A DNA stretch of 64,000 nucleotides from Acidobacteriota bacterium. GTDB lineage: Bacteria; Acidobacteriota; Terriglobia; UBA7540. Where the stretch lies: NCBI GenBank assembly GCA_021838785.1, contig JAKCCV010000007.1, forward strand, positions 62,001 through 126,000, given 5' to 3'. The notes under the pieces were generated by a model. That model was not told the origin of the DNA. It saw only the letters and a list, made by a program, of their open reading frames with translations, and did not search any database. Positions within the stretch are counted from its first letter, which is position 1, and the number at the start of each line of letters is the position of its first letter. A program made the position numbers and the translations under genes. Of the stretch, positions 1-64,000 are shown piece after piece.

Positions 1-106
1 AGGCGATGAACCCAGGGAATCCTCGCCCCCGCGCGCAGCGCAGCTCAGCAGCACGCAGTCCCCCGCCCCCGGCTCGGCCAAGCTACGACAAATTTTAACG
101 CGGTCG

Positions 107-457
107 GTGTTTTGGGCGTATGAACGAGGCAGTTGGCAATACGATGTGATTGTGCTGGTTATCTTGGCCTTCATTTTCCTCACGCCGAGGTCCTGGTTCC
201 ATGACCGACCGCGATTGCAACTTTCCGACCTGCGTCACGTCCAAGGCATTGTGCAAATTAGTCACAAAAAAAACCTCTGGACATTCCAGGTGGACGCGCG
301 CCTCGTCCAAACGGAAGGGAAACCGGACCTTCAAAGCCTACTTCAGGATGTTCTGAAGTCTCGCCTGCGGAGGAACTTTACCATACGCTCGGTCACTCCG
401 GTCAAAGACCGAAACGGCATCATCCTGGGCTACAACGTGGTGCTTCAGACCCACTGA
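107..457 (+). CDS. small membrane-anchored protein of unknown function
   Basis: A 116-residue ORF from a GTG codon. It has one clear hydrophobic segment (about residues 12-27, IVLVILAFIFLTP) followed by a hydrophilic domain of about 85 residues ending in alternating hydrophobic strands, which suggests a short membrane anchor with a soluble domain. The frame is open upstream to the window edge with no ATG, so the true start could lie further left. No family was recognised. It lies 44 bp before a LolA-like gene on the same strand and may share its transcript. Confidence 0.5.
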   Translation: MFWAYERGSWQYDVIVLVILAFIFLTPRSWFHDRPRLQLSDLRHVQGIVQISHKKNLWTFQVDARLVQTEGKPDLQSLLQDVLKSRLRRNFTIRSVTPVKDRNGIILGYNVVLQTH

Positions 458-501
458 TGCATCTTTCGCACCAGATTGAGAATCCAATCCGGTAGGAGCT
501 C

Positions 502-1233
502 ATGAACCCCAAGGCAAGGCTTTTGAGATTGGGAATGGTCGTAGCGTGGCTTGTGGTGGGGATCGCCACAGCACACCCGGCCTCCGCCGCGGCGGTGCTG
601 GGTCGTCACAAATACTCGAGCAAGCTGACGCTGGCTCAGATTCTTCAGCGGATGAGCGAAACTGGCAGGCACCTTCAAACCTTTTCAGCCTCGCTGGCCT
701 ATACCAAGGTCACCGTGCTGGTGAACGACCGCCTGACAGAAACCGGAACCCTCTATTTCCGGAACGGCCGGCATCCTGAAGTCCGCATTGATTTCAATCA
801 GCCTGATAAGAAGACGGTTCTCTTCCGCAAGGACAAGGGGGAGATGTACCTCCCAAAAATCAATCAGATTCAGGTTTATACCCTCCGCCATCACCAGGGG
901 CTGGTCCAGCAGTTCTTGCTGCTGGGCTTCGGGAGCAATGCCCAGGAATTGACGAGGGCGTATGACATTCGCTTTGTGAAGGAAGAAAAAATGGGGGGTA
1001 ATCAAACGGCTCTGCTCGAACTCTTTCCGCGCAATCGGGAAGTCGCCGCTCAGCTCTCCAAGATTGATTTGTGGATTAACGAAGAGTCCTGGCTTCCGGT
1101 GCAACAGCAATTTTTTGAGCCGAGCGGAGACTACATGATCGCCAGTTATACCGATGTTCGGGTCAACCGAGGCATTCCTCCTTCCGAGTTCCGGCTACGG
1201 GTGAAGGGCGCCAAGCGCGTCAACATGGGCTAA
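502..1233 (+). CDS. LolA-like outer-membrane lipoprotein-sorting family protein
   Basis: A 243-residue exported protein. The N-terminal signal peptide (hydrophobic core about residues 10-25, ending near HPASAAA) is followed by a region rich in amphipathic beta strands typical of the LolA/LppX half-barrel: a strand reading TGTLYFRNGRHPEVRIDF, then VLFRKDKGEMYLP, and a late LPVQQQFFEPSGDYMIASYTDV. Proteins of this fold carry lipoproteins or lipids across the periplasm. A GGAG ribosome-binding site lies at about 495 before the ATG. The cargo cannot be told; other LolA-like folds without sorting activity exist. Confidence 0.65.
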   Translation: MNPKARLLRLGMVVAWLVVGIATAHPASAAAVLGRHKYSSKLTLAQILQRMSETGRHLQTFSASLAYTKVTVLVNDRLTETGTLYFRNGRHPEVRIDFNQPDKKTVLFRKDKGEMYLPKINQIQVYTLRHHQGLVQQFLLLGFGSNAQELTRAYDIRFVKEEKMGGNQTALLELFPRNREVAAQLSKIDLWINEESWLPVQQQFFEPSGDYMIASYTDVRVNRGIPPSEFRLRVKGAKRVNMG

Positions 1234-1474
1234 TCCTGCCCGTGGGCGCCGCGGAAGCTCGCCCTCTGGAGCTTCCCAGGGCCATTTCGCCCTCGCTTTT
1301 TCTCCATTCGAGTTTCTCGCCTTGCAGGTTGGTCCTGCGCGCCTTATGCTAAAGAGGCTGAGCGTTGGGCCGGGCCGGTCATTCTGAGCCGAGGCAGCGG
1401 CTGGAAAGCCCCCGAACTCGCCCGAACGGCCCGAGGGCCGGTAGCCGCCTGAGCTCCGGTGCCGCCTCACAACC

Positions 1475-2503
1475 ATGAATAGGCTTTTAATGCGCCGTCG
1501 AATCCGCTTCCTTCATACGCGATGGCGAGAGATTAGGATGATCGCCGGGGGGCTCCTCTCGTCCCGCCATCCGGTTCTCGCCCACATCATTCCCATTCGC
1601 CGCTGCAATCTTTCCTGCTCTTACTGTAACGAATACGACGATTTCTCAAAGCCTGTCCCGCTGGAGGTGATGCTCCGCCGGGTTGATCGGTTGGCGGAGC
1701 TGGGCACCCGCATCATCACCATCAGCGGCGGCGAACCTCTGCTCCACCCGCAGCTCGAAGCTATCATTCGACAGATTCGCAGGCGCGGCATGATTGCGGG
1801 CCTGATTACCAATGGCTATCTGCTGACGGCCCGCCGCATTGAAGCGCTCAATGAGGCCGGCCTTGAGCACATGCAGATCAGCATTGACAACGTGTTGCCG
1901 GACGACGTGTCCAAAAAGAGCCTCAAAGTGCTGGATCAAAAGCTTCAATTGTTGGCTCGCTACGCCATCTTCCAGGTCAACATCAACTCGGTGCTGGGAA
2001 GCATGATGCCCAATCCCGAGGATGCCCTCGCCGTCGCGCGCCGGGCGCTGGAATTGGGGTTCACTTCCACGGTCGGAATTCTTCACGACGCTAACGGGCA
2101 AGTCCAGGCGCTCGGCCAGCGGCAGGGGGAAATTTTTGAGCAAATTATGAGCTTCGGCAAGCGCTCTTACTCGAGGTTTAACGCATTTGAGCACGATCTC
2201 GCCCACGGCCGACCGCACGCGTGGCGATGTCGCGCGGGCAGCCGCTATCTCTACATTTGCGAGGACGGTCTAGTTCACTATTGCTCGCAGCAACGCGGCT
2301 ACCCGGGGATTCCTCTTGAAAAATACACCCGCGAGCACATCCGCCATGAGTACTTCACCCGCAAAGACTGTGCCCCTCACTGCACGCTCCAGTGCGTGCA
2401 ACAAATCGCCCTGCTCGATAATTGGCGCGATCCGCAGGACCGGCCCGCCTTCAAACCTGCTGGCCACCTCGTCAGATTACAAACCAGTGGCCGCGAATCT
2501 TAA
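1475..2503 (+). CDS. radical SAM protein with SPASM-like C-terminal cysteines
   Basis: A 342-residue radical SAM enzyme. The iron-sulfur/SAM motif CX3CX2C is at C44, C48 and C51 (CNLSCSYC), and the GGEP motif follows in [11 protein letters not shown]. The C-terminal third has extra cysteines ([27 protein letters not shown]), as expected for an auxiliary cluster domain of the SPASM or twitch type. The layout resembles hopanoid HpnH-like and peptide-modifying enzymes, but the substrate is not evident and no precursor peptide is visible next to it. A 240-bp gap separates it from the upstream gene. Confidence 0.75.
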
Positions 2504-2563
2504 CGCGGCGAGGCCGGGGGGCGCCAAGTTCGCCCGGCGAGCCCGCCGGCCAGAATGCCCGCT

Positions 2564-3325
2564 CTAGGCCGGCTTGCCCGTGCGGGCTGACGACTTGGCA
2601 ATTCTCCACTCGATTTGCGCGACAGCCGCGCCCAGCACTCGGGCATCATGCTGGGTCAATTCCAAATCAAGAAGGAATCGCCGCAGCTTCAGAATCTGGG
2701 CTTGCCGGCCCTTGGGCGTAAAGTAGCTACTCGCATCGAGAATGTGAATGGTACGCTCGAGCAGATGCGCCAAGGTCTGGACGTTAGCCGGTGCGGAGGG
2801 ACTTGTCTTGATCGCAGGGGCATTCGGATGGACCAGCGCGGAGCGAGCTAACTCGTAACAACATACCGCCACCGCCTGCCCGAGGTTCATTGAGGGGCAA
2901 TCAGAAGCTGTTGGAATGCGCACCCAGACGTGGCAGTGGCTAAGGTCGTCGTTCGAGAGGCCGGTTTTTTCCGACCCAAACAGCCAAGCGACGCGTCCGC
3001 GCGCTTTCCGCCGACGGAGCCACGCTGGGAAGCGGTCGAGCGAAATCAGCTCCCGCTCGCAATGGCGGCGCGCACCGGTGGTGGTACCGATGACAAGCTG
3101 ACAATCGCCAATCGCCTCCAGAAGCTTCGGCACCGCGCGCGCCGTTTGCAGGAGGGGTTCTGCTCCCACCGCCGAGCGTGCCTCGCGCCAAGTCGGCTCA
3201 TAGGGCGCGACCACCACAAGATCGCTCGATCCGAAATTGGCCAAGGCCCGGGCGGCCGCGCCGATATTCAGCGGATTCCGCGGCCGCACCAAAACCATGC
3301 GCCAGCTCTCCCACCGGCTTCGCAT
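2564..3325 (-). CDS. trmJ: TrmJ-type tRNA (cytidine/uridine-2'-O-)-methyltransferase
   Basis: A 253-residue SpoU/TrmH-superfamily (SPOUT) methyltransferase. The three family motifs are visible: PRNPLNIGAAARALANFG near the N-terminus, LFGSEKTGLSNDDL in the middle, and PSMNLGQAVAVCCYEL at the knot. The C-terminal extension with helices (HLLERTIHILD) and the early NIGAAARA fit TrmJ, which methylates tRNA position 32, better than RlmB. Assignment to TrmJ rather than another SpoU member rests on motif spacing only. It converges with the radical SAM gene. Confidence 0.75.
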   Translation of the reverse strand: MRSRWESWRMVLVRPRNPLNIGAAARALANFGSSDLVVVAPYEPTWREARSAVGAEPLLQTARAVPKLLEAIGDCQLVIGTTTGARRHCERELISLDRFPAWLRRRKARGRVAWLFGSEKTGLSNDDLSHCHVWVRIPTASDCPSMNLGQAVAVCCYELARSALVHPNAPAIKTSPSAPANVQTLAHLLERTIHILDASSYFTPKGRQAQILKLRRFLLDLELTQHDARVLGAAVAQIEWRIAKSSARTGKPA

Positions 3326-3418
3326 GACGATTCTCTTAGGGTGCGCAACCTCGTTTTACGGGGGGCTCATTTGGCCCTAACCCCGCGCTGACGCGAGCCA
3401 AGGGCGGCTGCCAGAGCG

Positions 3419-4660
3419 CTAGGGCGCGTCCTGCTGTTTTGAGGGTGACTTGGCCGCGCCGGGCGTTTGAGGAGTTGGGTTGGCTCCCGCAATACCGATC
3501 ATTTTGATCGTCGAGGTAGATCGGAACTGTTTGTAATCCGTGTAGCGGATAATCTCGCGTATATGAACGGGGCCTGTCGGAAAATAGAGCGTGTCATCGG
3601 CCTCGGTGAAGACAGGAAACCAAAACTTGCCGTCAATTTGCTGCCGCCATGTGCTAAACCTCGGGAAAAGATTCACATTGCTCCCGTGGCGGATTTCTGG
3701 CACTTGCCGGCCTTCTGTCTTCACAATCTGCAGGTCATGGTCATCCACATAGACGACGCCGTCAAAGTATTCGTGGTGTTTTTTGATAACCTTGGGTTCA
3801 ACGCGAAAGACATACACGGTCAGTTTATCCAGCGGCACATGGCCAAGGTAACGAATGTTGTACTCTGGAAGCTCGCTCGTGGTCACGACAAACGGCTGGG
3901 TGTGGCGCATCTGGTACAAATCCTGCTCGGTCAGCAGGACTCCCTTAAGGTCGCCCACCGGCGCATACGTAACCCTCTCAATGCGATGCCCGTTGCTGTC
4001 ATACAGAATATCCCAATCCTGCTCCCACGTGCCGTCCACGTGGCCGTCGGCATCAAGGGTCTCAACGCGGTTGATCTGGTGATAGGTATAGTCGCTTCGG
4101 GCCGCCTTGAACAAGGATTCTTTCGCCGCGAAGGTCTGGATAATCTTTTGAATCTCGGCAGGGCTGGGGTTGCTTAGCTTGGGTGGAGGTGACGCCTTCG
4201 CAGAGGCTGGGGCGCGGGATCCGGAGGTCACCGGTCGAGAGCTTTCAGATGTCGGGCGGTTGCCCGGGGCGGCGGTTTCTTGCGCCGTGGTCTGCAACGC
4301 CCCGCGCGGTGGCGCCTTCGGTAAAGCGGACCGAGCCAGGGGAGGTACTTCCTGCATCGTGGGAGGGGCCGGTGGCGCGGCGGAGTAAAGCTGGTCAGAA
4401 ATTTTCTGAATTTCCTTGATCAACGCCGGGGTGGCTCCGTGTTTCTTGAATTCCTTGGCAATCGCCGGCGTCATCAGGAAGCTTACGCCGCGTTCAGCAA
4501 CAAGCGTCATGATCTTCTGTGGCGTTGCCCCTGCCGTCAGCAAAAGATTGATTTCATCCTTGCTCAAAGGCTTCGCTGCTACAGAAGGCAGTGCTACCCA
4601 AAGCATTCCCGCCGCCACCCACAGCCACACCGTGAGCGCGGTTCGCGTGTGACGATTCAT
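3419..4660 (-). CDS. exported protein of unknown function with Ala/Pro-rich linker and beta-rich C-terminal domain
   Basis: About 413 residues from the ATG at 4660 (a TTG at 4678 is a less likely start). The signal peptide is followed by a small helical domain (LSKDEINLLLTAGATPQKIM and FLMTPAIAKEFKKHGATPALIKEI). A low-complexity Pro/Ala/Ser linker of about 90 residues comes next, and then a C-terminal domain of about 220 residues with strands such as YTYHQINRVETLD, VYVFRVEPKVIKKHHEYFDG and RQQIDGKFWFPVFTEADD. That domain resembles outer-membrane lipoprotein-sorting (LolA-like) folds seen in many acidobacterial exported proteins. Family and role are not recognised. Confidence 0.65.
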   Translation of the reverse strand: MNRHTRTALTVWLWVAAGMLWVALPSVAAKPLSKDEINLLLTAGATPQKIMTLVAERGVSFLMTPAIAKEFKKHGATPALIKEIQKISDQLYSAAPPAPPTMQEVPPLARSALPKAPPRGALQTTAQETAAPGNRPTSESSRPVTSGSRAPASAKASPPPKLSNPSPAEIQKIIQTFAAKESLFKAARSDYTYHQINRVETLDADGHVDGTWEQDWDILYDSNGHRIERVTYAPVGDLKGVLLTEQDLYQMRHTQPFVVTTSELPEYNIRYLGHVPLDKLTVYVFRVEPKVIKKHHEYFDGVVYVDDHDLQIVKTEGRQVPEIRHGSNVNLFPRFSTWRQQIDGKFWFPVFTEADDTLYFPTGPVHIREIIRYTDYKQFRSTSTIKMIGIAGANPTPQTPGAAKSPSKQQDAP

Positions 4661-4805
4661 CGTTCTTCGGCCTGTCAAGTTCGCTCGACAGCCCCTTCTT
4701 CAACTATAGACACCGAATCTTGCCGCGGAGTTGTATCCGCGGGGCACCCTCATGCCTGCCCCGCGGACGGGTTTCCCGCTACCACACGCCACCGGTTTTC
4801 TGGCG

Positions 4806-4949
4806 TCAGCGCGCACGGCGCCGATTCTTGAGCCGATGACGCCGCAGCTTGCGTGGGTTCCGCTTCGGCTTGGAGATGGCAAACGTTGTGGTCCCAACTC
4901 TGCGAACGGACCATGGTTGTTTGTTAGGCTGGGTTTCTGATTTCTCCAT
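4806..4949 (-). CDS. possible 47-residue arginine-rich basic protein
   Basis: A short ORF on the minus strand from the ATG at 4949 to the TGA at 4806. The second half is very basic: KPKRNPRKLRRHRLKNRRRAR, with R/K making up about 18 of the last 21 residues. An AGG-containing Shine-Dalgarno-like stretch (TAAGGATAACG) lies about 10 bases upstream. It would suit a nucleic-acid-binding or ribosome-associated microprotein, but GC-rich DNA readily encodes Arg-rich chance ORFs. It lies in an otherwise empty 460-bp interval (4661-5123), in which nothing else could be supported. Confidence 0.3.
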   Translation of the reverse strand: MEKSETQPNKQPWSVRRVGTTTFAISKPKRNPRKLRRHRLKNRRRAR

Positions 4950-5123
4950 GAAACGTTATCCTTAACTCCCATTGGGCATTCACGACAAGCCTTGGAGAAC
5001 TTATCGGCGGAACGCCCATCTTACCGCTCAAGAATCTTAGCGTTGAAACTTCATTAAAACAAGGCCGTCGCTAAGCCATGAGCTTCGGTGCGCCAAGGCC
5101 GTTGGTAAACGCTCCCGCTCGAG

Positions 5124-6761
5124 TCAAGGCAGCGCCGAGGCGGAACTTGGCCAATCCAAGGCCACAATGCTGCCGTTTTTCAGCCGCTCAAGGATGGGCG
5201 AATAAAGTCCCAGGAGTTTGCGCCGCCACCATTGGCCCGTCCGGCGCCGCTGCTTGAAGTTGGTGAACCAATACTGCCACAAAACGGCGCGCACGAAGCG
5301 TGGCGGCGCTTTGGCAAACGGATTGGAGCGGAAGAGCGCCAGCACGCTGGGATCATTTTCAAGCAGCAACTCCTGCGTTCGCACCACCCACGGGTTGGCT
5401 TCCCAGGACTCGAGCGAAGCGAACCACAAATTCCACTCGAAGCGCGGTTGATAGGGCGCGTAGATGCCGGGTGCCTGGCGCGGATTTTGAGGCTTGTAGC
5501 GGAAGGGGTATGCAATCCAAGTGAGGCCGTCGCGGGATCCCTGAAATTCGATCTCATAGCGGTGTCGCGTCATCACCGCGAAGAGTCCGTAACGATTGGC
5601 AAAGCGAAACGGCTCCAGCAGCGTGATGGGCAACGTCGGCAGCGGAAGCCAAGGAACGAGCATCAGGAGGAGCAAGGCGGTGGTCGCGTAAAAGTCCCAG
5701 CCAAGGAAAAATGCGGGCACCAGTAAATTGTTCCACGTGGAACAACGACTCTCCGGCTTCGAAACACTTGCGGAGTGCGCCGCGCTATTCCCGACAGAGG
5801 GTGATGCCGCCTTCCAAAGGTGCAAGCCTTCAAACCAGCCTTTGGCTCGCCTAACACTACTCCCATCGGAGATTCGCTTGAAAAAGACGTCGTCCAGTAA
5901 CAGAAACCCGAGAAAGAGAACCAAATAGTTCAAGAAGGCATAGTTGGCCGTCAGGATGATTCCGATTTGGAAAGCCGTCAGGATGAAGAAACCTAGGATT
6001 CGATAACGGCGAGGCAAGAGAAACATCCAACACAGGCCCAACTCGGCAAGGAGCGTGAACAGCGCGCAACCCCTTTGGAACAGGTGCGGCATCTGTTGAG
6101 CGTACCAGCCGATCCAAGTGGGCAACGGACCGTTTTGATAGTACTGATACATAGCGGTTAAATGGCGCCACTCCGGATCGTGGCTGGCCAACTTGGCGAC
6201 CCCGGACTCAAAGTAAATCCGAAACCATTCCCACTGAAGCAGGAAACGGCTGGCCCGCGAGGGCGCGTGCTGTGCTCCCAGTCCCGGGCGCCACCCCGGC
6301 GGCGCAAAGAACAGGGAAACGAACGCGGCTTCCAGCAACATGCCGTCGGATTGAAAATCGGCAAAGTCTCGCGCCGCCGCCATAAAGGAAAGGAAGGCCG
6401 CAAGACAAATAAAGATTGAGCCGCGCGGCCAGATGTTCAAAAACAGCAAGGCGGAAGCAATCAAACCCACCCAAACCAGAATCCGCATGGCTTCTATCCC
6501 GCTTCCCAGCCACAACAGGGTGGGCGCGAACCAGTAACGGTCAAGACCGGTATGCCGGGCAAGATAGCGGAGATAATCTCGCGCCGGAAGAATTCCCTCC
6601 GGACCAATCAAGCCCTCAATTTGAAAGGCGAGTGAGTAGAAAGCCGAAAAGAAAATCGCCCCCAGCGCGCGCAAAAAAATCCAGCGCGGCCAAAGATGCC
6701 CCGCACCCCCAACCGGCTCAGGGCCAAAAAACCAGGCCAGAATTTGTTTCATCTTTCCCAT
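5124..6761 (-). CDS. lipase maturation factor family membrane protein
   Basis: A 545-residue multi-pass membrane protein. The N-terminal block FLRALGAIFFSAFYSLAFQIEGLIGPEGILPA matches the lipase maturation factor (LMF1, formerly DUF1222) family. Several transmembrane helices follow. The conserved C-terminal soluble section reads QPRFEWNLWFASLESW, then FRSNPFAKAPPRFVRAVLWQYWFTN. In animals LMF1 helps fold lipases in the ER; the bacterial homologues have no established role, so only family membership is claimed. It stands alone on the minus strand, divergent from ileS. Confidence 0.8.
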   Translation of the reverse strand: MGKMKQILAWFFGPEPVGGAGHLWPRWIFLRALGAIFFSAFYSLAFQIEGLIGPEGILPARDYLRYLARHTGLDRYWFAPTLLWLGSGIEAMRILVWVGLIASALLFLNIWPRGSIFICLAAFLSFMAAARDFADFQSDGMLLEAAFVSLFFAPPGWRPGLGAQHAPSRASRFLLQWEWFRIYFESGVAKLASHDPEWRHLTAMYQYYQNGPLPTWIGWYAQQMPHLFQRGCALFTLLAELGLCWMFLLPRRYRILGFFILTAFQIGIILTANYAFLNYLVLFLGFLLLDDVFFKRISDGSSVRRAKGWFEGLHLWKAASPSVGNSAAHSASVSKPESRCSTWNNLLVPAFFLGWDFYATTALLLLMLVPWLPLPTLPITLLEPFRFANRYGLFAVMTRHRYEIEFQGSRDGLTWIAYPFRYKPQNPRQAPGIYAPYQPRFEWNLWFASLESWEANPWVVRTQELLLENDPSVLALFRSNPFAKAPPRFVRAVLWQYWFTNFKQRRRTGQWWRRKLLGLYSPILERLKNGSIVALDWPSSASALP

Positions 6762-6999
6762 CGCCGCCAGTCATTTTACCGGCGGTAAGCTGAAGTACGG
6801 CGTGAATTATCAAGGCTGTCATCCCTGTCAGTTCGACTCCTGAGCGCTCCCAAGGGCCTCCACAAGATAAAGGCCGAAATGAACGCCCTCCACAAAAACC
6901 CCGCTTCTATGTCGCACACCCCTTCAGGGCGCTTAACTGGACACCTTGAGCGCGGTTCCCTATAATGAGGCTTTTGCAATTCGCGGGAAATGAGGGTGC

Positions 7000-9837
7000 A
7001 TGGGCGAGGTGCTAGACCTTAAAGCGACGCTGAATCTGCCGCACACCGCGTTCCCCATGAAAGCCAATCTGCCGCAAAATGAGCCGCGGTGGTTGGCCAA
7101 GTGGGAGCAGGAAGATCTTTATGGGAAGATTCGGGCTCGTCGCAAGTCAGCGCCGATTTTTCTGCTTCACGACGGCCCTCCATACGCCAACGGCCGCATC
7201 CATTTGGGAACGGCGCTTAACAAGCTCCTCAAAGATTTCATTGTGAAATCGAAGACCATGGCGGGATTTAACTCACCCTATGTGCCGGGGTGGGATTGCC
7301 ACGGTTTGCCGATCGAACTCAACGTGGACCGGGAACTCGGGCCGCGGAAGGCGCAGATGAGCGCCGTCGAAGTTCGCCAGGCCTGCCGGCGTTACGCGCA
7401 AAAGTTTGTGGACCTTCAACGTCAGGACTTCATTCGGCTGGGCGTTTTTGGTGAGTGGAAAACGCCCTACCTGACGATGGATTACAGCTATGAGGCGCTG
7501 ATTGCCGAGCTGTTTCTCAAGTTCCTCGAAGAAGGTTACGCTTATCGCGGCTTGAAGCCGGTCTATTGGTGCATTTCTGACCGCACGGCGCTGGCCGAGG
7601 CCGAAGTCGAATACGAGGACCATCGCAGCCGCTCGATTTACGTCAAATACGCGCTCGTTTCCGATTCTGCCGCGCTGGCGCCCGAACTCGCCGGCCGCAA
7701 AGTCTGGGTGATGATCTGGACGACGACGCCCTGGACGTTGCCGGCCAGCATGGCCGTGGCTTTCCATCCCGATTTTGAATACTCGGTGGTTGAGGACGGC
7801 GAAGAAGCGACCTTGGTCGAAAGCCGTCGCGTCGAACCTGCTTTCCACGAGGCGGGCCTCAAGCCGGCCAAGCTCTTGGCGCGGATTCCGGGCAAGAAGC
7901 TGGAAGGTATCCGGTTGCAGCATCCCTTCCTCGACCGCGTCGTGCCGGGCGTTCTGGCGGACTATGTCACGGCGGAAGACGGAACCGGCTGCGTCCACAC
8001 CGCTCCCGGCCACGGCACCGAGGACTACGAGACCGGCGTCAAGTACGGCCTGCAGATTTACTCCCCGCTCGGCGACGGCGGCGAATTTACCGAAGGCTTG
8101 CCGGAATACAAAGGAAAAACGGTCTTCGAGGCGAACGAGCCCATCATCGAATTGCTCAAGGCGCGCGGGACGCTGGCCGGCTCGCCCGGCTGGCTGACCC
8201 ATTCCTATCCGCACTGCTGGCGCTGCCATCAACCGGTCATCTTCCGCGCCAATGAGCAGTGGTTCATCAACATTGACCACGAAGAGCTGCGCATGCGGGC
8301 GCTCGCCGAGATCAAGCGTGTTCGTTGGTCGCCGGCATGGGGCGAGGAACGCATCGCCGGCATGATCGCCACGCGGCCCGATTGGTGCATTTCCCGCCAA
8401 CGCGTCTGGGGCGTTCCCATCACCGTCTTTCATTGCGCTGAATGTAAAAAGCCTCTGATGGATGCGAAATTGGCGCGGCGGGCCGTCGAGCTTTTCAGGC
8501 AGGAGGGCGCCGACGCCTGGTACACGCATTCAATCGAGGAATTGCTGCCTCCGGGAACCCGTTGCCCGAATTGCGGCGGGTCGAAGTTCCGCAAGGAAAC
8601 CGACATTCTCGACGTGTGGTTCGATTCGGGCTCAAGCCACGCGGCGGTTCTCGGCCATCGCGACGATCTGCCCTGGCCGTCGGACGTTTATCTCGAAGGC
8701 GGCGACCAATATCGTGGCTGGTTCCATAGCTCGCTGCTTGTGGCCATGGTTAGCCACGGCAGCGCGCCCTATCGCCAGGTTTTGACCAACGGTTGGGTGC
8801 TCGATGCCGAAGGCCGCGCCATGTCCAAGTCGCTCGGCAATGTCATTGACCCGAACGAGGTCATCCAAACGCACGGCGCGGAAATCCTCCGGCTCTGGGT
8901 GGCCTCGGTGGATTTTCGGGAGGACGTCGTCATTTCTCCCGACATTCTGGCCCGCCTGTCGGAAGCCTACCGTAAGCTCCGCAACACCTTCCGGTACTGC
9001 CTGTCGAATCTCTATGATTTTGATCCCTCCAAGGACCTATTGTCCGGCGAGGCGCTTGAAGAAGTGGACGCCTGGGCCATCAGCCGGACCGCCGATGTGA
9101 TGGAGCAGGTGGAAGCACACTATCGGAATTTTGAATTTCACAAGGTTTACCGCGCGATTTACGACTTTGCCACGGTGGACCTGAGCGCCTTTTATTTTGA
9201 CATTTTGAAGGACCGGCTTTATACCGCGCCGCCGCGGTCGGCTCGGCGGCGGTCGGCGCAGTCGGCGGTGTATCGCATTTTGGAAACGCTGGCGCGCGCG
9301 CTCGCTCCCTTGATGAGTTTTACGACGGACGAAGTTTGGTCCTACATGCCCTCGCTTCCTTCCGGCGAGGCGCGGTCCGCGAGCGTGCACTTGGCCGAGT
9401 TTTTATCGCCCGCCGAACTGCGCAACGCCATCGGGACACGGCAGGGAGCCCGCATGGATAATTGGTCCCGGCTCATCGAAGTGCGCGATGCGGTGCTGAA
9501 GGCGCTTGAAACGGCGCGGCAGGAGAAGTTCATTCGCAGCGCCCTGGAAGCGCGGGTGGTGCTCGGCGCGGGCGGCGAACTGCGCAACCTGCTGCAGGAA
9601 TATGCTTCCACTCTCCCCACCCTTTTTATCGTGTCGCAGGTCGAACTCGCGCCGGGAGTGCTCGAGGGGGTCGAATCGAGCGGCCTTCCCGGCCTCAAGG
9701 TGAAGGTGGAGCGGGCGCGCGGCGCCAAATGCGCCCGTTGCTGGAATTACTCCGAGCTGGTGGGGCGCGACGCGCGCTATCCCGAGGTCTGCGAGCGCTG
9801 CTCGGAGGCGCTGCGCGAGTGGGAAGCCGGGCGCTAA
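7000..9837 (+). CDS. ileS: isoleucyl-tRNA synthetase
   Basis: A 945-residue class Ia synthetase that charges tRNA-Ile in the cytoplasm. Its N-terminal segment is typical (TAFPMKANLPQNEPRWLAKW). The HIGH-type motif is at about 62-70 (YANGRIHLG), an editing domain follows (WTTTPWTLPASMAVAFHP), and the KMSKS motif reads AMSKS at 607-611. The C-terminal zinc site is complete (CARCWNYSE and CERCSEAL). A GAGGGTG ribosome-binding site precedes the ATG. Length is normal for the bacterial type. It heads a run with lspA, rluD and a DPP IV gene; the ileS-lspA pairing is common in bacteria. Confidence 0.95.
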   Translation: MGEVLDLKATLNLPHTAFPMKANLPQNEPRWLAKWEQEDLYGKIRARRKSAPIFLLHDGPPYANGRIHLGTALNKLLKDFIVKSKTMAGFNSPYVPGWDCHGLPIELNVDRELGPRKAQMSAVEVRQACRRYAQKFVDLQRQDFIRLGVFGEWKTPYLTMDYSYEALIAELFLKFLEEGYAYRGLKPVYWCISDRTALAEAEVEYEDHRSRSIYVKYALVSDSAALAPELAGRKVWVMIWTTTPWTLPASMAVAFHPDFEYSVVEDGEEATLVESRRVEPAFHEAGLKPAKLLARIPGKKLEGIRLQHPFLDRVVPGVLADYVTAEDGTGCVHTAPGHGTEDYETGVKYGLQIYSPLGDGGEFTEGLPEYKGKTVFEANEPIIELLKARGTLAGSPGWLTHSYPHCWRCHQPVIFRANEQWFINIDHEELRMRALAEIKRVRWSPAWGEERIAGMIATRPDWCISRQRVWGVPITVFHCAECKKPLMDAKLARRAVELFRQEGADAWYTHSIEELLPPGTRCPNCGGSKFRKETDILDVWFDSGSSHAAVLGHRDDLPWPSDVYLEGGDQYRGWFHSSLLVAMVSHGSAPYRQVLTNGWVLDAEGRAMSKSLGNVIDPNEVIQTHGAEILRLWVASVDFREDVVISPDILARLSEAYRKLRNTFRYCLSNLYDFDPSKDLLSGEALEEVDAWAISRTADVMEQVEAHYRNFEFHKVYRAIYDFATVDLSAFYFDILKDRLYTAPPRSARRRSAQSAVYRILETLARALAPLMSFTTDEVWSYMPSLPSGEARSASVHLAEFLSPAELRNAIGTRQGARMDNWSRLIEVRDAVLKALETARQEKFIRSALEARVVLGAGGELRNLLQEYASTLPTLFIVSQVELAPGVLEGVESSGLPGLKVKVERARGAKCARCWNYSELVGRDARYPEVCERCSEALREWEAGR

Positions 9838-9872
9838 CTCGTCGCGGCGGCCCTCGCTCCGTTGGTCGGTTT

Positions 9873-10376
9873 ATGTCTCAGGTTCCTCCACGGCGACGCC
9901 GGCCGATCTCCCGCACGCTGTGCGGCGCAGTGGCGCTCATCGTTTTCCTTGCCGATCAGGCATCCAAAGCACTCATCAAGAGTTCCGTGCCGCGCGATGC
10001 CATCATCCCGGTCATTCCAGGTTTTTTCAATATTACGCACACCGAGAACCCCGGCGTCGCCTTCAGCTTGTTCTCGAGTTCACCGTCTCCGCTCAAAACA
10101 TTTATGCTGATTATGCTTTCGGCGGTTTTGCTGGTCGCGGTGCTGGCGGTGCTTTGGCGAGTCCATCCGCTCGGCTGGCCCACGGGGTTGGGGCTCTCAT
10201 TGATTTTGGGTGGGGCGGCCTCCAACCTCGCCGACCGTATCCGTTACGGCAAGGTGGTGGATTTTCTGGATTTTTATATTCGGAGCTATCATTGGCCAAC
10301 GTTCAATCTGGCCGACAGCGCGATCGTGGTGGGGGCGGGTTTTCTGATTCTCGACGCCCTTCGAGGCGGCGATTGA
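9873..10376 (+). CDS. lspA: lipoprotein signal peptidase II
   Basis: A 167-residue integral membrane aspartyl protease that removes signal peptides from diacylglyceryl-modified prolipoproteins. There are four hydrophobic segments. The two catalytic aspartates are in GGAASNLADRIRYGKVVDF and FNLADSAI, and the conserved N-terminal DQASK and NPGVAFS elements are present. The frame is open further upstream (to 9729, inside ileS), but the ATG at 9873 gives the family's normal length. It lies 35 bp after ileS and is presumably cotranscribed with it. Confidence 0.92.
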   Translation: MSQVPPRRRRPISRTLCGAVALIVFLADQASKALIKSSVPRDAIIPVIPGFFNITHTENPGVAFSLFSSSPSPLKTFMLIMLSAVLLVAVLAVLWRVHPLGWPTGLGLSLILGGAASNLADRIRYGKVVDFLDFYIRSYHWPTFNLADSAIVVGAGFLILDALRGGD

Positions 10377-10459
10377 CCATGCTCGCCGGGCGAACTCCTC
10401 GCCCTCGAGTCAAGGCGCGGCTCGACTTTCGAGCTGGCCGTGGCCGGAGCGCCCAACCG

Positions 10460-11446
10460 ATGAGCGAAACTCCTGTTCTGGAATTTACGGTGCAGGCGGA
10501 GGAAGACGGCCTTCGCCTGGACACTTTTCTGGTGCGTCGCATCAAGGGTTGGAGCCGCAGCCAGATTCAGCGCCTCATTCGCTCCGAGCTGGTGACACAT
10601 GGGAGCGTCATGGCGCGCAAGGCAGGCGAGCTTGTTCAACCCGGCGATCGCATCCTCGCCATCGCCGCCCGCGAGCCATCCCGCGCCGAGCCGGAAGCTC
10701 TGCCGCTCACCCTCGTTTACGAAGACGCCGCTTTGGCCGTGGTGGATAAGCCCGCCGGCATGACGGTCCACTTGGGCGCCGGAGCACGCTCCGGCACGCT
10801 CGTCAACGCGCTCCTGCATCATTTTGGCGCGCAACTTTCCTCCCTCGGCGGCGAAGCCCGTCCCGGCATCGTGCATCGCCTGGACAAAATGACCTCTGGG
10901 CTTATCCTGATTGCCAAAAATAACGCCGCGCATCGCCTTTTGGCCGCTCAATTCAAGAGCCGCCAAGTGCAAAAAACTTACCATCTGCTCGTTCACGGAA
11001 GGCTCACGCCCGCCGAGGGCGCGATTCACCTTCCCATCGGACGCGACCCGCGACGCCGTGTTCGCATGAAGGCGAGAGGACTTCGGGCGCGCGAAGCCTT
11101 GACCGAATATCGCGTCCTCGGCGGCAATGACCGGTTTACGTTGGTGGAAGCTTATCCACGCACCGGTCGAACCCATCAGCTACGGGTTCACTTTGCTTGG
11201 CTCGGCCATCCTATCGTGGGAGACACCCTTTACGGCGCTCCGCGGGTAGCGCGGCTGGGCATCGAGGAGCTTGAGCCGGCTCGGATCTTCCTTCACGCTG
11301 CCGCGCTTCAATTTCGCCATCCTACGACGGGCCAGATCATGAGCTTCACCTCATCGCTCCCCGATGATCTGCAAAATCTTCTTTCGCGGGTCTCATTGGC
11401 TCTATCTCCCAAGGAAATTCATTTCAAGGAGAAGGAAACCTTATGA
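10460..11446 (+). CDS. rluD: RluD-family 23S rRNA pseudouridine synthase
   Basis: About 328 residues from the ATG at 10460; the frame is open back to 9920 but that part overlaps lspA. An N-terminal S4 RNA-binding domain (LDTFLVRRIKGWSRSQIQRLI) precedes the RluA/RluD catalytic core, with the active-site aspartate in GIVHRLDKMTSGLILIAK and the later RTGRTHQLRVHFAWLGHPI block. RluD makes pseudouridines 1911/1915/1917 in 23S rRNA; the S4 domain favours RluD (or RluC) over RluA. It overlaps the next gene by the sequence ATGA, which suggests translational coupling. Confidence 0.88.
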   Translation: MSETPVLEFTVQAEEDGLRLDTFLVRRIKGWSRSQIQRLIRSELVTHGSVMARKAGELVQPGDRILAIAAREPSRAEPEALPLTLVYEDAALAVVDKPAGMTVHLGAGARSGTLVNALLHHFGAQLSSLGGEARPGIVHRLDKMTSGLILIAKNNAAHRLLAAQFKSRQVQKTYHLLVHGRLTPAEGAIHLPIGRDPRRRVRMKARGLRAREALTEYRVLGGNDRFTLVEAYPRTGRTHQLRVHFAWLGHPIVGDTLYGAPRVARLGIEELEPARIFLHAAALQFRHPTTGQIMSFTSSLPDDLQNLLSRVSLALSPKEIHFKEKETL

Positions 11447-13614
11447 AGCGCTTCTTCGCACTTATCGTGACCTGGATGATCTTAGCCGCGCCGCGCGTTG
11501 TGGCGGGTCAAAAGCGGCTCACCCTCGCCCTGGCCACGCGCCGCGGGGCTATCGTTTCATCCCCCATATCCCGAATTCGCTGGCGGCCCGGCAAAGAGGA
11601 AATTAGTTACCTTCGCTATGACACCTCGGGCGGCGCTACGCTGCGCCTTTACGACGTGGCGGCGCGGCAGGAAACTTTGTTGCTTGATCCCGCGACGCTC
11701 CACGCCCCGGTTCGCTTGGGAACCTATCGGTGGTCCCCTTCAGGGGATGCGCTGCTCTTTTTGGGCGGGAATAGTCTTTGGCTTTATGATGTTTCAAGCC
11801 ACCAAGTGCGCCAACTCACCCATAGCGCGGTGCCGGTCAAAGACCCCACCTTTTCTCCCGATGGCCGGCGCGTTGCCTTCGTTGAAGCCAACAATCTTTA
11901 TACAGTGAACCTGGCGACCGGACACCAGCGTCAACTTACCACGGACGGCTCGGCGATTATTTATAACGGTCGGTTCGACTGGGTTTATAAGGAGGAACTC
12001 TCGGAGCGCGCCACGGGCCGTGCTTACGCATGGTCGCCGAACGGCAAGATGATCGCTTTCCTGCGCCTGGACGATGGTCCCGTGCCGGTTTATCCCATCA
12101 CTCATTACCTCTCGACCCACGTCACGGAGACCCTCCAACGGTATCCACAAGCCGGCGATCCCAATCCCATCCCCTCTTTTCATGTGATCACGGTGGGGCC
12201 GCACCGGCACGAATGGTCGCGGACCTTCGGCCAAGATGATGGCGTCGAGTACCTGGGCCCGCAATACGCTTGGTTGCCGAATTCCTCTGCCGTGGCTTTC
12301 CTCACCTTGAACCGCCCGCAAACGGTCGAAAAGGTTCAGTTGTGGAATCCAACCTCGGGTGAGGACCGCACTTTGGTCACTGAGACCGATCCCTACTGGA
12401 TCAATTCCGTAACGGCGCCCTATTTTCTCCCCGACGGCCGGCGCTTTTTGTGGCTTTCTGAGCGCGATGGGTGGCAACACCTCTATCTTTATGGGACGAG
12501 TGGCCAGCTCCTCCGCAAGCTGACCCACGGCGATTGGATGATTGACCATCCGGCGCTATCGAATGTGCCGAAATTTGAAGTGGATGCGAAGCGAGGGTGG
12601 GTTTATTTTGAGGCGACCCTGCCAAGCCCGCTCCAGCGCCAAATTTATCGCGTCCGCCTCAATGGCCGCGACTTTCAGCGCATCACCCAGCCAGCGGGCA
12701 CGCACGTGGTGACGCTATCCCCTGACGGCCGCTATCTGGTGGACGTTTACTCCAACTACCAAACCCCGCCGGAAACCTTTCTCCTCTCGCGCCACGGCAA
12801 AACGCTGGCCACGCTCGACAAACCTAAAAATCACCTGGCGGAATACGACCTCGGCACCACAAAATTCGTTCACGTTCACGCGCCCAATGGCACCCTCCTT
12901 TATGCGCGCTTGGTTTTGCCGCCCCATTTCGACCCTCACAGGAAGTATCCTGTCATCGTCTATGTTTACGGCGGCCCCGGCTTTCAAATGGTGCGCAACG
13001 CTTGGGGCGTGACCAGCTTTTTTGACCTTTACTTGGCCCAGCAAGGCTACCTCGTTTGGACGCTAGATAATCGTGGTTCATGGGGCCGAGGCCATGCTTT
13101 TGAATCCGTCATCTTTGAGCACTTGGGCCAGCATGAACTCGCCGACCAGTTGACCGGCGTGGATTACCTGAAATCGCTGCCCTATGTGGACGCGAACCGA
13201 ATCGGCATTTGGGGGTGGTCCTACGGCGGTTACATGACGCTTTACGCCCTGACCCATGCGCCCAAGGTGTTCAAGTGTGGCGCGGCCGGCGGACCCGTAA
13301 CGGACTGGAAGTTCTACGACACCATCTATACGGAACGCTACATGCGCACGCCGCAGGAGAATCCCCAGGGTTATCGAGAATCCTCGCCGCTGGACGCCGC
13401 CAGCCATCTCCGTGCCAAGGTTCTGCTTATTCACGGCGCCGACGACGATAACGTGCATATGCAAAACACTATGAATTTTGTGAACGCCTTGGTGGAGGCG
13501 AAAAAACCCTTTAGCCTTTACATCCAGCCCGGCCAGAAGCACGGCTTTGTCGGCTACACGGACCGCGTTTATTTGGCTCGGCGACTCTACGCTTTTTTCA
13601 AGAGAAACCTCTGA
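11443..13614 (+). CDS. dipeptidyl-peptidase IV family serine peptidase (S9B)
   Basis: A 723-residue exported prolyl peptidase. A signal peptide (residues 1-22) precedes an eight-bladed-propeller-type N-terminal domain that includes the substrate-anchoring DWVYKEEL motif. A C-terminal alpha/beta hydrolase domain follows. The catalytic triad is visible: Ser593 in GWSYGGYM, an aspartate near 667 in HGADDDN, and His700 in GQKHGF. Enzymes of this family remove X-Pro dipeptides from peptides in the periplasm. It overlaps rluD by 4 bp and is the last gene of the ileS run. Confidence 0.9.
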   Translation: MKRFFALIVTWMILAAPRVVAGQKRLTLALATRRGAIVSSPISRIRWRPGKEEISYLRYDTSGGATLRLYDVAARQETLLLDPATLHAPVRLGTYRWSPSGDALLFLGGNSLWLYDVSSHQVRQLTHSAVPVKDPTFSPDGRRVAFVEANNLYTVNLATGHQRQLTTDGSAIIYNGRFDWVYKEELSERATGRAYAWSPNGKMIAFLRLDDGPVPVYPITHYLSTHVTETLQRYPQAGDPNPIPSFHVITVGPHRHEWSRTFGQDDGVEYLGPQYAWLPNSSAVAFLTLNRPQTVEKVQLWNPTSGEDRTLVTETDPYWINSVTAPYFLPDGRRFLWLSERDGWQHLYLYGTSGQLLRKLTHGDWMIDHPALSNVPKFEVDAKRGWVYFEATLPSPLQRQIYRVRLNGRDFQRITQPAGTHVVTLSPDGRYLVDVYSNYQTPPETFLLSRHGKTLATLDKPKNHLAEYDLGTTKFVHVHAPNGTLLYARLVLPPHFDPHRKYPVIVYVYGGPGFQMVRNAWGVTSFFDLYLAQQGYLVWTLDNRGSWGRGHAFESVIFEHLGQHELADQLTGVDYLKSLPYVDANRIGIWGWSYGGYMTLYALTHAPKVFKCGAAGGPVTDWKFYDTIYTERYMRTPQENPQGYRESSPLDAASHLRAKVLLIHGADDDNVHMQNTMNFVNALVEAKKPFSLYIQPGQKHGFVGYTDRVYLARRLYAFFKRNL

Positions 13615-13708
13615 CGAACCGACCTTCAATGTGGGCTGATAACTCACTTCTGGATGGCGGCCACTCTCCGCTCCGCCATGGCCAGCCGTTGTCGGAGAGG
13701 ACCTTTCC

Positions 13709-13990
13709 TTGGCTGGCCAATCGGCTCACGCGGCCGGGCAGCGAGCACGCCTTGGCACAGTGGAGCACGGGGTCTCGCATCTGATGGAACTGCGGGCGGT
13801 CTGCCATCAGGGCGACGCGCGCCTCGAAGCGCAAGTCTTCGTGGCGGCGCGGGAGATGATCCGTTGCGGGGAGATCAATCTCGGCCAACGGCGCAAAGTT
13901 TGCATCCCCCGCGGCAATCAAACCACCGCCGAAGTGCTCCGCATCCTGGGCCTTACCGAACTGAATCCACCCGCGCCTCCCGAAGGTTGA
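13709..13990 (+). CDS. possible small protein of unknown function
   Basis: The best of several overlapping frames in 13615-14230. From a TTG at 13709 (or an ATG at 13784) it reads SHLMELRAVCHQGDARLEAQ, then REMIRCGEINLGQRRKV and TTAEVLRILGLTELN, which has the mixed helix-like composition of real protein. The shadow frames here are Arg/Pro-rich. No Shine-Dalgarno and no family could be identified. An antisense ORF (13598-13921) is the main alternative. Confidence 0.3.
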   Translation: MAGQSAHAAGQRARLGTVEHGVSHLMELRAVCHQGDARLEAQVFVAAREMIRCGEINLGQRRKVCIPRGNQTTAEVLRILGLTELNPPAPPEG

Positions 13991-14230
13991 CCCTGGCGGA
14001 TGTAGGGACCAAACTCAAAAACCGATCCCCTTGTTTCAAGGAGTTACAGCCCGCCGTCGCCAACAGGGGTTAGTGATTGTTAATCTGTGTAACGTCATAA
14101 ACCTCTAACGCAACCCCACCCAACAGCCGATATCACAGACAGCGGAGCAGCTCTTTGGACCGGAGAGCGAGCGAGGCCATCGCGCGTGCCTCCGTGGGGC
14201 GGGTTCCAAGGCAAAGGAGCGTCTCCGCAC

Positions 14231-15376
14231 GTGAGCTTTATGGAAAAGGAAGGTCCTAAGACGCGAGTGCTCCTGGTGGACGACGAACCGGCCATCTGGG
14301 AATTACTGGGTCAAAAACTGGAGGCCAGCGGGTTTGATTGGCGCGGTTGCTCGAGCGCGGAGGAAGCGCTTGAGCGCCTCCAGCGCGAGAAATACGACGC
14401 CATCATTTCTGATTTGAAGATGCCCGGTCTCACCGGCTTGGAATTATTGCAGGAGGCTTCCAAGCGCTACCCTCACACGGCATTTCTGATGGCGACGGGA
14501 GAGGATGATGTTCGCGTGGGCATCGAGGCGATGAAACAGGGTGCGGATGATTATTTGGTCAAACCCTTCAACTTGGACGCCGTGGTAGGCTCGGTTCAAC
14601 GCGCGATTGGGAAAAAGCAGATGCAGGTTGAACTAGAAAAATATCGCAGTCACCTCGAGGATTTGGTGGAGCAGCGCACGCAGCAGCTCAAAGCGGCGAT
14701 GCGGCGCATCGAGCAGACCTACGACGATACGCTCGAGGCGCTGGGAGCGGCGCTCGACCTGCGTGATACCGAGACCGCCGGCCATTCCCGCCGCGTCAGC
14801 CTTTACTGCCTGGAAATCGCCCGCGCCATGGGATGCAATAGCGAACAATTGAAGACCATCATGCGCGGCGCTTACCTGCATGACATCGGCAAAATCGGCA
14901 TCCCGGACTCCATCCTGCTGAAGGAAGGAAAGTTGACCGCGGAAGAAACGTCGGTCATGCAAACCCACGTCCGAATCGGTTACGAGCTGGTCAGCCGCAT
15001 TCCTTTTTTGGCGGCGGCGGCCGAAATCGTGCTTGCCCATCAGGAACGCTATGACGGCACGGGGTATCCTCAAGGACTGATGGGGGAAGAGATTCCCTTG
15101 GGGGCGCGAATCTTCGCCGTCGCGGATACGCTGGACGCCATGACGTCGGACCGGCCGTATCGCAAAGCCCTGCCGTTTGCCACGGCGCGGGAAGAAATTA
15201 TTCGCGAGTCTGGGCGGCAGTTCGACCCGGACGTGGTGCGGGCTTTTCTGGCGCTGCCGGAAGACACCTGGGTGAACATCCGCCAAGATGTCGCCAAACG
15301 GCGGGGTGGGCCCATCGCGTCGTTGGGCGCGCAGCTTAAAAGCGTGACCTCGGCACGCCGGCCTTGGCCGAACTAG
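14231..15376 (+). CDS. response regulator with HD-GYP cyclic-di-GMP phosphodiesterase output
   Basis: About 381 residues. The receiver domain (about 5-125) has VLLVDDEPAIWELL, the phospho-acceptor in AIISDLKMPGLTG, and the lysine in DDYLVKPFN. A coiled-coil linker (about 130-165, LEKYRSHLEDLVEQRTQQLKA) joins it to an HD-GYP domain with YLHDIGKIGIPD and HQERYDGTGYPQGL, the signature of cyclic-di-GMP hydrolysis. The start chosen is the GTG at 14231, 11 bases after an AAGGAG site; the ATG at 14240 is the alternative. No cognate kinase is adjacent. A PilZ-containing regulator follows, so both probably belong to one c-di-GMP circuit. Confidence 0.88.
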   Translation: MSFMEKEGPKTRVLLVDDEPAIWELLGQKLEASGFDWRGCSSAEEALERLQREKYDAIISDLKMPGLTGLELLQEASKRYPHTAFLMATGEDDVRVGIEAMKQGADDYLVKPFNLDAVVGSVQRAIGKKQMQVELEKYRSHLEDLVEQRTQQLKAAMRRIEQTYDDTLEALGAALDLRDTETAGHSRRVSLYCLEIARAMGCNSEQLKTIMRGAYLHDIGKIGIPDSILLKEGKLTAEETSVMQTHVRIGYELVSRIPFLAAAAEIVLAHQERYDGTGYPQGLMGEEIPLGARIFAVADTLDAMTSDRPYRKALPFATAREEIIRESGRQFDPDVVRAFLALPEDTWVNIRQDVAKRRGGPIASLGAQLKSVTSARRPWPN

Positions 15377-15555
15377 CCCTCGGTTTCGGCGCAAGCCGGG
15401 AAACGAATCCGTTGGCTGGACTGACCCGTGGAGTTGGTGCGGCGACGACGGAAAATCGCATGGCGCGAAGTTGCTAAGCGCCCCCGCGCGGCGTAGGATG
15501 GCAAAGATGCCGGGCCACCCGCTACCTCCTGTCCGGCATCGGCGAGAGGAAAGTC

Positions 15556-16239
15556 ATGCCACTCAGGATCATGGTGGTGGATGATGAGCCGGCGGCGCTC
15601 CGCGCCATTAAGGCGACGGTTGAGCCGCTCGGTCTCGAGGTCTTGCTCTTGCAAGACGGGCGCCGCGCCCTGGAGCGCTTGAAGACAGAGCGCTTTGACG
15701 GCTTCATGGTGGATGGCACCATGCCCGGCCTGGACGGTTTTGAATTGACCCAAGCCATCCGAAGCTCGACCAGCAGCGCCACCGCCCCGATTGTCATGAT
15801 TACCGACGCCAATGACGTGTCCACCATGCGCCGAGCCTTCCAAGCGGGAATTTCCATTTTCCTGACCAAGCCGGTGAGCCCGGAGCGCCTAACGGGGTTG
15901 ATCCGCATTCTGCGCGGGCCCATGTTGATTGAAAGGCGTCGCCGAGCGCGCTTGCCGCTTCAAACCCCGGTTCGGGTGAGGGTGGGCACGCATGATTATC
16001 GCGGCATCACCCTCAACATCGGCGAGGGCGGCGTGCTGGTGGAAGTTTCGGGGGAAATCCCGCTGGGGCAGCGCGTGGAGGTGGAATTCCACTTGCCGGG
16101 CAGCACCGCGGCCCTCAAACCCTCCGGCTCCGTCCTGCGGCAGGATGCGAGTGGTCGCCTCGCCATTCACTTTGACCGCCTCGCCGACAGCGATCTGGCC
16201 GCTATTCGGCAATACATCCTCGGCAACCTCAAAGACTAA
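15556..16239 (+). CDS. response regulator with C-terminal PilZ domain
   Basis: A 227-residue protein. The receiver domain (residues 1-120) has MVVDDEPAALRAI, the acceptor aspartate in GFMVDGTMPGLDGF, and the lysine in IFLTKPVSPERL. A PilZ domain follows with the c-di-GMP-binding arginine cluster (ERRRRARLPLQTPV) and a NIGEGGVLVEV motif in the place of the usual D/NxSxxG. It would couple phosphorylation to c-di-GMP binding. It is 179 bp downstream of the HD-GYP regulator on the same strand, consistent with joint signalling. The first PilZ arginine run looks complete; the serine of the second motif is replaced (NIGEGG). Confidence 0.85.
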   Translation: MPLRIMVVDDEPAALRAIKATVEPLGLEVLLLQDGRRALERLKTERFDGFMVDGTMPGLDGFELTQAIRSSTSSATAPIVMITDANDVSTMRRAFQAGISIFLTKPVSPERLTGLIRILRGPMLIERRRRARLPLQTPVRVRVGTHDYRGITLNIGEGGVLVEVSGEIPLGQRVEVEFHLPGSTAALKPSGSVLRQDASGRLAIHFDRLADSDLAAIRQYILGNLKD

Positions 16240-16438
16240 TATCGCGCATCATGGAAGGCCTCTGCTCCCCGCAGTCGCTGCGCTCCTAACCCGTGCCGTT
16301 TAGAAGACTCTCTAAGCGTGATTTTTGCGCTCCAGCCGGTTCGACATCGAATGCGGCAACTCCTCGCTTATTGGTCGGGCGTTTTCGGCATCCGCCCCTG
16401 GCTACCCGCCTGCATCTAAGTAACCAGAGGTGATTGTT

Positions 16439-17266
16439 ATGACGAAATCATGGAATATCGGCTGGCCGATGCTGGCCCTAACTCTTGCGGTGGCAACGCC
16501 CGGCATGGCAAGGCCGGAGCGGATGCCGCTGCCTGGTCTGTTAAACTCCATGGAAGGCAATGTGCGTTTAGACGGGCGTTCTGTTTCGGCACGGCTCGTC
16601 GGGAGCGAAACGCTTCAGCCAAGCCAAGTCCTTGAAACCAAAAACGGTAAGGCCGAAGTGCTCTTAACTCCAGGCGCCTTCCTGCGCATTGGCGATGATT
16701 CTGCCTTGCGCATACTGTCTGCCAGCCTCGAAGATTCTCAAGTGAGGCTGATGAAGGGTAAGGCGTTATTGAGGACCGACACGGTCATCAAGCACACCCT
16801 CTCCATCATGATGGACGACACAACAACAAGAATCGATCAGAGAGGACTTTACGGGTTCAATGCGCGGCGCGAAACCATCGGTGTCCTCCAAGGCAAAGCA
16901 ACCATTTACAAAGGCGATTCTCGATTCGTCTTGAAAAAGGGACACAAACTTCATCTAGCTGGTGGCCAACCGCTCTATGCGCAAAAACTGAGCAGGCAAG
17001 CCTTTGAATCCGGCCGGCTCTTTCGATGGAGCCAGCTCAGAGATAAGTACGAATCCAAGGCCCGTCAAAGCGTCCAGCGAACCATCGCGCAATCAGGTCG
17101 TTGGCACGGACCCGGGTGGTATTGGTCTCACTTCTGGGGCTTCTATGCTTATCTGCCGTCGGCGGGAACGTACTTCAGCCCCTACTACTACAACCCCTAC
17201 GCTTGGGGTGGCTGGGGTGGGGACGGCTGGGGCGGTTGGGGTTGGGGCGATGATGACGACGACTGA
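16439..17266 (+). CDS. exported FecR-domain protein with Gly/Trp-rich acidic tail
   Basis: About 275 residues from the ATG at 16439, eight bases after an AGAGG site (an in-frame GTG at 16430 overlaps that site). The signal peptide is followed by a FecR-like beta domain (about residues 35-185: SMEGNVRLDGRSVSARLVG, AEVLLTPGAFLRIGDDSALRI, GLYGFNARRETIGVLQGKA). The last 60 residues are rich in Trp, Tyr and Gly and end in repeated GGWGG blocks and five to six aspartates. No sigma factor or TonB receptor is adjacent, so this is not a classical FecIRA system. Confidence 0.7.
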   Translation: MTKSWNIGWPMLALTLAVATPGMARPERMPLPGLLNSMEGNVRLDGRSVSARLVGSETLQPSQVLETKNGKAEVLLTPGAFLRIGDDSALRILSASLEDSQVRLMKGKALLRTDTVIKHTLSIMMDDTTTRIDQRGLYGFNARRETIGVLQGKATIYKGDSRFVLKKGHKLHLAGGQPLYAQKLSRQAFESGRLFRWSQLRDKYESKARQSVQRTIAQSGRWHGPGWYWSHFWGFYAYLPSAGTYFSPYYYNPYAWGGWGGDGWGGWGWGDDDDD

Positions 17267-17610
17267 GCGGCTTGCCGCGATGGTGCCCTACCGATCTCCC
17301 CGGAGAGGCGCGCGGCCAGTGGTCGCCTGATCGCCGCTCCTCTGTAGCCAAAAGCCAGGGTCAGTTCGCAGTTCAAATTGATCCTGGCGACCGGCCAAAG
17401 AGCTGGAGTGATAAGGCGTCCACGCCATACGCCAAACGGGATCATGCAGTAAATTGAGAACGGCAAGGGAAGTTCGTCGAGTTGAACAGACGGTTCTAGG
17501 GATTCTGACCGACAACCTGTCTGAAACCGAACCCCCGTTGGGACTGCGAGCACTTTTCCCCGTTGGCGGCTCGATTGCGCAAGGGAGCTGCCAAAACGGT
17601 ATCGTCCATA
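17267..17610. other. intergenic stretch without a supported gene
   Basis: 344 bp between the FecR-domain gene and the flavocytochrome gene. The ORFs here are shadow-like (Arg/Pro-rich, no ribosome-binding site). No terminator hairpin or convincing promoter could be picked out by eye. Confidence 0.5.
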
Positions 17611-18996
17611 ATGACGATCGCTACCGAACAAACCCACATGGCGACAGGATCCTCCGCCGGCTGGTCGGCACGCGATCGCATGGGGAGCGGATTTCTCCGC
17701 ATATTTCTCTACCTTGTCATCACGGTCTTTGCGCTCATCCTGCTGACCCTCGTTCGCCCTCACACGCGCGACGGATTCATCTATCAGCTCGGCAAGAATT
17801 GCGGCCTGGTGGCCTTCATTATCCTGGCTTTGCAGGTTGTCTTGGCGGCGCGCTTCAAGTGGATCGAGCGGCCCTTCGGCCTGGATATGGTTTTCCGGTT
17901 TCACAGAGTTGCCGGGGTCATGGCGCTGTGCCTCATCTTGCTGCATGTCGCGCTGGTTTCCTGGGGCAGTGGGCACTGGTATCTACTGACATCGCTTCAT
18001 GTCCGCTGGCAAGTGTGGCTGGGGCGAGTGGCGCTGCTGGCGCTGCTGACGACGGTCACCATCAGCGTCTTGCGTCGCAAATGGAATATCGAGTTTGAAT
18101 CCTGGCGCACCTTGCACAACGTTCTTGCCGTCGTCATCCTATCGGTCGGGTTCGTACACAGCTTTTCGATGGGCGGGGACTTAAGGGTTCCCGCCATGCA
18201 GATTTACTGGGTGGCGGCGCTGATCGGGGCTGGGACAGCCTACCTGTTGCACAAGGTCGCCCGGCCCGTCAGGCTCCAGCGCAACCCCTACATCGTAACT
18301 GCTGTCCGGCAGGAAGCGCCTAGAATCTGGACGATCCATCTGGAACCGCCTGCCGGCCAATGCGTTTATCCTTACGCGCCCGGGCAGTTCCATTACGTCA
18401 CCTTCCGGCGGGGCAGAGGGCTTCCCGTAGAGGAACACGTCTGGACGATTTCCTCAACGCCCACTCGCCCCGGCATCGCCTCGACCATCAAGGAAGTGGG
18501 TGATTTCACCTCCACCATCGGACAAACCCAGGTCGGCGACTGGGCGGACCTCGATGGGCCTTACGGGCGCTGCTCATACCTCTTTTATCCTAAGGAGGAC
18601 GAGTTGGTGTTTATCTGTGGCGGGATCGGCGTCACGCCCTTTCTGGCGATGCTCCGCCACATGCACGATACGGGTGCGCGCAAAAAAGTGCTGCTCCTGT
18701 GGAGCAACCGGACCGAGGAGGAACTGGTAGCCCGCCAAGAACTCGACCAGATCGCCGCATCCGGCCGGCCGCAACTGAAGATCGTGCTCTTCCTGACGAA
18801 GCCCGGCCCGGATTGGCAGGGCGAACGAGGACGCATCAGCAAGGAGGCCATCGCCAAGTATCTGGAGCCGCAGGCCCGAGCGCCTCGAGGCGCCTACGTA
18901 TGCTGCCCGCCCCCGATGACCCGGGTTATCATCCGGGCGCTCCAGGACCTTGGCATCCCGCCGCACCGAATCCACGACGAGGGCTTTTCCCTCTAA
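17611..18996 (+). CDS. ferric-reductase-like membrane flavocytochrome (FRD/NAD-binding)
   Basis: About 461 residues from the ATG at 17611 (a second ATG at 17638 is possible). Six hydrophobic segments occupy residues about 25-215, with histidines suited to heme b ligation (FRFHRVAGV, LLHVALVSW, RTLHNVLA, VHSFSMG). The C-terminal half is ferredoxin-NADP-reductase-like: an FAD-binding APGQFHYVTFRR, a WTISSTPTRPG flavin motif, and the nucleotide-binding FICGGIGVTPFLAML. Such enzymes pass electrons from NAD(P)H across the membrane to iron or another acceptor. The gene is followed after 9 bp by a small membrane-protein gene. Confidence 0.85.
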   Translation: MTIATEQTHMATGSSAGWSARDRMGSGFLRIFLYLVITVFALILLTLVRPHTRDGFIYQLGKNCGLVAFIILALQVVLAARFKWIERPFGLDMVFRFHRVAGVMALCLILLHVALVSWGSGHWYLLTSLHVRWQVWLGRVALLALLTTVTISVLRRKWNIEFESWRTLHNVLAVVILSVGFVHSFSMGGDLRVPAMQIYWVAALIGAGTAYLLHKVARPVRLQRNPYIVTAVRQEAPRIWTIHLEPPAGQCVYPYAPGQFHYVTFRRGRGLPVEEHVWTISSTPTRPGIASTIKEVGDFTSTIGQTQVGDWADLDGPYGRCSYLFYPKEDELVFICGGIGVTPFLAMLRHMHDTGARKKVLLLWSNRTEEELVARQELDQIAASGRPQLKIVLFLTKPGPDWQGERGRISKEAIAKYLEPQARAPRGAYVCCPPPMTRVIIRALQDLGIPPHRIHDEGFSL

Positions 18997-19005
18997 GGAG
19001 GAACG

Positions 19006-19209
19006 TTGACCTACGGACGGGCAGGGCATCTGGTTCGGACCATCCTCCTCCTGGCCGGGGTCGTGATGGCCTTCATCATCGCGAGCGCCGCGATCCGGTA
19101 CAACCACCAGGCGGGCTTGTTTAATGCCCACCTATCAAAACCTGCGAGCGGCGGCCATCCTCCGAAGAGCCACCAGAGGGCACCTTACCAAGCGCGGCGG
19201 ATTCGCTGA
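19006..19209 (+). CDS. small single-span membrane protein downstream of the flavocytochrome
   Basis: A 67-residue ORF starting at a TTG just after a perfect AAGGAGG ribosome-binding site that overlaps the end of the preceding gene, which strongly supports translation. One hydrophobic helix (about residues 10-28, LVRTILLLAGVVMAFIIASA) is followed by a basic tail. No family was recognised. The spacing suggests it works with, or stabilises, the flavocytochrome. An antisense ORF at 19121-19402 is treated as a shadow. Confidence 0.6.
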   Translation: MTYGRAGHLVRTILLLAGVVMAFIIASAAIRYNHQAGLFNAHLSKPASGGHPPKSHQRAPYQARRIR

Positions 19210-19287
19210 GCGGCGCGGGCTTGGCCGATGGCGGAAGTGCTATTGCCTCGACTAGCGCCTGCTCGGCTGTCGGCTGGAAAAGCTGCG

Positions 19288-20046
19288 CTAAGGTTTCTGT
19301 GGGGTGGGGTGCGCGGCGCGGGGTTTGAACGGAACGATGTTGGGGATCATCTTGGTGTGCGTGGGATGTTTCTGCATCGCCGCCCTCAACTGGTTCTGGC
19401 AACTGTAAAGGTTATCCTGCATGAGGGTGTAAATCTGGCCGTGGTTGCGCGTCAGAAACGCGACGTAAGGCTGCAGAGACCCTTCGAGCGTGAACAGATT
19501 ATTCCAGGCTTGCTTGAACATGCCTCCCAACTGCACGCTCTGGTAACGGCTGACCAGATCCGCCACGCGGCGCAGCGGGGTTCGCAGATTGGTCATGGCG
19601 GCGTAAGCTTGAAACGCCAGATATTCGCTGTCCACTCGCCCGGCAAACTTCGCGCGCGCCGTTTCAAGCGCGTTGAGAGACTGGCCGAGCGTTTCGAGCG
19701 CCCGGCCCAACGTGAGCGCCTGGTCGGGCGGCATGTTCAAAAGCTCCGGGTGCGCTTGGCTCATGAGGTCGCGAATGCGCGATTCGGCCTGCCAGATTTT
19801 GACCAGCAGGTCTTGGGTTTGCCCGGGCAGCATGTATCCGGGCTGGTTGGCCATGGAAGGTGGAGGGGCTTGGAGCGATTGCGGCACTTGAATCTTCTCC
19901 GTCTGAATGACCGGCGCGCTTTTCGCCGGACTCGGCGCCTTGGTGTGGGACTGCGCCGCCGCACCGCAGGCCATGATTAGCCCCAAGAGCAGACTGACGG
20001 CGGCTCGCTCGATGAATTTTTGTGGTTCGCGCGCGTGGCGCTCCAT
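19288..20046 (-). CDS. exported helical protein of unknown function
   Basis: About 252 residues from the ATG at 20046, preceded by a GAGG site nine bases upstream (an earlier in-frame start at 20061 has no support). A signal peptide ending near GAAAQS leads into a Pro/Ala/Lys linker. A long alpha-helical domain follows (QDLLVKIWQAESRIRDLM, ALETLGQSLNALETARAKFA, DNLYSCQNQLRAAMQKH). The C-terminus is Pro/Lys-rich. No catalytic motif or family was recognised. It is 33 bp downstream of another unknown gene on the same strand and likely shares its transcript. Confidence 0.6.
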   Translation of the reverse strand: MERHAREPQKFIERAAVSLLLGLIMACGAAAQSHTKAPSPAKSAPVIQTEKIQVPQSLQAPPPSMANQPGYMLPGQTQDLLVKIWQAESRIRDLMSQAHPELLNMPPDQALTLGRALETLGQSLNALETARAKFAGRVDSEYLAFQAYAAMTNLRTPLRRVADLVSRYQSVQLGGMFKQAWNNLFTLEGSLQPYVAFLTRNHGQIYTLMQDNLYSCQNQLRAAMQKHPTHTKMIPNIVPFKPRAAHPTPQKP

Positions 20047-20079
20047 GGTCAGGAACCTCAACCTCGGGTGTTCATTGGC

Positions 20080-20490
20080 TCAATCCAGCTCTCGGACCTC
20101 AACGCTCATCACGAACAACGGGCGAGGCGATCCTCGCCCCCATCGGTTGACTTCCCATTGCGCCTGCAGAAACTTGATCTGGGGTTGTTCGGTCAAGTTG
20201 AGCGCTGCGGGGGTCACGCCGCGGTAAAAAACCTGGGGGAAGCGAAACAGCGGAGCCACGCCCCACGCCGCGCCATCCTCAGATCCCCACAGGGAAACAT
20301 CGAGGGATTCCTGCTCGATGGTCTTCTCGACGCGCAGGACAATCAGGAGCTGTCGGCCGGCCATGGCGCCAAGCTCGAAGGGCGCGCTGGAGCCGTCGGT
20401 CTCAACGGCCGTCCCCGGAGGCATCAAAAACACTCCACTGTGTCTTGCCACAGCTTCCATGCCGGTTCTCAACTTCTCGCCGTCCCCCAT
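20080..20490 (-). CDS. conserved-looking protein of unknown function
   Basis: A 136-residue soluble protein without signal peptide. The readable strands VFLMPPGTAVETDGSSAPFELGAM, QLLIVLRVEKTIEQESLDVSLWG and QPQIKFLQAQWEVNRW suggest a compact beta domain. Close to its C-terminal end the DNA carries a palindromic GGGCGAGG...CCTCGCCC stretch (about 20128-20148) inside the reading frame. It lies just downstream of mltG on the same strand. Function unknown. Confidence 0.55.
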   Translation of the reverse strand: MGDGEKLRTGMEAVARHSGVFLMPPGTAVETDGSSAPFELGAMAGRQLLIVLRVEKTIEQESLDVSLWGSEDGAAWGVAPLFRFPQVFYRGVTPAALNLTEQPQIKFLQAQWEVNRWGRGSPRPLFVMSVEVRELD

Positions 20491-20595
20491 CGTAACACAG
20501 CCTTCGGGGTCGCCTCAATTTCGCTGCTCGCCTCTCGCCGAAGGAAAACTAAATAGCCGGCTGGGGCTCGCAGCCCCAGGCGAAGACCGCGATTT

Positions 20596-21666
20596 TTACA
20601 AATGCGAGGGTCGGCGTAAATGCCGGCGACCGTGACGGTTCGCGGCCTGGGGTTTGCGGTCATGCAAGGCGGCCAACTGCCGCAGATAGCGCGCCACATG
20701 GCGCCCCTGCTCGGCCAGCGTGCGCGCAAAAACATGGCCGCCGTGGTTATCGCTGACGAAATACAGATAATCCGTCGAAGCCGGACAAAGCGCCGCCTGA
20801 AGCGAGGCGAGCCCGGGGCTACAGATGGGCCCCGGAGGCAGTCCGGCGTGAACGTAGGTGTTGTACGGCGAGTCAAACTTAAGATCTTTTTCAGTGATGG
20901 CGTGGATGGGGTGTCCCACGAGCGCGCGCGCGTAGAGCACCGTCGGGTCGCATTGCAGGGGCATTCCAATTTCCAAGCGGAGTTCAAAGACTTGGGCGAT
21001 GATGGGGCGCTCCTTGGGTTGAGGCGTCTCGCGTTCCACCAGCGACGCCAGGGTCACTGCCTGATGAAGCGTCAACCCGGAGCGCTGAAGCGGCGACGCC
21101 AAATCCTCGCGGTAAACTTTGCGGAACTGATTCAGCATGGTGGCCACAACCTGCGCGGCGGTGGCGCCGCGCGGAAAACGGTAAGTGTCCGGGAAAAGAT
21201 AGCCCTCGAGCGAGGGCGCTTGCGGGTCAAGGTCGCGGACGGCTCGGGCCTCCAGCGTGACTTGGAGAAATTGCCTCGCGGGGATGCCGAGGTCCCGCCG
21301 GTAAATTCGCGCCATGTCAAAGCGGTTGGAGCCTTCCGGGATGACGACGGCGTGAAGATAAACCTGCCCGTGGATCACGATCCGATAAACATCGAGCGGA
21401 CGCAGCGGACGGTCAAACAAATACTCGCCCGCCTCAATGCGATGGCGATACCGCCCCAGGAGATAAAGCGCCAGAAACGGCACACGATGCGCCAACACGC
21501 CTTTCGAAACCAGCAAGGAGGCCACTTGCGGGGCACGGTCGCCGCGCGGAATCTCCACCACCACTTGGCCGGAATAACCCTGATAGGGCCGAAAAATATC
21601 GCGCCCGATGAAGCCCGTCGCCAGCAGAAGGATGACGGCCCCCGCGGCCGCAAGCCGCTTTTTCAC
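20596..21666 (-). CDS. mltG: endolytic murein transglycosylase MltG
   Basis: A 356-residue membrane-anchored enzyme that cuts nascent peptidoglycan glycan chains. One N-terminal transmembrane helix (residues about 5-22) is followed by a LysM-like region and the YceG/MltG catalytic domain. The catalytic glutamate is in LASLVERETPQPKERPIIAQVF, and the conserved SPYNTYVHAGLPPGPI and YLYFVSDNHGGHVFA motifs are present. The GTG start overlaps the ruvX stop by four bases (GTGA), so the two are probably translationally coupled. The ruvX-mltG linkage is common in bacteria. Confidence 0.93.
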   Translation of the reverse strand: MKKRLAAAGAVILLLATGFIGRDIFRPYQGYSGQVVVEIPRGDRAPQVASLLVSKGVLAHRVPFLALYLLGRYRHRIEAGEYLFDRPLRPLDVYRIVIHGQVYLHAVVIPEGSNRFDMARIYRRDLGIPARQFLQVTLEARAVRDLDPQAPSLEGYLFPDTYRFPRGATAAQVVATMLNQFRKVYREDLASPLQRSGLTLHQAVTLASLVERETPQPKERPIIAQVFELRLEIGMPLQCDPTVLYARALVGHPIHAITEKDLKFDSPYNTYVHAGLPPGPICSPGLASLQAALCPASTDYLYFVSDNHGGHVFARTLAEQGRHVARYLRQLAALHDRKPQAANRHGRRHLRRPSHL

Positions 21667-22121
21667 GGGACGGCTCCGCTCTCCGGATAGGACGACGCGG
21701 CCTGCGTAGCCAGATAATCCAGATAACCGCTGAGCAGCAGCACGGCGGCCAGGCGATCGCGGGCTTGACGACGTTTGTGGATGCTGAGCCCCGCCTGGCG
21801 CAGCACGCGGCCGGCTTCGGCGGTGGTCAGGCGCTCATCCCACAGAATCACGCGACGGCCCGTTGCGCGGCGCAGCTTCTCCGCGAAAGCCGCAGCTCGG
21901 CGCGACATTTCCGTCTCTTCGCCTCGGGCGCTTATCGGGTTGCCGACCACCAGCGTTTCCACCTCATACTCCTCAACCAGGCCGCGGAGGCGGTCAAGGT
22001 CCTTGGCCAGGTTCACTCTTTCAAGCGTGGGCAGCCCCTGGGCCGTGATGCCCAGCGCATCGGAAACGGCCAGCCCGATGCGCTTTGTTCCAAAATCTAT
22101 GGCCAAAATGCGTGCTGACAA
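21663..22121 (-). CDS. ruvX: RuvX/YqgF-family RNase H-like nuclease
   Basis: A 152-residue protein of the YqgF family (putative Holliday junction resolvase, also linked to 16S rRNA processing). The RNase-H-fold motifs are clear: ILAIDFGTKRIGLAVSD at the N-terminus with the first catalytic aspartate, LVVGNPISARGEETEMS in the middle, VILWDERLTTAEA with the next acidic pair, and a C-terminal aspartate in RDRLAAVLLLSGYLD. Length is normal. It overlaps mltG downstream. Confidence 0.92.
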   Translation of the reverse strand: MSARILAIDFGTKRIGLAVSDALGITAQGLPTLERVNLAKDLDRLRGLVEEYEVETLVVGNPISARGEETEMSRRAAAFAEKLRRATGRRVILWDERLTTAEAGRVLRQAGLSIHKRRQARDRLAAVLLLSGYLDYLATQAASSYPESGAVP

Positions 22122-22237
22122 TTACGCCTCAACGGGCCGTGCGGACGGCCGAACTGAGCTCGAGCCGCTAACAGCCTTTTCCATTATGCACCGCGGGAGC
22201 CTCAATTTGACGTCGGTCTCAGCGTGCCGGGGCGGAC

Positions 22238-23152
22238 TCAGAGGTTGGTGGCGCGACGCGCCAGATATTTGAAGGATTGAAGCGTGGCCGTGAGGCTGGC
22301 GGCCAGCGTCAGCGCTCCCAAGGCCGCGTGCGTGGCCCGCATGACTGCCAGTCCGGGAAGCGGATGGGCTAGCGCGTGGCTGTCCACTTCCGTGCGGTAG
22401 CTCACCAAGCCCAACAAAAGTTCAATGATCACCAGTTCGGCCAGAATGATCGCCGCGATTTTGAGCGCTCGCAACGCCGAGAACTTGTTCAACGCGATTT
22501 CCAGCATCCACAGCGCGCCTGCCGAGACAAGAATTCCTCCGATAAAGTGCGGCGCCAGCCGCATGAGTCCCCGCGCATGTATCGAGCCCACGACCATGTC
22601 GGCAAAAAGCGTCAAGGTGGTGAAGACGCTGAGCTGGCGAAAGGACGGGGCGGCGACGTCCGGAACCTTGGGCAAATCCCATCTCCAATCGGTTCTGGTG
22701 AAAAGCGCCAGCAGCACGGCAAGACCAAAGATCAGGAGCGTCAATGGGGTGTGGGTCAAGACTTGCGCCGTTGAAGGATCCAGGCGCGACGCCGTGCCCC
22801 AGACCAGCGCTTGCATCACCGCCAGACCTGCGGTGCCCCATCCCAGAATTTTCAAGTAGCGGGCCGCGCCACCCCACGCAAGCCAAACCGCAAGAATCAC
22901 AAACAGGGCGGCCGAAATTTCGATGATCCAAGGGCTAAAGCTCGGGTAAGCCCCGGAGGTTAAATGTCCCATGGCGCCGAGGACGAGCGCCAGAAATTCG
23001 ACAACGGCCACGAAAGCGGCAAACCGGTGCAGCCAGGAGACGTTTGCCTCGCTGGATACCGCGGAAGGCGGCAAAAGCGCTAGCGGAGAAGAGGGCATGA
23101 CGCTTCGCTCGCCGCTTTCGACGCTGGGGATCAAGGTGGGATCAGGACTCAT
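22238..23152 (-). CDS. multi-pass membrane protein, heme A synthase (CtaA/Cox15)-like
   Basis: About 304 residues from the ATG at 23152 (earlier codons would overlap the next gene; 23098 is another candidate). Eight hydrophobic segments are arranged as two four-helix halves, each with a histidine-bearing helix (WLHRFAAFVAVVEFLALVLG, IHARGLMRLAPHFIGG, MRATHAALGALTLAASL). That layout resembles CtaA/Cox15 heme A synthase, but the usual cysteine pair and other diagnostic residues are not evident. The assignment is tentative; no cytochrome oxidase genes are nearby. Confidence 0.5.
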   Translation of the reverse strand: MSPDPTLIPSVESGERSVMPSSPLALLPPSAVSSEANVSWLHRFAAFVAVVEFLALVLGAMGHLTSGAYPSFSPWIIEISAALFVILAVWLAWGGAARYLKILGWGTAGLAVMQALVWGTASRLDPSTAQVLTHTPLTLLIFGLAVLLALFTRTDWRWDLPKVPDVAAPSFRQLSVFTTLTLFADMVVGSIHARGLMRLAPHFIGGILVSAGALWMLEIALNKFSALRALKIAAIILAELVIIELLLGLVSYRTEVDSHALAHPLPGLAVMRATHAALGALTLAASLTATLQSFKYLARRATNL

Positions 23153-23174
23153 AACTGTGCCGATGCGAATCGTC

Positions 23175-23954
23175 TCACGGGCGCGACATTTTGGCGACCG
23201 CCCAGGGAACCCAGGCTCGCGGGACCAACCGCTCAATCCACACGCTCATTTTGTTCGCCCACCCGGGAATCACCATGCCGCCGCCGGCATCGAGCTTGGC
23301 AAGTGCCTCGGCGACGACGGCTTCCGGGGCCATGCTGGCTGCGGGGAAACGTCCGCGCCCCGTCCGGCTGCCCTCGATCACAAAGTTCGTTCGAGTGCCC
23401 CCCGGGCACAGCGTGACCACTCGCACCCCGAATGGCCGCGCCTCTTCTGCCAAGGCGAGCGAAAAATGCGTGATAAAGGCCTTTGTGGCCGAGTAAACGG
23501 CCACATACGGGATCGGCTGAAAACCCGTGATCGAGGATACCTGGACGATTCCTCCCGCGCGCCGTTCGATCATGCCGGGAAGAAGATGGTGGGTCAATTC
23601 GACGAGTGACGCCAGGTGCAGCTTGATCATCTGCCGCTGCCGCTCGCCCGACAACTTCCAGAACTCTCCGCGCGCGCCAAACCCTGCGTTATTAACCAGC
23701 AGGCTGACGCCGCCCTGGCGCTCCAAAACCGATTTCGCCAAAGCGCTGCCGGCGCCCTCCACGCTCAGGTCGCATGGAAACACCTCGGCCTGAACGCCCC
23801 AAGCGGTTTCAAGCTCCCGCGCCAGGCTCGCCAGCTTGTCTTGGGAGCGCGCCACCAGAATCAGATTCTGTTTTCGCCGAGCCAACGCGTGCGCAAACTG
23901 TTCTCCAATGCCGCTCGAAGCCCCCGTCACCAAAGCCCAGTCGGATGCGCTCAT
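23175..23954 (-). CDS. short-chain dehydrogenase/reductase
   Basis: A 259-residue classical SDR. The cofactor glycine motif is LVTGASSGIGEQFAHALARR, the NNAG motif is in SLLVNNAGFGARGEF, and the catalytic Ser and Tyr-x3-Lys are in IVQVSSITGFQPIPYVAVYSATKAF. The arginine after the second strand (LVARSQDKLA) favours NADP(H). The C-terminal PRAWVPWAVAKMSR tail is seen in membrane-associated members. The start overlaps the stop of the upstream fatty-acid-hydroxylase-like gene by four bases, so both probably act on a lipid substrate (inference). Confidence 0.85.
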   Translation of the reverse strand: MSASDWALVTGASSGIGEQFAHALARRKQNLILVARSQDKLASLARELETAWGVQAEVFPCDLSVEGAGSALAKSVLERQGGVSLLVNNAGFGARGEFWKLSGERQRQMIKLHLASLVELTHHLLPGMIERRAGGIVQVSSITGFQPIPYVAVYSATKAFITHFSLALAEEARPFGVRVVTLCPGGTRTNFVIEGSRTGRGRFPAASMAPEAVVAEALAKLDAGGGMVIPGWANKMSVWIERLVPRAWVPWAVAKMSRP

Positions 23955-24697
23955 GAACGCGCCCCCGATACCGGCAGGGCGGCCTCACCTGTCCGCTTGA
24001 CCGGAAAAGCTTTCTTGTGGTGATAGAGAGCTTGACGGGCCTCGGCCGGATAGCGCGTCTTGAAAACGATGTCCCAAAAGCCGTTGGTCAAACCGTATCC
24101 GCGCTCCATGCCCTTGGGGCTGTGATGATAAAAATGGTGCCGCTTAATGTACCGAAAATATGGGTTGCGGAAATTGTAGAAGTGGCAGGAATGATGAACC
24201 CACTCCTCCACCACGTAAAACTCCACTACCCCTGCCAGCAGGACCGGCAACGCGTAAACCGGCGCGATAAAGCTGAGCGGGGCGGCGACAAAGAAGAGCG
24301 GCAGCAGATCCTTCAATTCCCCGTTGATGTGATGGCCATCGAAAGGGTGCTCATGGTGCTCCCAGTGCAAAGGATCAAGCCGCTCGTGCATGAAGCGCCG
24401 GATCATGCCCTCGCCCGGAGGGAAGTGCCCGTGTAGCACGTAGCGGTGGAACAGGTATTCGACGAGCGTCCACACCGGCACCCCGGCACCATAAAACGCC
24501 AGCGCTATCCAAGGATGCGCCGAGCGGAGCGCAATCATTAGCACGGCCAGTGAATAGACGGAATAAAAAACCGTCACCGGGTAAAGCCGATGGCGTGAAA
24601 TGCGGGCTTGTTGCCGCTTATACTCTCCGAAAGGAATGTCCGGACGTGAGGCAGCGGTTGGATTTTCCAACGGCTTCATGGGACGACTCGATTCCAT
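23951..24697 (-). CDS. fatty acid hydroxylase / sterol desaturase superfamily membrane protein
   Basis: About 248 residues from the ATG at 24697, seven bases after a GAGG site. Four hydrophobic segments carry the di-iron histidine clusters of the superfamily: HRYVLHGHFP, HWEHHEHPFDGHH, HHSCHFYN and HHFYHHSP. The last part, GYGLTNGFWDIVFKTRYP, matches the conserved end of bacterial lipid hydroxylases. The family uses O2 and two irons to hydroxylate or desaturate lipid chains. The substrate is unknown; the coupled SDR downstream could act on the same lipid. Confidence 0.85.
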   Translation of the reverse strand: MESSRPMKPLENPTAASRPDIPFGEYKRQQARISRHRLYPVTVFYSVYSLAVLMIALRSAHPWIALAFYGAGVPVWTLVEYLFHRYVLHGHFPPGEGMIRRFMHERLDPLHWEHHEHPFDGHHINGELKDLLPLFFVAAPLSFIAPVYALPVLLAGVVEFYVVEEWVHHSCHFYNFRNPYFRYIKRHHFYHHSPKGMERGYGLTNGFWDIVFKTRYPAEARQALYHHKKAFPVKRTGEAALPVSGARS

Positions 24698-24949
24698 CAG
24701 CAACCTCAACACGGGGTTTCCGTTACAAGCAAACTTTTAGCGGCTTGCCTCAATCCCGGCGGATGCACCACCAGGGCAGATTCCCCCCTCGCCTTGCCCA
24801 TGGCGCCTCGTTACAGCCTGCCACCGCCTCCGCACAGGATCTCAGAGATTCTCTAAGCACCCACAGATTTCGGAGTCGGCCTTCGATCCCCCTCCGTTCT
24901 GTTGTGCGAGACCAATAGGTGGCATTTTAGCTTCATCAACGGCCCTTGT

Positions 24950-27523
24950 CTAGTGGGCAAATCCGATGATGATGCCATCAATTCTCTTGTTGAAGCCCGT
25001 AAAATTGCCGAACAAGGGCGAAGCCGTGTCATTAAATACATCCGTCGGATTTGTTTGGTCGGTGGTGTTGATGGAAAAAACGCCGAAGCGAAACAGGTGA
25101 CCCTTCCGAAAGGGCACAGGGAACTCCTTAAAAATGCTCCAATTGAGCGAAAAATAAGTTGGATACCGCTGGCCCTCAGGGATGCCAACGTAGTTCTGAA
25201 GCACATCCACGTTGGAATACGGAAAACCCGTGTGGATGTCCACGGCGGGCACAAAGGTGATTTTCCACGGCAGGCGGAAAGTGCCGAGGGCCGTCAGGCG
25301 ATTGGGAATGTCGGAGGGCAGATTCGCGTAAACGTCGGGGCGAATCACCGGCTGCTCAAACGGGACATAGAGCTGGCTGAGCGTGTTCAAATCGCCGCGG
25401 GCGATGGTGTGCAGATAGTCGAAGGTAATGTCCGACCGGGCACTCGGATGAACTTGCAGCGAGGCTTCCACCTCTCGATAATCCGTCCGCCCGGTGTTGA
25501 TGAGCATCAAATACGCTCGGCCATTGAGCGGGGCTGTCGGATTCACCACGAATTCATGGCGCGCCTGACTGGAAAGGTAATCGAGGTTCAGGGTCATGCG
25601 GCGGGACAATTGGCGCTCGACGCCGACCCTCCAGGTGTCTTCATAAGGTGTGCTGCCGAGATTGGAGCAGGAGGCCAGAATCTGCGGACCAAGGGGGCTG
25701 ATTTGCGCGCAGACGTTTTCATAATTGATGGGCGGCGCCACCAGCAATCCTTGCGGGTCAAAGAGAAAAACGGAGCGCTCCGGATTATCGGCAAAAGCTC
25801 CCGCCAGCAACGGCGTGCGCTCGTGAAAGATGCCCCAGCCGGCGTGAAAAACCGTTTTGCCTCCGCTGCCGGGCGAATAAATGACCCCCAACCGCGGCGC
25901 GAAATCAGCCTTTTCTCCATTCGACTGGCCAAAGTACCGCACGCCCAGGTTCACGGCCATGTGGTCGTTGAAGGTCCAATGGTCCTGAAGAAAGCTGGCC
26001 ACCTGCGTATCCTGCGTGCGCAGCTCTCCCACTCCGGAGAAATGGATTTCTTCGGCCACCGCGCCGTCGGCCCGCAATACCTCAACCGGGCGCGAGGCGC
26101 TGGTCCCATGAAAGGCGCGCTCCACAACCTCCACGCCCAAGGAAAGCTCGTGCTTGCCGAGCCACGCCCGCGAGGGGAGCGTGAGTTCGGTGCCCGCTTC
26201 TGTCTGATGGCTGAAGCGCTTCCAGGCGTTGAAGTAATTTCCCGCCAAGCCATTGGGCGTCACTAGCATGTCGAGCGGCCCTTGCCCGTGCGCGTAAGTA
26301 TCCGCCTTGAGGTATTGCACTCGCGTCGTGAGCACGTTCCCGGAAGAAAATTGGTAGTGGTCCGATACGGCGAGGTCGTAGCCTCGCTGCCCGAGATCCG
26401 ACGCCGCCGGCTGCGGAATGAGCGCCCGCAGATTGGCAAACTCCTGCCGCCGGGGAAAGAGGTCCACGTTCACAGTCAGCAAATGGCGGGTCGAAAACAA
26501 GTACTGAAACGTCGAAAAAGAATTGAAACCTTGAATTTTGGTTTCATCGTGCGGCCAAGCCAGACCCCGAATATCCTCCTTGTTCATGGTGTACTGAAAC
26601 ACTTCCGCGAAATTCAGTTTGTTGGACCAGAGCGGCCCCGAAAAATGCAAGCGTGGCTCAGCCTGCTGGATTCCGACGATGTGGCCTTGCTTACCGCGAA
26701 TCTTTGGATTGATGTTTTCCATTCCCCACGTCCACTGGCTGGTCGGCGTTTTTGTTTCAATGCTCGTCAATCCGCCGATGAACCCGTCATAATCGGCCTC
26801 GAAGGGCGCTCGGTAAACCTTCAGGGACTGGATCGCGTCCACGGGCAAATTCACAATAAAGCTTCCAGTCACCGGATCCACGGCGTCTGCCGAATCAATC
26901 TCCATCATGCCCTGCGTTTCCGGCGCGCCCTCGATGTAGGTTTCGCCGTTTAGAACGCGGATGACTCCCGGCATCAGCGGCAACTCCTGTTTGACTCGTT
27001 GTTGAGCCACCGGCGCCGTAATGAGCTGTGAAGCGGTCAACTTAGCCGGTGGGGCAGTATTCTTCTGGGCGACCGGCGGCGCTTTCTCACGAACTTCTAC
27101 CACTTGACGAACCTCCGAAAGCTTGAGCCGGATGTTCTCCACTAGGTTGTCGCTGGGGTGAAGGACGACGCTTTTGGTAAAGGGTTCAAAACCTTGTCCG
27201 CCCGCCGTCAGCGTGTAACTGCCGGGCGGAATGTCGGCCAAGACAAACCCTCCACTCTCGCCGGAAACGGCAGTTCGGGGTGGCTGGCTGCCATTGGCGG
27301 AAGTCAATCGAACTTCTACATGGCCCGCCGGAAACACCTTGCCGTCGGGAGTGACGGCCGTCACCGTTCCATGCACTACCGCCAACTGAGGCGATTGCGC
27401 GACCGCCACCGGCGGAGCCATCCCCACCCAAAGAGCCACGACGGCGAAGAGCACACTCCGAGCGCCGCGCGCAATAATGATGGCTGTGGGTTTTCTCAGA
27501 CTGCCAAACCTCGATGTCACCAC
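24950..27523 (-). CDS. TonB-dependent receptor with carboxypeptidase-regulatory N-terminal domain
   Basis: An 857-residue outer-membrane protein. The signal peptide (GTG start, cleavage near AVAQS) is followed by a CarboxypepD-reg/CNA-B-type domain (about 50-130: GGFVLADIPPGSYTLTAGGQGFEPF), a plug-like region (PLMPGVIRVLNGETYIEGAP), and a long beta-barrel of Oar type. The barrel has the usual features near its end (GTFRLPWKITFVPAVDIHTGFPYS, FNKRIDGIIIGFAH). Such receptors are abundant in Acidobacteriota; the substrate cannot be inferred. No TonB box or sigma/anti-sigma partner was recognised. It is monocistronic by spacing. Confidence 0.82.
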   Translation of the reverse strand: MVTSRFGSLRKPTAIIIARGARSVLFAVVALWVGMAPPVAVAQSPQLAVVHGTVTAVTPDGKVFPAGHVEVRLTSANGSQPPRTAVSGESGGFVLADIPPGSYTLTAGGQGFEPFTKSVVLHPSDNLVENIRLKLSEVRQVVEVREKAPPVAQKNTAPPAKLTASQLITAPVAQQRVKQELPLMPGVIRVLNGETYIEGAPETQGMMEIDSADAVDPVTGSFIVNLPVDAIQSLKVYRAPFEADYDGFIGGLTSIETKTPTSQWTWGMENINPKIRGKQGHIVGIQQAEPRLHFSGPLWSNKLNFAEVFQYTMNKEDIRGLAWPHDETKIQGFNSFSTFQYLFSTRHLLTVNVDLFPRRQEFANLRALIPQPAASDLGQRGYDLAVSDHYQFSSGNVLTTRVQYLKADTYAHGQGPLDMLVTPNGLAGNYFNAWKRFSHQTEAGTELTLPSRAWLGKHELSLGVEVVERAFHGTSASRPVEVLRADGAVAEEIHFSGVGELRTQDTQVASFLQDHWTFNDHMAVNLGVRYFGQSNGEKADFAPRLGVIYSPGSGGKTVFHAGWGIFHERTPLLAGAFADNPERSVFLFDPQGLLVAPPINYENVCAQISPLGPQILASCSNLGSTPYEDTWRVGVERQLSRRMTLNLDYLSSQARHEFVVNPTAPLNGRAYLMLINTGRTDYREVEASLQVHPSARSDITFDYLHTIARGDLNTLSQLYVPFEQPVIRPDVYANLPSDIPNRLTALGTFRLPWKITFVPAVDIHTGFPYSNVDVLQNYVGIPEGQRYPTYFSLNWSIFKEFPVPFRKGHLFRFGVFSINTTDQTNPTDVFNDTASPLFGNFTGFNKRIDGIIIGFAH

Positions 27524-27863
27524 GACAACGGTTTCCCTATTCGTCTCATCACCGTGAGGGGATCGCCTTCAGATCGGGACCTCGCCGGGATGGCGCGCCG
27601 TGGACAGGATGCGCGCCTCCGCCTGGCGCGAGCTACTTCAGCCGGGCCGGCGCGGTCAAACTCCCATCTTGCCTTTCAACCGATGGGGATGGCAAGGCGC
27701 GGCCGATGTCAAATCACGGCCGGCTTCATTTTGCTCAGCTTAATCGGATGCGCGAAGCGCGCGGCGAGTTTCACGCTCCATCACGGCAAGAAGATGGACC
27801 GGCCGCTTCGGGGATGGTCGAACTTTCCACGGGCCAGCCCCGCCATCGCCGGTTTCTGCGGAA
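27524..27863. other. intergenic stretch without a supported gene
   Basis: 340 bp between the TonB-dependent receptor start and the argF stop. Overlapping ORFs here are compositionally shadow-like. It must contain the receptor's promoter, but no clear -35/-10 pair was identified by eye. Confidence 0.45.
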
Positions 27864-28829
27864 TTAGCGATGCCCGTTTTGCATGAGCAACATCAAAATC
27901 GCCTTCTGAACGTGCAATCGGTTTTCTGCCTGGTCATAAACAATCGAGCGGCTCGAGTCCATGACGGAATCGGTCACCTCTTGCCCCCGGTGCGCCGGCA
28001 GGCAGTGCATAAAGACAGCCCCCCGGTCGGCCGCGGCCATCAGAGCGTCATTGACCTGGAAAGAAGCAAAAACCTGCGCCCGAAGATGAGCGGCGAATTC
28101 CTGACCCATGCTGGCCCAAACGTCGGTATAGACGGCCTGCGCGCCAGCGACCGCCTCGAGAGGATCGTGAAATAACTGCACCGTTCCACCCCCCGCGCGC
28201 CCGGCCGCTCGCGCTTCCTTCACGATTTCCGACTTCGGCTCGAATCCGGCCGGCGTGGCCACCCTCACCGTGACGCCCAGTTTGGCCCCTGTGACCATGA
28301 GCGAATGACAAACGTTATTGCCGTCGCCGACAAACGCCAGCGTCAGGCCCCGCAGGCGACCATGCTTTTCCTTCAGCGTAAAGAAATCACTGATGGCCTG
28401 GCACGGGTGGAATAGATCCGTCAGGGCGTTGATGACCGGGATGGAGGCGTTCTGCGCCAGCTCGACCACTGCCTGATGCGCGAACGTGCGGGCGACCACA
28501 CCGTCCACCCAGCGTTCCAGGTTACGCGCCACGTCCTTGATGGACTCGCGCTCGCCCAGGCGCGGCTTCACGTGCTCCAGATAAACCGCAAACCCGCCCA
28601 GGCTGGTCATCCCCACTTCAAAGGTGGTGCGTGTGCGGAGCGAAGGCTTCTCAAAAATCATCGCCAGTTGTTTGCCGGCGAGCGCGCCGGCATAGGCCGC
28701 GGGCGAAGCCTTCACCCGTTCCGCCAGTTCAAAAATCAGCTTCAAATCGCTCCGCGTCAGTTCGGCGTCGGAAATCAAATCTCGAACGCTAACTTGCTCC
28801 TGTTGGTCCATCGCCACCACGGGGGTCAT
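27864..28829 (-). CDS. argF: ornithine carbamoyltransferase
   Basis: A 321-residue cytosolic transcarbamoylase that makes citrulline from ornithine and carbamoyl phosphate. The carbamoyl-phosphate loop is EKPSLRTRTTFEVGM. The second-domain motifs are LTDLFHPCQAISDFFTL and AFVGDGNNVCHSLM, and the ornithine-binding loop is VFMHCLPAHRGQEV. The start overlaps the argD stop by four bases (ATGA). It is the last gene of the arg operon seen here. Confidence 0.95.
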   Translation of the reverse strand: MTPVVAMDQQEQVSVRDLISDAELTRSDLKLIFELAERVKASPAAYAGALAGKQLAMIFEKPSLRTRTTFEVGMTSLGGFAVYLEHVKPRLGERESIKDVARNLERWVDGVVARTFAHQAVVELAQNASIPVINALTDLFHPCQAISDFFTLKEKHGRLRGLTLAFVGDGNNVCHSLMVTGAKLGVTVRVATPAGFEPKSEIVKEARAAGRAGGGTVQLFHDPLEAVAGAQAVYTDVWASMGQEFAAHLRAQVFASFQVNDALMAAADRGAVFMHCLPAHRGQEVTDSVMDSSRSIVYDQAENRLHVQKAILMLLMQNGHR

Positions 28830-30049
28830 GCGTGCGCTCCTTTCGGCCGCGCCGCCGGGAGGGTTTGAAGAATGGGGCGCAAGCCTTCCGTAAATTGGTC
28901 CACGTCCTGTTTCTCAACAATCAGCGGCGGCAAAAATCTCAGCACGCGCTCCTGCGTGCAATTGAAGATGAGGCCCGCCTGAAGGCCCTGCTGAACCGCC
29001 TCCTTGCCCGCGACCGCAAGCTGCGCGGCCAGCATCAGGCCGTCGCCGCGTACCTGTTGAATGACCGGCAGGTCCTCCTGCAGGCCGAGCAGCTTCTGGC
29101 GAAAATACTCGCCCACCTCCCGCACGTGCTCCAAAAAGCCGGGCCGTTCGATAATCTCCAGAAACTTCAGCGCCAACCGGCACTGCAGCGGCCCTCCGCC
29201 GAAGGTCGAACCGTGCAGGCCGGGATGGAACGCCTCCGCCACCCGGTTTCGTGCCAAAACTGCCGCTAACGGCAGCCCGCCCGCTAGCGGCTTGGCCACG
29301 ACCACAATATCCGGCTGAAGGCCGAATTTCTGGTAGGCAAAAAATCGTCCCGTTCTCCCTAGCCCGCATTGAATCTCATCGCAGATGAACAGCGCGTCGT
29401 GGGCGCGCGCCAAGTGTTCGGCGGCTTGCAGAAATTCTCTTTCCAATTCCACCACGCCACCCTCACCCTGAATGACCTCCACCAGAATCGCCGCCACGCA
29501 CTCTGAGAATTTCTGCTTCAACTGATCGAGGTCGTTTGCCCGCACAAACTCCACGCCCGGCACGAGCGGCTCAAACGGCTTGCGGTATTTTTCGGGCCAC
29601 GTGGCGGAGAGCGCGCCGAGCGTTCGACCGTGAAATGAATTTTCCAACGCCAGGATCACGAATCGCTCCGAGCCCGCCTCCGCGCGCCGCGCGTAGGCTC
29701 GCGCCAGCTTCATCGCCCCTTCCACAGCCTCGCTGCCTGTGTTGGCGAAAAAGACCCGGTCCAGCCCAGACAGCACGGCCAATTTTTGCGCCAATGGCGC
29801 CTGAAAACGGTGATAAATCAGATTTGAGACGTGCAGCAGCGTTTCCGACTCGTCGCGCAGGACGGTCATCATTTCGTGGTGGTTGTAGCCGAGCGCGTTG
29901 ACGGCTAGCCCGCCGAGAAAATCCAGATACTTTTTCCCCGCCGCGTCAAACAGGAAACACCCTTCGCCCCGCACCGCAAGGAGCGGCAGCCGCTCATAGG
30001 TTGACATGAGCGTTTGCGATTCGAGTTCGGCAATTTGCTCTAACGTCAT
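28826..30049 (-). CDS. argD: acetylornithine aminotransferase
   Basis: A 407-residue class III PLP aminotransferase that converts N-acetylglutamate semialdehyde to N-acetylornithine. Visible motifs are FANTGSEAVEGAMKLARAYA (phosphate binding), NSFHGRTLGALSATW, ICDEIQCGLGRTGRFFAY with the PLP aspartate, and VVVAKPLAGGLPLAAV with the Schiff-base lysine. It overlaps argB and argF by four bases each. The class also contains other omega-aminotransferases, but the arg context settles the name. Confidence 0.93.
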   Translation of the reverse strand: MTLEQIAELESQTLMSTYERLPLLAVRGEGCFLFDAAGKKYLDFLGGLAVNALGYNHHEMMTVLRDESETLLHVSNLIYHRFQAPLAQKLAVLSGLDRVFFANTGSEAVEGAMKLARAYARRAEAGSERFVILALENSFHGRTLGALSATWPEKYRKPFEPLVPGVEFVRANDLDQLKQKFSECVAAILVEVIQGEGGVVELEREFLQAAEHLARAHDALFICDEIQCGLGRTGRFFAYQKFGLQPDIVVVAKPLAGGLPLAAVLARNRVAEAFHPGLHGSTFGGGPLQCRLALKFLEIIERPGFLEHVREVGEYFRQKLLGLQEDLPVIQQVRGDGLMLAAQLAVAGKEAVQQGLQAGLIFNCTQERVLRFLPPLIVEKQDVDQFTEGLRPILQTLPAARPKGAHA

Positions 30050-30846
30050 GCAGTTTTCACAATCCGAGTTCCCAGGCTTTCGCCGCGCTCGACGGCTCGC
30101 ACCAACGCGCTCGGGGCGTCGGGCGCCATAATGTCAATTTCACCCACGCCGCTTCGCAACGAGCGCGCGCACGAACGGAGTTTCGGAATCATGCCGTCCC
30201 GCACGACCCCTTGGCGGATCAGTCGCTGGATTTCACCCACCTTCACCACGCGCAACAACCGCCGCTCGGCATCCCACACGCCGCCCGACTCGGTTAAATA
30301 GAGCAAGCGGTCGGCTCGGAGGGAGGTGGCCAGCGCCGCGGCCAGGTCGTCGGCGTTGATGTTCAGATAGGCGCCGCGCGCACTCAGGCCCAAACTGGCA
30401 ATCACCGGCACCATGCCCTGCCGGAAGGCCATCTCCAAAAGCGCGGGACGGATCCGGCTTGGCCGTCCCACGAATCCCAAATCCTTCGCCGGACCGTGCT
30501 TACCGGGTGAGAGTTTGCGCGCCACCACCAGCCGCCCGTCCCCACCGCAGATTCCCAGGGCCGCCTGCCCTTGCGCTTCGAGCTCCGCCACCCAGGTTTT
30601 GTTGACCATCCCGGCCAGAACCATCAGCGCCACGTCGCGCGTGGCGGCGTCGGTGACGCGCAGCCCGTGGTGGAACTCCGTCGCCATGCCCAGCCGCGCC
30701 AAGGTTTCCGTCAGCATCTTTCCGCCGCCATGAACGATGGCCACGTGATGCCCTGACCGGCTGAGCGCCGCAATCTGCCGCGCCAGTCGTCGGCGTCCTA
30801 CGCGGTTTTCCGCCGCTTGTCCCCCGATTTTGATAACGATTTTCAT
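30046..30846 (-). CDS. argB: acetylglutamate kinase
   Basis: About 266 residues from the ATG at 30846 (the frame is open much further upstream but inside argC). It has the amino-acid-kinase motifs VIKIGGQAAEN, IVHGGGKMLTETL, YLNINADDLAAALA and RDGMIPKLRSC. The enzyme phosphorylates N-acetylglutamate, the second step of arginine synthesis. It overlaps argC and argD by four bases each. Confidence 0.93.
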   Translation of the reverse strand: MKIVIKIGGQAAENRVGRRRLARQIAALSRSGHHVAIVHGGGKMLTETLARLGMATEFHHGLRVTDAATRDVALMVLAGMVNKTWVAELEAQGQAALGICGGDGRLVVARKLSPGKHGPAKDLGFVGRPSRIRPALLEMAFRQGMVPVIASLGLSARGAYLNINADDLAAALATSLRADRLLYLTESGGVWDAERRLLRVVKVGEIQRLIRQGVVRDGMIPKLRSCARSLRSGVGEIDIMAPDAPSALVRAVERGESLGTRIVKTA

Positions 30847-31925
30847 TCGAGCGCCGTCGTCTCCTCGAACCCGCACATCAGATTCATGTTCTGCACCGCT
30901 TGGCCGGCCGCTCCTTTGCCCAAGTTGTCGAGGGCGGAAACGATAATCAGCCGCCGCGTGGAAGCCTCGAGCGCAAAGCCGAGGTCGGCATAATTCGTAT
31001 AGGCCGCTGATTGAATCTCCGGCGTTCCCTCCCTCCACACGCGAACCATCGGAGCCTGGGCGTAAAAACTCTGAAAAAGTTCCACCACGGACTCGACTGG
31101 CCGGCTCTCCGACAGTCGTACGTAAATCGTGCTGAGCAGGCCGCGGGTGATGGGCACCAGGTGCGGCGTGAACGCGAAGCGTGTCGGCTCCAGCTTCAGC
31201 GTTTCCAGCATTTCCGGAACGTGGCGGTGCGAAAACAGAGCGTAAGGGCGGCAGTTTTCATTGACTTCGGCAAAATGGAGCTTCTCGCTTGGGGCGCGGC
31301 CGGCTCCGCTCGCCCCGGACTTGGAGTCGGAGATAATTGGCTCGGCGGGGTCGAGCCATTGAGCCCCAACCAGCGGCGCCAGCCCCAGAATCACCGATGT
31401 CGCGTAGCAGCCGGGATTCGCCACCAGCCGCGCTTTGCGAATTGCCGGGGCCTTCAGTTCCGTCAGGCCGTACACGGCCTCTTCCAGGGCTAGAGCGGCC
31501 CGGTGCTCAAATCCGTACCAGCGCGGGTACGCCGCGGCATTTTTCAGCCGAAACGCCGCGCTCAGGTCAATCACCCGCAGGCCACGCTCCAACAATCGCG
31601 GCGCAAGCTCGTGCGAGGTTTCATGCGGGGTGGCAAGAAAAACCAGGTCGGTCTCGCTGGGCGTCAGGCTTTCCACCTCGAGCGGCTCGATCAAGGCAGC
31701 CAACTTCCCCCGCAGCATGGGATGCGATTGCTCCACCGGATAAGGCTTGCGCCCGTCCCGGCCGGAAGACATCAGCCGCGTGACGCGCGCCCGGGGGTGG
31801 CGGGCCAGCAACGCCAACAGCTCTCGGCCCGCATAGCCGGTCGCCCCCACCACGGCCACGCGAACCGTGCCGCGGCTGGTCGTCGGCTCGCTGGCCGCCG
31901 CTTTGCTTTCGACCGCTGTTCCCAA
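30843..31925 (-). CDS. argC: N-acetyl-gamma-glutamyl-phosphate reductase
   Basis: A 360-residue NADPH-dependent reductase. The Rossmann motif VAVVGATGYAGRELL, the catalytic cysteine in LVANPGCYATSVILGL, and the histidine/arginine block HRHVPEMLETL are present. It is the first gene of the argC-B-D-F operon. The start at a TTG (31925) is the best available in frame: a GAAAGG lies directly upstream, but the N-terminal 22 residues (Ala/Ser/Thr-rich) before VRVAVVGATG look non-conserved, so the true start may be internal. No argJ or argA is in the window. Confidence 0.92.
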   Translation of the reverse strand: MGTAVESKAAASEPTTSRGTVRVAVVGATGYAGRELLALLARHPRARVTRLMSSGRDGRKPYPVEQSHPMLRGKLAALIEPLEVESLTPSETDLVFLATPHETSHELAPRLLERGLRVIDLSAAFRLKNAAAYPRWYGFEHRAALALEEAVYGLTELKAPAIRKARLVANPGCYATSVILGLAPLVGAQWLDPAEPIISDSKSGASGAGRAPSEKLHFAEVNENCRPYALFSHRHVPEMLETLKLEPTRFAFTPHLVPITRGLLSTIYVRLSESRPVESVVELFQSFYAQAPMVRVWREGTPEIQSAAYTNYADLGFALEASTRRLIIVSALDNLGKGAAGQAVQNMNLMCGFEETTALE

Positions 31926-31953
31926 CCTTTCTGCCTCCCGCCGCCCTTCCCGG

Positions 31954-31991
31954 GTATATTTATACGCTCACCGAATATTTATAAGTTTATA
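31954..31991. promoter_or_regulatory. pair of AT-rich palindromes upstream of argC (candidate arginine operator)
   Basis: Two perfect 5-2-5 inverted repeats, GTATATTTATAC (31954-31965) and TATAAGTTTATA (31980-31991), sit 26 bp centre to centre in an AT-rich island. The surrounding DNA is GC-rich and lies 28-66 bp before the argC start codon. ArgR/AhrC boxes are also AT-rich palindromes placed in this position, but the match to the known consensus is only general. The same bases could serve as -10 elements for the operon. Confidence 0.35.
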
Positions 31992-32303
31992 GGCCCTCGC
32001 CCCTATCCTGTCAAGAAAAAACTGGCAGCGTTTGCTCGGAGCACTACCTGGGCGTCACGCTGGGTCTTGTCAAAATAGGCCAAACCCAAGTAAAGATCGA
32101 CAGGGGAAGGGGCAGAAACGACGCTCACCTCTGCGAGAGAAGTCGGTTATCTCTATCAACTGCTTGGACTGCCGCAATGGCGTGAGTTCGGACTCATCCA
32201 GTAAAGAGCGGGCTCGCCTCCCACCCATCTCGATTCCTGGGCGCAACGCTTCGCTTATTCGTAGTGGGGTTCTGGCTATTCAGCGTTATAATCACCGCCG
32301 CTT
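31992..32303. other. intergenic stretch between the arg operon and the MFS gene
   Basis: About 310 bp between divergent genes, so it must hold the promoter of the MFS gene. A possible ribosome-binding or promoter element could not be assigned with confidence, and no ORF here has protein-like composition. Confidence 0.4.
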
Positions 32304-33566
32304 ATGCCGGAGCAACGTTGGCAGCGGATCATTCCGGTTGCGTTCATAATGTACACGATTGCCTTCGTGGACCGGACCAACATTTCCTTGGCCCTGCCGG
32401 CAATGAGCCGCTCGCTCCACATGAACCCGGCGCAAGCCGGAAGCGCGGCGGGCGTTTTCTTTTGGGGTTATCTGCTGCTGCAAATTCCGGCGGGTTACTT
32501 GGCGGAACATTGGAGCGCGAAGCGTTTCATTGCCATTTTGTTGGTCTTGTGGGGCGCGACAGCGGTGGCTTGCGGCTTGGTGCGTAGCTGGCGGGAGCTC
32601 TGGTTCATGCGCCTTTTGCTCGGAGTCACGGAGGGAGGCGTCTGGCCGGCAGTGCTGGTTCTGCTGTCGCACTGGTTTCCCCGCCAAGAGCGCGCCCGCG
32701 CGAATGCCTACTGGATGCTTTGTCTGCCGGCTGCCGTGGTGATTTCATCGCCACTTTCTGGCTGGATATTGGGCCGATGGGGATGGCGCGTCATGTTGAT
32801 TTCCGAAGGCGCCCTCCCCTTTGTTTGGCTGGTGCTCTGGCTCCTTTTTATTGACGACCGTCCCTGCCAGGCGCGCTGGATTTCGGCCGAAGAACGTAGC
32901 TACCTGGAGACCACGCTAGGCGCCGAAGCTGCTACTCTCGAAACCTCGGAGCGGCCCTCCATCCTCCGCGCGCTCGCTCATCCGCAGGTGCTTTTGCTGA
33001 TCGCTATCTACTGCCTCGAAACCAGCGGCAATTACGGCTACCTATTCTGGCTGCCAAGTGCGCTTCATCACGCCCGCCACTTGAGCAATTTGACGGTCGG
33101 GTTTCTATTTTCCGTTCCTTACCTGATTACGGCCGTCGGCATGGTGGTCAACTCCAAGCACTCCGACCGCACGCAGGAGCGCCGCCTGCACGTGGCGAGC
33201 GGCCTTGCCTGGGGCGGAGTTTTCCTTCTTTTGGGCATCCTGCTGAGTTCAAGCTTTCCGCTCCTTTCTTTTGCCGCCATTGCCATGGTCGGAGCCGGGT
33301 CCTACGGCATGTTAGGGCCGTTTTGGGCGATTCCGACGGAGACCCTTCCCGTCTCCGTCTCGGGATCCGCCATGGGCTTGATCAATGCGCTGGGCAATTT
33401 GGGCGGTTTCTTCGGTCCCTTGATGGTGGGTTATTTGGATAAGCAAACGGGAAACTTCACCGCCGCTTTTGGCGTGCTCGGTCTGGGCTTTTTGGCAGGA
33501 GCGGCCCTGAGTCTGCTGTGCCGACGGCAACCTCGCCACGCCCTTGCTGGCCAACCATCAACTTGA
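32304..33566 (+). CDS. MFS transporter, anion:cation symporter (ACS) type
   Basis: A 420-residue protein with twelve hydrophobic segments. The N-terminal signature AFVDRTNISLALPAMSRSL and the WSAKRFIAILLVLWGATA loop fit the ACS family (organic-anion uptake, for example sugar acids or tartrate-like substrates). RLLLGVTEGGVWPAVLVLLSHWFPRQERARANAYW is the conserved helix 4-5 region. Its neighbour in convergent orientation is a cyclase-family hydrolase; the substrate is unknown. Confidence 0.85.
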   Translation: MPEQRWQRIIPVAFIMYTIAFVDRTNISLALPAMSRSLHMNPAQAGSAAGVFFWGYLLLQIPAGYLAEHWSAKRFIAILLVLWGATAVACGLVRSWRELWFMRLLLGVTEGGVWPAVLVLLSHWFPRQERARANAYWMLCLPAAVVISSPLSGWILGRWGWRVMLISEGALPFVWLVLWLLFIDDRPCQARWISAEERSYLETTLGAEAATLETSERPSILRALAHPQVLLLIAIYCLETSGNYGYLFWLPSALHHARHLSNLTVGFLFSVPYLITAVGMVVNSKHSDRTQERRLHVASGLAWGGVFLLLGILLSSSFPLLSFAAIAMVGAGSYGMLGPFWAIPTETLPVSVSGSAMGLINALGNLGGFFGPLMVGYLDKQTGNFTAAFGVLGLGFLAGAALSLLCRRQPRHALAGQPST

Positions 33567-33596
33567 GCCATCCGAGCCAGCCCTGCCTGGTCTCCA

Positions 33597-34313
33597 TCAG
33601 AAAAAGGCCACGGCTCGAATCGGCGAGCCCGAACCGCCTTGGATCTTCAACGGAAAAGCCATGAAGAGGAAGCTATCCGGCAATTCATCGAGTCGCGTCA
33701 GATTCTCAACGATGAGAACCTGGCGCTCCAGCACCAGCGGGTGGATCGGTTGGCTCGCCAAAGCCGCTGGAGGGTCGGGCGAAAGGGTGTCCACGCCGAG
33801 CGCGGCGACTGATTTCGCTACCAAGTATTCGGCCGCTTCGCGGCTGACGCCCGGCCAGTCGGACGCGTAGCGTCGGTTCTGCGGGCGCAATCCCCAGTGC
33901 TCTGACCAGCCAAAGTTGAACAACACAATATCCCCCGCGGCGATGGCCAGATGCTCCGCTTCCCATTGTTCAATGTGGCTGCGGGAGACGTAATCGCCTT
34001 CTTTCAGGCCGCGACAATCAAGGCGCAATCCGCGGCCGAGAAGCCGCGCCACGGGCACGCGCTCGATGGTCACGTGCGCCGAAGCGTTGCGATCACTGAT
34101 AAAATGCGCGGGCGCGTCCACATGCGTGCCGTTGTGTTCATTCATTACCAACTGATAGGTCAGCGCGCGATCTCCGTGCCAATACGAACCCCAAAGGTTG
34201 TGAAAGAACTTGGAGTGCGTTGGGAAGTGCGGGATATGCTCCTCCAGGGTTTGACTCAAGTCCACGACCCGGGCACTTTGCAAACCGCTGAGCAGGGTTG
34301 AGATATCGAGCAT
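33597..34313 (-). CDS. cyclase-family metal hydrolase (kynurenine-formamidase-like)
   Basis: A 238-residue protein of the cyclase family (PF04199 type). The metal-binding motif HNGTHVDAPAHF is intact, preceded by VVDLSQTLEEHIPHFPTH and followed by GDIVLFNFGWSEHWG and the closing VENLTRLDELP. Members hydrolyse arylformamides or similar small amides or lactones. The strong ribosome-binding site AAGGAG just before the ATG at 34313 supports this start. Substrate unknown. Confidence 0.82.
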   Translation of the reverse strand: MLDISTLLSGLQSARVVDLSQTLEEHIPHFPTHSKFFHNLWGSYWHGDRALTYQLVMNEHNGTHVDAPAHFISDRNASAHVTIERVPVARLLGRGLRLDCRGLKEGDYVSRSHIEQWEAEHLAIAAGDIVLFNFGWSEHWGLRPQNRRYASDWPGVSREAAEYLVAKSVAALGVDTLSPDPPAALASQPIHPLVLERQVLIVENLTRLDELPDSFLFMAFPLKIQGGSGSPIRAVAFF

Positions 34314-34565
34314 GGCTTCTCCTTTTGCGACTCGGCCTTGCGCGGCCGGTGATGGAACCTCGAAGGATCAGTCTGGAACGAAATGGACAAAAAGACAGAC
34401 CCGGTAAATCTTACACGATGTTCCTTTGGGATACAAAAGCGCGCATTAGCTTTACCTTGCGCGACCTCATTATTTATATAAGCTGTGTATTATCAATCAC
34501 TTACATAAACGCATCAAAAAGTGTCCCAATTGTCCCATTTGTCCTATTTGCACTATTTTTGTGCA

Positions 34566-34799
34566 ATGCCGAGGGCGGCCGGGGTCAAGTTGACGACGGA
34601 GAGGAGGGCTGTTGGCAGCACGAAGCTGGCGGCGGAGGGCGGTGGGCCACGCGAAGTTGGCCGTTACGGAGGCCACGGGGCGGAAGGTTCGCGGGTGGCG
34701 GCACCATGGCGATTGTGCTTGGCGCGCGGCGAGTGCGGTCCATCGCTCAAGCGACTTCTCGCCGCGGCCATCGAAACCCAGCCTCTCCGGCATCCATAG
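34566..34799 (+). pseudogene. possible decayed small DNA-binding/mobilization-like gene
   Basis: A 77-residue frame beginning MPRAAGVKLTTERRAVGSTKL, which resembles the start of short plasmid- or mobilization-type proteins of the form ...VKLT..RRA..STK(V/L)T..E.... The expected continuation is split: the +1 frame carries KLAVTEATGRKVRGW and the first frame resumes with APWRLCLARGE. That pattern suggests small frameshifts in a once 90-100-residue gene. The family resemblance is from memory of the motif only. Upstream (34430-34560) the DNA is unusually AT-rich for this window. Confidence 0.2.
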
Positions 34800-34827
34800 C
34801 CTTCCGGCTGAGGCTGCCGATGGCCCC

Positions 34828-34958
34828 GTAGCGGCCGGCCTTGAGCCTGCCAGGTGGCTCATTCGCGGCAGGTGATGGCGACATCAAGGTTGCCGCTACG
34901 CCCGGTCATCGGGGCCACGTAGCGGCGGGGCTTGAGCCCGCCAAGTGGCTCATTCGCG
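34828..34958. repeat. two copies of a REP-like palindromic element
   Basis: Two imperfect copies of a 41-bp element (34828-34868 and 34918-34958) both begin CGTAGCGGC, pass through CTTGAGCC(T/C)GCCA and end GTGGCTCATTCGCG. The core of the second, GGCGGGGCTTGAGCCCGCC, is nearly self-complementary. They sit in the 850-bp gene-free stretch 34314-35165 left of the CRISPR remnant. REP-type elements of this form are often dispersed in genomes; only these two were found here. Confidence 0.5.
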
Positions 34959-35170
34959 AGGGGAGGCCGTGGGTGAGGTGGCTGGAAGAGGTGAGACGCT
35001 GGCGGCAGGGATCCGGTATGGCTGCCCTTTCGAACCTCGCGCCCAGCGAGGCGCGGGCCACTGCGAATCCCGGGCCAAGAGCCGCAAAGGAAGCCAAACT
35101 GCGGCTACCTTTGCGCTACCTCGCTTTTGGGCTTTCGATTGCCAACCGGCACACGCCGCGCGGACAAAAT

Positions 35171-35288
35171 GAAAAGCGCCGTGGGGCTTTAGGCCGTGCA
35201 CGGCGCATCAGGACGCTTTGGAAAGACGTTGCCTGCGCAGGTGGAACCTGCTTACTAAGATAAGCAGGAACCGCTGCTGAGATACACG
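35171..35288 (-). ncRNA. tracrRNA of the type II-C CRISPR locus
   Basis: The anti-repeat occupies 35254-35287. Its 5' part (35267-35287 on the minus strand, GTGTATCTCAGCAGCGGTTCC split at 20 bases) is an exact complement of the distal half of the CRISPR repeat. The next 13 bases (35254-35266) pair imperfectly with the proximal half, with G-U wobbles and a one-base bulge. After it come a hairpin (CAGGT-GGA-ACCTG in plus-strand reading, 35238-35250), a GCAACG-containing segment like the nexus of other II-C tracrRNAs, and the terminator. The predicted transcript is about 117 nt. It is divergent from cas9 and appears intact although the proteins are not. Confidence 0.82.
35172..35206 (-). terminator. 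intrinsic terminator of the tracrRNA
   Basis: Read on the minus strand, GCGCCGTG (35206-35199) pairs with CACGGCGC (35183-35176), an 8-bp perfect GC-rich stem, followed directly by TTTTC (35175-35171). This is a classical Rho-independent terminator placed about 80 nt after the anti-repeat, as expected for a type II tracrRNA. Confidence 0.75.
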
Positions 35289-35293
35289 GGTGT

Positions 35294-35321
35294 ATAATAC
35301 CGCCAATTTATTTCCTGTCAA
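35294..35321 (-). promoter_or_regulatory. sigma-70-type promoter of the tracrRNA
   Basis: On the minus strand a perfect TTGACA (-35; 35321-35316) lies 16 bp from TATTAT (-10; 35299-35294). The expected start point is about 35287, that is, the first base of the anti-repeat. The -35 box overlaps the cas9 ribosome-binding site (AGAGGTG, 35321-35327). A TATAAT reading on the plus strand (35293-35298) overlaps the same -10 and may serve cas9. Confidence 0.75.
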
Positions 35322-35331
35322 GAGGTGATTC

Positions 35332-37335
35332 ATGTCGGAACCACTGGAATACATTCTCGGCATTGACCTCGGCAGCAACTCTCTTGGATGGGCCATTATT
35401 GGGCTCATTGACGGAGAGCCCGCGCAGCTTATCCGTGCCGGGACGCGGGTCTTTGAAGCGGGCATGGAAGGTGACCTCGAGTCCGGCCGCGAGGAGTCAA
35501 GAAACCTCAAGCGGCGCGAGGCTCGACTTCAGCGGCGTCAGACGTGGCGGCGGGGGCGGCGGCTGAAAAAGATTTTCAACCTCCTGGTAGGGTTTCGATT
35601 GCTGCCGGCGAGCGATGCGGCCGATGCAAATTTGAGATTGGAAATTGGAAAGGGAGGCGCCGAAAGTGGCTCCTTGCGGGCGAGCGATGCGGCCGATGCA
35701 AATTTGAGATTGGAAATCGGAAAGGGAGGCGCCGAAAGTGGCTCCTTGCGGGCGAGCGGTGCGGCCGATGCAAATTTGAGATTGGAAATTGGAAAGGGAG
35801 GCGCCGAAAGTGGCTCCTTGCGGACGAGCGAAGCGGCCGATGCAAATTTGGGATTGGAAATTGGAAAGGGAGGCGCCGAAAGTGGCTCCTTGCGGACGAG
35901 CGATGCGGCCGATGCAAATTTGAGATTGGAAATTGGAAAGGGAGGCGCCGAAAGTGGCTCCTTGCGGACGAGCGATGCGGCCGATGCAAATTTGAGATTG
36001 TAAATTGGAAAGGGAGGCGCCGAAAGTGGCTCCTTGCGGACGAGCGATGCGGCCGATGCAAATTTGAGATTGGAAATTGGAAAGGGAAGCGCCGAAAGTG
36101 GCTCCTTGCGGGCGAGCGAAGCGGCCGATGCAAATTTGGGATTGGAAATTGGAAAGGGAAGCGCCGAAAGTGGCTCCTTGCGGGCGAGCGATGCGGCCGA
36201 TGCAAATTTGGGATTGGAAATTGGAAAGGGAAGCGCCGGAAGTGGCTCCTTGCGGGCGAGCGATGCGGCCGATGCAAATTTGGGATTGGAAATTGGAAAG
36301 GGAAGCGCCGGAAGTGGCTCCTTGCGGACGAGCGGTGCGGCCGATGCAAATTTGAGATTGGAAATTGGAAAGGGAGGCGCCGAAAGTGGCTCCTTGCGGG
36401 CGAGCGATGCGGCCGATGCAAATTTGAGATTGGAAATTGGAAAGGGAGGCGCCGAAAGTGGCTCCTTGCGGGCGAGCGGTGCGGCCGATGCAAATTTGAG
36501 ATTGGAAAGTTCAGAAGGGCGGCAGGACTTTCTGAACGCTCTCGATCAGCGGATACTGGCTTCCGAGTGGTTTAAGGCCAAGGCCTCAAGCAGCCAATTT
36601 CCCGAGCCGGAGCAAACGTTGCCCTACATCCTGCGCGCCGCCGCGCTCGACGAGCCACTCGAGCCTCACTTTCTTGGCCGGGCGCTTTATCACCTGGCGC
36701 AGCGCCGAGGATTCCTGAGCAATCGCAAGCAGGTGTCGAAAAAGAAGGACGATGACGGGGGCGCGGTCAAGCAAGGCATCGCCGAACTGTGCGAAGCGAT
36801 GCAGGAGCAATCTGGACACCCGCAAGAGCAAGAAAGCGGAGGCCCCAACCGTCCGCGAACTGCTGGGCCTTCCCAAAGGGACCACGTTCAATCTTCAGCG
36901 CGGGGGCGAAGAAAAGATGCCGGGCAATCGCACCACGTCGAAATCTACGCCGAGCTGGATAAAAACGGCAAAGAGGGCAGATGGGACGGCGAGGTGGTCT
37001 CCATGCTTGAAGCCTATCAGCGCATCAAGGCCGGGAAGCCCGTCGTCCAGCGCGACTACGGGCCGCTGGTGAGATTCAAATTCTCCCTTGCGCCCGGCGA
37101 GGTAATCGAGTGCGACGACGGGAGGGGGGGACGGGCTCTCTGGGTTTCGAGGGGCGTCGCTTCCTATGAGAACGGGCCAAGGCTCTTGCTCGTTCCGCTA
37201 AACGATGCCCGCAAAAAGAAGGACATACTGAAAGCGGGCCTGTTCTGGTCGCCGCTCTTGAACCCACTTAGAAAACTGAATCCCCGCAAGGTTGTGGTCA
37301 GCCCACTGGGGGAAGTTTCTGAGGCGAAGGAGTGA
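35332..37335 (+). pseudogene. cas9: degenerate type II-C cas9, expanded by an in-frame minisatellite and lacking HNH
   Basis: The N-terminus has RuvC-I (YILGIDLGSNSLGWAIIG, with Asp12) and an Arg-rich bridge helix (about residues 60-85), typical of Cas9. At residue 95 a 72-bp tandem array begins (35614-36507); its sixth copy has a GAA-to-TAA change creating an in-frame stop at 36001. After it the REC lobe resumes ([36 protein letters not shown]) to about 36815. It then shifts to the +1 frame ([27 protein letters not shown]), and near 36935 joins the C-terminal domain in the original frame ([42 protein letters not shown]). RuvC-II, HNH and RuvC-III are gone. A normal II-C Cas9 has 1000-1100 residues. 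No cleavage activity is expected. Confidence 0.88.
35614..36507 (+). repeat. 72-bp minisatellite, 12.4 copies, inside cas9
   Basis: Twelve complete 72-bp units and a 30-bp partial one, each encoding 24 residues (core [15 protein letters not shown], then AESGSLRAS). Units differ at only a few sites: first codon GAT/GGT/GAA, AGA/GGA, GGC/AGC, GAA/GGA, GCG/ACG. Variants are shared by neighbouring copies (copies 7-10 carry AGC; 9-10 also GGA), as expected from block duplication. The array keeps the cas9 frame across all copies except for one TAA. The unit contains ATTTGAGATTGGAA, close to the 14-bp satellite at 37341-37438. Confidence 0.95.
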
Positions 37336-37340
37336 AGGGA

Positions 37341-37438
37341 ATTTGAGATTAGAGATTTGAGATGACGGATTTGAGATTAGAGATTTGAGATTAGAGATTT
37401 GAGATTACAGATTTGACATTACAGATTTGAGATTTCAA
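37341..37438 (+). repeat. 14-bp satellite, seven tandem units, before the four-helix-bundle gene
   Basis: Seven head-to-tail units of ATTTGAGATTAGAG or close variants (ATTTGAGATGACGG, ATTTGAGATTACAG, ATTTGACATTACAG, ATTTGAGATTTCAA), starting 6 bp after the cas9-remnant stop and ending 17 bp before the next start codon. Two more 14-mers of the same kind lie inside that gene at 37740-37767. Confidence 0.92.
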
Positions 37439-37455
37439 ATTAAGGAAGCGGCCCA

Positions 37456-37947
37456 ATGAAGTATGAGCGGTTTGAGCAACTGCCGGTGTGGCAGGCGGCG
37501 ATTGAACTGGCAAGGCGGGTTTACGCGCTGACGGGGCAACGCGAATTCCGCGGTCAGCGGAGCCTGCGCGACCAGATCGAGCGGGCCGCGGTCTCCGTCT
37601 CCAACAACATCGCGGAAGGCTTTGAGCGCGGGACCACGCAGGAGTTGCTCACCTTTCTCTATATCGCGCGCGGCTCGGCGGGCGAAGTCCGCTCCATGCT
37701 GTGCCTGCTGGAGGCGCTGCCGGGATTCGAGAGTCTCCAATCTGAGATTTCAGATTTGAAATTGAAAGCGGAAAGCGTTTCCAGGCAGTTGCGCGGCTGG
37801 GCCGACTCGCTCCAGAACTCCAAAATCACCGGCCAGCGCTATCTGAACGAGAAAAGCCGCCGCGCGGACGAGCAGCGGAAAGGTCGGGAGGAATTTCTGA
37901 AAACGCTCGAACGGATTCGGCAGGGCAGCGTGAAACCGACCGGCTGA
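37456..37947 (+). CDS. four-helix-bundle protein (23S rRNA intervening-sequence / S23 type)
   Basis: A 163-residue all-helical protein of the family called four helix bundle protein or 23S-IVP. The family hallmarks LPVWQAAIELARRVYALTG, SLRDQIERAAVSVSNNIAEGFERG and FLYIARGSAGEVRSML are present. An AAGGAAG site (37442-37448) precedes the ATG. Residues about 95-105 (SEISDLKLKAES) are encoded by two copies of the 14-bp satellite found upstream. It sits between the cas9 and cas1 remnants. The fold is shared with the Avd protein of diversity-generating retroelements, but no reverse transcriptase is present. Its function is not established; it may be a cargo of an inserted element. Confidence 0.82.
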   Translation: MKYERFEQLPVWQAAIELARRVYALTGQREFRGQRSLRDQIERAAVSVSNNIAEGFERGTTQELLTFLYIARGSAGEVRSMLCLLEALPGFESLQSEISDLKLKAESVSRQLRGWADSLQNSKITGQRYLNEKSRRADEQRKGREEFLKTLERIRQGSVKPTG

Positions 37948-37962
37948 TCCCTTGACGTTTGA

Positions 37963-38511
37963 GACCTCAAATGCGGCATCCCAAACGACGGCGGCCTGGA
38001 GAGGCTGGGGGCAACCATTCGCTCCGGCGACCCGCAGAACGTTGAGGCGCGCGCGGCGCGTGTCTGCTGGAAAAACCTTTTCGGCGACGAGGACTTCCGG
38101 CGCAACCCCGAAGGCGAGGGATTAAATCCGGCGCTCAATTACGGCTACGCGGTGCTGCGCGCCATCGTGGCGCGGGCGCTTTGTGCTTCGGGGCTGCACC
38201 CCTCGCTCGGCATCCATCATCACAACCGCTATGACGCGTTCTGTCTCGCCGACGACCTGATGGAACCGTTCCGGCCGGTGGTGGATCGCGCCGTGCTGGG
38301 GCTGAAAAAGGAGCGCGGCCCTGACCCGCCGCTCGACCGCGATGCCAAGCGCGTGCTGCTGGAAGCTTTGCTGGGACGCTTCGAGGCGGGCGGCGAATCG
38401 AGAACGCTTTTTGATTGGGCGAGCCGGGCGACGGCGTCGCTTGCCGCCGCCATCCAAGGCTCTGAAAAAAGGCTGGAGATTCCAGCCCTGGAGCCAACGC
38501 CCGACGCCTAA
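37963..38511 (+). pseudogene. cas1: cas1, 3' remnant (type II-C)
   Basis: An open frame after a TGA at 37960. From about 37990 it reads clearly as the C-terminal half of type II Cas1: GGLERLGATIRSGDPQNVEA, ARVCWKNLFGDEDFRRN, EGLNPALNYGYAVLRAIVAR and GLHPSLGIHHHNRYDAFCLADDLMEPFRP. It carries the late metal-binding histidine and acidic residues of the integrase site. The N-terminal half (roughly 130 residues, including the first catalytic glutamate) and any start codon are missing; the four-helix-bundle gene occupies that place. Integration activity is not expected. Confidence 0.85.
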
Positions 38512-38532
38512 TTCCTGGTCCCTGCTCTTAAC

Positions 38533-38766
38533 ATGCCACGCCATCAATTCGCATTGTCGGGGTACAAGGCCATGTGGCTGTTTGCCATGTTCGACCTGCC
38601 GGTGGATAAGCCGGAATTGCACCGCAAGGTCCACGCCCTGCTGCCCAGCCACGGCCAAGTGAGGCTGGTGTCCGTGACCGACCGCCAGTTTGAAAAAATG
38701 GAGACCTATGTCGGAAAAAAACGCAGGCCGGTCGAAGACCCACCGATGCAACTCATGCTTTTTTGA
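38533..38766 (+). pseudogene. cas2: cas2 with an internal in-frame deletion
   Basis: A 77-residue ORF. MWLFAMFDLPVDKPE is the normal start of a type II Cas2 (ferredoxin-fold strand 1 with the conserved aspartate), and LLPSHGQVRLVSVTDRQFEKM with GKKRRPVEDPPMQLMLF is the normal end. The 35-40 residues between them, which form helix 1 and strands 2-3 in intact Cas2 (normally 100-110 residues), are absent without loss of frame. A 13-residue extension precedes the usual start methionine. It begins 21 bp after the cas1 remnant. It probably cannot form the Cas2 dimer. Confidence 0.82.
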
Positions 38767-38784
38767 AAACGCGAGGAAGATTAT

Positions 38785-38813
38785 CCCCCCGGATTTGAGT
38801 CAATTCCGGGGGG
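38785..38813. terminator. 9-bp hairpin between cas2 and the CRISPR array
   Basis: CCCCCCGGA (38785-38793) and TCCGGGGGG (38805-38813) form a perfect stem with an 11-base loop, 18 bp after the cas2 stop and 4 bp before the first repeat. There is no T-run on either side, so it is at best a weak or Rho-assisted stop for the cas transcript or for a minus-strand pre-crRNA. Confidence 0.4.
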
Positions 38814-38817
38814 AGGT

Positions 38818-38962
38818 AGTGTATCTCAGCAGCGGTTCCCGGCAAACCATAGCGAAGCCAGCTCCTTGGCAACCTAAGCCTACAGTGTATCTCAGCAGCG
38901 GTTCCCGGCAAACCATAGCTATTACCATGCTTAGGGCCTAGTACGGGTCAGTGTATCTCAGC
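38818..38962 (-). CRISPR. short type II-C CRISPR array: two 36-bp repeats, two 30-bp spacers, one 13-bp partial repeat
   Basis: Repeats at 38818-38853 and 38884-38919 are identical (plus strand AGTGTATCTCAGCAG...GGCAAACCATAGC). Spacers are 38854-38883 and 38920-38949. A third repeat is cut to its first 13 bases (38950-38962) and the sequence then diverges. The 36/30 spacing is standard for type II-C. Pairing to the tracrRNA implies transcription on the minus strand, so that the repeat ends in GAGATACACT. In that sense the partial repeat is at the upstream end, which suggests the leader side was deleted. The direction is inferred from the anti-repeat only. Confidence 0.88.
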
Positions 38963-39051
38963 GTATCCGTCCGGCGGATCCAGGTGGGGATTGCTGCGAC
39001 ATGGATGAGGGATGTTGGTTGGTCGGCCGGCGCGAGCTGGCGGCTGAGATT

Positions 39052-39486
39052 TTAAGGCGTGAAGAGGCCGCGGGCTTCAATCTCCGCGAGGCATTCTTCC
39101 AATGAGAGGAGTTGTGCGATTCCCCACCACCGGCCGGTGTGACGGAAATAGGCCAGGTTGAACCACCCATCGCCGGCGTACTGAAGCCGGGCGAACCGGG
39201 ATTCGAAGAAGGGTGACAGGGCGCGCGGTCCCGGCGAACCGTATCTGGAACAGAAATAAAAGAAGGGGCCGCGCCACTGGGCGTAAAGATCCACCAGGGA
39301 GTTGAACTCGGCCTTCTTGTGAGGCGGCTGGAGATAGCGAGGCTTTAAAGTTAGATCGATCAGATCTTTGGCTCGGCGCTCGACCGCGCGTTGGATGTCC
39401 GGGGGCACGGGCTTTTTGGATCGCCGAAATGCCCCGGCCGGATCATAGACCCAAGTCCAGCCCCATGGTTGCCGGGAACGAGCCAT
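39052..39486 (-). CDS. protein of unknown function coupled to a sulfatase
   Basis: About 144 residues from the ATG at 39486, one base after the sulfatase stop (TGAGATGG), so it was probably translated by coupling. It is rich in aromatic residues (YAQWRGPFFYFCSRYGSPG, WFNLAYFRHTGRWWGIAQLLS) and basic near the N-terminus (ERRAKDLIDLTLKPRYLQPPHKKAEF). No family was recognised. The frame is intact, unlike its partner gene. Confidence 0.55.
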   Translation of the reverse strand: MARSRQPWGWTWVYDPAGAFRRSKKPVPPDIQRAVERRAKDLIDLTLKPRYLQPPHKKAEFNSLVDLYAQWRGPFFYFCSRYGSPGPRALSPFFESRFARLQYAGDGWFNLAYFRHTGRWWGIAQLLSLEECLAEIEARGLFTP

Positions 39487-39487
39487 C

Positions 39488-40585
39488 TCAGCCCTCCACC
39501 TTGTTGCCAGCCCCGTCCTGCTCGACCAGTTTCCATTGGTCGGGCAGCAGTTCGGCGAGTCGGCTTTGGGGATGTGAACTGATGCGCGCGAAGAGGTCGC
39601 GCAGGTAAGCCGCCACTTCGGGCAGCTGGCGATCTCCAATGTAATGAACAAAGTTAATTGGGTCGTCGCGCCCCGCCAGGTTCAGCAACTGGTGCGGGTC
39701 GGCGGCAAAACTGTACATCTGATATTCCCGGTAGCGAGTACTGCCAGGATCACTCCTTCCGTTGCCGTTGGGAGCTACGACGCAATAGGTCCACTCGTCG
39801 GTTCGCAGCGCCCGTGCCACCATCGTTTCGCTGATCTGAATAAAAATGTCATCTCGCCATTTCTCTCGCGCATCTGAATGATTATTGATAAGAGCTAGAA
39901 AACTTTGGCCGCGTACGGAGTGCGGCTTATCAATACGCAATATATCCAGCAAAGTAGGCATGACATCAACCATGCTGACCAAATCACGAACCATCCGTGA
40001 CTGATTCAACCCAGGGCCTTGCAACACCAACGGAATGTGAATCGAACTTCCGTGTGGACTGAGCTTATGCCTCCGGTTCCGTGTCCGGAAATGGCAGCCG
40101 TGATCACTGATGAACATCACAATCGTTTCATCCTCCAGGTTCTCTTCGGCAAGCGTTTTCAGAAGTGTTCCTACCGATTCGTCAATGCTCTTGATGTTGC
40201 CGTAGTAGCCGGGAAGCTGTGCCTGCCAGTCTCCTGGAAAGAAACGCAAGTCTTCCGGGGCAATAGGGTTTTGATAGTGTTCCCGATAGCCTTTGGGCGG
40301 CAAAAATGCTTGAACGTCATTCTGCTCATGTGGCTCCAGTTGAGAGACTACTAATAGAAACGGCTTCCGATGCTTTTGCCTCAGGAAGCGCACGGCGAGG
40401 CTCGTTATATACTCTGCCCTGAAGACGCCTTCGAAATGCATGGGCTTCCCATCGCCGTCCCACAAGGTCCCTTCATAAGGATGCGAGGTCAACTCTAGCG
40501 CATTTGAAGCCTGCCACAAGTCTTTGAATCCGCCCCGGAATTCGGGTGGCACAAAGCCGTAGCCTTTCGGATTGGAATAGGGCAT
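39488..40585 (-). pseudogene. sulfatase, 5'-truncated by an IS701-like element
   Basis: About 365 residues of the C-terminal part of an arylsulfatase-type enzyme: NPKGYGFVPPEFRGGF, KPFLLVVSQLEPHEQND, IVMFISDHGCHFRTRNRRHKLSPHGSSIHIPLVLQGPG, and LVSMVDVMPTLLDI. The N-terminal region with the Cys/Ser-x-Pro-x-Arg site that is converted to formylglycine is absent. The reading frame meets the left end of the IS remnant at 40586. An ATG at 40585 lies at the junction, but a product would lack the active-site residue. Confidence 0.8.
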
Positions 40586-41146
40586 TAGTAATACTAGGTT
40601 AAGTATGTGTTGATCTCCCGACCGGTGGCTGCTACGCTGGCGGCATGACACCGCGAAGCTTGAAAGAACTCGAGGCCCGGTTGACCCATTTTCTCGAAGA
40701 ACTGCTGGAACCGACGGGGCGCAGCGAGCGGCGCCACTGAGCACGCCTTTATGTCGAAGGGTTGCTGCTGGACGGCGAGCGTAAGTCGATTGAGCCGATG
40801 GCCAGCCGCCTCAAAGGCGCCGATGTGCAGGCCTTGCGCCAGTTCGTGGGCCAACGCCCGCTGGCGGATCGAACAGGACTATCGCGAATTGAAAGGAGAA
40901 CTGGGGCTGGACCATTACGAAGGCCGCCAGTGGCTTGGCTGGCATCATCACGTCTGCTTGGTGACGATGGCCTACGCCTTTCTCCGCTTCGAGCAGGCAC
41001 GCCTTAAAAAAAACTTCTGGTGCGACCTGGAGCCTGCCCCGCGCCCGTCGGCAGCTCCTTGCCCTGCTGATTAGACTCAGTGGACGTTGCGCGTGGTGCC
41101 TTACAGAGTTCACGGACACCTCGTAGAACTTAACCGAGTATTACTA
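40586..41146 (+). mobile_element. internally deleted IS701-like element with both terminal inverted repeats
   Basis: Left end TAGTAATACTAGGTTAAGT (40586-40604) and the reverse complement of the right end, TAGTAATACTCGGTTAAGT (41128-41146), match at 18 of 19 positions. Inside, a transposase N-terminus starts at the ATG at 40645 (MTPRSLKELEARLTHFLEEL); codon 32, a tryptophan in relatives by my recollection, is TGA at 40738. It continues as LYVEGLLLDGERKSIEPMA. Near 40856 it joins the C-terminal piece RWRIEQDYRELKGELGLDHY, then GWHHHVCLVTMAYAFLRFEQ. The central DDE core of about 250 residues is missing. At about 561 bp it resembles a non-autonomous deletion derivative. No clear target duplication was seen. 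Confidence 0.8.
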
Positions 41147-41700
41147 CCAGGGGACGGGGTGCGTGCGCCAGGGAGACAGTGTGGTCTGTCCGCCGTTCGA
41201 TGTCCAGTTGGCGGTGGACGCCGCCGGTAGCGCCGGGCCGCCGCAAAAGCAGTCCTACGCCGATTGCGTCAAAAATCTGGCGAATGTTGACAGCATTCAA
41301 AACTTGACACATGCAGGAAATGGTTTCCTAGCAAGCGCTTTTCTTTCAAACACCTTCTCTTCGTTCATCCAACTGGGGTAGGACATCTCTGCGTTCCGTT
41401 TCGGCGCAAGCGGGAACGATATTGCCCAGGCAGCGTTGAGCAACGGGTTAGAGCCACTTGCGCAGAACGCGGCCCAGAACATACCCAACGTAGCGGTTTC
41501 GGCCACGGCTGTCGGCATCACAGCCTCCGAAAATGGAATCCAGGCAACCGCAACAAGTGTCTCAGCCACGCTCCCCTTTTGGAACAGTGGCTCAGGCCGG
41601 TGCCAGAGTGTTGGCCGACGTGTTCACTAGGGAGACCATTTTCGACGCTGGCATCGCGCTTGGAGCATCAGCCGTATGTGCAATTCCGGAAATTCGCTAA
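41147..41700 (+). pseudogene. truncated, frame-broken ORF of unknown family
   Basis: Directly right of the IS element an open frame continues on the plus strand (VRQGDSVVCPPFDVQLAVDA, SYADCVKNLANVDSIQNLTH, LASAFLSNTFSSFIQLG). An in-frame TAG stops it at 41379-41381, after which the same frame resumes (DISAFRFGASGNDIAQAALS, LAQNAAQNIPNVAVSATAVG). A shift near the C4T4 run at 41573-41580 leads to FGTVAQAGARVLADVFTRET and ends at the TAA at 41700. The Ala/Ser/Asn-rich helical tail suggests the C-terminal end of a large exported or RHS-like protein; this is a guess. Confidence 0.5.
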
Positions 41701-41715
41701 TTCAAAGGACGAGCG

Positions 41716-42051
41716 ATGGGTGTGCCACCGTCTCGATTAATAGCTGACCTGCTCGGCGCGAGCGTCGGCGTCTGGGGTATTTGGAACCTCTTGCGAAAAC
41801 AGCACAAGCTGCGAGGAGCTGCTCGCACTTTGAGATGGGCAGTCGTTGTGTTGGGAGCAGCGGTGTTTGGGGCCTATCAGAGCGGAATGCTTGGCGCACA
41901 TTGGGTCATAGGAGTACTTGGGCTTTGGGCAGCATGCTTTTTCTTTGCATTTCCGGATATTTCGTTCTATCTCGTGACGGGGTGTCAGAAGCCAACCGGA
42001 TGGCCGCGCGGGCCCCAGTCCGCCGATAGGCATCGCTTCAGGGTTGTGTGA
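41716..42051 (+). CDS. small membrane protein behind the broken ORF
   Basis: A 111-residue protein starting 15 bp after the preceding pseudogene, with an AGGACGAG site before the ATG. There are three hydrophobic segments (about 7-25, 40-58 and 62-85: LLGASVGVWGIWNLL, WAVVVLGAAVFGAYQSGML, WVIGVLGLWAACFFFAFP). The position, tight behind a large exported-type ORF, resembles that of immunity or accessory proteins, but nothing in the sequence proves this. Confidence 0.5.
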   Translation: MGVPPSRLIADLLGASVGVWGIWNLLRKQHKLRGAARTLRWAVVVLGAAVFGAYQSGMLGAHWVIGVLGLWAACFFFAFPDISFYLVTGCQKPTGWPRGPQSADRHRFRVV

Positions 42052-42372
42052 ACCGAACCGGCTTGCCGAGCGACAGTCCGGGGCCTTTATCTGTTGGCCG
42101 CCTCTCTCTTCCTCTTTACGCACTTTATGCCACACTACCGTTCCACGCCGGTTGGGTCGGTAAGCTCGTGCGTATCGGGGTGCTGCAGCTCGACCTTCGT
42201 CTATGGCACCGACCTGCAAGCGGTCACCCTTTTCGGAGGCACACTTTCTGCGGCCGCTCCCCCGCGCCCCGTGTCGGGAATCGGCGCTATGGTGTATAGT
42301 GCAGGGGATGAGAGGTTGCGGAAGAACTCACGAACATTCCGACGATCCAAGGAATGACGGCGTTCGGAGCAG
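42052..42372. other. intergenic stretch upstream of the Crp/Fnr gene
   Basis: 321 bp with no protein-like ORF. A TATAGT (42293-42298) about 75 bp before the regulator gene could be a -10 element, but no matching -35 is evident. Confidence 0.4.
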
Positions 42373-43074
42373 GTGGAGGATGACTTGAAGCCACAGTGCA
42401 GCGGTTGTCCAGTTCTCTCCAATGCGCTATTTCGTAGCCTTTCAAGCAAGGAGACCGAGCGCTTTGCATGTGTTTTTCTCCCCACGCACTACAGGCGAAA
42501 CCAGATCTTGTTTTTTGAGGAGGGAGCGGCTCAGCATCTCTTCGCGCTGCGTTCGGGGATGGCAAAGATGGTGAAGCCCCTTGAGAACGGCAAAGAGCGC
42601 ATCGTGCGAGTACTGCTTCCGGGAGACATTTTCGGGCTTGAAGCACTCTGCCATAGCACTTATCCGCTGACCTGTGTCGTACTTCAGGAGTCCGAAATTT
42701 GCTCCGTCTCTCGCGACCAGTTTCTTGCTTTCTTGCGCGCCAACCCCGATATCGCGCTGAAGATGATTCAGTTCCTCGTCGAAGAGGCCACCCAAGTTCG
42801 CCGACAGATTACAAGCATGAGCTTTAAAGATGCGCAAAGGAGGCTGGCGACGTTCTTACTCTCCTTAATATCGGCGGACCGGCCATCCGGTTCCGGCCCA
42901 TGTCGGCTGACGTTGCCTCTCTCGGGCCAGGAAATCGGGGAACTCTTGGAACTTTCCTCAGAAACGGTCAGCCGCGCGTGGGCCGGGCTTCGGCGGGCAG
43001 GGCTGGTAGATAAGCGGGGTCGAATGGTAGCGATTCAAGACCTGGCCGGTCTCGAGAACCTCGCGCAGAGGTGA
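42373..43074 (+). CDS. Crp/Fnr-family transcription regulator
   Basis: A 233-residue regulator. The cyclic-nucleotide-binding-type beta barrel (about 25-140) has FFEEGAAQHLFALRSGMAKM and RVLLPGDIFGLEALC, a dimerisation helix follows (DIALKMIQFLVEEATQVRRQI), and the HTH has LPLSGQEIGELLELSSETVSRAWAGLRRAGLV. The recognition helix ELSSETVSR fits Crp/Fnr DNA binding (E..S..R). N-terminal CSGC and two further cysteines could bind an iron-sulfur cluster as in FNR, but the spacing is not the classical one. The start could be the GTG at 42373 or the TTG at 42385, which has GGAGG five bases upstream. Confidence 0.85.
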   Translation: MEDDLKPQCSGCPVLSNALFRSLSSKETERFACVFLPTHYRRNQILFFEEGAAQHLFALRSGMAKMVKPLENGKERIVRVLLPGDIFGLEALCHSTYPLTCVVLQESEICSVSRDQFLAFLRANPDIALKMIQFLVEEATQVRRQITSMSFKDAQRRLATFLLSLISADRPSGSGPCRLTLPLSGQEIGELLELSSETVSRAWAGLRRAGLVDKRGRMVAIQDLAGLENLAQR

Positions 43075-43232
43075 GTTCCACGAGAAGCCAGGCTGCGCAG
43101 TCCAACGCCCCGACCAACCCCACATTTTGCCGCCGACATTTCAGCCAGGAAATGACAAGGCATCCCCATAGGTCATTATAGCCCCGCCCCCAAAAAGGTT
43201 ATCATGTTGCCTTAAAAAGGCTAGTTCAGCCA

Positions 43233-43250
43233 GATTGACCACCGTCATCT
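43233..43250. promoter_or_regulatory. candidate Crp/Fnr operator
   Basis: TTGAC-CACC-GTCAT (43235-43248) is a near-perfect inverted repeat with the 5-4-5 geometry of FNR/DNR sites (TTGAT-N4-ATCAA). The symmetry extends outward as AGA...TCT. It lies between the Crp/Fnr gene and the start of the exported redox cluster, about 90 bp before the first possible start codon. A CATAGA at 43268-43273 would suit a -10 for a promoter activated from about -41. Confidence 0.5.
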
Positions 43251-43332
43251 GGTTTCTTGCAGTGTGTCATAGACGCCTCGCTGTCACTTTGGGGAGTATC
43301 GCAGGCGCACGAACTGCGTTTGCGTCGGGAGA

Positions 43333-44889
43333 TTGCGAGGTTCATTGCCAGGTTCGAATCGCGCCGCTAGGGAAGCATCATGCATCGGCAGGCGGCTGAA
43401 CAAACCCACACGCTATGAAGGTGGGAGAAAAGGCACGGCCAGCCATGAACGGAGGACGACGGTCCTAGTAATTATTCTTGCGCTTGCATGTGGAGGGCAA
43501 CGGGCGTCGTCTCAAGTGTTTCCCGCCAGCAAGAGGAAAACCCTCCCCGACCTCATCTTTGTCCAAGCATCTGTTGTTCACCCTGGAGGGTTAGACCTGG
43601 GGTTTCCGGACGGAAGCCGTCTGGTGCGCCTCGAGCGGGGAACCGGGACTGTCAAGCTCAAGAACTTGATTCCCAAGTTCTTTGCCGCGGCCGATCCGAT
43701 CATCTCGTTCGATGGCGCGAAAATCTTCTTTTCCGGCCGGAAGTCATCCCACGCCCGCTGGCAGGTCTGGACCATGAATGCCGACGGTTCCAATCTTCGC
43801 CAGCTCACGCATTGTCCGGGCGGCTGTTTCAGTCCGGTATGTCTTCCTCGGGGTCGAATTGCATTCACTGAGATTGCAGGAAAAGGTTCAGGCCGGTGGT
43901 CAGCCGTCTATGTCTCCAAAGAGGATGGCACAAACGCCCATCCCATTACGTTTGGTCCGGGCAACTTTCGGACTGAGACGGTGCTCCTCAACGGGCGGCT
44001 CGTAGTTTCAGCAGATGAGCCTCTCGTTCCTCATGGACCGGCGGGAGTCGGGCGCGCTCTTTATTGGATGAACCCGGACGGATCCGAACTCACGCTACTG
44101 CGGCAGTTCCGGCAGGGAGACGTTGTCCGGACTGAAGCTGACGAGTTGGACAATGGTGTGCTCTTGTTTGTGGAGAGGGGAGGCGCTGGAGGGAGAGAGA
44201 GCGGCGGACGGCTGGCCTGGATTCGTCGTGGGCGACTGCATAGTGCTCTACTTACAGATCCTCAGACCGTCTATTGGTCGGCGAACGAGCTTGGCGGCGA
44301 CTCGCTCGTGGTGTCGAAAGAGGACGAGAAGGCAGGGTCTGTTAGCGGCAGATTCGATCTTTATGCTTTCAACCTCAAGCGCAAGGCGCTCGGCGACCTC
44401 ATCTATGGAGACCCGACATTTTCCAGCGTTCAACCGGTTGCGCTCAAAGCACGCCCGGCGCCGCGATATTACTGGAGCATTCTCCACCCCGGCATGAGTA
44501 CGGGACGGATTCTTTGTTTGGACGCTTATCTCTCGTCGGAGGCGCCAGCAGGCCGATTAGGCGGGCGCATCTCAAAAGTCCGCGTTATTGAGCTTCAATC
44601 TTCGGGCCACGAAAAGCGTCTGGGCGACGCGCCGGTGCAGGAGGACGGGTCGTTCTATATTCGCGTTCCCGCTGACCGGCCTATCCGTTTTGCGCTCTTA
44701 AGCGCCCAAGACCACCTAATCCAAGCCCAGCAAAGCTGGATTTGGGTGCGGCCGGGCGAGGATCGGGGATGCCTGGGTTGCCATGAGAGTCCCGCTCTCA
44801 CGCCACGGGACCACTGGCCACTGGCGCTCCGACGATTCAACGGACCGACACCCGTAGGGTTACCCATTCGACCGAAACCGGCACACTGA
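43333..44889 (+). CDS. exported TolB-like propeller protein with one C-terminal heme c motif
   Basis: A 518-residue frame. The real start is unclear: the first in-frame start is the TTG at 43333, and a hydrophobic signal (TVLVIILALACGG) begins only around residue 42. WD40-like/PD40 beta-propeller repeats follow (IISFDGAKIFFSGRK, VWTMNADGSNLRQLTHCPGG, YWMNPDGSELTLLRQF). A beta domain comes next, then a single CXXCH heme site at C480-C483-H484 (RGCLGCHES). The order propeller, beta domain, CXXCH recalls the hydrazine-synthase-alpha-like family common in Planctomycetota and Acidobacteriota; that name implies no hydrazine chemistry here. It is the first gene of the cluster. Confidence 0.68.
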   Translation: MRGSLPGSNRAAREASCIGRRLNKPTRYEGGRKGTASHERRTTVLVIILALACGGQRASSQVFPASKRKTLPDLIFVQASVVHPGGLDLGFPDGSRLVRLERGTGTVKLKNLIPKFFAAADPIISFDGAKIFFSGRKSSHARWQVWTMNADGSNLRQLTHCPGGCFSPVCLPRGRIAFTEIAGKGSGRWSAVYVSKEDGTNAHPITFGPGNFRTETVLLNGRLVVSADEPLVPHGPAGVGRALYWMNPDGSELTLLRQFRQGDVVRTEADELDNGVLLFVERGGAGGRESGGRLAWIRRGRLHSALLTDPQTVYWSANELGGDSLVVSKEDEKAGSVSGRFDLYAFNLKRKALGDLIYGDPTFSSVQPVALKARPAPRYYWSILHPGMSTGRILCLDAYLSSEAPAGRLGGRISKVRVIELQSSGHEKRLGDAPVQEDGSFYIRVPADRPIRFALLSAQDHLIQAQQSWIWVRPGEDRGCLGCHESPALTPRDHWPLALRRFNGPTPVGLPIRPKPAH

Positions 44890-44896
44890 GGAGGCG

Positions 44897-46609
44897 ATGA
44901 AACTTTCCCGACGACAATTCGTGGTTTTAGCGGCCGCCGCCAGCTCGGTCGGGGCGGTCCGAGACCTGTGGGGGCAGCTCCGCCGTCATGCCCGCGACCC
45001 TTTGCCTCCTCTACCGCAGTTCGTGGATGTCACCGAAAGGGCAGGAATCCATTTCCGGCACTCCTTCGGAGAGAAGAAGCTCAGCTCCATATTGGAGGGA
45101 ACAGGCTCGGGTTGCGCCTGGATAGACTACAACCACGACGGGTTGTTGGACCTTTATGTCCTCAGCGGACGTTACACGGAGGGCTTGACGAACCATTCCG
45201 CCCCTGACGGCGTGGACGCCACCAATCACCTCTACCGCAACAACGGCGACGGCACGTTTACAGATGTTACAGCCCAGGCCGGCGTGCCGGGGCATGGGAT
45301 GGCGACCGGGGTGACGGTCGGAGATTACGACAACGACGGGAACGATGACATCTATGTCACCGGCTACAATTTCTCGATTCTGTATCACAACAACGGCGAC
45401 GGAACCTTCAGCGACGTCACAGCGCACGCGGGTGTGGAGAACCCATTTTTTGGCATTGGCACAGCCTTCCTTGACTACGACCGTGACGGACACTTGGATC
45501 TGTTCGTTGGAAATTATTTGAGGTTTGATCCCAACTATCGCTATTACTATTCAGCCAAGCACTATCCCGGGCCCCTCGACTACGTGCCTGAAACAAGCCG
45601 GCTTTTCCATAACAACGGTGACGGGACCTTCAGCGACGTGTCAGCCGCTTCCGGTATCGGCAGACTGCCAGGCCGGGCGATGGGGGTGACGGTCGGAGAT
45701 TATAACAATGACGGATGGCCAGACATTTATGTGGCCAATGACACGATGCGGAGTTATCTGTGGCGGAATAATCGCGACGGAACGTTTACGAACGTTGCGG
45801 AAGATGTCAACGTGGCTTATGGCCAGAATGGCGAAGCTACAACTGCCATGGGCCCCATCTTTGGCGACTACAACAATGATGGATGGCAGGATCTGTTTGT
45901 GTCAGACGCAAACTACCACCGCCTTTTCCGCAATCCCGGCAAATGGCCCGGTTATTTCTTGGACGTGACCGATGAGACCGGAGTGGGGCGCATCTGTGGC
46001 CGCTACACGGGCTGGGGAGATGGCTTCTTTGATTTCGATAATGACGGGTGGAAGGACCTCTTTATTGTCAACGGCGGGCTAACGTGGCTCATTCCGATGC
46101 AGAGCAACTTATTACGCAACAACGGCGGTCGCACATTCAGCGACGTTTCCAAACTGGCGGGAACGTTTTTCAGTACGCGATACGTGAGCCGAACAGCTTG
46201 CTTCGGGGACTATGATAATGACGGCTACGTTGATGCCTTCATCTCAACACTCGGTGGGCCAGGAATCCTGCTCCACAATACCCCGTCGGCTGGCCACCGC
46301 AACCACTGGCTAACGGTCAAGTTGGTCGGCACCCGAAGTAATCGAAACGGCTTTGGCTCTAGCCTAGAGGTTGTGGCTGGCGATTCTCGCCAAGTGGTGC
46401 AGGCGGTGTCCGCCAGTGGTTATCTTTCCCAAGGCGACCCGCGACCGCATTTCGGGTTGGGAGAGCACACCGAAGTGGACAGACTCACCATCGAATGGCC
46501 GAGTGGGGTCCGACAAGTCCTCGAACGGATCAAGGCCGACCAGATTTTGACGGTCAAGGAACCGATCAGCGAGGGGCACACGGCTAGCCAACATGATCGG
46601 ACGGCTTAG
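44897..46609 (+). CDS. CRTAC1-family FG-GAP/ASPIC-UnbV exported protein
   Basis: A 570-residue protein with a twin-arginine-type signal (KLSRRQFVVLAAAASS). At least seven FG-GAP/VCBS repeats with calcium-binding-like DYNNDGWPDIYV motifs alternate with LFHNNGDGTFSDVS segments. The C-terminal ASPIC/UnbV domain reads NHWLTVKLVGTRSNRNGFGS, QAVSASGYLSQGDPRPHFGLG and DRLTIEWPSGVRQVL. It probably folds as a beta-propeller in the periplasm or outside the cell. GAGGAGG precedes the ATG, 7 bp after the previous gene. The exact role of the family is unknown. Confidence 0.88.
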   Translation: MKLSRRQFVVLAAAASSVGAVRDLWGQLRRHARDPLPPLPQFVDVTERAGIHFRHSFGEKKLSSILEGTGSGCAWIDYNHDGLLDLYVLSGRYTEGLTNHSAPDGVDATNHLYRNNGDGTFTDVTAQAGVPGHGMATGVTVGDYDNDGNDDIYVTGYNFSILYHNNGDGTFSDVTAHAGVENPFFGIGTAFLDYDRDGHLDLFVGNYLRFDPNYRYYYSAKHYPGPLDYVPETSRLFHNNGDGTFSDVSAASGIGRLPGRAMGVTVGDYNNDGWPDIYVANDTMRSYLWRNNRDGTFTNVAEDVNVAYGQNGEATTAMGPIFGDYNNDGWQDLFVSDANYHRLFRNPGKWPGYFLDVTDETGVGRICGRYTGWGDGFFDFDNDGWKDLFIVNGGLTWLIPMQSNLLRNNGGRTFSDVSKLAGTFFSTRYVSRTACFGDYDNDGYVDAFISTLGGPGILLHNTPSAGHRNHWLTVKLVGTRSNRNGFGSSLEVVAGDSRQVVQAVSASGYLSQGDPRPHFGLGEHTEVDRLTIEWPSGVRQVLERIKADQILTVKEPISEGHTASQHDRTA

Positions 46610-48572
46610 AGAAATGAGAGATCGAGCGGGAAGGGCAGGCATGGTGCATCGGGGTTCACGGTGGGCGATCTCGATCGCGGTGGGCACGCTTTGGCTCCTG
46701 GCGCCGAGGCGACTCGCGGCTTCGGGCGCAGGCTGGTCAGGCCGTTGGGCCACCGACCCCGGCTATCTCAACCCCATTGACCTGAAGGTATCGCCCCATG
46801 GAAGGCGGCTTTATGTGGTTTGCCAAGGTACCGACGCGGTATTGGCGGTGGATACTCGGACGCGCCAAGTGGTCGGGCAGGTCAAAGTGGGACAGAAGCC
46901 GGAAGGTATTGCCATTTCACCGGATGGAAAGACGCTCTACGTTTCCAACGAGCACAGCAATAGCGTCAGCGAAATTAGCCTTCGGTCGTTTCAGATTCGC
47001 CGGACGCTGAAGACGGGCTGGGCCCCCGTGGGCCTTACAACCGACCGCGCGGGAAGATATCTCTATGTGGCCAACACTCTGGAGAATGACGTTTCCGTCA
47101 TTGACCTTTCGACGGGGCGAGAAATCAAACGACTGGAAGCCAGCCGCTTTCCCGAGTATGTGAAGCTATCGCGGCACGGCGGCCACGTCTATGTTTCAAA
47201 CTTATTGGCGCGCCTTGGACCCTATTATGACCCGCCGGTTTCCGAGATCACCGCAATTGACACGCGGAGGCAGGAGGTGTCGGCGCGAATATCCGTGCCT
47301 GGAGTCATTCAGTTGCGGCGCATCGCGCAAGTGCCGCGAAGCGCCGGGGGATACTTGCTGGTTCCCTTCATGCGGCCTAAGAACCTCAACGCGCTCATTC
47401 AGATTCCGCAAGGTTGGTACCTGACGCACGGCATGGCGGTCATATGGCCGTCAAAAACAGGCGCGGGTGGGGGGCAGGAACCCCGCGTCGAAGAGGTTCT
47501 GCTGGATGATATAGACCATTATTACGCCGACGGGACCGGGGCGGCCACCAGTCCAAACGGCCGGTGGGCACTGATTACGGCGGCCAGCGCCAACGTCGTT
47601 TCAATCATTAACGTGGACCGCCTGAATCGTCTGTTGAAGCAAATTCCCACGCACGATCCCAATGCCCTGGCTGATCGGCTGGATTCGGCGCGCCAGTTTG
47701 TGGTTGGTCGCCTCCGGACGGGGCGTGACCCAACCGCGGTTGCCGTCTCACCGAGCGGCCACTTTGCTTACATCACGAACCGTCTGGACGATACCGTGAG
47801 CGTGGTGAGCCTGCGCTCGTTGCGTGTCGTTTCGACGATTAACCTCGGTGGCCCGAAGGAGATTACGATTCTACGCCGCGGCGAGCAACTCTTCCATGAC
47901 GCGCGATTTTGCTACGAAGGGCAGTTTGCCTGTGTCACCTGCCATCCGCATGGTGGTCTCTCCGACGGGCTAACGTGGAGCTTTGAAACTCCCAAACTGG
48001 GCCATGACGTGGTGCAAAACCGCACCCTGCGCTCCATTGAGGGCACTTCGCCTTTTAAGTGGAACGGGATGAATCCGAACCTCGAGACTCAAGATGGTCC
48101 TCGAACCGCCATGTACATCTTTCGGTCGCAAGGTTTTAGTCCCAACGAAGTGAGAGATCTGACAAGTTTCCTGCGGTCGCTGCGACTTCCGCCCAACCCC
48201 AACGACGACCCGGGCGGAGACCTCACTCCGGCGCAGGCGCGCGGCCGGGCAATCTTTTTCCGGACGAAGACCAACGATGGAGCTTTGATTCCGTTAAAAG
48301 ACCGCTGCTATTACTGCCACGCTCCACTGACGCATTACACGTCGAGGGTGCGCATGGACGTGGGAACCGCTACGCGGCACGACACGATTCAGTCGTTCGA
48401 TGTCCCACAACTGCAAGGCGTGTATATGCGAGCGCCTTACCTTCACAACGGCGAAGCGCTGACGCTCGAAGAGATTTGGACCAAATTCAATCCCCACGAT
48501 CAGCATGGAATCAGCTCGGACATGAATAAAGCCCAGTTGAACGATTTGGTTGAGTTTTTGAAAACGCTTTAA
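46593..48572 (+). CDS. YVTN beta-propeller / di-heme cytochrome c protein
   Basis: A 659-residue exported protein (hydrophobic signal at about 25-45; ATG 46593 overlaps the previous gene by 17 bp, and the ATG at 46641 has a better AAGGGCAGG site). The N-terminal YVTN propeller has EGIAISPDGKTLYVSNEHSNSV, YLYVANTLENDVSVIDLSTG and FAYITNRLDDTVSVVSL. A MauG/cytochrome-peroxidase-like C-terminal part has two heme sites, C447-VTC-H451 and C572-YYC-H576, plus a PYLHNGEALTLEEIW motif. It probably passes electrons between periplasmic partners or oxidises a substrate. Confidence 0.85.
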   Translation: MIGRLREMRDRAGRAGMVHRGSRWAISIAVGTLWLLAPRRLAASGAGWSGRWATDPGYLNPIDLKVSPHGRRLYVVCQGTDAVLAVDTRTRQVVGQVKVGQKPEGIAISPDGKTLYVSNEHSNSVSEISLRSFQIRRTLKTGWAPVGLTTDRAGRYLYVANTLENDVSVIDLSTGREIKRLEASRFPEYVKLSRHGGHVYVSNLLARLGPYYDPPVSEITAIDTRRQEVSARISVPGVIQLRRIAQVPRSAGGYLLVPFMRPKNLNALIQIPQGWYLTHGMAVIWPSKTGAGGGQEPRVEEVLLDDIDHYYADGTGAATSPNGRWALITAASANVVSIINVDRLNRLLKQIPTHDPNALADRLDSARQFVVGRLRTGRDPTAVAVSPSGHFAYITNRLDDTVSVVSLRSLRVVSTINLGGPKEITILRRGEQLFHDARFCYEGQFACVTCHPHGGLSDGLTWSFETPKLGHDVVQNRTLRSIEGTSPFKWNGMNPNLETQDGPRTAMYIFRSQGFSPNEVRDLTSFLRSLRLPPNPNDDPGGDLTPAQARGRAIFFRTKTNDGALIPLKDRCYYCHAPLTHYTSRVRMDVGTATRHDTIQSFDVPQLQGVYMRAPYLHNGEALTLEEIWTKFNPHDQHGISSDMNKAQLNDLVEFLKTL

Positions 48573-48623
48573 GGAGGACAGGGTTTCACCCAATTCGCCG
48601 GTGGGATCACCCTAGGAACCGTC

Positions 48624-49760
48624 ATGAGACCTCGATTGTTCTACCGTTGGCGAACCGCTCTGCTGTTGATCCTGACCGCAGCGGCTCGTCTCGCGGCCCA
48701 GAATCCGCCGCTCTACACCAAGTGGATCAATTACACGCCGGCGAACGGCTTCCCCGAGGGCGAAGTTTATTCCGTGGCCGTGGAGGGCCACCGGGTTTGG
48801 GCAGGCACGGCCCATGGTTTAGCGCTCATCGAAAACGGCCGCGTCAGAAAAGTGTTCACCACCGCAAACGGTCTGGCGGGGGATGCCGTGATGTCCGTGG
48901 CCATTGACCCCCGAACCGGTGACGTGTGGGCAGGGACCTTTGGCGGCCTGAGCCGGTATTCGGGCGGGCGGTTCAAGAACTACACCAATCTCTCGAGCGG
49001 TTTGGCCAACGATCTGGTGTATGGAGTCGCCGTTCAAGGCCGATACGTCTGGGTGGCGACGGCTGCAGGTGTCAATCGCTTTGATACCTACACCGGCGCT
49101 TGGTCCATTTGGAATGAGACCAACGCTCCGTTTGAGGAGCCGTGGTGTTACGGCATCGTGGCGACTCCAAAAAAAATCTATGTGGCCGCGTGGGGAGGCG
49201 GCGTGCTCGTCTATGACCTCGCCGGCCGCTATTGGAAACCTTACACTGACCCTGACGGCTCGATGGAGATCGTTCTATACCGCAATGAAGGTCTCATTCA
49301 CAATATTGTGAGCGGCATTGCTTATAACTCGGCGATGCGCATGTTCTGGGCGTCCACCTATTTCGGCTTGAGCGGCTTTGACGGCCGAAATTGGCACAAT
49401 TACCTGACCAAGGACAGCGGTCTCGCCTCGAACTTCATCAATGGCGTCCAAACTCGCGGCAATGAAGTGTGGGCTTGCACGCAGAAGGGACTGAGCGAAT
49501 TCGACTACAAGACTAAGGTCTGGGTGACGTACCGCCCCGCGAACTGGCGCGCGCTGGACGCTGCGAAGGCCGTGAAGGATAGCCCCGGTGAGGTGATCGT
49601 TACGTGGCCGGACGGCAAGAAGCGCAAGCTCACGACCGCAACATCACTGGCGCATAACTACACCCTCAATCTTGCTTTTCAGGGTAAGGATATCTGGGTC
49701 GCCACGGCCCAGGGTTTGAGCCACGGCACTATCCAAATCTCAGCAGGAGGGAAAAATTGA
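48624..49760 (+). CDS. exported beta-propeller protein (two-component-regulator-propeller type)
   Basis: A 378-residue protein with a signal peptide ending near RLAAQN. About seven repeated blades follow of the kind VYSVAVEGHRVWAGTAHGLALI, VMSVAIDPRTGDVWAGTFGGLSRY and VWVATAAGVNRFDTYTGAWSIW, as in the reg_prop sensor propellers, but with no kinase domain. The final blade ends DIWVATAQGLSHG. An AGGAGGG ribosome-binding site for the following gene lies inside its last codons. Role unknown; it may scaffold the neighbouring cytochromes. Confidence 0.75.
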   Translation: MRPRLFYRWRTALLLILTAAARLAAQNPPLYTKWINYTPANGFPEGEVYSVAVEGHRVWAGTAHGLALIENGRVRKVFTTANGLAGDAVMSVAIDPRTGDVWAGTFGGLSRYSGGRFKNYTNLSSGLANDLVYGVAVQGRYVWVATAAGVNRFDTYTGAWSIWNETNAPFEEPWCYGIVATPKKIYVAAWGGGVLVYDLAGRYWKPYTDPDGSMEIVLYRNEGLIHNIVSGIAYNSAMRMFWASTYFGLSGFDGRNWHNYLTKDSGLASNFINGVQTRGNEVWACTQKGLSEFDYKTKVWVTYRPANWRALDAAKAVKDSPGEVIVTWPDGKKRKLTTATSLAHNYTLNLAFQGKDIWVATAQGLSHGTIQISAGGKN

Positions 49761-50290
49761 TGAGTCATCCACAAACGGACGTTGAAATGACGCCAGCGGA
49801 GCACGCGATCCATGTACCGATTCCGAGGAAAGCCATCTCCGCGGCGCAAGCATTGAACGAAGCTTTTTGCTACGCGCGCCCTTCGTCATTTTCACGGGGG
49901 TTGAGGCTGGATATTAAAGGGGTCACCATCCTCTTAATCTCCGGCACCGCGAGCGTGGGGCCTGACGGCGAAACGCTCCATCCTGGAGATTTCCCAGCCC
50001 AGACTTGGCGCACCTACCAGAACCTTACCGCTCTGCTCGAAGCCGAAGGCGCCACGTGGAAGGATGTCGTCCGAACGACGTGCTACTTGCGGGACATCGA
50101 GCGGGATTACGCCGCCTTCAACGAAATTCGGACGGAGTTCCTCAGAAGACAGGGCTTGGATCCGCTGCCCGCTTCAACGGGTATCCAGGCGATTTTGTGC
50201 CGTCCCGACCTGCTGGTTGAAATCGAAGCGATGGCGATTTTCGAGTCGAACGGCAGTCCGGACAAAAGCGGGCCGTCACTTGGACGATGA
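49760..50290 (+). CDS. RidA/YjgF-fold protein, chorismatase-domain-like
   Basis: About 176 residues from the ATG at 49760 (overlapping the previous stop). YjgF/RidA fold motifs are present: LLISGTASVGPDGETLHPGD, QTWRTYQNLTALLEAEGATWKDVVRTTCYLRD, and a late PDLLVEIEAMAIF. The wording SGTAS.G....H.GD...QT..T..N is closer to the C-terminal domain of chorismatases (FkbO/Hyg5/XanB2 type) than to typical RidA as I remember them. The protein is only half their length. It directly precedes a DAHP synthase gene, which fits an aromatic-metabolism role. Plain imine deaminase activity is the alternative. Confidence 0.7.
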   Translation: MSHPQTDVEMTPAEHAIHVPIPRKAISAAQALNEAFCYARPSSFSRGLRLDIKGVTILLISGTASVGPDGETLHPGDFPAQTWRTYQNLTALLEAEGATWKDVVRTTCYLRDIERDYAAFNEIRTEFLRRQGLDPLPASTGIQAILCRPDLLVEIEAMAIFESNGSPDKSGPSLGR

Positions 50291-50382
50291 CTTTCGTTGC
50301 CCCCGCTCAATGAGCGGCGTCCCTGCCGGTCAAACCGAGACCGGCGCCGCCGCTTGGCCGCCGGGGGCCCAGTAAAGCAACG

Positions 50383-51294
50383 ATGACCATGCGAATCGCC
50401 GGAAAAGTCGGACTGGATGATCTTCCACGAATCTGCCCGCTGATAAGCCGCCAGAACAACCCAAAGTTTAAGGCTGGCGAATCGCTCGTGGTGGAAGTCG
50501 GTCCTGCAAAGTTCGGCGGAGAACTTCCCGTCGTGATTGCCGGGCCCTGCGCGGTTGAGAGCGAGCAGCAGACGCTGCAAATTGCGCGAAGCGTTAAATC
50601 AGCAGGCGCCGACATGCTGCGCGGTGGGGCCTTTAAGCCGCGAACATCTCCGCATGATTTTCAGGGGTTAGGGCTGGAAGGTTTGAAGATTCTCCGGGCG
50701 GCGGCAAACGAAACACGCCTGCCCGTCGTCACCGAAGTGATTGACGTGCGGCTGGTCGAAACGGTGGCCCAGTACGCCGACATGCTCCAAATCGGCTCTC
50801 GCAACATGCAGAATTTTCCTCTCCTGGTTGAAGCGGGACGATCGGGCAAACCGATTTTGCTCAAACGCGGAATGGCGGCCAGCTTGGTAGAATGGCTGGG
50901 AGCCGCAGAGTATATTGCGAACGAAGGGAACTTAAACATCGTCCTCTGCGAGCGCGGGATCAAGGCGTACCCTTACTACGAATATTCCCGCTACACGCTC
51001 GATCTGAATGTAATCCCCGCCGCGCACGCCGAGACATTTTTGCCCGTGATTGTGGACCCCAGTCACGCCACGGGCGTTGCTTCCATGGTAGAGCAAGCCA
51101 GCCGCGCCGCCATCGAAGCAGGAGCCGACGGCTTGATCATTGAAGTTTTTAGCGGCTGTGCCGGGGCTGAGCGGCCGAAGTGCGACGCGGACCAGGCCAT
51201 TGATCCTTTCACTTTATCCAGAATCGCGCGCCACGCTCACCGAGAGGGGAATGGAACGGTGTTCGTGGCGGGTCGCTGGTTCCGCTGCGCCTAG
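50383..51294 (+). CDS. aroF: 3-deoxy-7-phosphoheptulonate synthase (DAHP synthase, AroAI-beta/KDOPS-like type)
   Basis: A 303-residue TIM-barrel enzyme condensing PEP and erythrose-4-phosphate, the first step of the shikimate pathway. Motifs: [89 protein letters not shown] and [12 protein letters not shown]. It is the stand-alone short type without a fused chorismate mutase; a short N-terminal domain (1-50) is present. The C-terminal end ([15 protein letters not shown]) departs from the usual PEEALSDG wording. Finding it among exported redox proteins is unusual. Confidence 0.9.
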
Positions 51295-51364
51295 GGCGTC
51301 CCACCGAACGACCGGTCGGGTATTCCGTGAATCCCGACCCAGAATTGCATGAGGAGGAACGCGA

Positions 51365-52732
51365 ATGAAGGTCAGCTTTAAGGGAGTGTTTTTGGCAATT
51401 GTCCTTACGATTGTTGGATGGTCGCCAGCTTCAGCGAAAGGGAGGTCCGCCAAGCATCGGATGGACCCCGTCCCTTACGCCAACATGCCCAACTGGGCGG
51501 TTCCCTTCGGGCGGTTTCGCAAGCCTTACTATCGTTGGTATGTCGAGCCGAGCACTCTCGGGTACGACGGGGCGGCTCGCGAGATGCCAAACGGCATTCT
51601 GAGCCGACTGAAAACCATCAACATCGGAGTCCTCGCGCCCCTCGATAAGGATAATCCGGATTCCGTTTATGGAATTCCAATGCTTCACGGGGCCGAGTTG
51701 GCTGTCGCGCGCGCCAATGCGCGCGGTGGCTATGATGGAAAGCCTTTCGCTCTGAAAGTGCATGACGACTTACCCCTCTGGGGCGCGTCTTCGATGGCGA
51801 TCGACAAGATGGACTACGACCAGCATGTGTGGGCCATGCTGGGCTCTGTCAATTCCGCCTCGACTCACATCGAGTTGCGTGCTGCCTTAAAACTGGAAAT
51901 CCCCATCCTTGACACTGCCACCAACGACCCTACCGTGACGGAGACGCGGGTCCCATGGCTGCTGCACAATTTTCCGGACGACCGGCAGCAGGGCTACGCC
52001 CTGGCCGATTACATCTTCAATCAGCTTAAGCTAAAGCATGTGGTCGTCCTGCGGGCCACCAATCGTTACGGCCGCAAAGGCGATGAGGTGTTTCTGGATG
52101 TGGCCCGACGTCTGAGCCATCAGCCGGTGCTGGAGGCAAAGTTCAACCCAGGCGAACAGGATTTCTCTACCCAGTTGCGAATGCTTCGCGAGCAAGGCTT
52201 TGATGGGCTGGTGATTTGGGGGAACGCGCCCGAAACGGGGAGGATCCTCAAGCAGATGCGCGCCCTGGGGATGAAACAGCCTGTGTTCGCCAGCAGTCGC
52301 GCCTGTTATCCGCAAGTCATTAAGATCGCTGGCCGAGCGGCGGAAGGCCTGGTGACCGTCTGCGCGATGAATCCAGACCGGAAGGACCCACAATGGCTGC
52401 GGTTCCGACGACAATATTTGGAACGGTTCCATACCCAGCCAGACGCTTACGCTGCTTACGCTTATGACGGAATGAATATTCTAATTGGCGCGATCAAGGA
52501 GGCTGGTCTCAATCGGGGCAGAATCATGGACGCCTTGCGCAAATACGAGATGCATGGCTATCAAGGAGTGAGCGGCTACGCTTTCTTTGATTATACCCTC
52601 AACAACATCGCGCCGGTCACCCTGGCGCGGGTAAGGAACGGGAAATTCATCTACTGGCCGGAACACCGTACCGATTGGAGAGGGAGTCTCCCGCCCTTTA
52701 TGCAGCAGGCTGCCCGCTTGGCGAATCGCTAG
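51365..52732 (+). CDS. periplasmic binding protein (branched-chain amino-acid/Leu-binding type), first paralogue
   Basis: A 455-residue exported protein. The signal peptide (to about SAKG) is followed by an unusual 60-residue aromatic-rich segment (PYANMPNWAVPFGRFRKPYY) and a type I periplasmic-binding fold: NIGVLAPLDKDNPDSVYGIP, AVARANARGGYDGKPFAL, FNPGEQDFSTQLRMLREQG and AYAAYAYDGMNILIGAIKEAG. GAGGAACG precedes the ATG. No permease or ATPase gene is near. A shorter paralogue follows immediately. It may sense or deliver a small molecule to the neighbouring redox enzymes rather than to an ABC importer. Confidence 0.8.
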   Translation: MKVSFKGVFLAIVLTIVGWSPASAKGRSAKHRMDPVPYANMPNWAVPFGRFRKPYYRWYVEPSTLGYDGAAREMPNGILSRLKTINIGVLAPLDKDNPDSVYGIPMLHGAELAVARANARGGYDGKPFALKVHDDLPLWGASSMAIDKMDYDQHVWAMLGSVNSASTHIELRAALKLEIPILDTATNDPTVTETRVPWLLHNFPDDRQQGYALADYIFNQLKLKHVVVLRATNRYGRKGDEVFLDVARRLSHQPVLEAKFNPGEQDFSTQLRMLREQGFDGLVIWGNAPETGRILKQMRALGMKQPVFASSRACYPQVIKIAGRAAEGLVTVCAMNPDRKDPQWLRFRRQYLERFHTQPDAYAAYAYDGMNILIGAIKEAGLNRGRIMDALRKYEMHGYQGVSGYAFFDYTLNNIAPVTLARVRNGKFIYWPEHRTDWRGSLPPFMQQAARLANR

Positions 52733-52755
52733 CGTGGTACACCCTGCCACGACCT

Positions 52756-54003
52756 ATGATGCTCTGGAAACCCATCTTCGTCGCCGGATTGCTGTTGACG
52801 TGGCTCATCGGCTTTGGGGAAACCGAGGCCACCTCAGCGCAGAAGCCGCCAGCCCACCCGATACCCTATGCTTCCATCGGCGCCGTGCACTACGACGGAC
52901 CGAATCGTCAGCCCGCTTATGACCTCAAGGGGGCGGTGATTCGAATCGGGCTTCTGGCGCCGCTGCACGGACCCCAAAAGGCCGAGGGTCTGGCGATTGT
53001 CGGGGCGGCGCAAGTTGCCCTCCGAAATGCCACCCGTCATCCTCTGGCCGGCGGACGCAAACTTGCTCTTGCCATTGCGGACGAAAGCGTCCCGCCGTGG
53101 GGGGCGCTAGGCGACGAAATCATTCGGATGGTTCTTCAGCAAAAAGTCATTGCGATCGTTACTTCCGCTGACGCCGTTTCAGCCCACCTGAGCGAGCAGA
53201 TCGGCAATAAAATCGGAGTTCCGGTTTTGACCTTGTCGAGTGACCCCACCACGACAGAGATCAATATGCCTTGGATCTTTCGATTAGGGCCGAGTGATAC
53301 GGCTCAAGCTCATATGTTTGCCGGTAATATTTATCGAGCGCGAGGACTCCGAAGGGTGCTCTTGGTCGCTGCGCGGAATCACGATGGACGTGTCGGCAGC
53401 ACTGCTTTCGTGAAGTCGGCTCGTGAGCTTGGGGAACCGCCCCCCGCGACTCTCTTCGTGGATTCTTTCCAGCCGAGCCTGGCACCATTGCTGAGCGGAA
53501 TCCGAGCCCATTCGCCCGAAGCCATTGTGTTTTGGACAAGCCCGCAGGACGTAAGCTCGCTGGTTCCACCCCTGCGAGAAGCGGGAATTCACGCGCCAAT
53601 TTACCTCTGTCAGGCAGCCACCCAGCAAGGGTCCGGGCTAACCTTTCCGGTCGATAGAATGCGTTCGGAACAACACCTGCAGTCGAATGGGATTTGGACG
53701 GTCATCCCACCAGGGTGGGGAGATTCAGTCGAACAAAAGTTTGCGCGCCGCTACCAGACTGAGACTGGAACGCCTCCAACCCCCATCGCCGCTGAAGCCT
53801 ATGACGCCATCACACTTATTGTGAAGTCGCTTCGGCAGGCAGGCCCTAATCGCGCTCGCCTGCGCGACCGTCTGGCAACCGTTCACCACTACCTCGGCGC
53901 TTCAGGAAGGATTTGCTTCGACGATAAAGGAAACGACCAAGCGGCGTTTCAACTTGTGAGGCTTCAGGGCCCAAAGGCTCTCGTGCAAAGGCCGCGCCCA
54001 TGA
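52756..54003 (+). CDS. periplasmic binding protein, second paralogue
   Basis: About 415 residues from the ATG at 52756, 23 bp after the first paralogue. The signal peptide is followed by HPIPYASIGAVHYDGPNRQPAYDLK (compare PVPYANMPNW in the first). The type I binding fold then reads VIRIGLLAPLHGPQKAEGLA, LALAIADESVPPWGALGDEI and VIAIVTSADAVSAHLSEQIG, ending with AEAYDAITLIVKSLRQAGPNR. The shared N-terminal wording shows the two arose by duplication. Ligand unknown; again there are no transporter partners. Confidence 0.78.
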   Translation: MMLWKPIFVAGLLLTWLIGFGETEATSAQKPPAHPIPYASIGAVHYDGPNRQPAYDLKGAVIRIGLLAPLHGPQKAEGLAIVGAAQVALRNATRHPLAGGRKLALAIADESVPPWGALGDEIIRMVLQQKVIAIVTSADAVSAHLSEQIGNKIGVPVLTLSSDPTTTEINMPWIFRLGPSDTAQAHMFAGNIYRARGLRRVLLVAARNHDGRVGSTAFVKSARELGEPPPATLFVDSFQPSLAPLLSGIRAHSPEAIVFWTSPQDVSSLVPPLREAGIHAPIYLCQAATQQGSGLTFPVDRMRSEQHLQSNGIWTVIPPGWGDSVEQKFARRYQTETGTPPTPIAAEAYDAITLIVKSLRQAGPNRARLRDRLATVHHYLGASGRICFDDKGNDQAAFQLVRLQGPKALVQRPRP

Positions 54004-54275
54004 ATGCCTCTCCCACACTTGGAACAAAGAAGGGGCGTGAACTTTAACGCGAGGGGCTGGCTACGGCCATCGGGCGGCAACGGCAGAAGTGGTTGGAACT
54101 ACGGACTATCGTGATGTCCATCACAGCTTCCGTCCCCGGTTGCGATAATGCTGGGCACGAATTAAAGAAGGTGACCGTGAGCTGTCCACGACATGAGTCG
54201 GAAGCGGAGGCTGGAGCGGCCGACCCGCTTCATGCGGGCCCTTGAGGGACAGGCCCACTCCGGAAGGAGGGCTTC

Positions 54276-55985
54276 ATGCCACAGTTGATTTCAAACTCTA
54301 AAACCTACGACGCGATCATCGTCGGCTCCGGTGCCGGGGGCGCAATGGCGGCCTATGTGCTAACACGAGCGGGAGCGAAGTGCTTAATCCTGGAAGCCGG
54401 AAGCTGGTACGACGCTGCCCGCGATTCTAAGTGGCTCGAGTGGGAGTATGACACGCCCCATCACGGTGCCGCAGGTCCCGCCAAAATGGGCTTCGATTCT
54501 TTTTTGGCAGCGGTGGGTGGCTGGAGCCTTCCGGGCGAGCCCTATACGAGCGCCCCAGGTAGCGAATGGATGTGGTTCCGATCTCGGATGCTCGGAGGGC
54601 GCACTAACTCCTGGGGGCGAATTTCCCTTCGTATGGGACCCTACGACTTCAAGCCCTACAGCAGGGACGGGAAAGGCTTCGATTGGCCGATCAGCTACGA
54701 TGACCTGGCGCCGTATTACGACAAAACGGAAGAACTGATTGGAGTTTTTGGGTCCATTGAGCATATTGAAAATCTTCCGGATGGGAAATTCTTGCCTCCT
54801 CCTACACCTCGCTGTTATGAGCTCCTGGTCCAAAAAGCCTGCCAGCAACTCGGGATTCCTTGCATTCCTTCGCGGCTGGCGATTCTCACTCGTCCGCTTA
54901 ACGGCCGCCCTCACTGCCATTACGTTCATCAGTGTGGAAGGTGTTGTCGCCTGGGATCAAACTTCTCCTCCCCCGTCGTTCTGCTCATGCCGGCCCGAGC
55001 CACCGGCAATCTCGAGATTCGATGCAATGCGATGGCACGCGAGGTGTTGACCGGCCCCGATGGTCTGGCCGCGGGTATCTCGTATATTGATAAGAGGTCC
55101 CGTCAGGAAGTCCAAGTTCGTGGCAAAGTGATTGTCCTGGCTGCCAGCTCTTGCGAGACTGCAAGGCTCTTGTTGAATTCTCGCAGTCGGCGCTTTCCTG
55201 CCGGCCTTGCCAACTCCAGCGGCATGGTTGGCAGATACCTGATGGATACGGTGATGTCGGACGTCACGGGATTTTTCCCGCGCATGATGGCTCTGCCGCC
55301 TCATAACGAAGACGGCGTGGGTGGCATGCATCTCTATATGCCGTGGTGGGACTACCAAAAGCAGCTCCGCCATCAACTGCCCTTTTCCCGCGGGTACCAT
55401 ATCGAATTCGGAGGAGGGCGCGCCGGGATGCCTATGCCCGGAGTGCTGAGCGGGTCGGAGGCCTATCTGGGTGGTGGCTATGGCCAGAGCTTGAAGGATG
55501 GCTGCCGGAAGCTCTACGGCTCTTTCATCGGTTTTCACGGGCGTGGGGCAATGATTCCCAACAACGAGAGCTATTGTGAGATTGATCCAAACACACTCGA
55601 TGAGTGGGGAATCCCAACTCTGAAGTTTTATTTCAAGTGGGGGAATGAAGAGATTGAGATGGCTCACCACATGCAGGAGACGTTTCGGGAAATTGTCCAG
55701 ACGGCAGGCGGCCATGTGGTGCAAGCAGCAGGTCGTGAAGAGCAGTGGGGGATTTCGCGCGGGGGGCAAGGCATTCACGAAGTGGGGACCGTCCGCATGG
55801 GGGCGGATCCCAAAACATCGGTGCTTAATCCGCATGGCCAGGCCTGGGACTGCAAGAACCTTTTCGTCGCCGATGGGGGCCCCTTTGTCAGCCTGGGCGA
55901 CAAAAACCCCACGCTGACCATTATGGCTCTGGCGTGGAGAACGTCGGAATTTATCGCGGAACAAGTTCGCCAGCGGAATCTCTGA
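54276..55985 (+). CDS. GMC-family FAD oxidoreductase
   Basis: A 569-residue flavoenzyme. The FAD-binding dinucleotide motif is IIVGSGAGGAMAAYVLTRAG (about 14-33). The GMC second motif region reads FRSRMLGGRTNSWGRISLRM, and the C-terminal domain has IHEVGTVRMGADPKTSVLNPHGQ and NLFVADGGPFVSLGDKNPTLTIMALAWR. The His-Asn pair of the active site maps to this end. There is no signal peptide, but a twin-arginine-bearing subunit-3 gene follows 94 bp later. The pair resembles membrane-associated sugar or alcohol dehydrogenases whose partner carries the export signal. AAGGAGG precedes the ATG. Confidence 0.88.
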   Translation: MPQLISNSKTYDAIIVGSGAGGAMAAYVLTRAGAKCLILEAGSWYDAARDSKWLEWEYDTPHHGAAGPAKMGFDSFLAAVGGWSLPGEPYTSAPGSEWMWFRSRMLGGRTNSWGRISLRMGPYDFKPYSRDGKGFDWPISYDDLAPYYDKTEELIGVFGSIEHIENLPDGKFLPPPTPRCYELLVQKACQQLGIPCIPSRLAILTRPLNGRPHCHYVHQCGRCCRLGSNFSSPVVLLMPARATGNLEIRCNAMAREVLTGPDGLAAGISYIDKRSRQEVQVRGKVIVLAASSCETARLLLNSRSRRFPAGLANSSGMVGRYLMDTVMSDVTGFFPRMMALPPHNEDGVGGMHLYMPWWDYQKQLRHQLPFSRGYHIEFGGGRAGMPMPGVLSGSEAYLGGGYGQSLKDGCRKLYGSFIGFHGRGAMIPNNESYCEIDPNTLDEWGIPTLKFYFKWGNEEIEMAHHMQETFREIVQTAGGHVVQAAGREEQWGISRGGQGIHEVGTVRMGADPKTSVLNPHGQAWDCKNLFVADGGPFVSLGDKNPTLTIMALAWRTSEFIAEQVRQRNL

Positions 55986-56079
55986 CGGGGTTCAAGGCGA
56001 GGCGACTGAGGAGGCGCCGCCGGCCCGAGCGCCCCAGGCGATGCGCGAGGGGCTTCGTGGGCCGACCGCGGGAGGTGAT

Positions 56080-56721
56080 ATGAAAAAGCAGAGTGCAAAC
56101 CGTCCTTTACGCTTTGAGCGTCGCGATCTTCTAAAGACCTTGACGGCCGTGCCAAGCGCCATCCTGGTTTCTGGCGGCCTGGGTGAGCGGTGCTTGGCGC
56201 AAGGAATGTCCCAACCGTCCGCATCTCAAAATGCTGGGGGTGTTTACCAACCGAGGGTCCTGGATCCGCACGAGTGGAAGACGGTGACGATCCTGTGCGA
56301 GTGGATCATTCCAGCCGACGCGCGTTCCATGAGCGCTCGCGAGGCTGGCGTGCCGGAGTTTATTGACGATTGGCTGGCCTTTAAGGGGGGAGATCTTGTG
56401 GCCGAAATTCGCGGCGGGTTGACATGGCTCGATATCGAATGCCAACGGTCGTTCGGGCTGGATTTCGCAGATTGTGCGGTCTCTCAGCAACGGGAGATCC
56501 TTGACCGCATTGCCTACCCGCGAAAATCAGCCCCTGAAGTGGCCGCGGCGGTGGCGTTTTTTAACAGACTCCGCGACCTTGTGATCAGCGGCTTCTACAC
56601 GAGTAGGGCGGGGGTTAGAGATTTGCCTTACATCGGCAACGAACCACAGTCGGGGTGGAACGGGTGCCCAGTTGCGGCGCTGGCGCAGCTCGGAGTCTAT
56701 AAATCATCAACACCGCCTTAA
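56080..56721 (+). CDS. gluconate 2-dehydrogenase subunit 3 family protein
   Basis: About 213 residues from the ATG at 56080, just after GGGAGGTG (the frame is open back to 56041). It has a twin-arginine signal (FERRDLLKTLTAVPSAILVSGG). The subunit-3 domain reads HEWKTVTILCEWIIPADARSMSAREAGVPEFIDDWL, with later AVAFFNRLRDLVISGFYTSRAG and GNEPQSGWNGCP. In characterised complexes this small subunit accompanies a GMC flavoprotein and a cytochrome c; here the flavoprotein is directly upstream and cytochromes lie earlier in the cluster. It may carry the flavoprotein through the Tat system. Confidence 0.85.
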   Translation: MKKQSANRPLRFERRDLLKTLTAVPSAILVSGGLGERCLAQGMSQPSASQNAGGVYQPRVLDPHEWKTVTILCEWIIPADARSMSAREAGVPEFIDDWLAFKGGDLVAEIRGGLTWLDIECQRSFGLDFADCAVSQQREILDRIAYPRKSAPEVAAAVAFFNRLRDLVISGFYTSRAGVRDLPYIGNEPQSGWNGCPVAALAQLGVYKSSTPP

Positions 56722-56787
56722 CCTCAATTCGGCGGCGGGCGCCAACCGTAAGCTGCAACCATTACGACCGCAATCGCAATGATGACG

Positions 56788-58176
<1,389 letters not shown>

Positions 58177-58218
58177 CCGCGCGCGTTGCGGGCAGCGATG
58201 CCGCCTGCAAGCCCGGCG

Positions 58219-59604
58219 TCAAAAGCCGTGGCGCTCGAGACGGCGGTAGAGGGCGCTGCGCGTGAGCCCTAAGGCACGCGCCGCCTGGCTGACGTTGCCG
58301 CTGAACCGCGCCATCGTTTTCTGGATCAGGTAACGCTCGACCTCTTTGAGGCTCATCTCGTCGAGGTGAGTGGCTTGGTCGTAGCCGCGGCTCAAAGCCA
58401 GATCGGTGGCCCGAATCTTGGTTCCCTGGGCCAGCAGAACGGCCCGCTCGATAGCGTGGTCGAGCTCGCGGACGTTGCCCGGCCATCCATGATCAAGCAG
58501 CGCATGGCTTGCTTCGCGCTCAAATCCTTCCAGCGATTTTCCGTAGCGCAGGGCATGCTGGCGAAGGAAATGGGCCGCGAGCAAAGGAATGTCCTCACGC
58601 CGGTCGCGCAGCGGCGGCAGGTGAATCTCGATCGTGTTGAGGCGAAAGAGGAGGTCCTGACGAAACCTGCCGGCCTCTACCGCTTCGCGCAACAACGCGT
58701 TGGTAGCAGAGAGCAGGCGCACGTCGGCGCGTCGTGTGCGGGATGATCCGACACGCTCGAACTCCCCGGACTCAATCACGCGCAACAGCTTGGCCTGAAG
58801 GTTGAGAGGAATATTGGCGATTTCATCCAAGAACAGCGTTCCCTTGTCGGCAAGCTCGAAGCGGCCCACGCGGTCGGCCTTGGCGTCGGTGAATGCGCCC
58901 TTGACGTGACCGAAGAACTCGCTTTCGAAGACCGCTTCCGCAAGGCCGCCGGTGTTCACCGCAACCATGGGCTGGGAAGCCCGCGCCGAGAGCGCGTGGA
59001 GCGTTTTGGCCACAACCTCCTTTCCTGTCCCATGCTCACCCGTAATCAAGATGTTTGCGTCCGAAGGACCGACGCGCGCCATCAATTCCAACACAGGCTG
59101 CATGGCGGGAGATTCCGCGATCATCACGGGCCTGCCCTCAGCCCGCAGCAGGCGGTTTTCCGCTTCTAGCCGTTCGCTCCGGCGAAGCGCCTGGCGCAAA
59201 TCGATTTGAGTGCGGATGATGCTCAACAGGCGGCCGTTTTCCCATGGCTTCTGCACGAAATCGCGAGCCCCGCGCCGCATGGCCTCAACCGCGAGTTCAA
59301 CGCTGCCCCACGCCGTCATCACAACCACCGGCAAGTCGCTATCCATGGCGCGCAGACGCGCCAGCAGATGAATCCCTTCGGCGCCGGAAGTCGTATCGCG
59401 GGCATAATTCAAATCCATCAGCACCAGGTCATAATCCCGGGCTTCAAGTGCGGAAAGCAGGCGAGCCGGGGAGTCAGCCGTCTCCACCTGGAAACCTTCA
59501 CCCTTGAGCAAAAGGCGAAGCGCTTCCAGCACGTCGGGCTGGTCGTCCGCCACAATGAGTTTCGGCTTCGATGGACTGGGTGTTTTCACGGTAACGGTAT
59601 CCAT
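58219..59604 (-). CDS. sigma-54-dependent response regulator (NtrC/NtrX type) with GAFTDA loop
   Basis: About 461 residues from the ATG at 59604. The receiver domain has LIVADDQPDVLEALR and acceptor LVLMDLNYARDTT. The AAA+ domain has Walker A GEHGTGKEVVAKTL, the sigma-54-contacting loop as GAFTDA (in GHVKGAFTDAKADRVGRF) instead of GAFTGA, and Walker B GTLFLDEIANIPL. A Fis-type HTH is at the C-terminus (NVSQAARALGLTRSALYRRLERHG). It lies between its kinase and a MacB-type ABC module on the same strand, so it probably controls that exporter. Confidence 0.9.
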   Translation of the reverse strand: MDTVTVKTPSPSKPKLIVADDQPDVLEALRLLLKGEGFQVETADSPARLLSALEARDYDLVLMDLNYARDTTSGAEGIHLLARLRAMDSDLPVVVMTAWGSVELAVEAMRRGARDFVQKPWENGRLLSIIRTQIDLRQALRRSERLEAENRLLRAEGRPVMIAESPAMQPVLELMARVGPSDANILITGEHGTGKEVVAKTLHALSARASQPMVAVNTGGLAEAVFESEFFGHVKGAFTDAKADRVGRFELADKGTLFLDEIANIPLNLQAKLLRVIESGEFERVGSSRTRRADVRLLSATNALLREAVEAGRFRQDLLFRLNTIEIHLPPLRDRREDIPLLAAHFLRQHALRYGKSLEGFEREASHALLDHGWPGNVRELDHAIERAVLLAQGTKIRATDLALSRGYDQATHLDEMSLKEVERYLIQKTMARFSGNVSQAARALGLTRSALYRRLERHGF

Positions 59605-59797
59605 TTTAGCGCGGAAGTGGGCCGTCAACAGCCAGTTATCGGAAACCAGACTGCCGTTCACGCCCGTCGTTTGACTGAGCGCTGGCGGCAGGGGGCCTTT
59701 TGCTCAATGAGCAATCAGCAATTAAAAATCGCAAACCGGCAATTCCTTGTCCTGAGCCACTGGCCACCGATCCATCATCTTTGATCATTAGCCACTA

Positions 59798-62224
59798 CTA
59801 TTCATACCTCAGCGCCGTCATCGGGTCCACTTTCGTTGCGCGTCGAGCGGGGATGTAACAAGCCGCCAGTGCTACCCCGGCCAGGATCGATGGGACGGCG
59901 ATAAAAGTGATCGGATCAGACGGCTTGACGCCGTAAAGCAGGCTCGACAAGAAACGTGTCAACCCCAGACCGGCCGCAATTCCAATGCCCACGCCGATGA
60001 GCGTCAACTGGAGTCCCTGCTTGACGATGAGCCGAAGCACGTCGGCACGCTGCGCGCCCAGCGCCATGCGAATGCCGATCTCATGAGTTCGCCGCGCCAC
60101 GCTGTAGCTGATGACGCCGTAGAGCCCGACAGCGGCGAGCAGGAGCGCGAGCCCGGCAAACACGCTCATCAGGGTCATCGAGAAGCGCTCCGTGGCGAGA
60201 GAAAGCGCGAGAGTTTCCTCCATGGACTGGACGCGACCGATGGGAATGTTGGGATTTGCGGCGCGAACGGCATTGACAACCTCACGGCCGAGGCTGAGCG
60301 GATCCACGGATGTGCGCACCAAAATCGAAGTCGGGAACCAGCTCTGGAAAAGCTGGTCCACCGCGAACGAAGCTTGCGCCATGGGAACAAAATAGGTGGG
60401 CGGCGCAGGCGCATTCAAGCTCGACCGCACATCGCCGGCCACGCCCACGATTTCCATCTGGCCTTTGCCTGAAATCAAGTGCTGGCCCACCGGATTCTGG
60501 TTGCGGAAATGCTGGCGCGCGAACTCGGCATTGACGATGACGACTTTCGCCGCGCCGGAGGAATCGGCTTCTGTGAACGGCCGGCCGCGAACTATCGGAA
60601 CGCCGAGGGTTCGAAAATAGCCCGGTGTAATTTCCCGGTAATCAACGGAAGGGTGCTGGAGCTCACCGTGGACAAAGACTCCCGGATTGTCGTTGCCGCC
60701 GCGTTCGAGCGGCGAGCCTGCGGCCACGACAGCCGCGCTCTGGACGCCTGGAATGGCTTCGATCCGGGCGGTGAGTTCACGATAGTACGCGGCGAGCGCC
60801 GGCATGGAAGAATATTGCGATCCTTTGGTCGAAATCTGCAGCGCGAGCATATGCCGCGGGTCGAAGCCAGGATTCACCGCGAGAAGGTTGGCGAACGTCC
60901 TGACCAATAAGCCGCAGCCGATAAGGAGAATCAGCGAGAGCGCCACTTCCGCGCAGACCATTCCGGCGCTCAACCGGCGGTGCCGGACGCTCAAACCGGC
61001 GCCGCGCGCGCCTTCCTTCAGCGACTCGTTGAGGTTGGCGTGCGAGGCGGCGATGCCGGGGGCAAGGCCGACGAGCAGGCCAGCGAGAATCGCGCTGCCC
61101 GCCGTGAAGAACAACGCCCAGCCGTTCAGCGCCACGTGCTGCGCGCGGGGAAGAACGTTTGGCGCGAGGGCAAGAAGCGAATCCAGTCCCCAGACGGCCA
61201 CCACCAGCCCCAGGGCGGCGCCGAAGGTGGATAACAGGACGCTTTCCGTCAAAAGCTGGCGGAAAATTCGCCCGCGCCCCGCGCCCAGCGCCGTCCTCAA
61301 GGCCATCTCGCGGTTTCTCGTCGTCGTGCGCGAGAGCAACAAATTGGCCACGTTGACGCAGGCAATCAAAAGAAGGAATCCGACGGCGCCGAACAGAACC
61401 AGGAGCGGCGTGCGGATGTCGTTCGTGATCATGAAGCGGTAAGGCGTGGCGACGAAGCGGAGAGAGTTCACTCGACTCTGTTTCATGTCCGGGGCAACCT
61501 CCGCGAAGAAAAAACGGCTGAGAGGCGCCAGGTAAGCATCCGCATTCCGTGGGGTAAGGCCGGGCCGGAGCCTCGCGATGACGTCGTAGTTCCAACCGCC
61601 GCCCATGGTCTTGCGAACCTGACCGATGGTGGTCCAGAGCGCCACGGGAGGAATGCTTTCGAAGCCTTTGGGCATCACGCCGATGATCGTGTAAGGAACG
61701 CCGTCGAGCAGAACGCTGCGGCCGAGGGCATGGCGGTCGCCGCCGAAATGGGACTGCCAGAGCCCGTAGCTCAAGACGGCAACGTTTGCTCCGCCCAACT
61801 GATCTTCCGCAGAGCTGAAGCCGCGGCCCAGGAACGGCTGCACGCCCAGCACGTTGAAGTAATCGGCGGAGACCCGAAGGCCATCAATGCGCTCCGGCTC
61901 GTCCGGGCCTGTCAGGTTGAAAGCCATGCCGGTCGAGGCGGCAAGGTACTGGAAGGGTTCGTCATGTGCCTTCCAGAAATCAAAGCCGCGCGCGGACATT
62001 CCCGCGTAACTTTCAAGCTTGCCGCGGTAGGTGCGCGCAATCTCAACGATGCGGCTGGGCTGCGGATACGGCAGGGGGCGAAGCAAAACTCCGTAAATCA
62101 CGCTGAACATCGCTGTATTCATGCCGATGCCGAGCGCGAGCGTCAGCACGGCGATAGACGTGAAACCAGGACTCTTGGCCAACATACGCAGGCCATATTT
62201 CAAATCTTGGATTAGCGCGCTCAT
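59798..62224 (-). CDS. MacB/FtsX-type ABC permease, acidobacterial duplicated orphan permease family
   Basis: An 808-residue permease. The N-terminal [28 protein letters not shown], then [12 protein letters not shown], is the family signature. There are two MacB periplasmic-core domains and two FtsX-type four-helix sets, the first with [27 protein letters not shown], the second with [28 protein letters not shown] and the ending [24 protein letters not shown] lies before the ATG. Its ATPase is encoded 29 bp upstream in the transcript. MacB-type systems push substrates across the outer membrane or act on lipoproteins; the substrate is unknown. Confidence 0.9.
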
Positions 62225-62253
62225 TGATTTCCTCCACGCCGTCGCGCAGTCGG

Positions 62254-63027
62254 TCAGCTTACAGAGGGGTTTTCCTCCTCGTCGTGGGCGCGGTGGTCCT
62301 GCTCATCCACGATGCGTCCGTCGAAGAGATGAACGGTGCGGTCGGCGTGGCGGGCGTAACGTGGGTCATGCGTGACCATGCAGATGGTTGCGCCCTCGCG
62401 GTGAAGCTCGCGCAGCAATTCCATTACGGCTTCGCCGTTTTTGGAATCGAGATTGCCAGTGGGTTCGTCAGCCAGAAGAATCGCCGGGTCGCCTGCCAGC
62501 GCCCGCGCCACGGCCACGCGCTGTTGCTGGCCTCCCGACAGTTGTGAAGGATAGTGTCGGACGCGATGCGCCATGCCCACGCGTTCGAGCGATTCCATCA
62601 CCCGTTGTTTTCGCTCCGCGGAAGGCATGCCGCGGTAGGTCAGTGGCAGCTCGACGTTTTCATAAACATTCAAGTCGCCAATCAGATTGAAGCTCTGGAA
62701 AATGAATCCGACCTCGCGGTTGCGAATCCGCGAGCGCTCGGAGAGATTGAGACTCTCCACGGGCGCGCCGTCGAGCCAGTATTTGCCGTCGGTCGGCGAA
62801 TCGAGCAAACCGATGATCGAGAGCAGCGTGGATTTGCCGCAGCCCGACGGCCCGGAAATCGAGACATACTCGCCTTTCTTGATGTCCAGGTGCACTCCTG
62901 CAAGCGCGTGCGTTTCCACTTCGTCCGTGTAAAACACTTTGGTCACGCCTTCCAGTCGGATCAGGACTTCGCCGGACCCATGGCTCTTTCCAGCTTGTTC
63001 AACACCCGTTTGCAAATTGGTTTCCAT
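62254..63027 (-). CDS. MacB/LolD-type ABC transporter ATPase
   Basis: A 257-residue ATPase. Walker A is [20 protein letters not shown], the signature [20 protein letters not shown], Walker [21 protein letters not shown], and the H-loop [37 protein letters not shown] is the Q-loop region typical of MacB/LolD/FtsE ATPases. The ATG at 63027 follows GAGGAG. It lies between two permease genes, so it may serve both. Confidence 0.93.
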
Positions 63028-63108
63028 TGCGTCTCCTCTTTAAGGTCTCAGCCGACCATCAATTCGTTTTCGTCGGCAGTGAAAGCAGGGAATCGAGAAC
63101 TACAAACC

Positions 63109-63999
63109 TCACTCATATCGCAACGCCACCATGGGGTCCACCTTCGTGGCCCGTCGCGCCGGAATGTAGCAGGCGAGCAGCCCGACAGCAATCAAAATCA
63201 GTGCGACCGCGATAAACGTGAGGGGATCGGTCGGCCTCACGCCGTAGAGCATGCTCGACAAAAAGTGCGTCAGCGCCAGCCCGCCGGCAATTCCGATTCC
63301 CACGCCCGCGAGCGCCAACTTGAGTCCCTGCGCGACCACGAGCTTCAAGACGTCTTCCCGCCGCGCGCCCAACGCCATGCGAATGCCGATTTCGTGAGTT
63401 CGCTGCTCGACGATGTAAGAGATGACACCGTAGATGCCTACGCTCGCCATAATCAACGCGAGCCCGGCAAAAATAGCCATCAGAATCATGGAAAAACGCT
63501 GCGCGGAGAGCGAATCGGAGAGGATGCCATCCATGGTTTCGGAACCATACATGACGGCCTGGGGGTTAATCTGTTCGAGGGCGTGGCGAATCGAGCCCAC
63601 GGCGGCGACCGGGGGCCCGGCTGTGCGTACTACTGCTGCGAGACCGCCGGCCATGAGCGGCACAAATTGGTCCGGAAGCTGCGAGACGGATAAATAGCAC
63701 TGCGCAAGAACGGGCGAGGACGCTCCCTCATTCAGGCCCCATTGCTTGATGTGGCCGACAACACCGACGATTTCCGCCGTCCGACCCAAAATATCGAAGC
63801 TGATTTGCCGTCCGATGGGATTCTGTCCAGGAAAGTAAAGCTTGGCAAAGTCTTCGTCAATCACCGCCACAAATGGCGCGTGCTGAGTGTCAGCAGAGGT
63901 GAGGAATCGGCCTCGCTCCAGCGGAAGCTTCATGACTTTCAGGTAATCGGGCTGGACGAGGTAAAACAGCGAAACTTTCATTTGCGACTCAGTCGCCGG
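63109..63999 (-). CDS. MacB/FtsX-type ABC permease (C-terminal part; continues past the window)
   Basis: The frame is open to the right edge of the window (codons before the first Met read PATESQ), so this is the 3' part of a gene of probably about 800 codons. Visible are the second periplasmic domain ([42 protein letters not shown]) and the last FtsX-type helices with [28 protein letters not shown], ending [21 protein letters not shown]. That end is almost identical in wording to the permease at 59798-62224, so the two are paralogues flanking one ATPase. Confidence 0.9.
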
Positions 64000-64000
64000 C

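Follow-up and report, generated by a model that had tools for sequence, protein, structure and literature searches.

How does a tandem repeat come to lie inside a cas9 gene, and did it grow there while the nuclease was still under selection? This question is raised by the window, the whole 64,000-nucleotide stretch of acidobacterial DNA analysed here (C27:62001-126000 of genome G000, a 3.4-Mb draft in 38 contigs that is 98% complete). Positions 35332-37335 hold a type II-C cas9 remnant in which RuvC-I and the bridge helix are followed by a repeat array, REC1, a frame-shifted REC piece and the C-terminus. An open reading frame starts on the plus strand at the ATG at 35332, encodes RuvC-I (GIDLGSNS), the bridge helix and a run of 24-residue units, and meets a TAA at 36001-36003, after which the same frame is open to 37335. 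Both flanks of the array match the NCBIfam Cas9 profile TIGR01865. The 5′ part (35332-35602) covers profile positions 1-65 (E 7e-18), and the REC1 part (36509-36807), in frame with the start, covers positions 66-158 (E 6e-16) and is 90% identical to the Cas9 of a congener, G002, with which the window gene groups in a tree. Searched alone, the flanks gave no match in Pfam. By sequence the gene is clearly a type II-C member, an assignment that does not extend to activity of the window copy.

Downstream of REC1 the gene is damaged. Alignment to G002 places two frame-shifting deletions at about 36808-36818 and 36931-36942. Between them lies a short REC piece in a shifted frame (36818-36935), which is closer to the Cas9 of another relative, G014, than to that of G002, a sign of mosaic descent. 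The second deletion removed about 1.7 kb, including HNH and RuvC-II/III, and restored the original frame for the C-terminal part (36931-37335, plus strand, stop at 37333-37335, 84-88% identical to G002); its breakpoints have only about 6 nt in common (CACCAC). The window copy thus does not combine HNH and a complete RuvC in one gene, and a functional truncated Cas9 is ruled out, since the gene is frameshifted and lacks HNH and two RuvC motifs. The first-pass annotation had described this locus as a type II-C cas9 with an in-frame 72-bp minisatellite after the bridge helix, one TAA-bearing unit, two frame shifts and no HNH or RuvC-II/III, and had proposed that later deletions and the stop killed the gene. 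Open reading frames, repeat finding and alignment to G002 bear out each of the described features, and the protein search of the flanks that it proposed confirmed the Cas9 family.

The array itself spans 35603-36508 on the plus strand. Tandem Repeats Finder reports a period of 72, 12.6 copies (12.4 in the first-pass annotation), 96% matches and zero indels, and the TAA falls in the sixth unit. Each unit adds 24 residues in the Cas9 frame and carries heptamers of the ATTNNAR type. The insertion point lies between two neighbouring columns of the TIGR01865 profile (65 and 66). The 72-bp unit is found nowhere else in the G000 genome and recurs in the congener G002, which excludes chance. The unit is free of stops in two of its three forward frames and also on the minus strand, so openness by itself says little about whether the Cas9 frame mattered. 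The open reading frames in the second forward frame and on the minus strand are taken here for by-products of a stop-free repetitive unit. A phage origin was sought in IMG/VR, where the unit has no match.

The congener G002 (MAG YP1.bin18, contig C165) is the relative that the first-pass annotation had hoped to find, with the same unit at the same cas9 site in an open gene. There, 3.8 units at the contig end lead in frame into a Cas9 that has an uninterrupted frame of at least 1,044 codons, counted to the contig end, and carries HNH (DIEHIIPFSRS), RuvC-II (VELARD) and RuvC-III (HHAVDA). The contig ends within the array, a break typical of short reads, so that the copy number and the junction with the RuvC-I part lie off the contig. 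The operon runs cas9-IVP-cas1-cas2-CRISPR array, where IVP stands for a 23S rRNA intervening-sequence protein. Its Cas1 matches TIGR03639 (type II), its Cas2 is intact and matches TIGR01573, and its CRISPR array holds 13 repeats with 12 distinct spacers. The window and G002 Cas9s are sisters with 100/100 support. In an AlphaFold2 model of the G002 protein, residues 15-87, in the array, have a pLDDT of 28-47 (below 50), while most of the body reaches 70-90; the model has a pTM of 0.41 from 18 sequences, and this thin alignment may partly explain the low confidence of the array. The best PDB matches of the model in Foldseek are type II-C Cas9s, led by Nme1Cas9 (E 3e-46).

Cas9 relatives were found in 28 of 200 related genomes searched. 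At the array site G001 has a short loop, as do no fewer than 18 further related Cas9s, in keeping with the first-pass statement that intact type II-C proteins have a short loop here. Among 39 family genomes the unit is present only in G000 and G002, besides a 32-bp heptamer match in G034, and among 399 class genomes only short heptamer matches occur beyond these two. Length variation of another kind is seen in the Cas9s of G014 and G019 (L052, L053), which bear lineage-specific in-frame inserts in a C-terminal loop after LHEET.YSRP. Separately, a protein adjoining the G002 cas locus (L049 4423-4711; L078 about 1934-2227) has its own 33/99-bp coding repeats, which are shared with G000.

Selection has left different traces on the flanks and on the array. 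Between the window and G002, dN/dS (Nei-Gojobori) is 0.09 in REC1 and 0.12 in the C-terminus. Between G002 and G001 or G014 it is 0.17 and 0.13, values obtained with dS near saturation. The window units comprise 8 distinct variants, of which 7 are nonsynonymous by direct count, a proportion not different from neutral. The flanks are thus constrained and the array is not. Since the repeat-bearing gene of G002 is open and the flanks have low dN/dS, the repeat would have coexisted with a selected Cas9, and the window copy would have died later through its stop and deletions, probably recently. The first-pass argument that the repeat grew while the frame still mattered is therefore upheld by the open Cas9 of G002 and by flank dN/dS of this order; its appeal to a unit length divisible by three carries little weight alone.

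Descent of the locus is more tangled than that of the genomes. G000 and G002 are 94-96% identical around obgE/rplU, and their cas loci occupy different genomic places. Identity within the cas locus is a mosaic of roughly 60-100%: 95-98% just right of the array, 75-93% elsewhere in cas9, 90-100% in the IVP gene and 58-85% over most of the stretch that holds cas1. In most of the operon the two species are less alike than they are in the array and the 150 bp or so to its right. Exchange of cas alleles within the genus, by recombination or transfer, is likely; recombination between alleles may have spread the array, and recombination or horizontal transfer may account for part of its sharing.

The resulting history, given a probability of roughly 0.7, is that an insert of the heptamer type found with IVP genes grew, with the frame kept, into a minisatellite in a loop that tolerated it; the host was a selected type II-C Cas9, of which the window copy is a later-dead allele. 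An unlikely alternative is that the array grew as neutral junk only after cas9 had died, with the G002 allele also dying or having received its array from a dead allele by recombination. The neutral-looking variants, the stop in one unit and a unit open in two forward frames would all suit such late growth, as would a recombination tract, suggested by the fact that the array and its right flank are the part of cas9 most alike between the species. The state of G002 speaks against it, namely an open frame with catalytic motifs, low dN/dS, complete cas1 and cas2 and 12 distinct spacers, and so do the twelve window units, free of indels and still in frame.

Selection on the repeat itself is less probable still. 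Here the 24-residue unit would be maintained by selection within Cas9, perhaps as a tunable linker or a binding site, and its copy number would adjust activity. Its position at the hinge of bridge helix and REC lobe and the frame kept in two alleles are what such a part would be expected to show; however, purifying selection on the unit sequence was not detected, the array folds with low confidence, at least 19 related Cas9s lack the unit, and beyond G000 and G002 it was not detected in about 400 class genomes, where other matches are short heptamers. An assembly artefact or copy-number error, for which the draft state of G000 could be cited, is hardly credible given an independently assembled MAG with the same unit at the same site, its contig broken in the array in the usual short-read manner, and given that the G000 units differ among themselves in a structured way inside a 149-kb contig.

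Where could a heptamer-rich insert have come from? A candidate source lies directly downstream of cas9, where a heptamer array of ATTTGAG/ATTACAG/ATTAGAG (37341-37438, plus strand) precedes an intact open reading frame for the IVP (37456-37947, plus strand), also called S23, a four-helix bundle (PF05635, E 2e-26; TIGR02436). The gene has the open reading frame of an intervening-sequence element and is located between cas9 and cas1 rather than inside 23S rRNA. Its dN/dS between the window and G002 is 0.165. An IVP gene occurs at this place in three genomes of two genera (window 37456-37947; L049 8380-8871; L055 1294-1827), with dN/dS of 0.165-0.22, and may belong stably to this CRISPR operon. 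G016, of another genus, likewise has its IVP gene between cas9 and cas1, with similar heptamers ahead of it.

Heptamers accompany IVP genes across the class. Of the class IVP loci (L081-L110), 23 of 27 have period-7 repeats no more than 300 bp away, as against 1 of 27 control positions. On the two sides of these genes the heptamers form inverted copies (score 27 versus 11-13 at controls), and the heptamer differs between loci. Around the IVP genes of the window and G002 the arms score 14; the mean is 27 for 25 other IVP loci and 11 for controls, values that give no clear support to an inverted-arm structure around the window gene.

The 72-bp unit contains the same kind of sequence, ATTTGAG-ATTGGAA-ATTGGAA. 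Three tandem ATTNNAR heptamers occur 14 times in the window and never in 100 shuffles of it; the whole G000 genome has 17 such triplets and none of the reversed control. Fourteen of the 17 belong to the array or to the surroundings of the IVP gene, whose open reading frame contains one of them, and the other three comprise one in a stretch reading as 23S rRNA and two overlapping in another open reading frame. A hairpin of same-family heptamers is found in the 23S-like stretch (L125 1500-1520; G000:C29:120895), and in G008 a similar heptamer run starts at the same 23S-like place before the contig ends. The same family also appears within a long open reading frame resembling a repeat-rich surface protein (L126 1500; G000:C31:47375). 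Alignment with its relatives shows 7 additional residues (21 nt) in the G002 Cas9 loop, next to the last unit. Judged from these sequences, an IVP-linked heptamer insert would have seeded the minisatellite, a derivation that covers all but about 30 nt of the unit.

The preferred history would then begin with a short heptamer-type insert, like those accompanying the IVP gene of the operon, entering the loop between bridge helix and REC1 with the frame kept. Slippage or unequal recombination could then have multiplied a 72-bp segment combining this insert with native loop codons into a tandem array. As long as Cas9 remained under selection, only changes in multiples of 3 bp would survive, which the open frame of G002 and the constrained flanks support. 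The added 24-residue units are predicted to act as an unstructured, sequence-tolerant linker in a Cas9 that, in G002, retains its catalytic motifs. More tentatively, and less likely than not, a natural Cas9 lineage might work with a disordered repeat linker of variable length joining bridge helix and REC lobe. This linker would have been seeded by the IVP-linked heptamer element of the lineage's own operon, and copy-number change in it could alter nuclease activity within a population.

In G000, the stop in one unit is joined by at least four deletions across cas9, cas1 and cas2, damage read directly from the sequence, through which interference and adaptation would both have been lost. Only the C-terminal fragment of cas1 persists (37966-38511, plus strand; PF01867, E 3e-11), and it is the sole Cas1 in the genome. 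The N-terminal part was deleted between heptamer-like repeats, the missing interval being that between two copies of TGAAATCTCAAATnTGAGAT in G002, and these two copies are a plausible substrate of the deletion. A heptamer insertion in cas1 was also considered and dropped; an insert in G014 is similar in length and position and different in sequence. The cas2 gene (38533-38766, plus strand) has an internal deletion of about 100 bp relative to the intact G002 Cas2. A CRISPR remnant (38818-38962, plus strand) retains two complete 36-nt repeats and part of a third, with 30-nt spacers. Upstream of cas9, on the minus strand, a candidate tracrRNA (35172-35287) shows a nexus hairpin, a terminator hairpin and an anti-repeat at 35267-35287 whose 21 nt are identical to the CRISPR repeat (local alignment score 21). 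Its fold has a z of -5.4, with none of 200 shuffles equally stable, and its anti-repeat end (35251-35298) is kept in G001. The end state would be a relic in which a tracrRNA-like locus and two complete CRISPR repeats persist.

Compared with known type II-C systems (TIGR01865; Nme1Cas9, GeoCas9, SaCas9), the locus shares the domain order and, in G002, the catalytic motifs, as well as the order cas9-cas1-cas2-CRISPR and a tracrRNA-like locus adjoining cas9. It departs from them in carrying a tandem-repeat insert where the bridge helix meets REC1 and an IVP gene that separates cas9 from cas1; the window copy has also lost HNH and RuvC-II/III. A search of open-access literature yielded no report of a natural repeat insert in Cas9, nor of a large variable insert between bridge helix and REC, as the first-pass annotation had supposed. 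Tandem heptameric repeats precede the S23 open reading frame of the Coxiella intervening sequence as well, in numbers that vary between strains (PMC4990558). Here, however, the gene sits in a CRISPR operon instead of 23S rRNA, and heptamers are found inside cas9 too. In cyanobacteria, heptanucleotide repeats are called STRR. The Beggiatoaceae have a tandem heptanucleotide, TAACTGA, scattered in the genome, in a report that makes no mention of 23S or intervening sequences (PMC4679880). Both resemble the present heptamers as tandem 7-mers scattered in a genome and differ from them in sequence family.

In-frame coding repeats are also known from Borg genes. The tandem repeats there have units divisible by three and encode amino-acid repeats with mostly intrinsic disorder; they are enriched among extracellular and membrane proteins and reported to be under strong selection (PMC9879509). 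The window array likewise has a unit length divisible by three within an open reading frame, whereas the gene that carries it encodes a nuclease of adaptive immunity and the unit looks neutral. The heptamer repeats that accompany IVP genes, here within a CRISPR operon, are a possible source of bacterial in-frame coding minisatellites. In SpCas9, the bridge helix is reported to be among the least deletable parts (PMC8476515). Despite this sensitivity, the otherwise intact-looking Cas9 of G002 bears an added linker right behind the bridge helix, and natural alleles with and without the array provide a natural test of how much the hinge tolerates.
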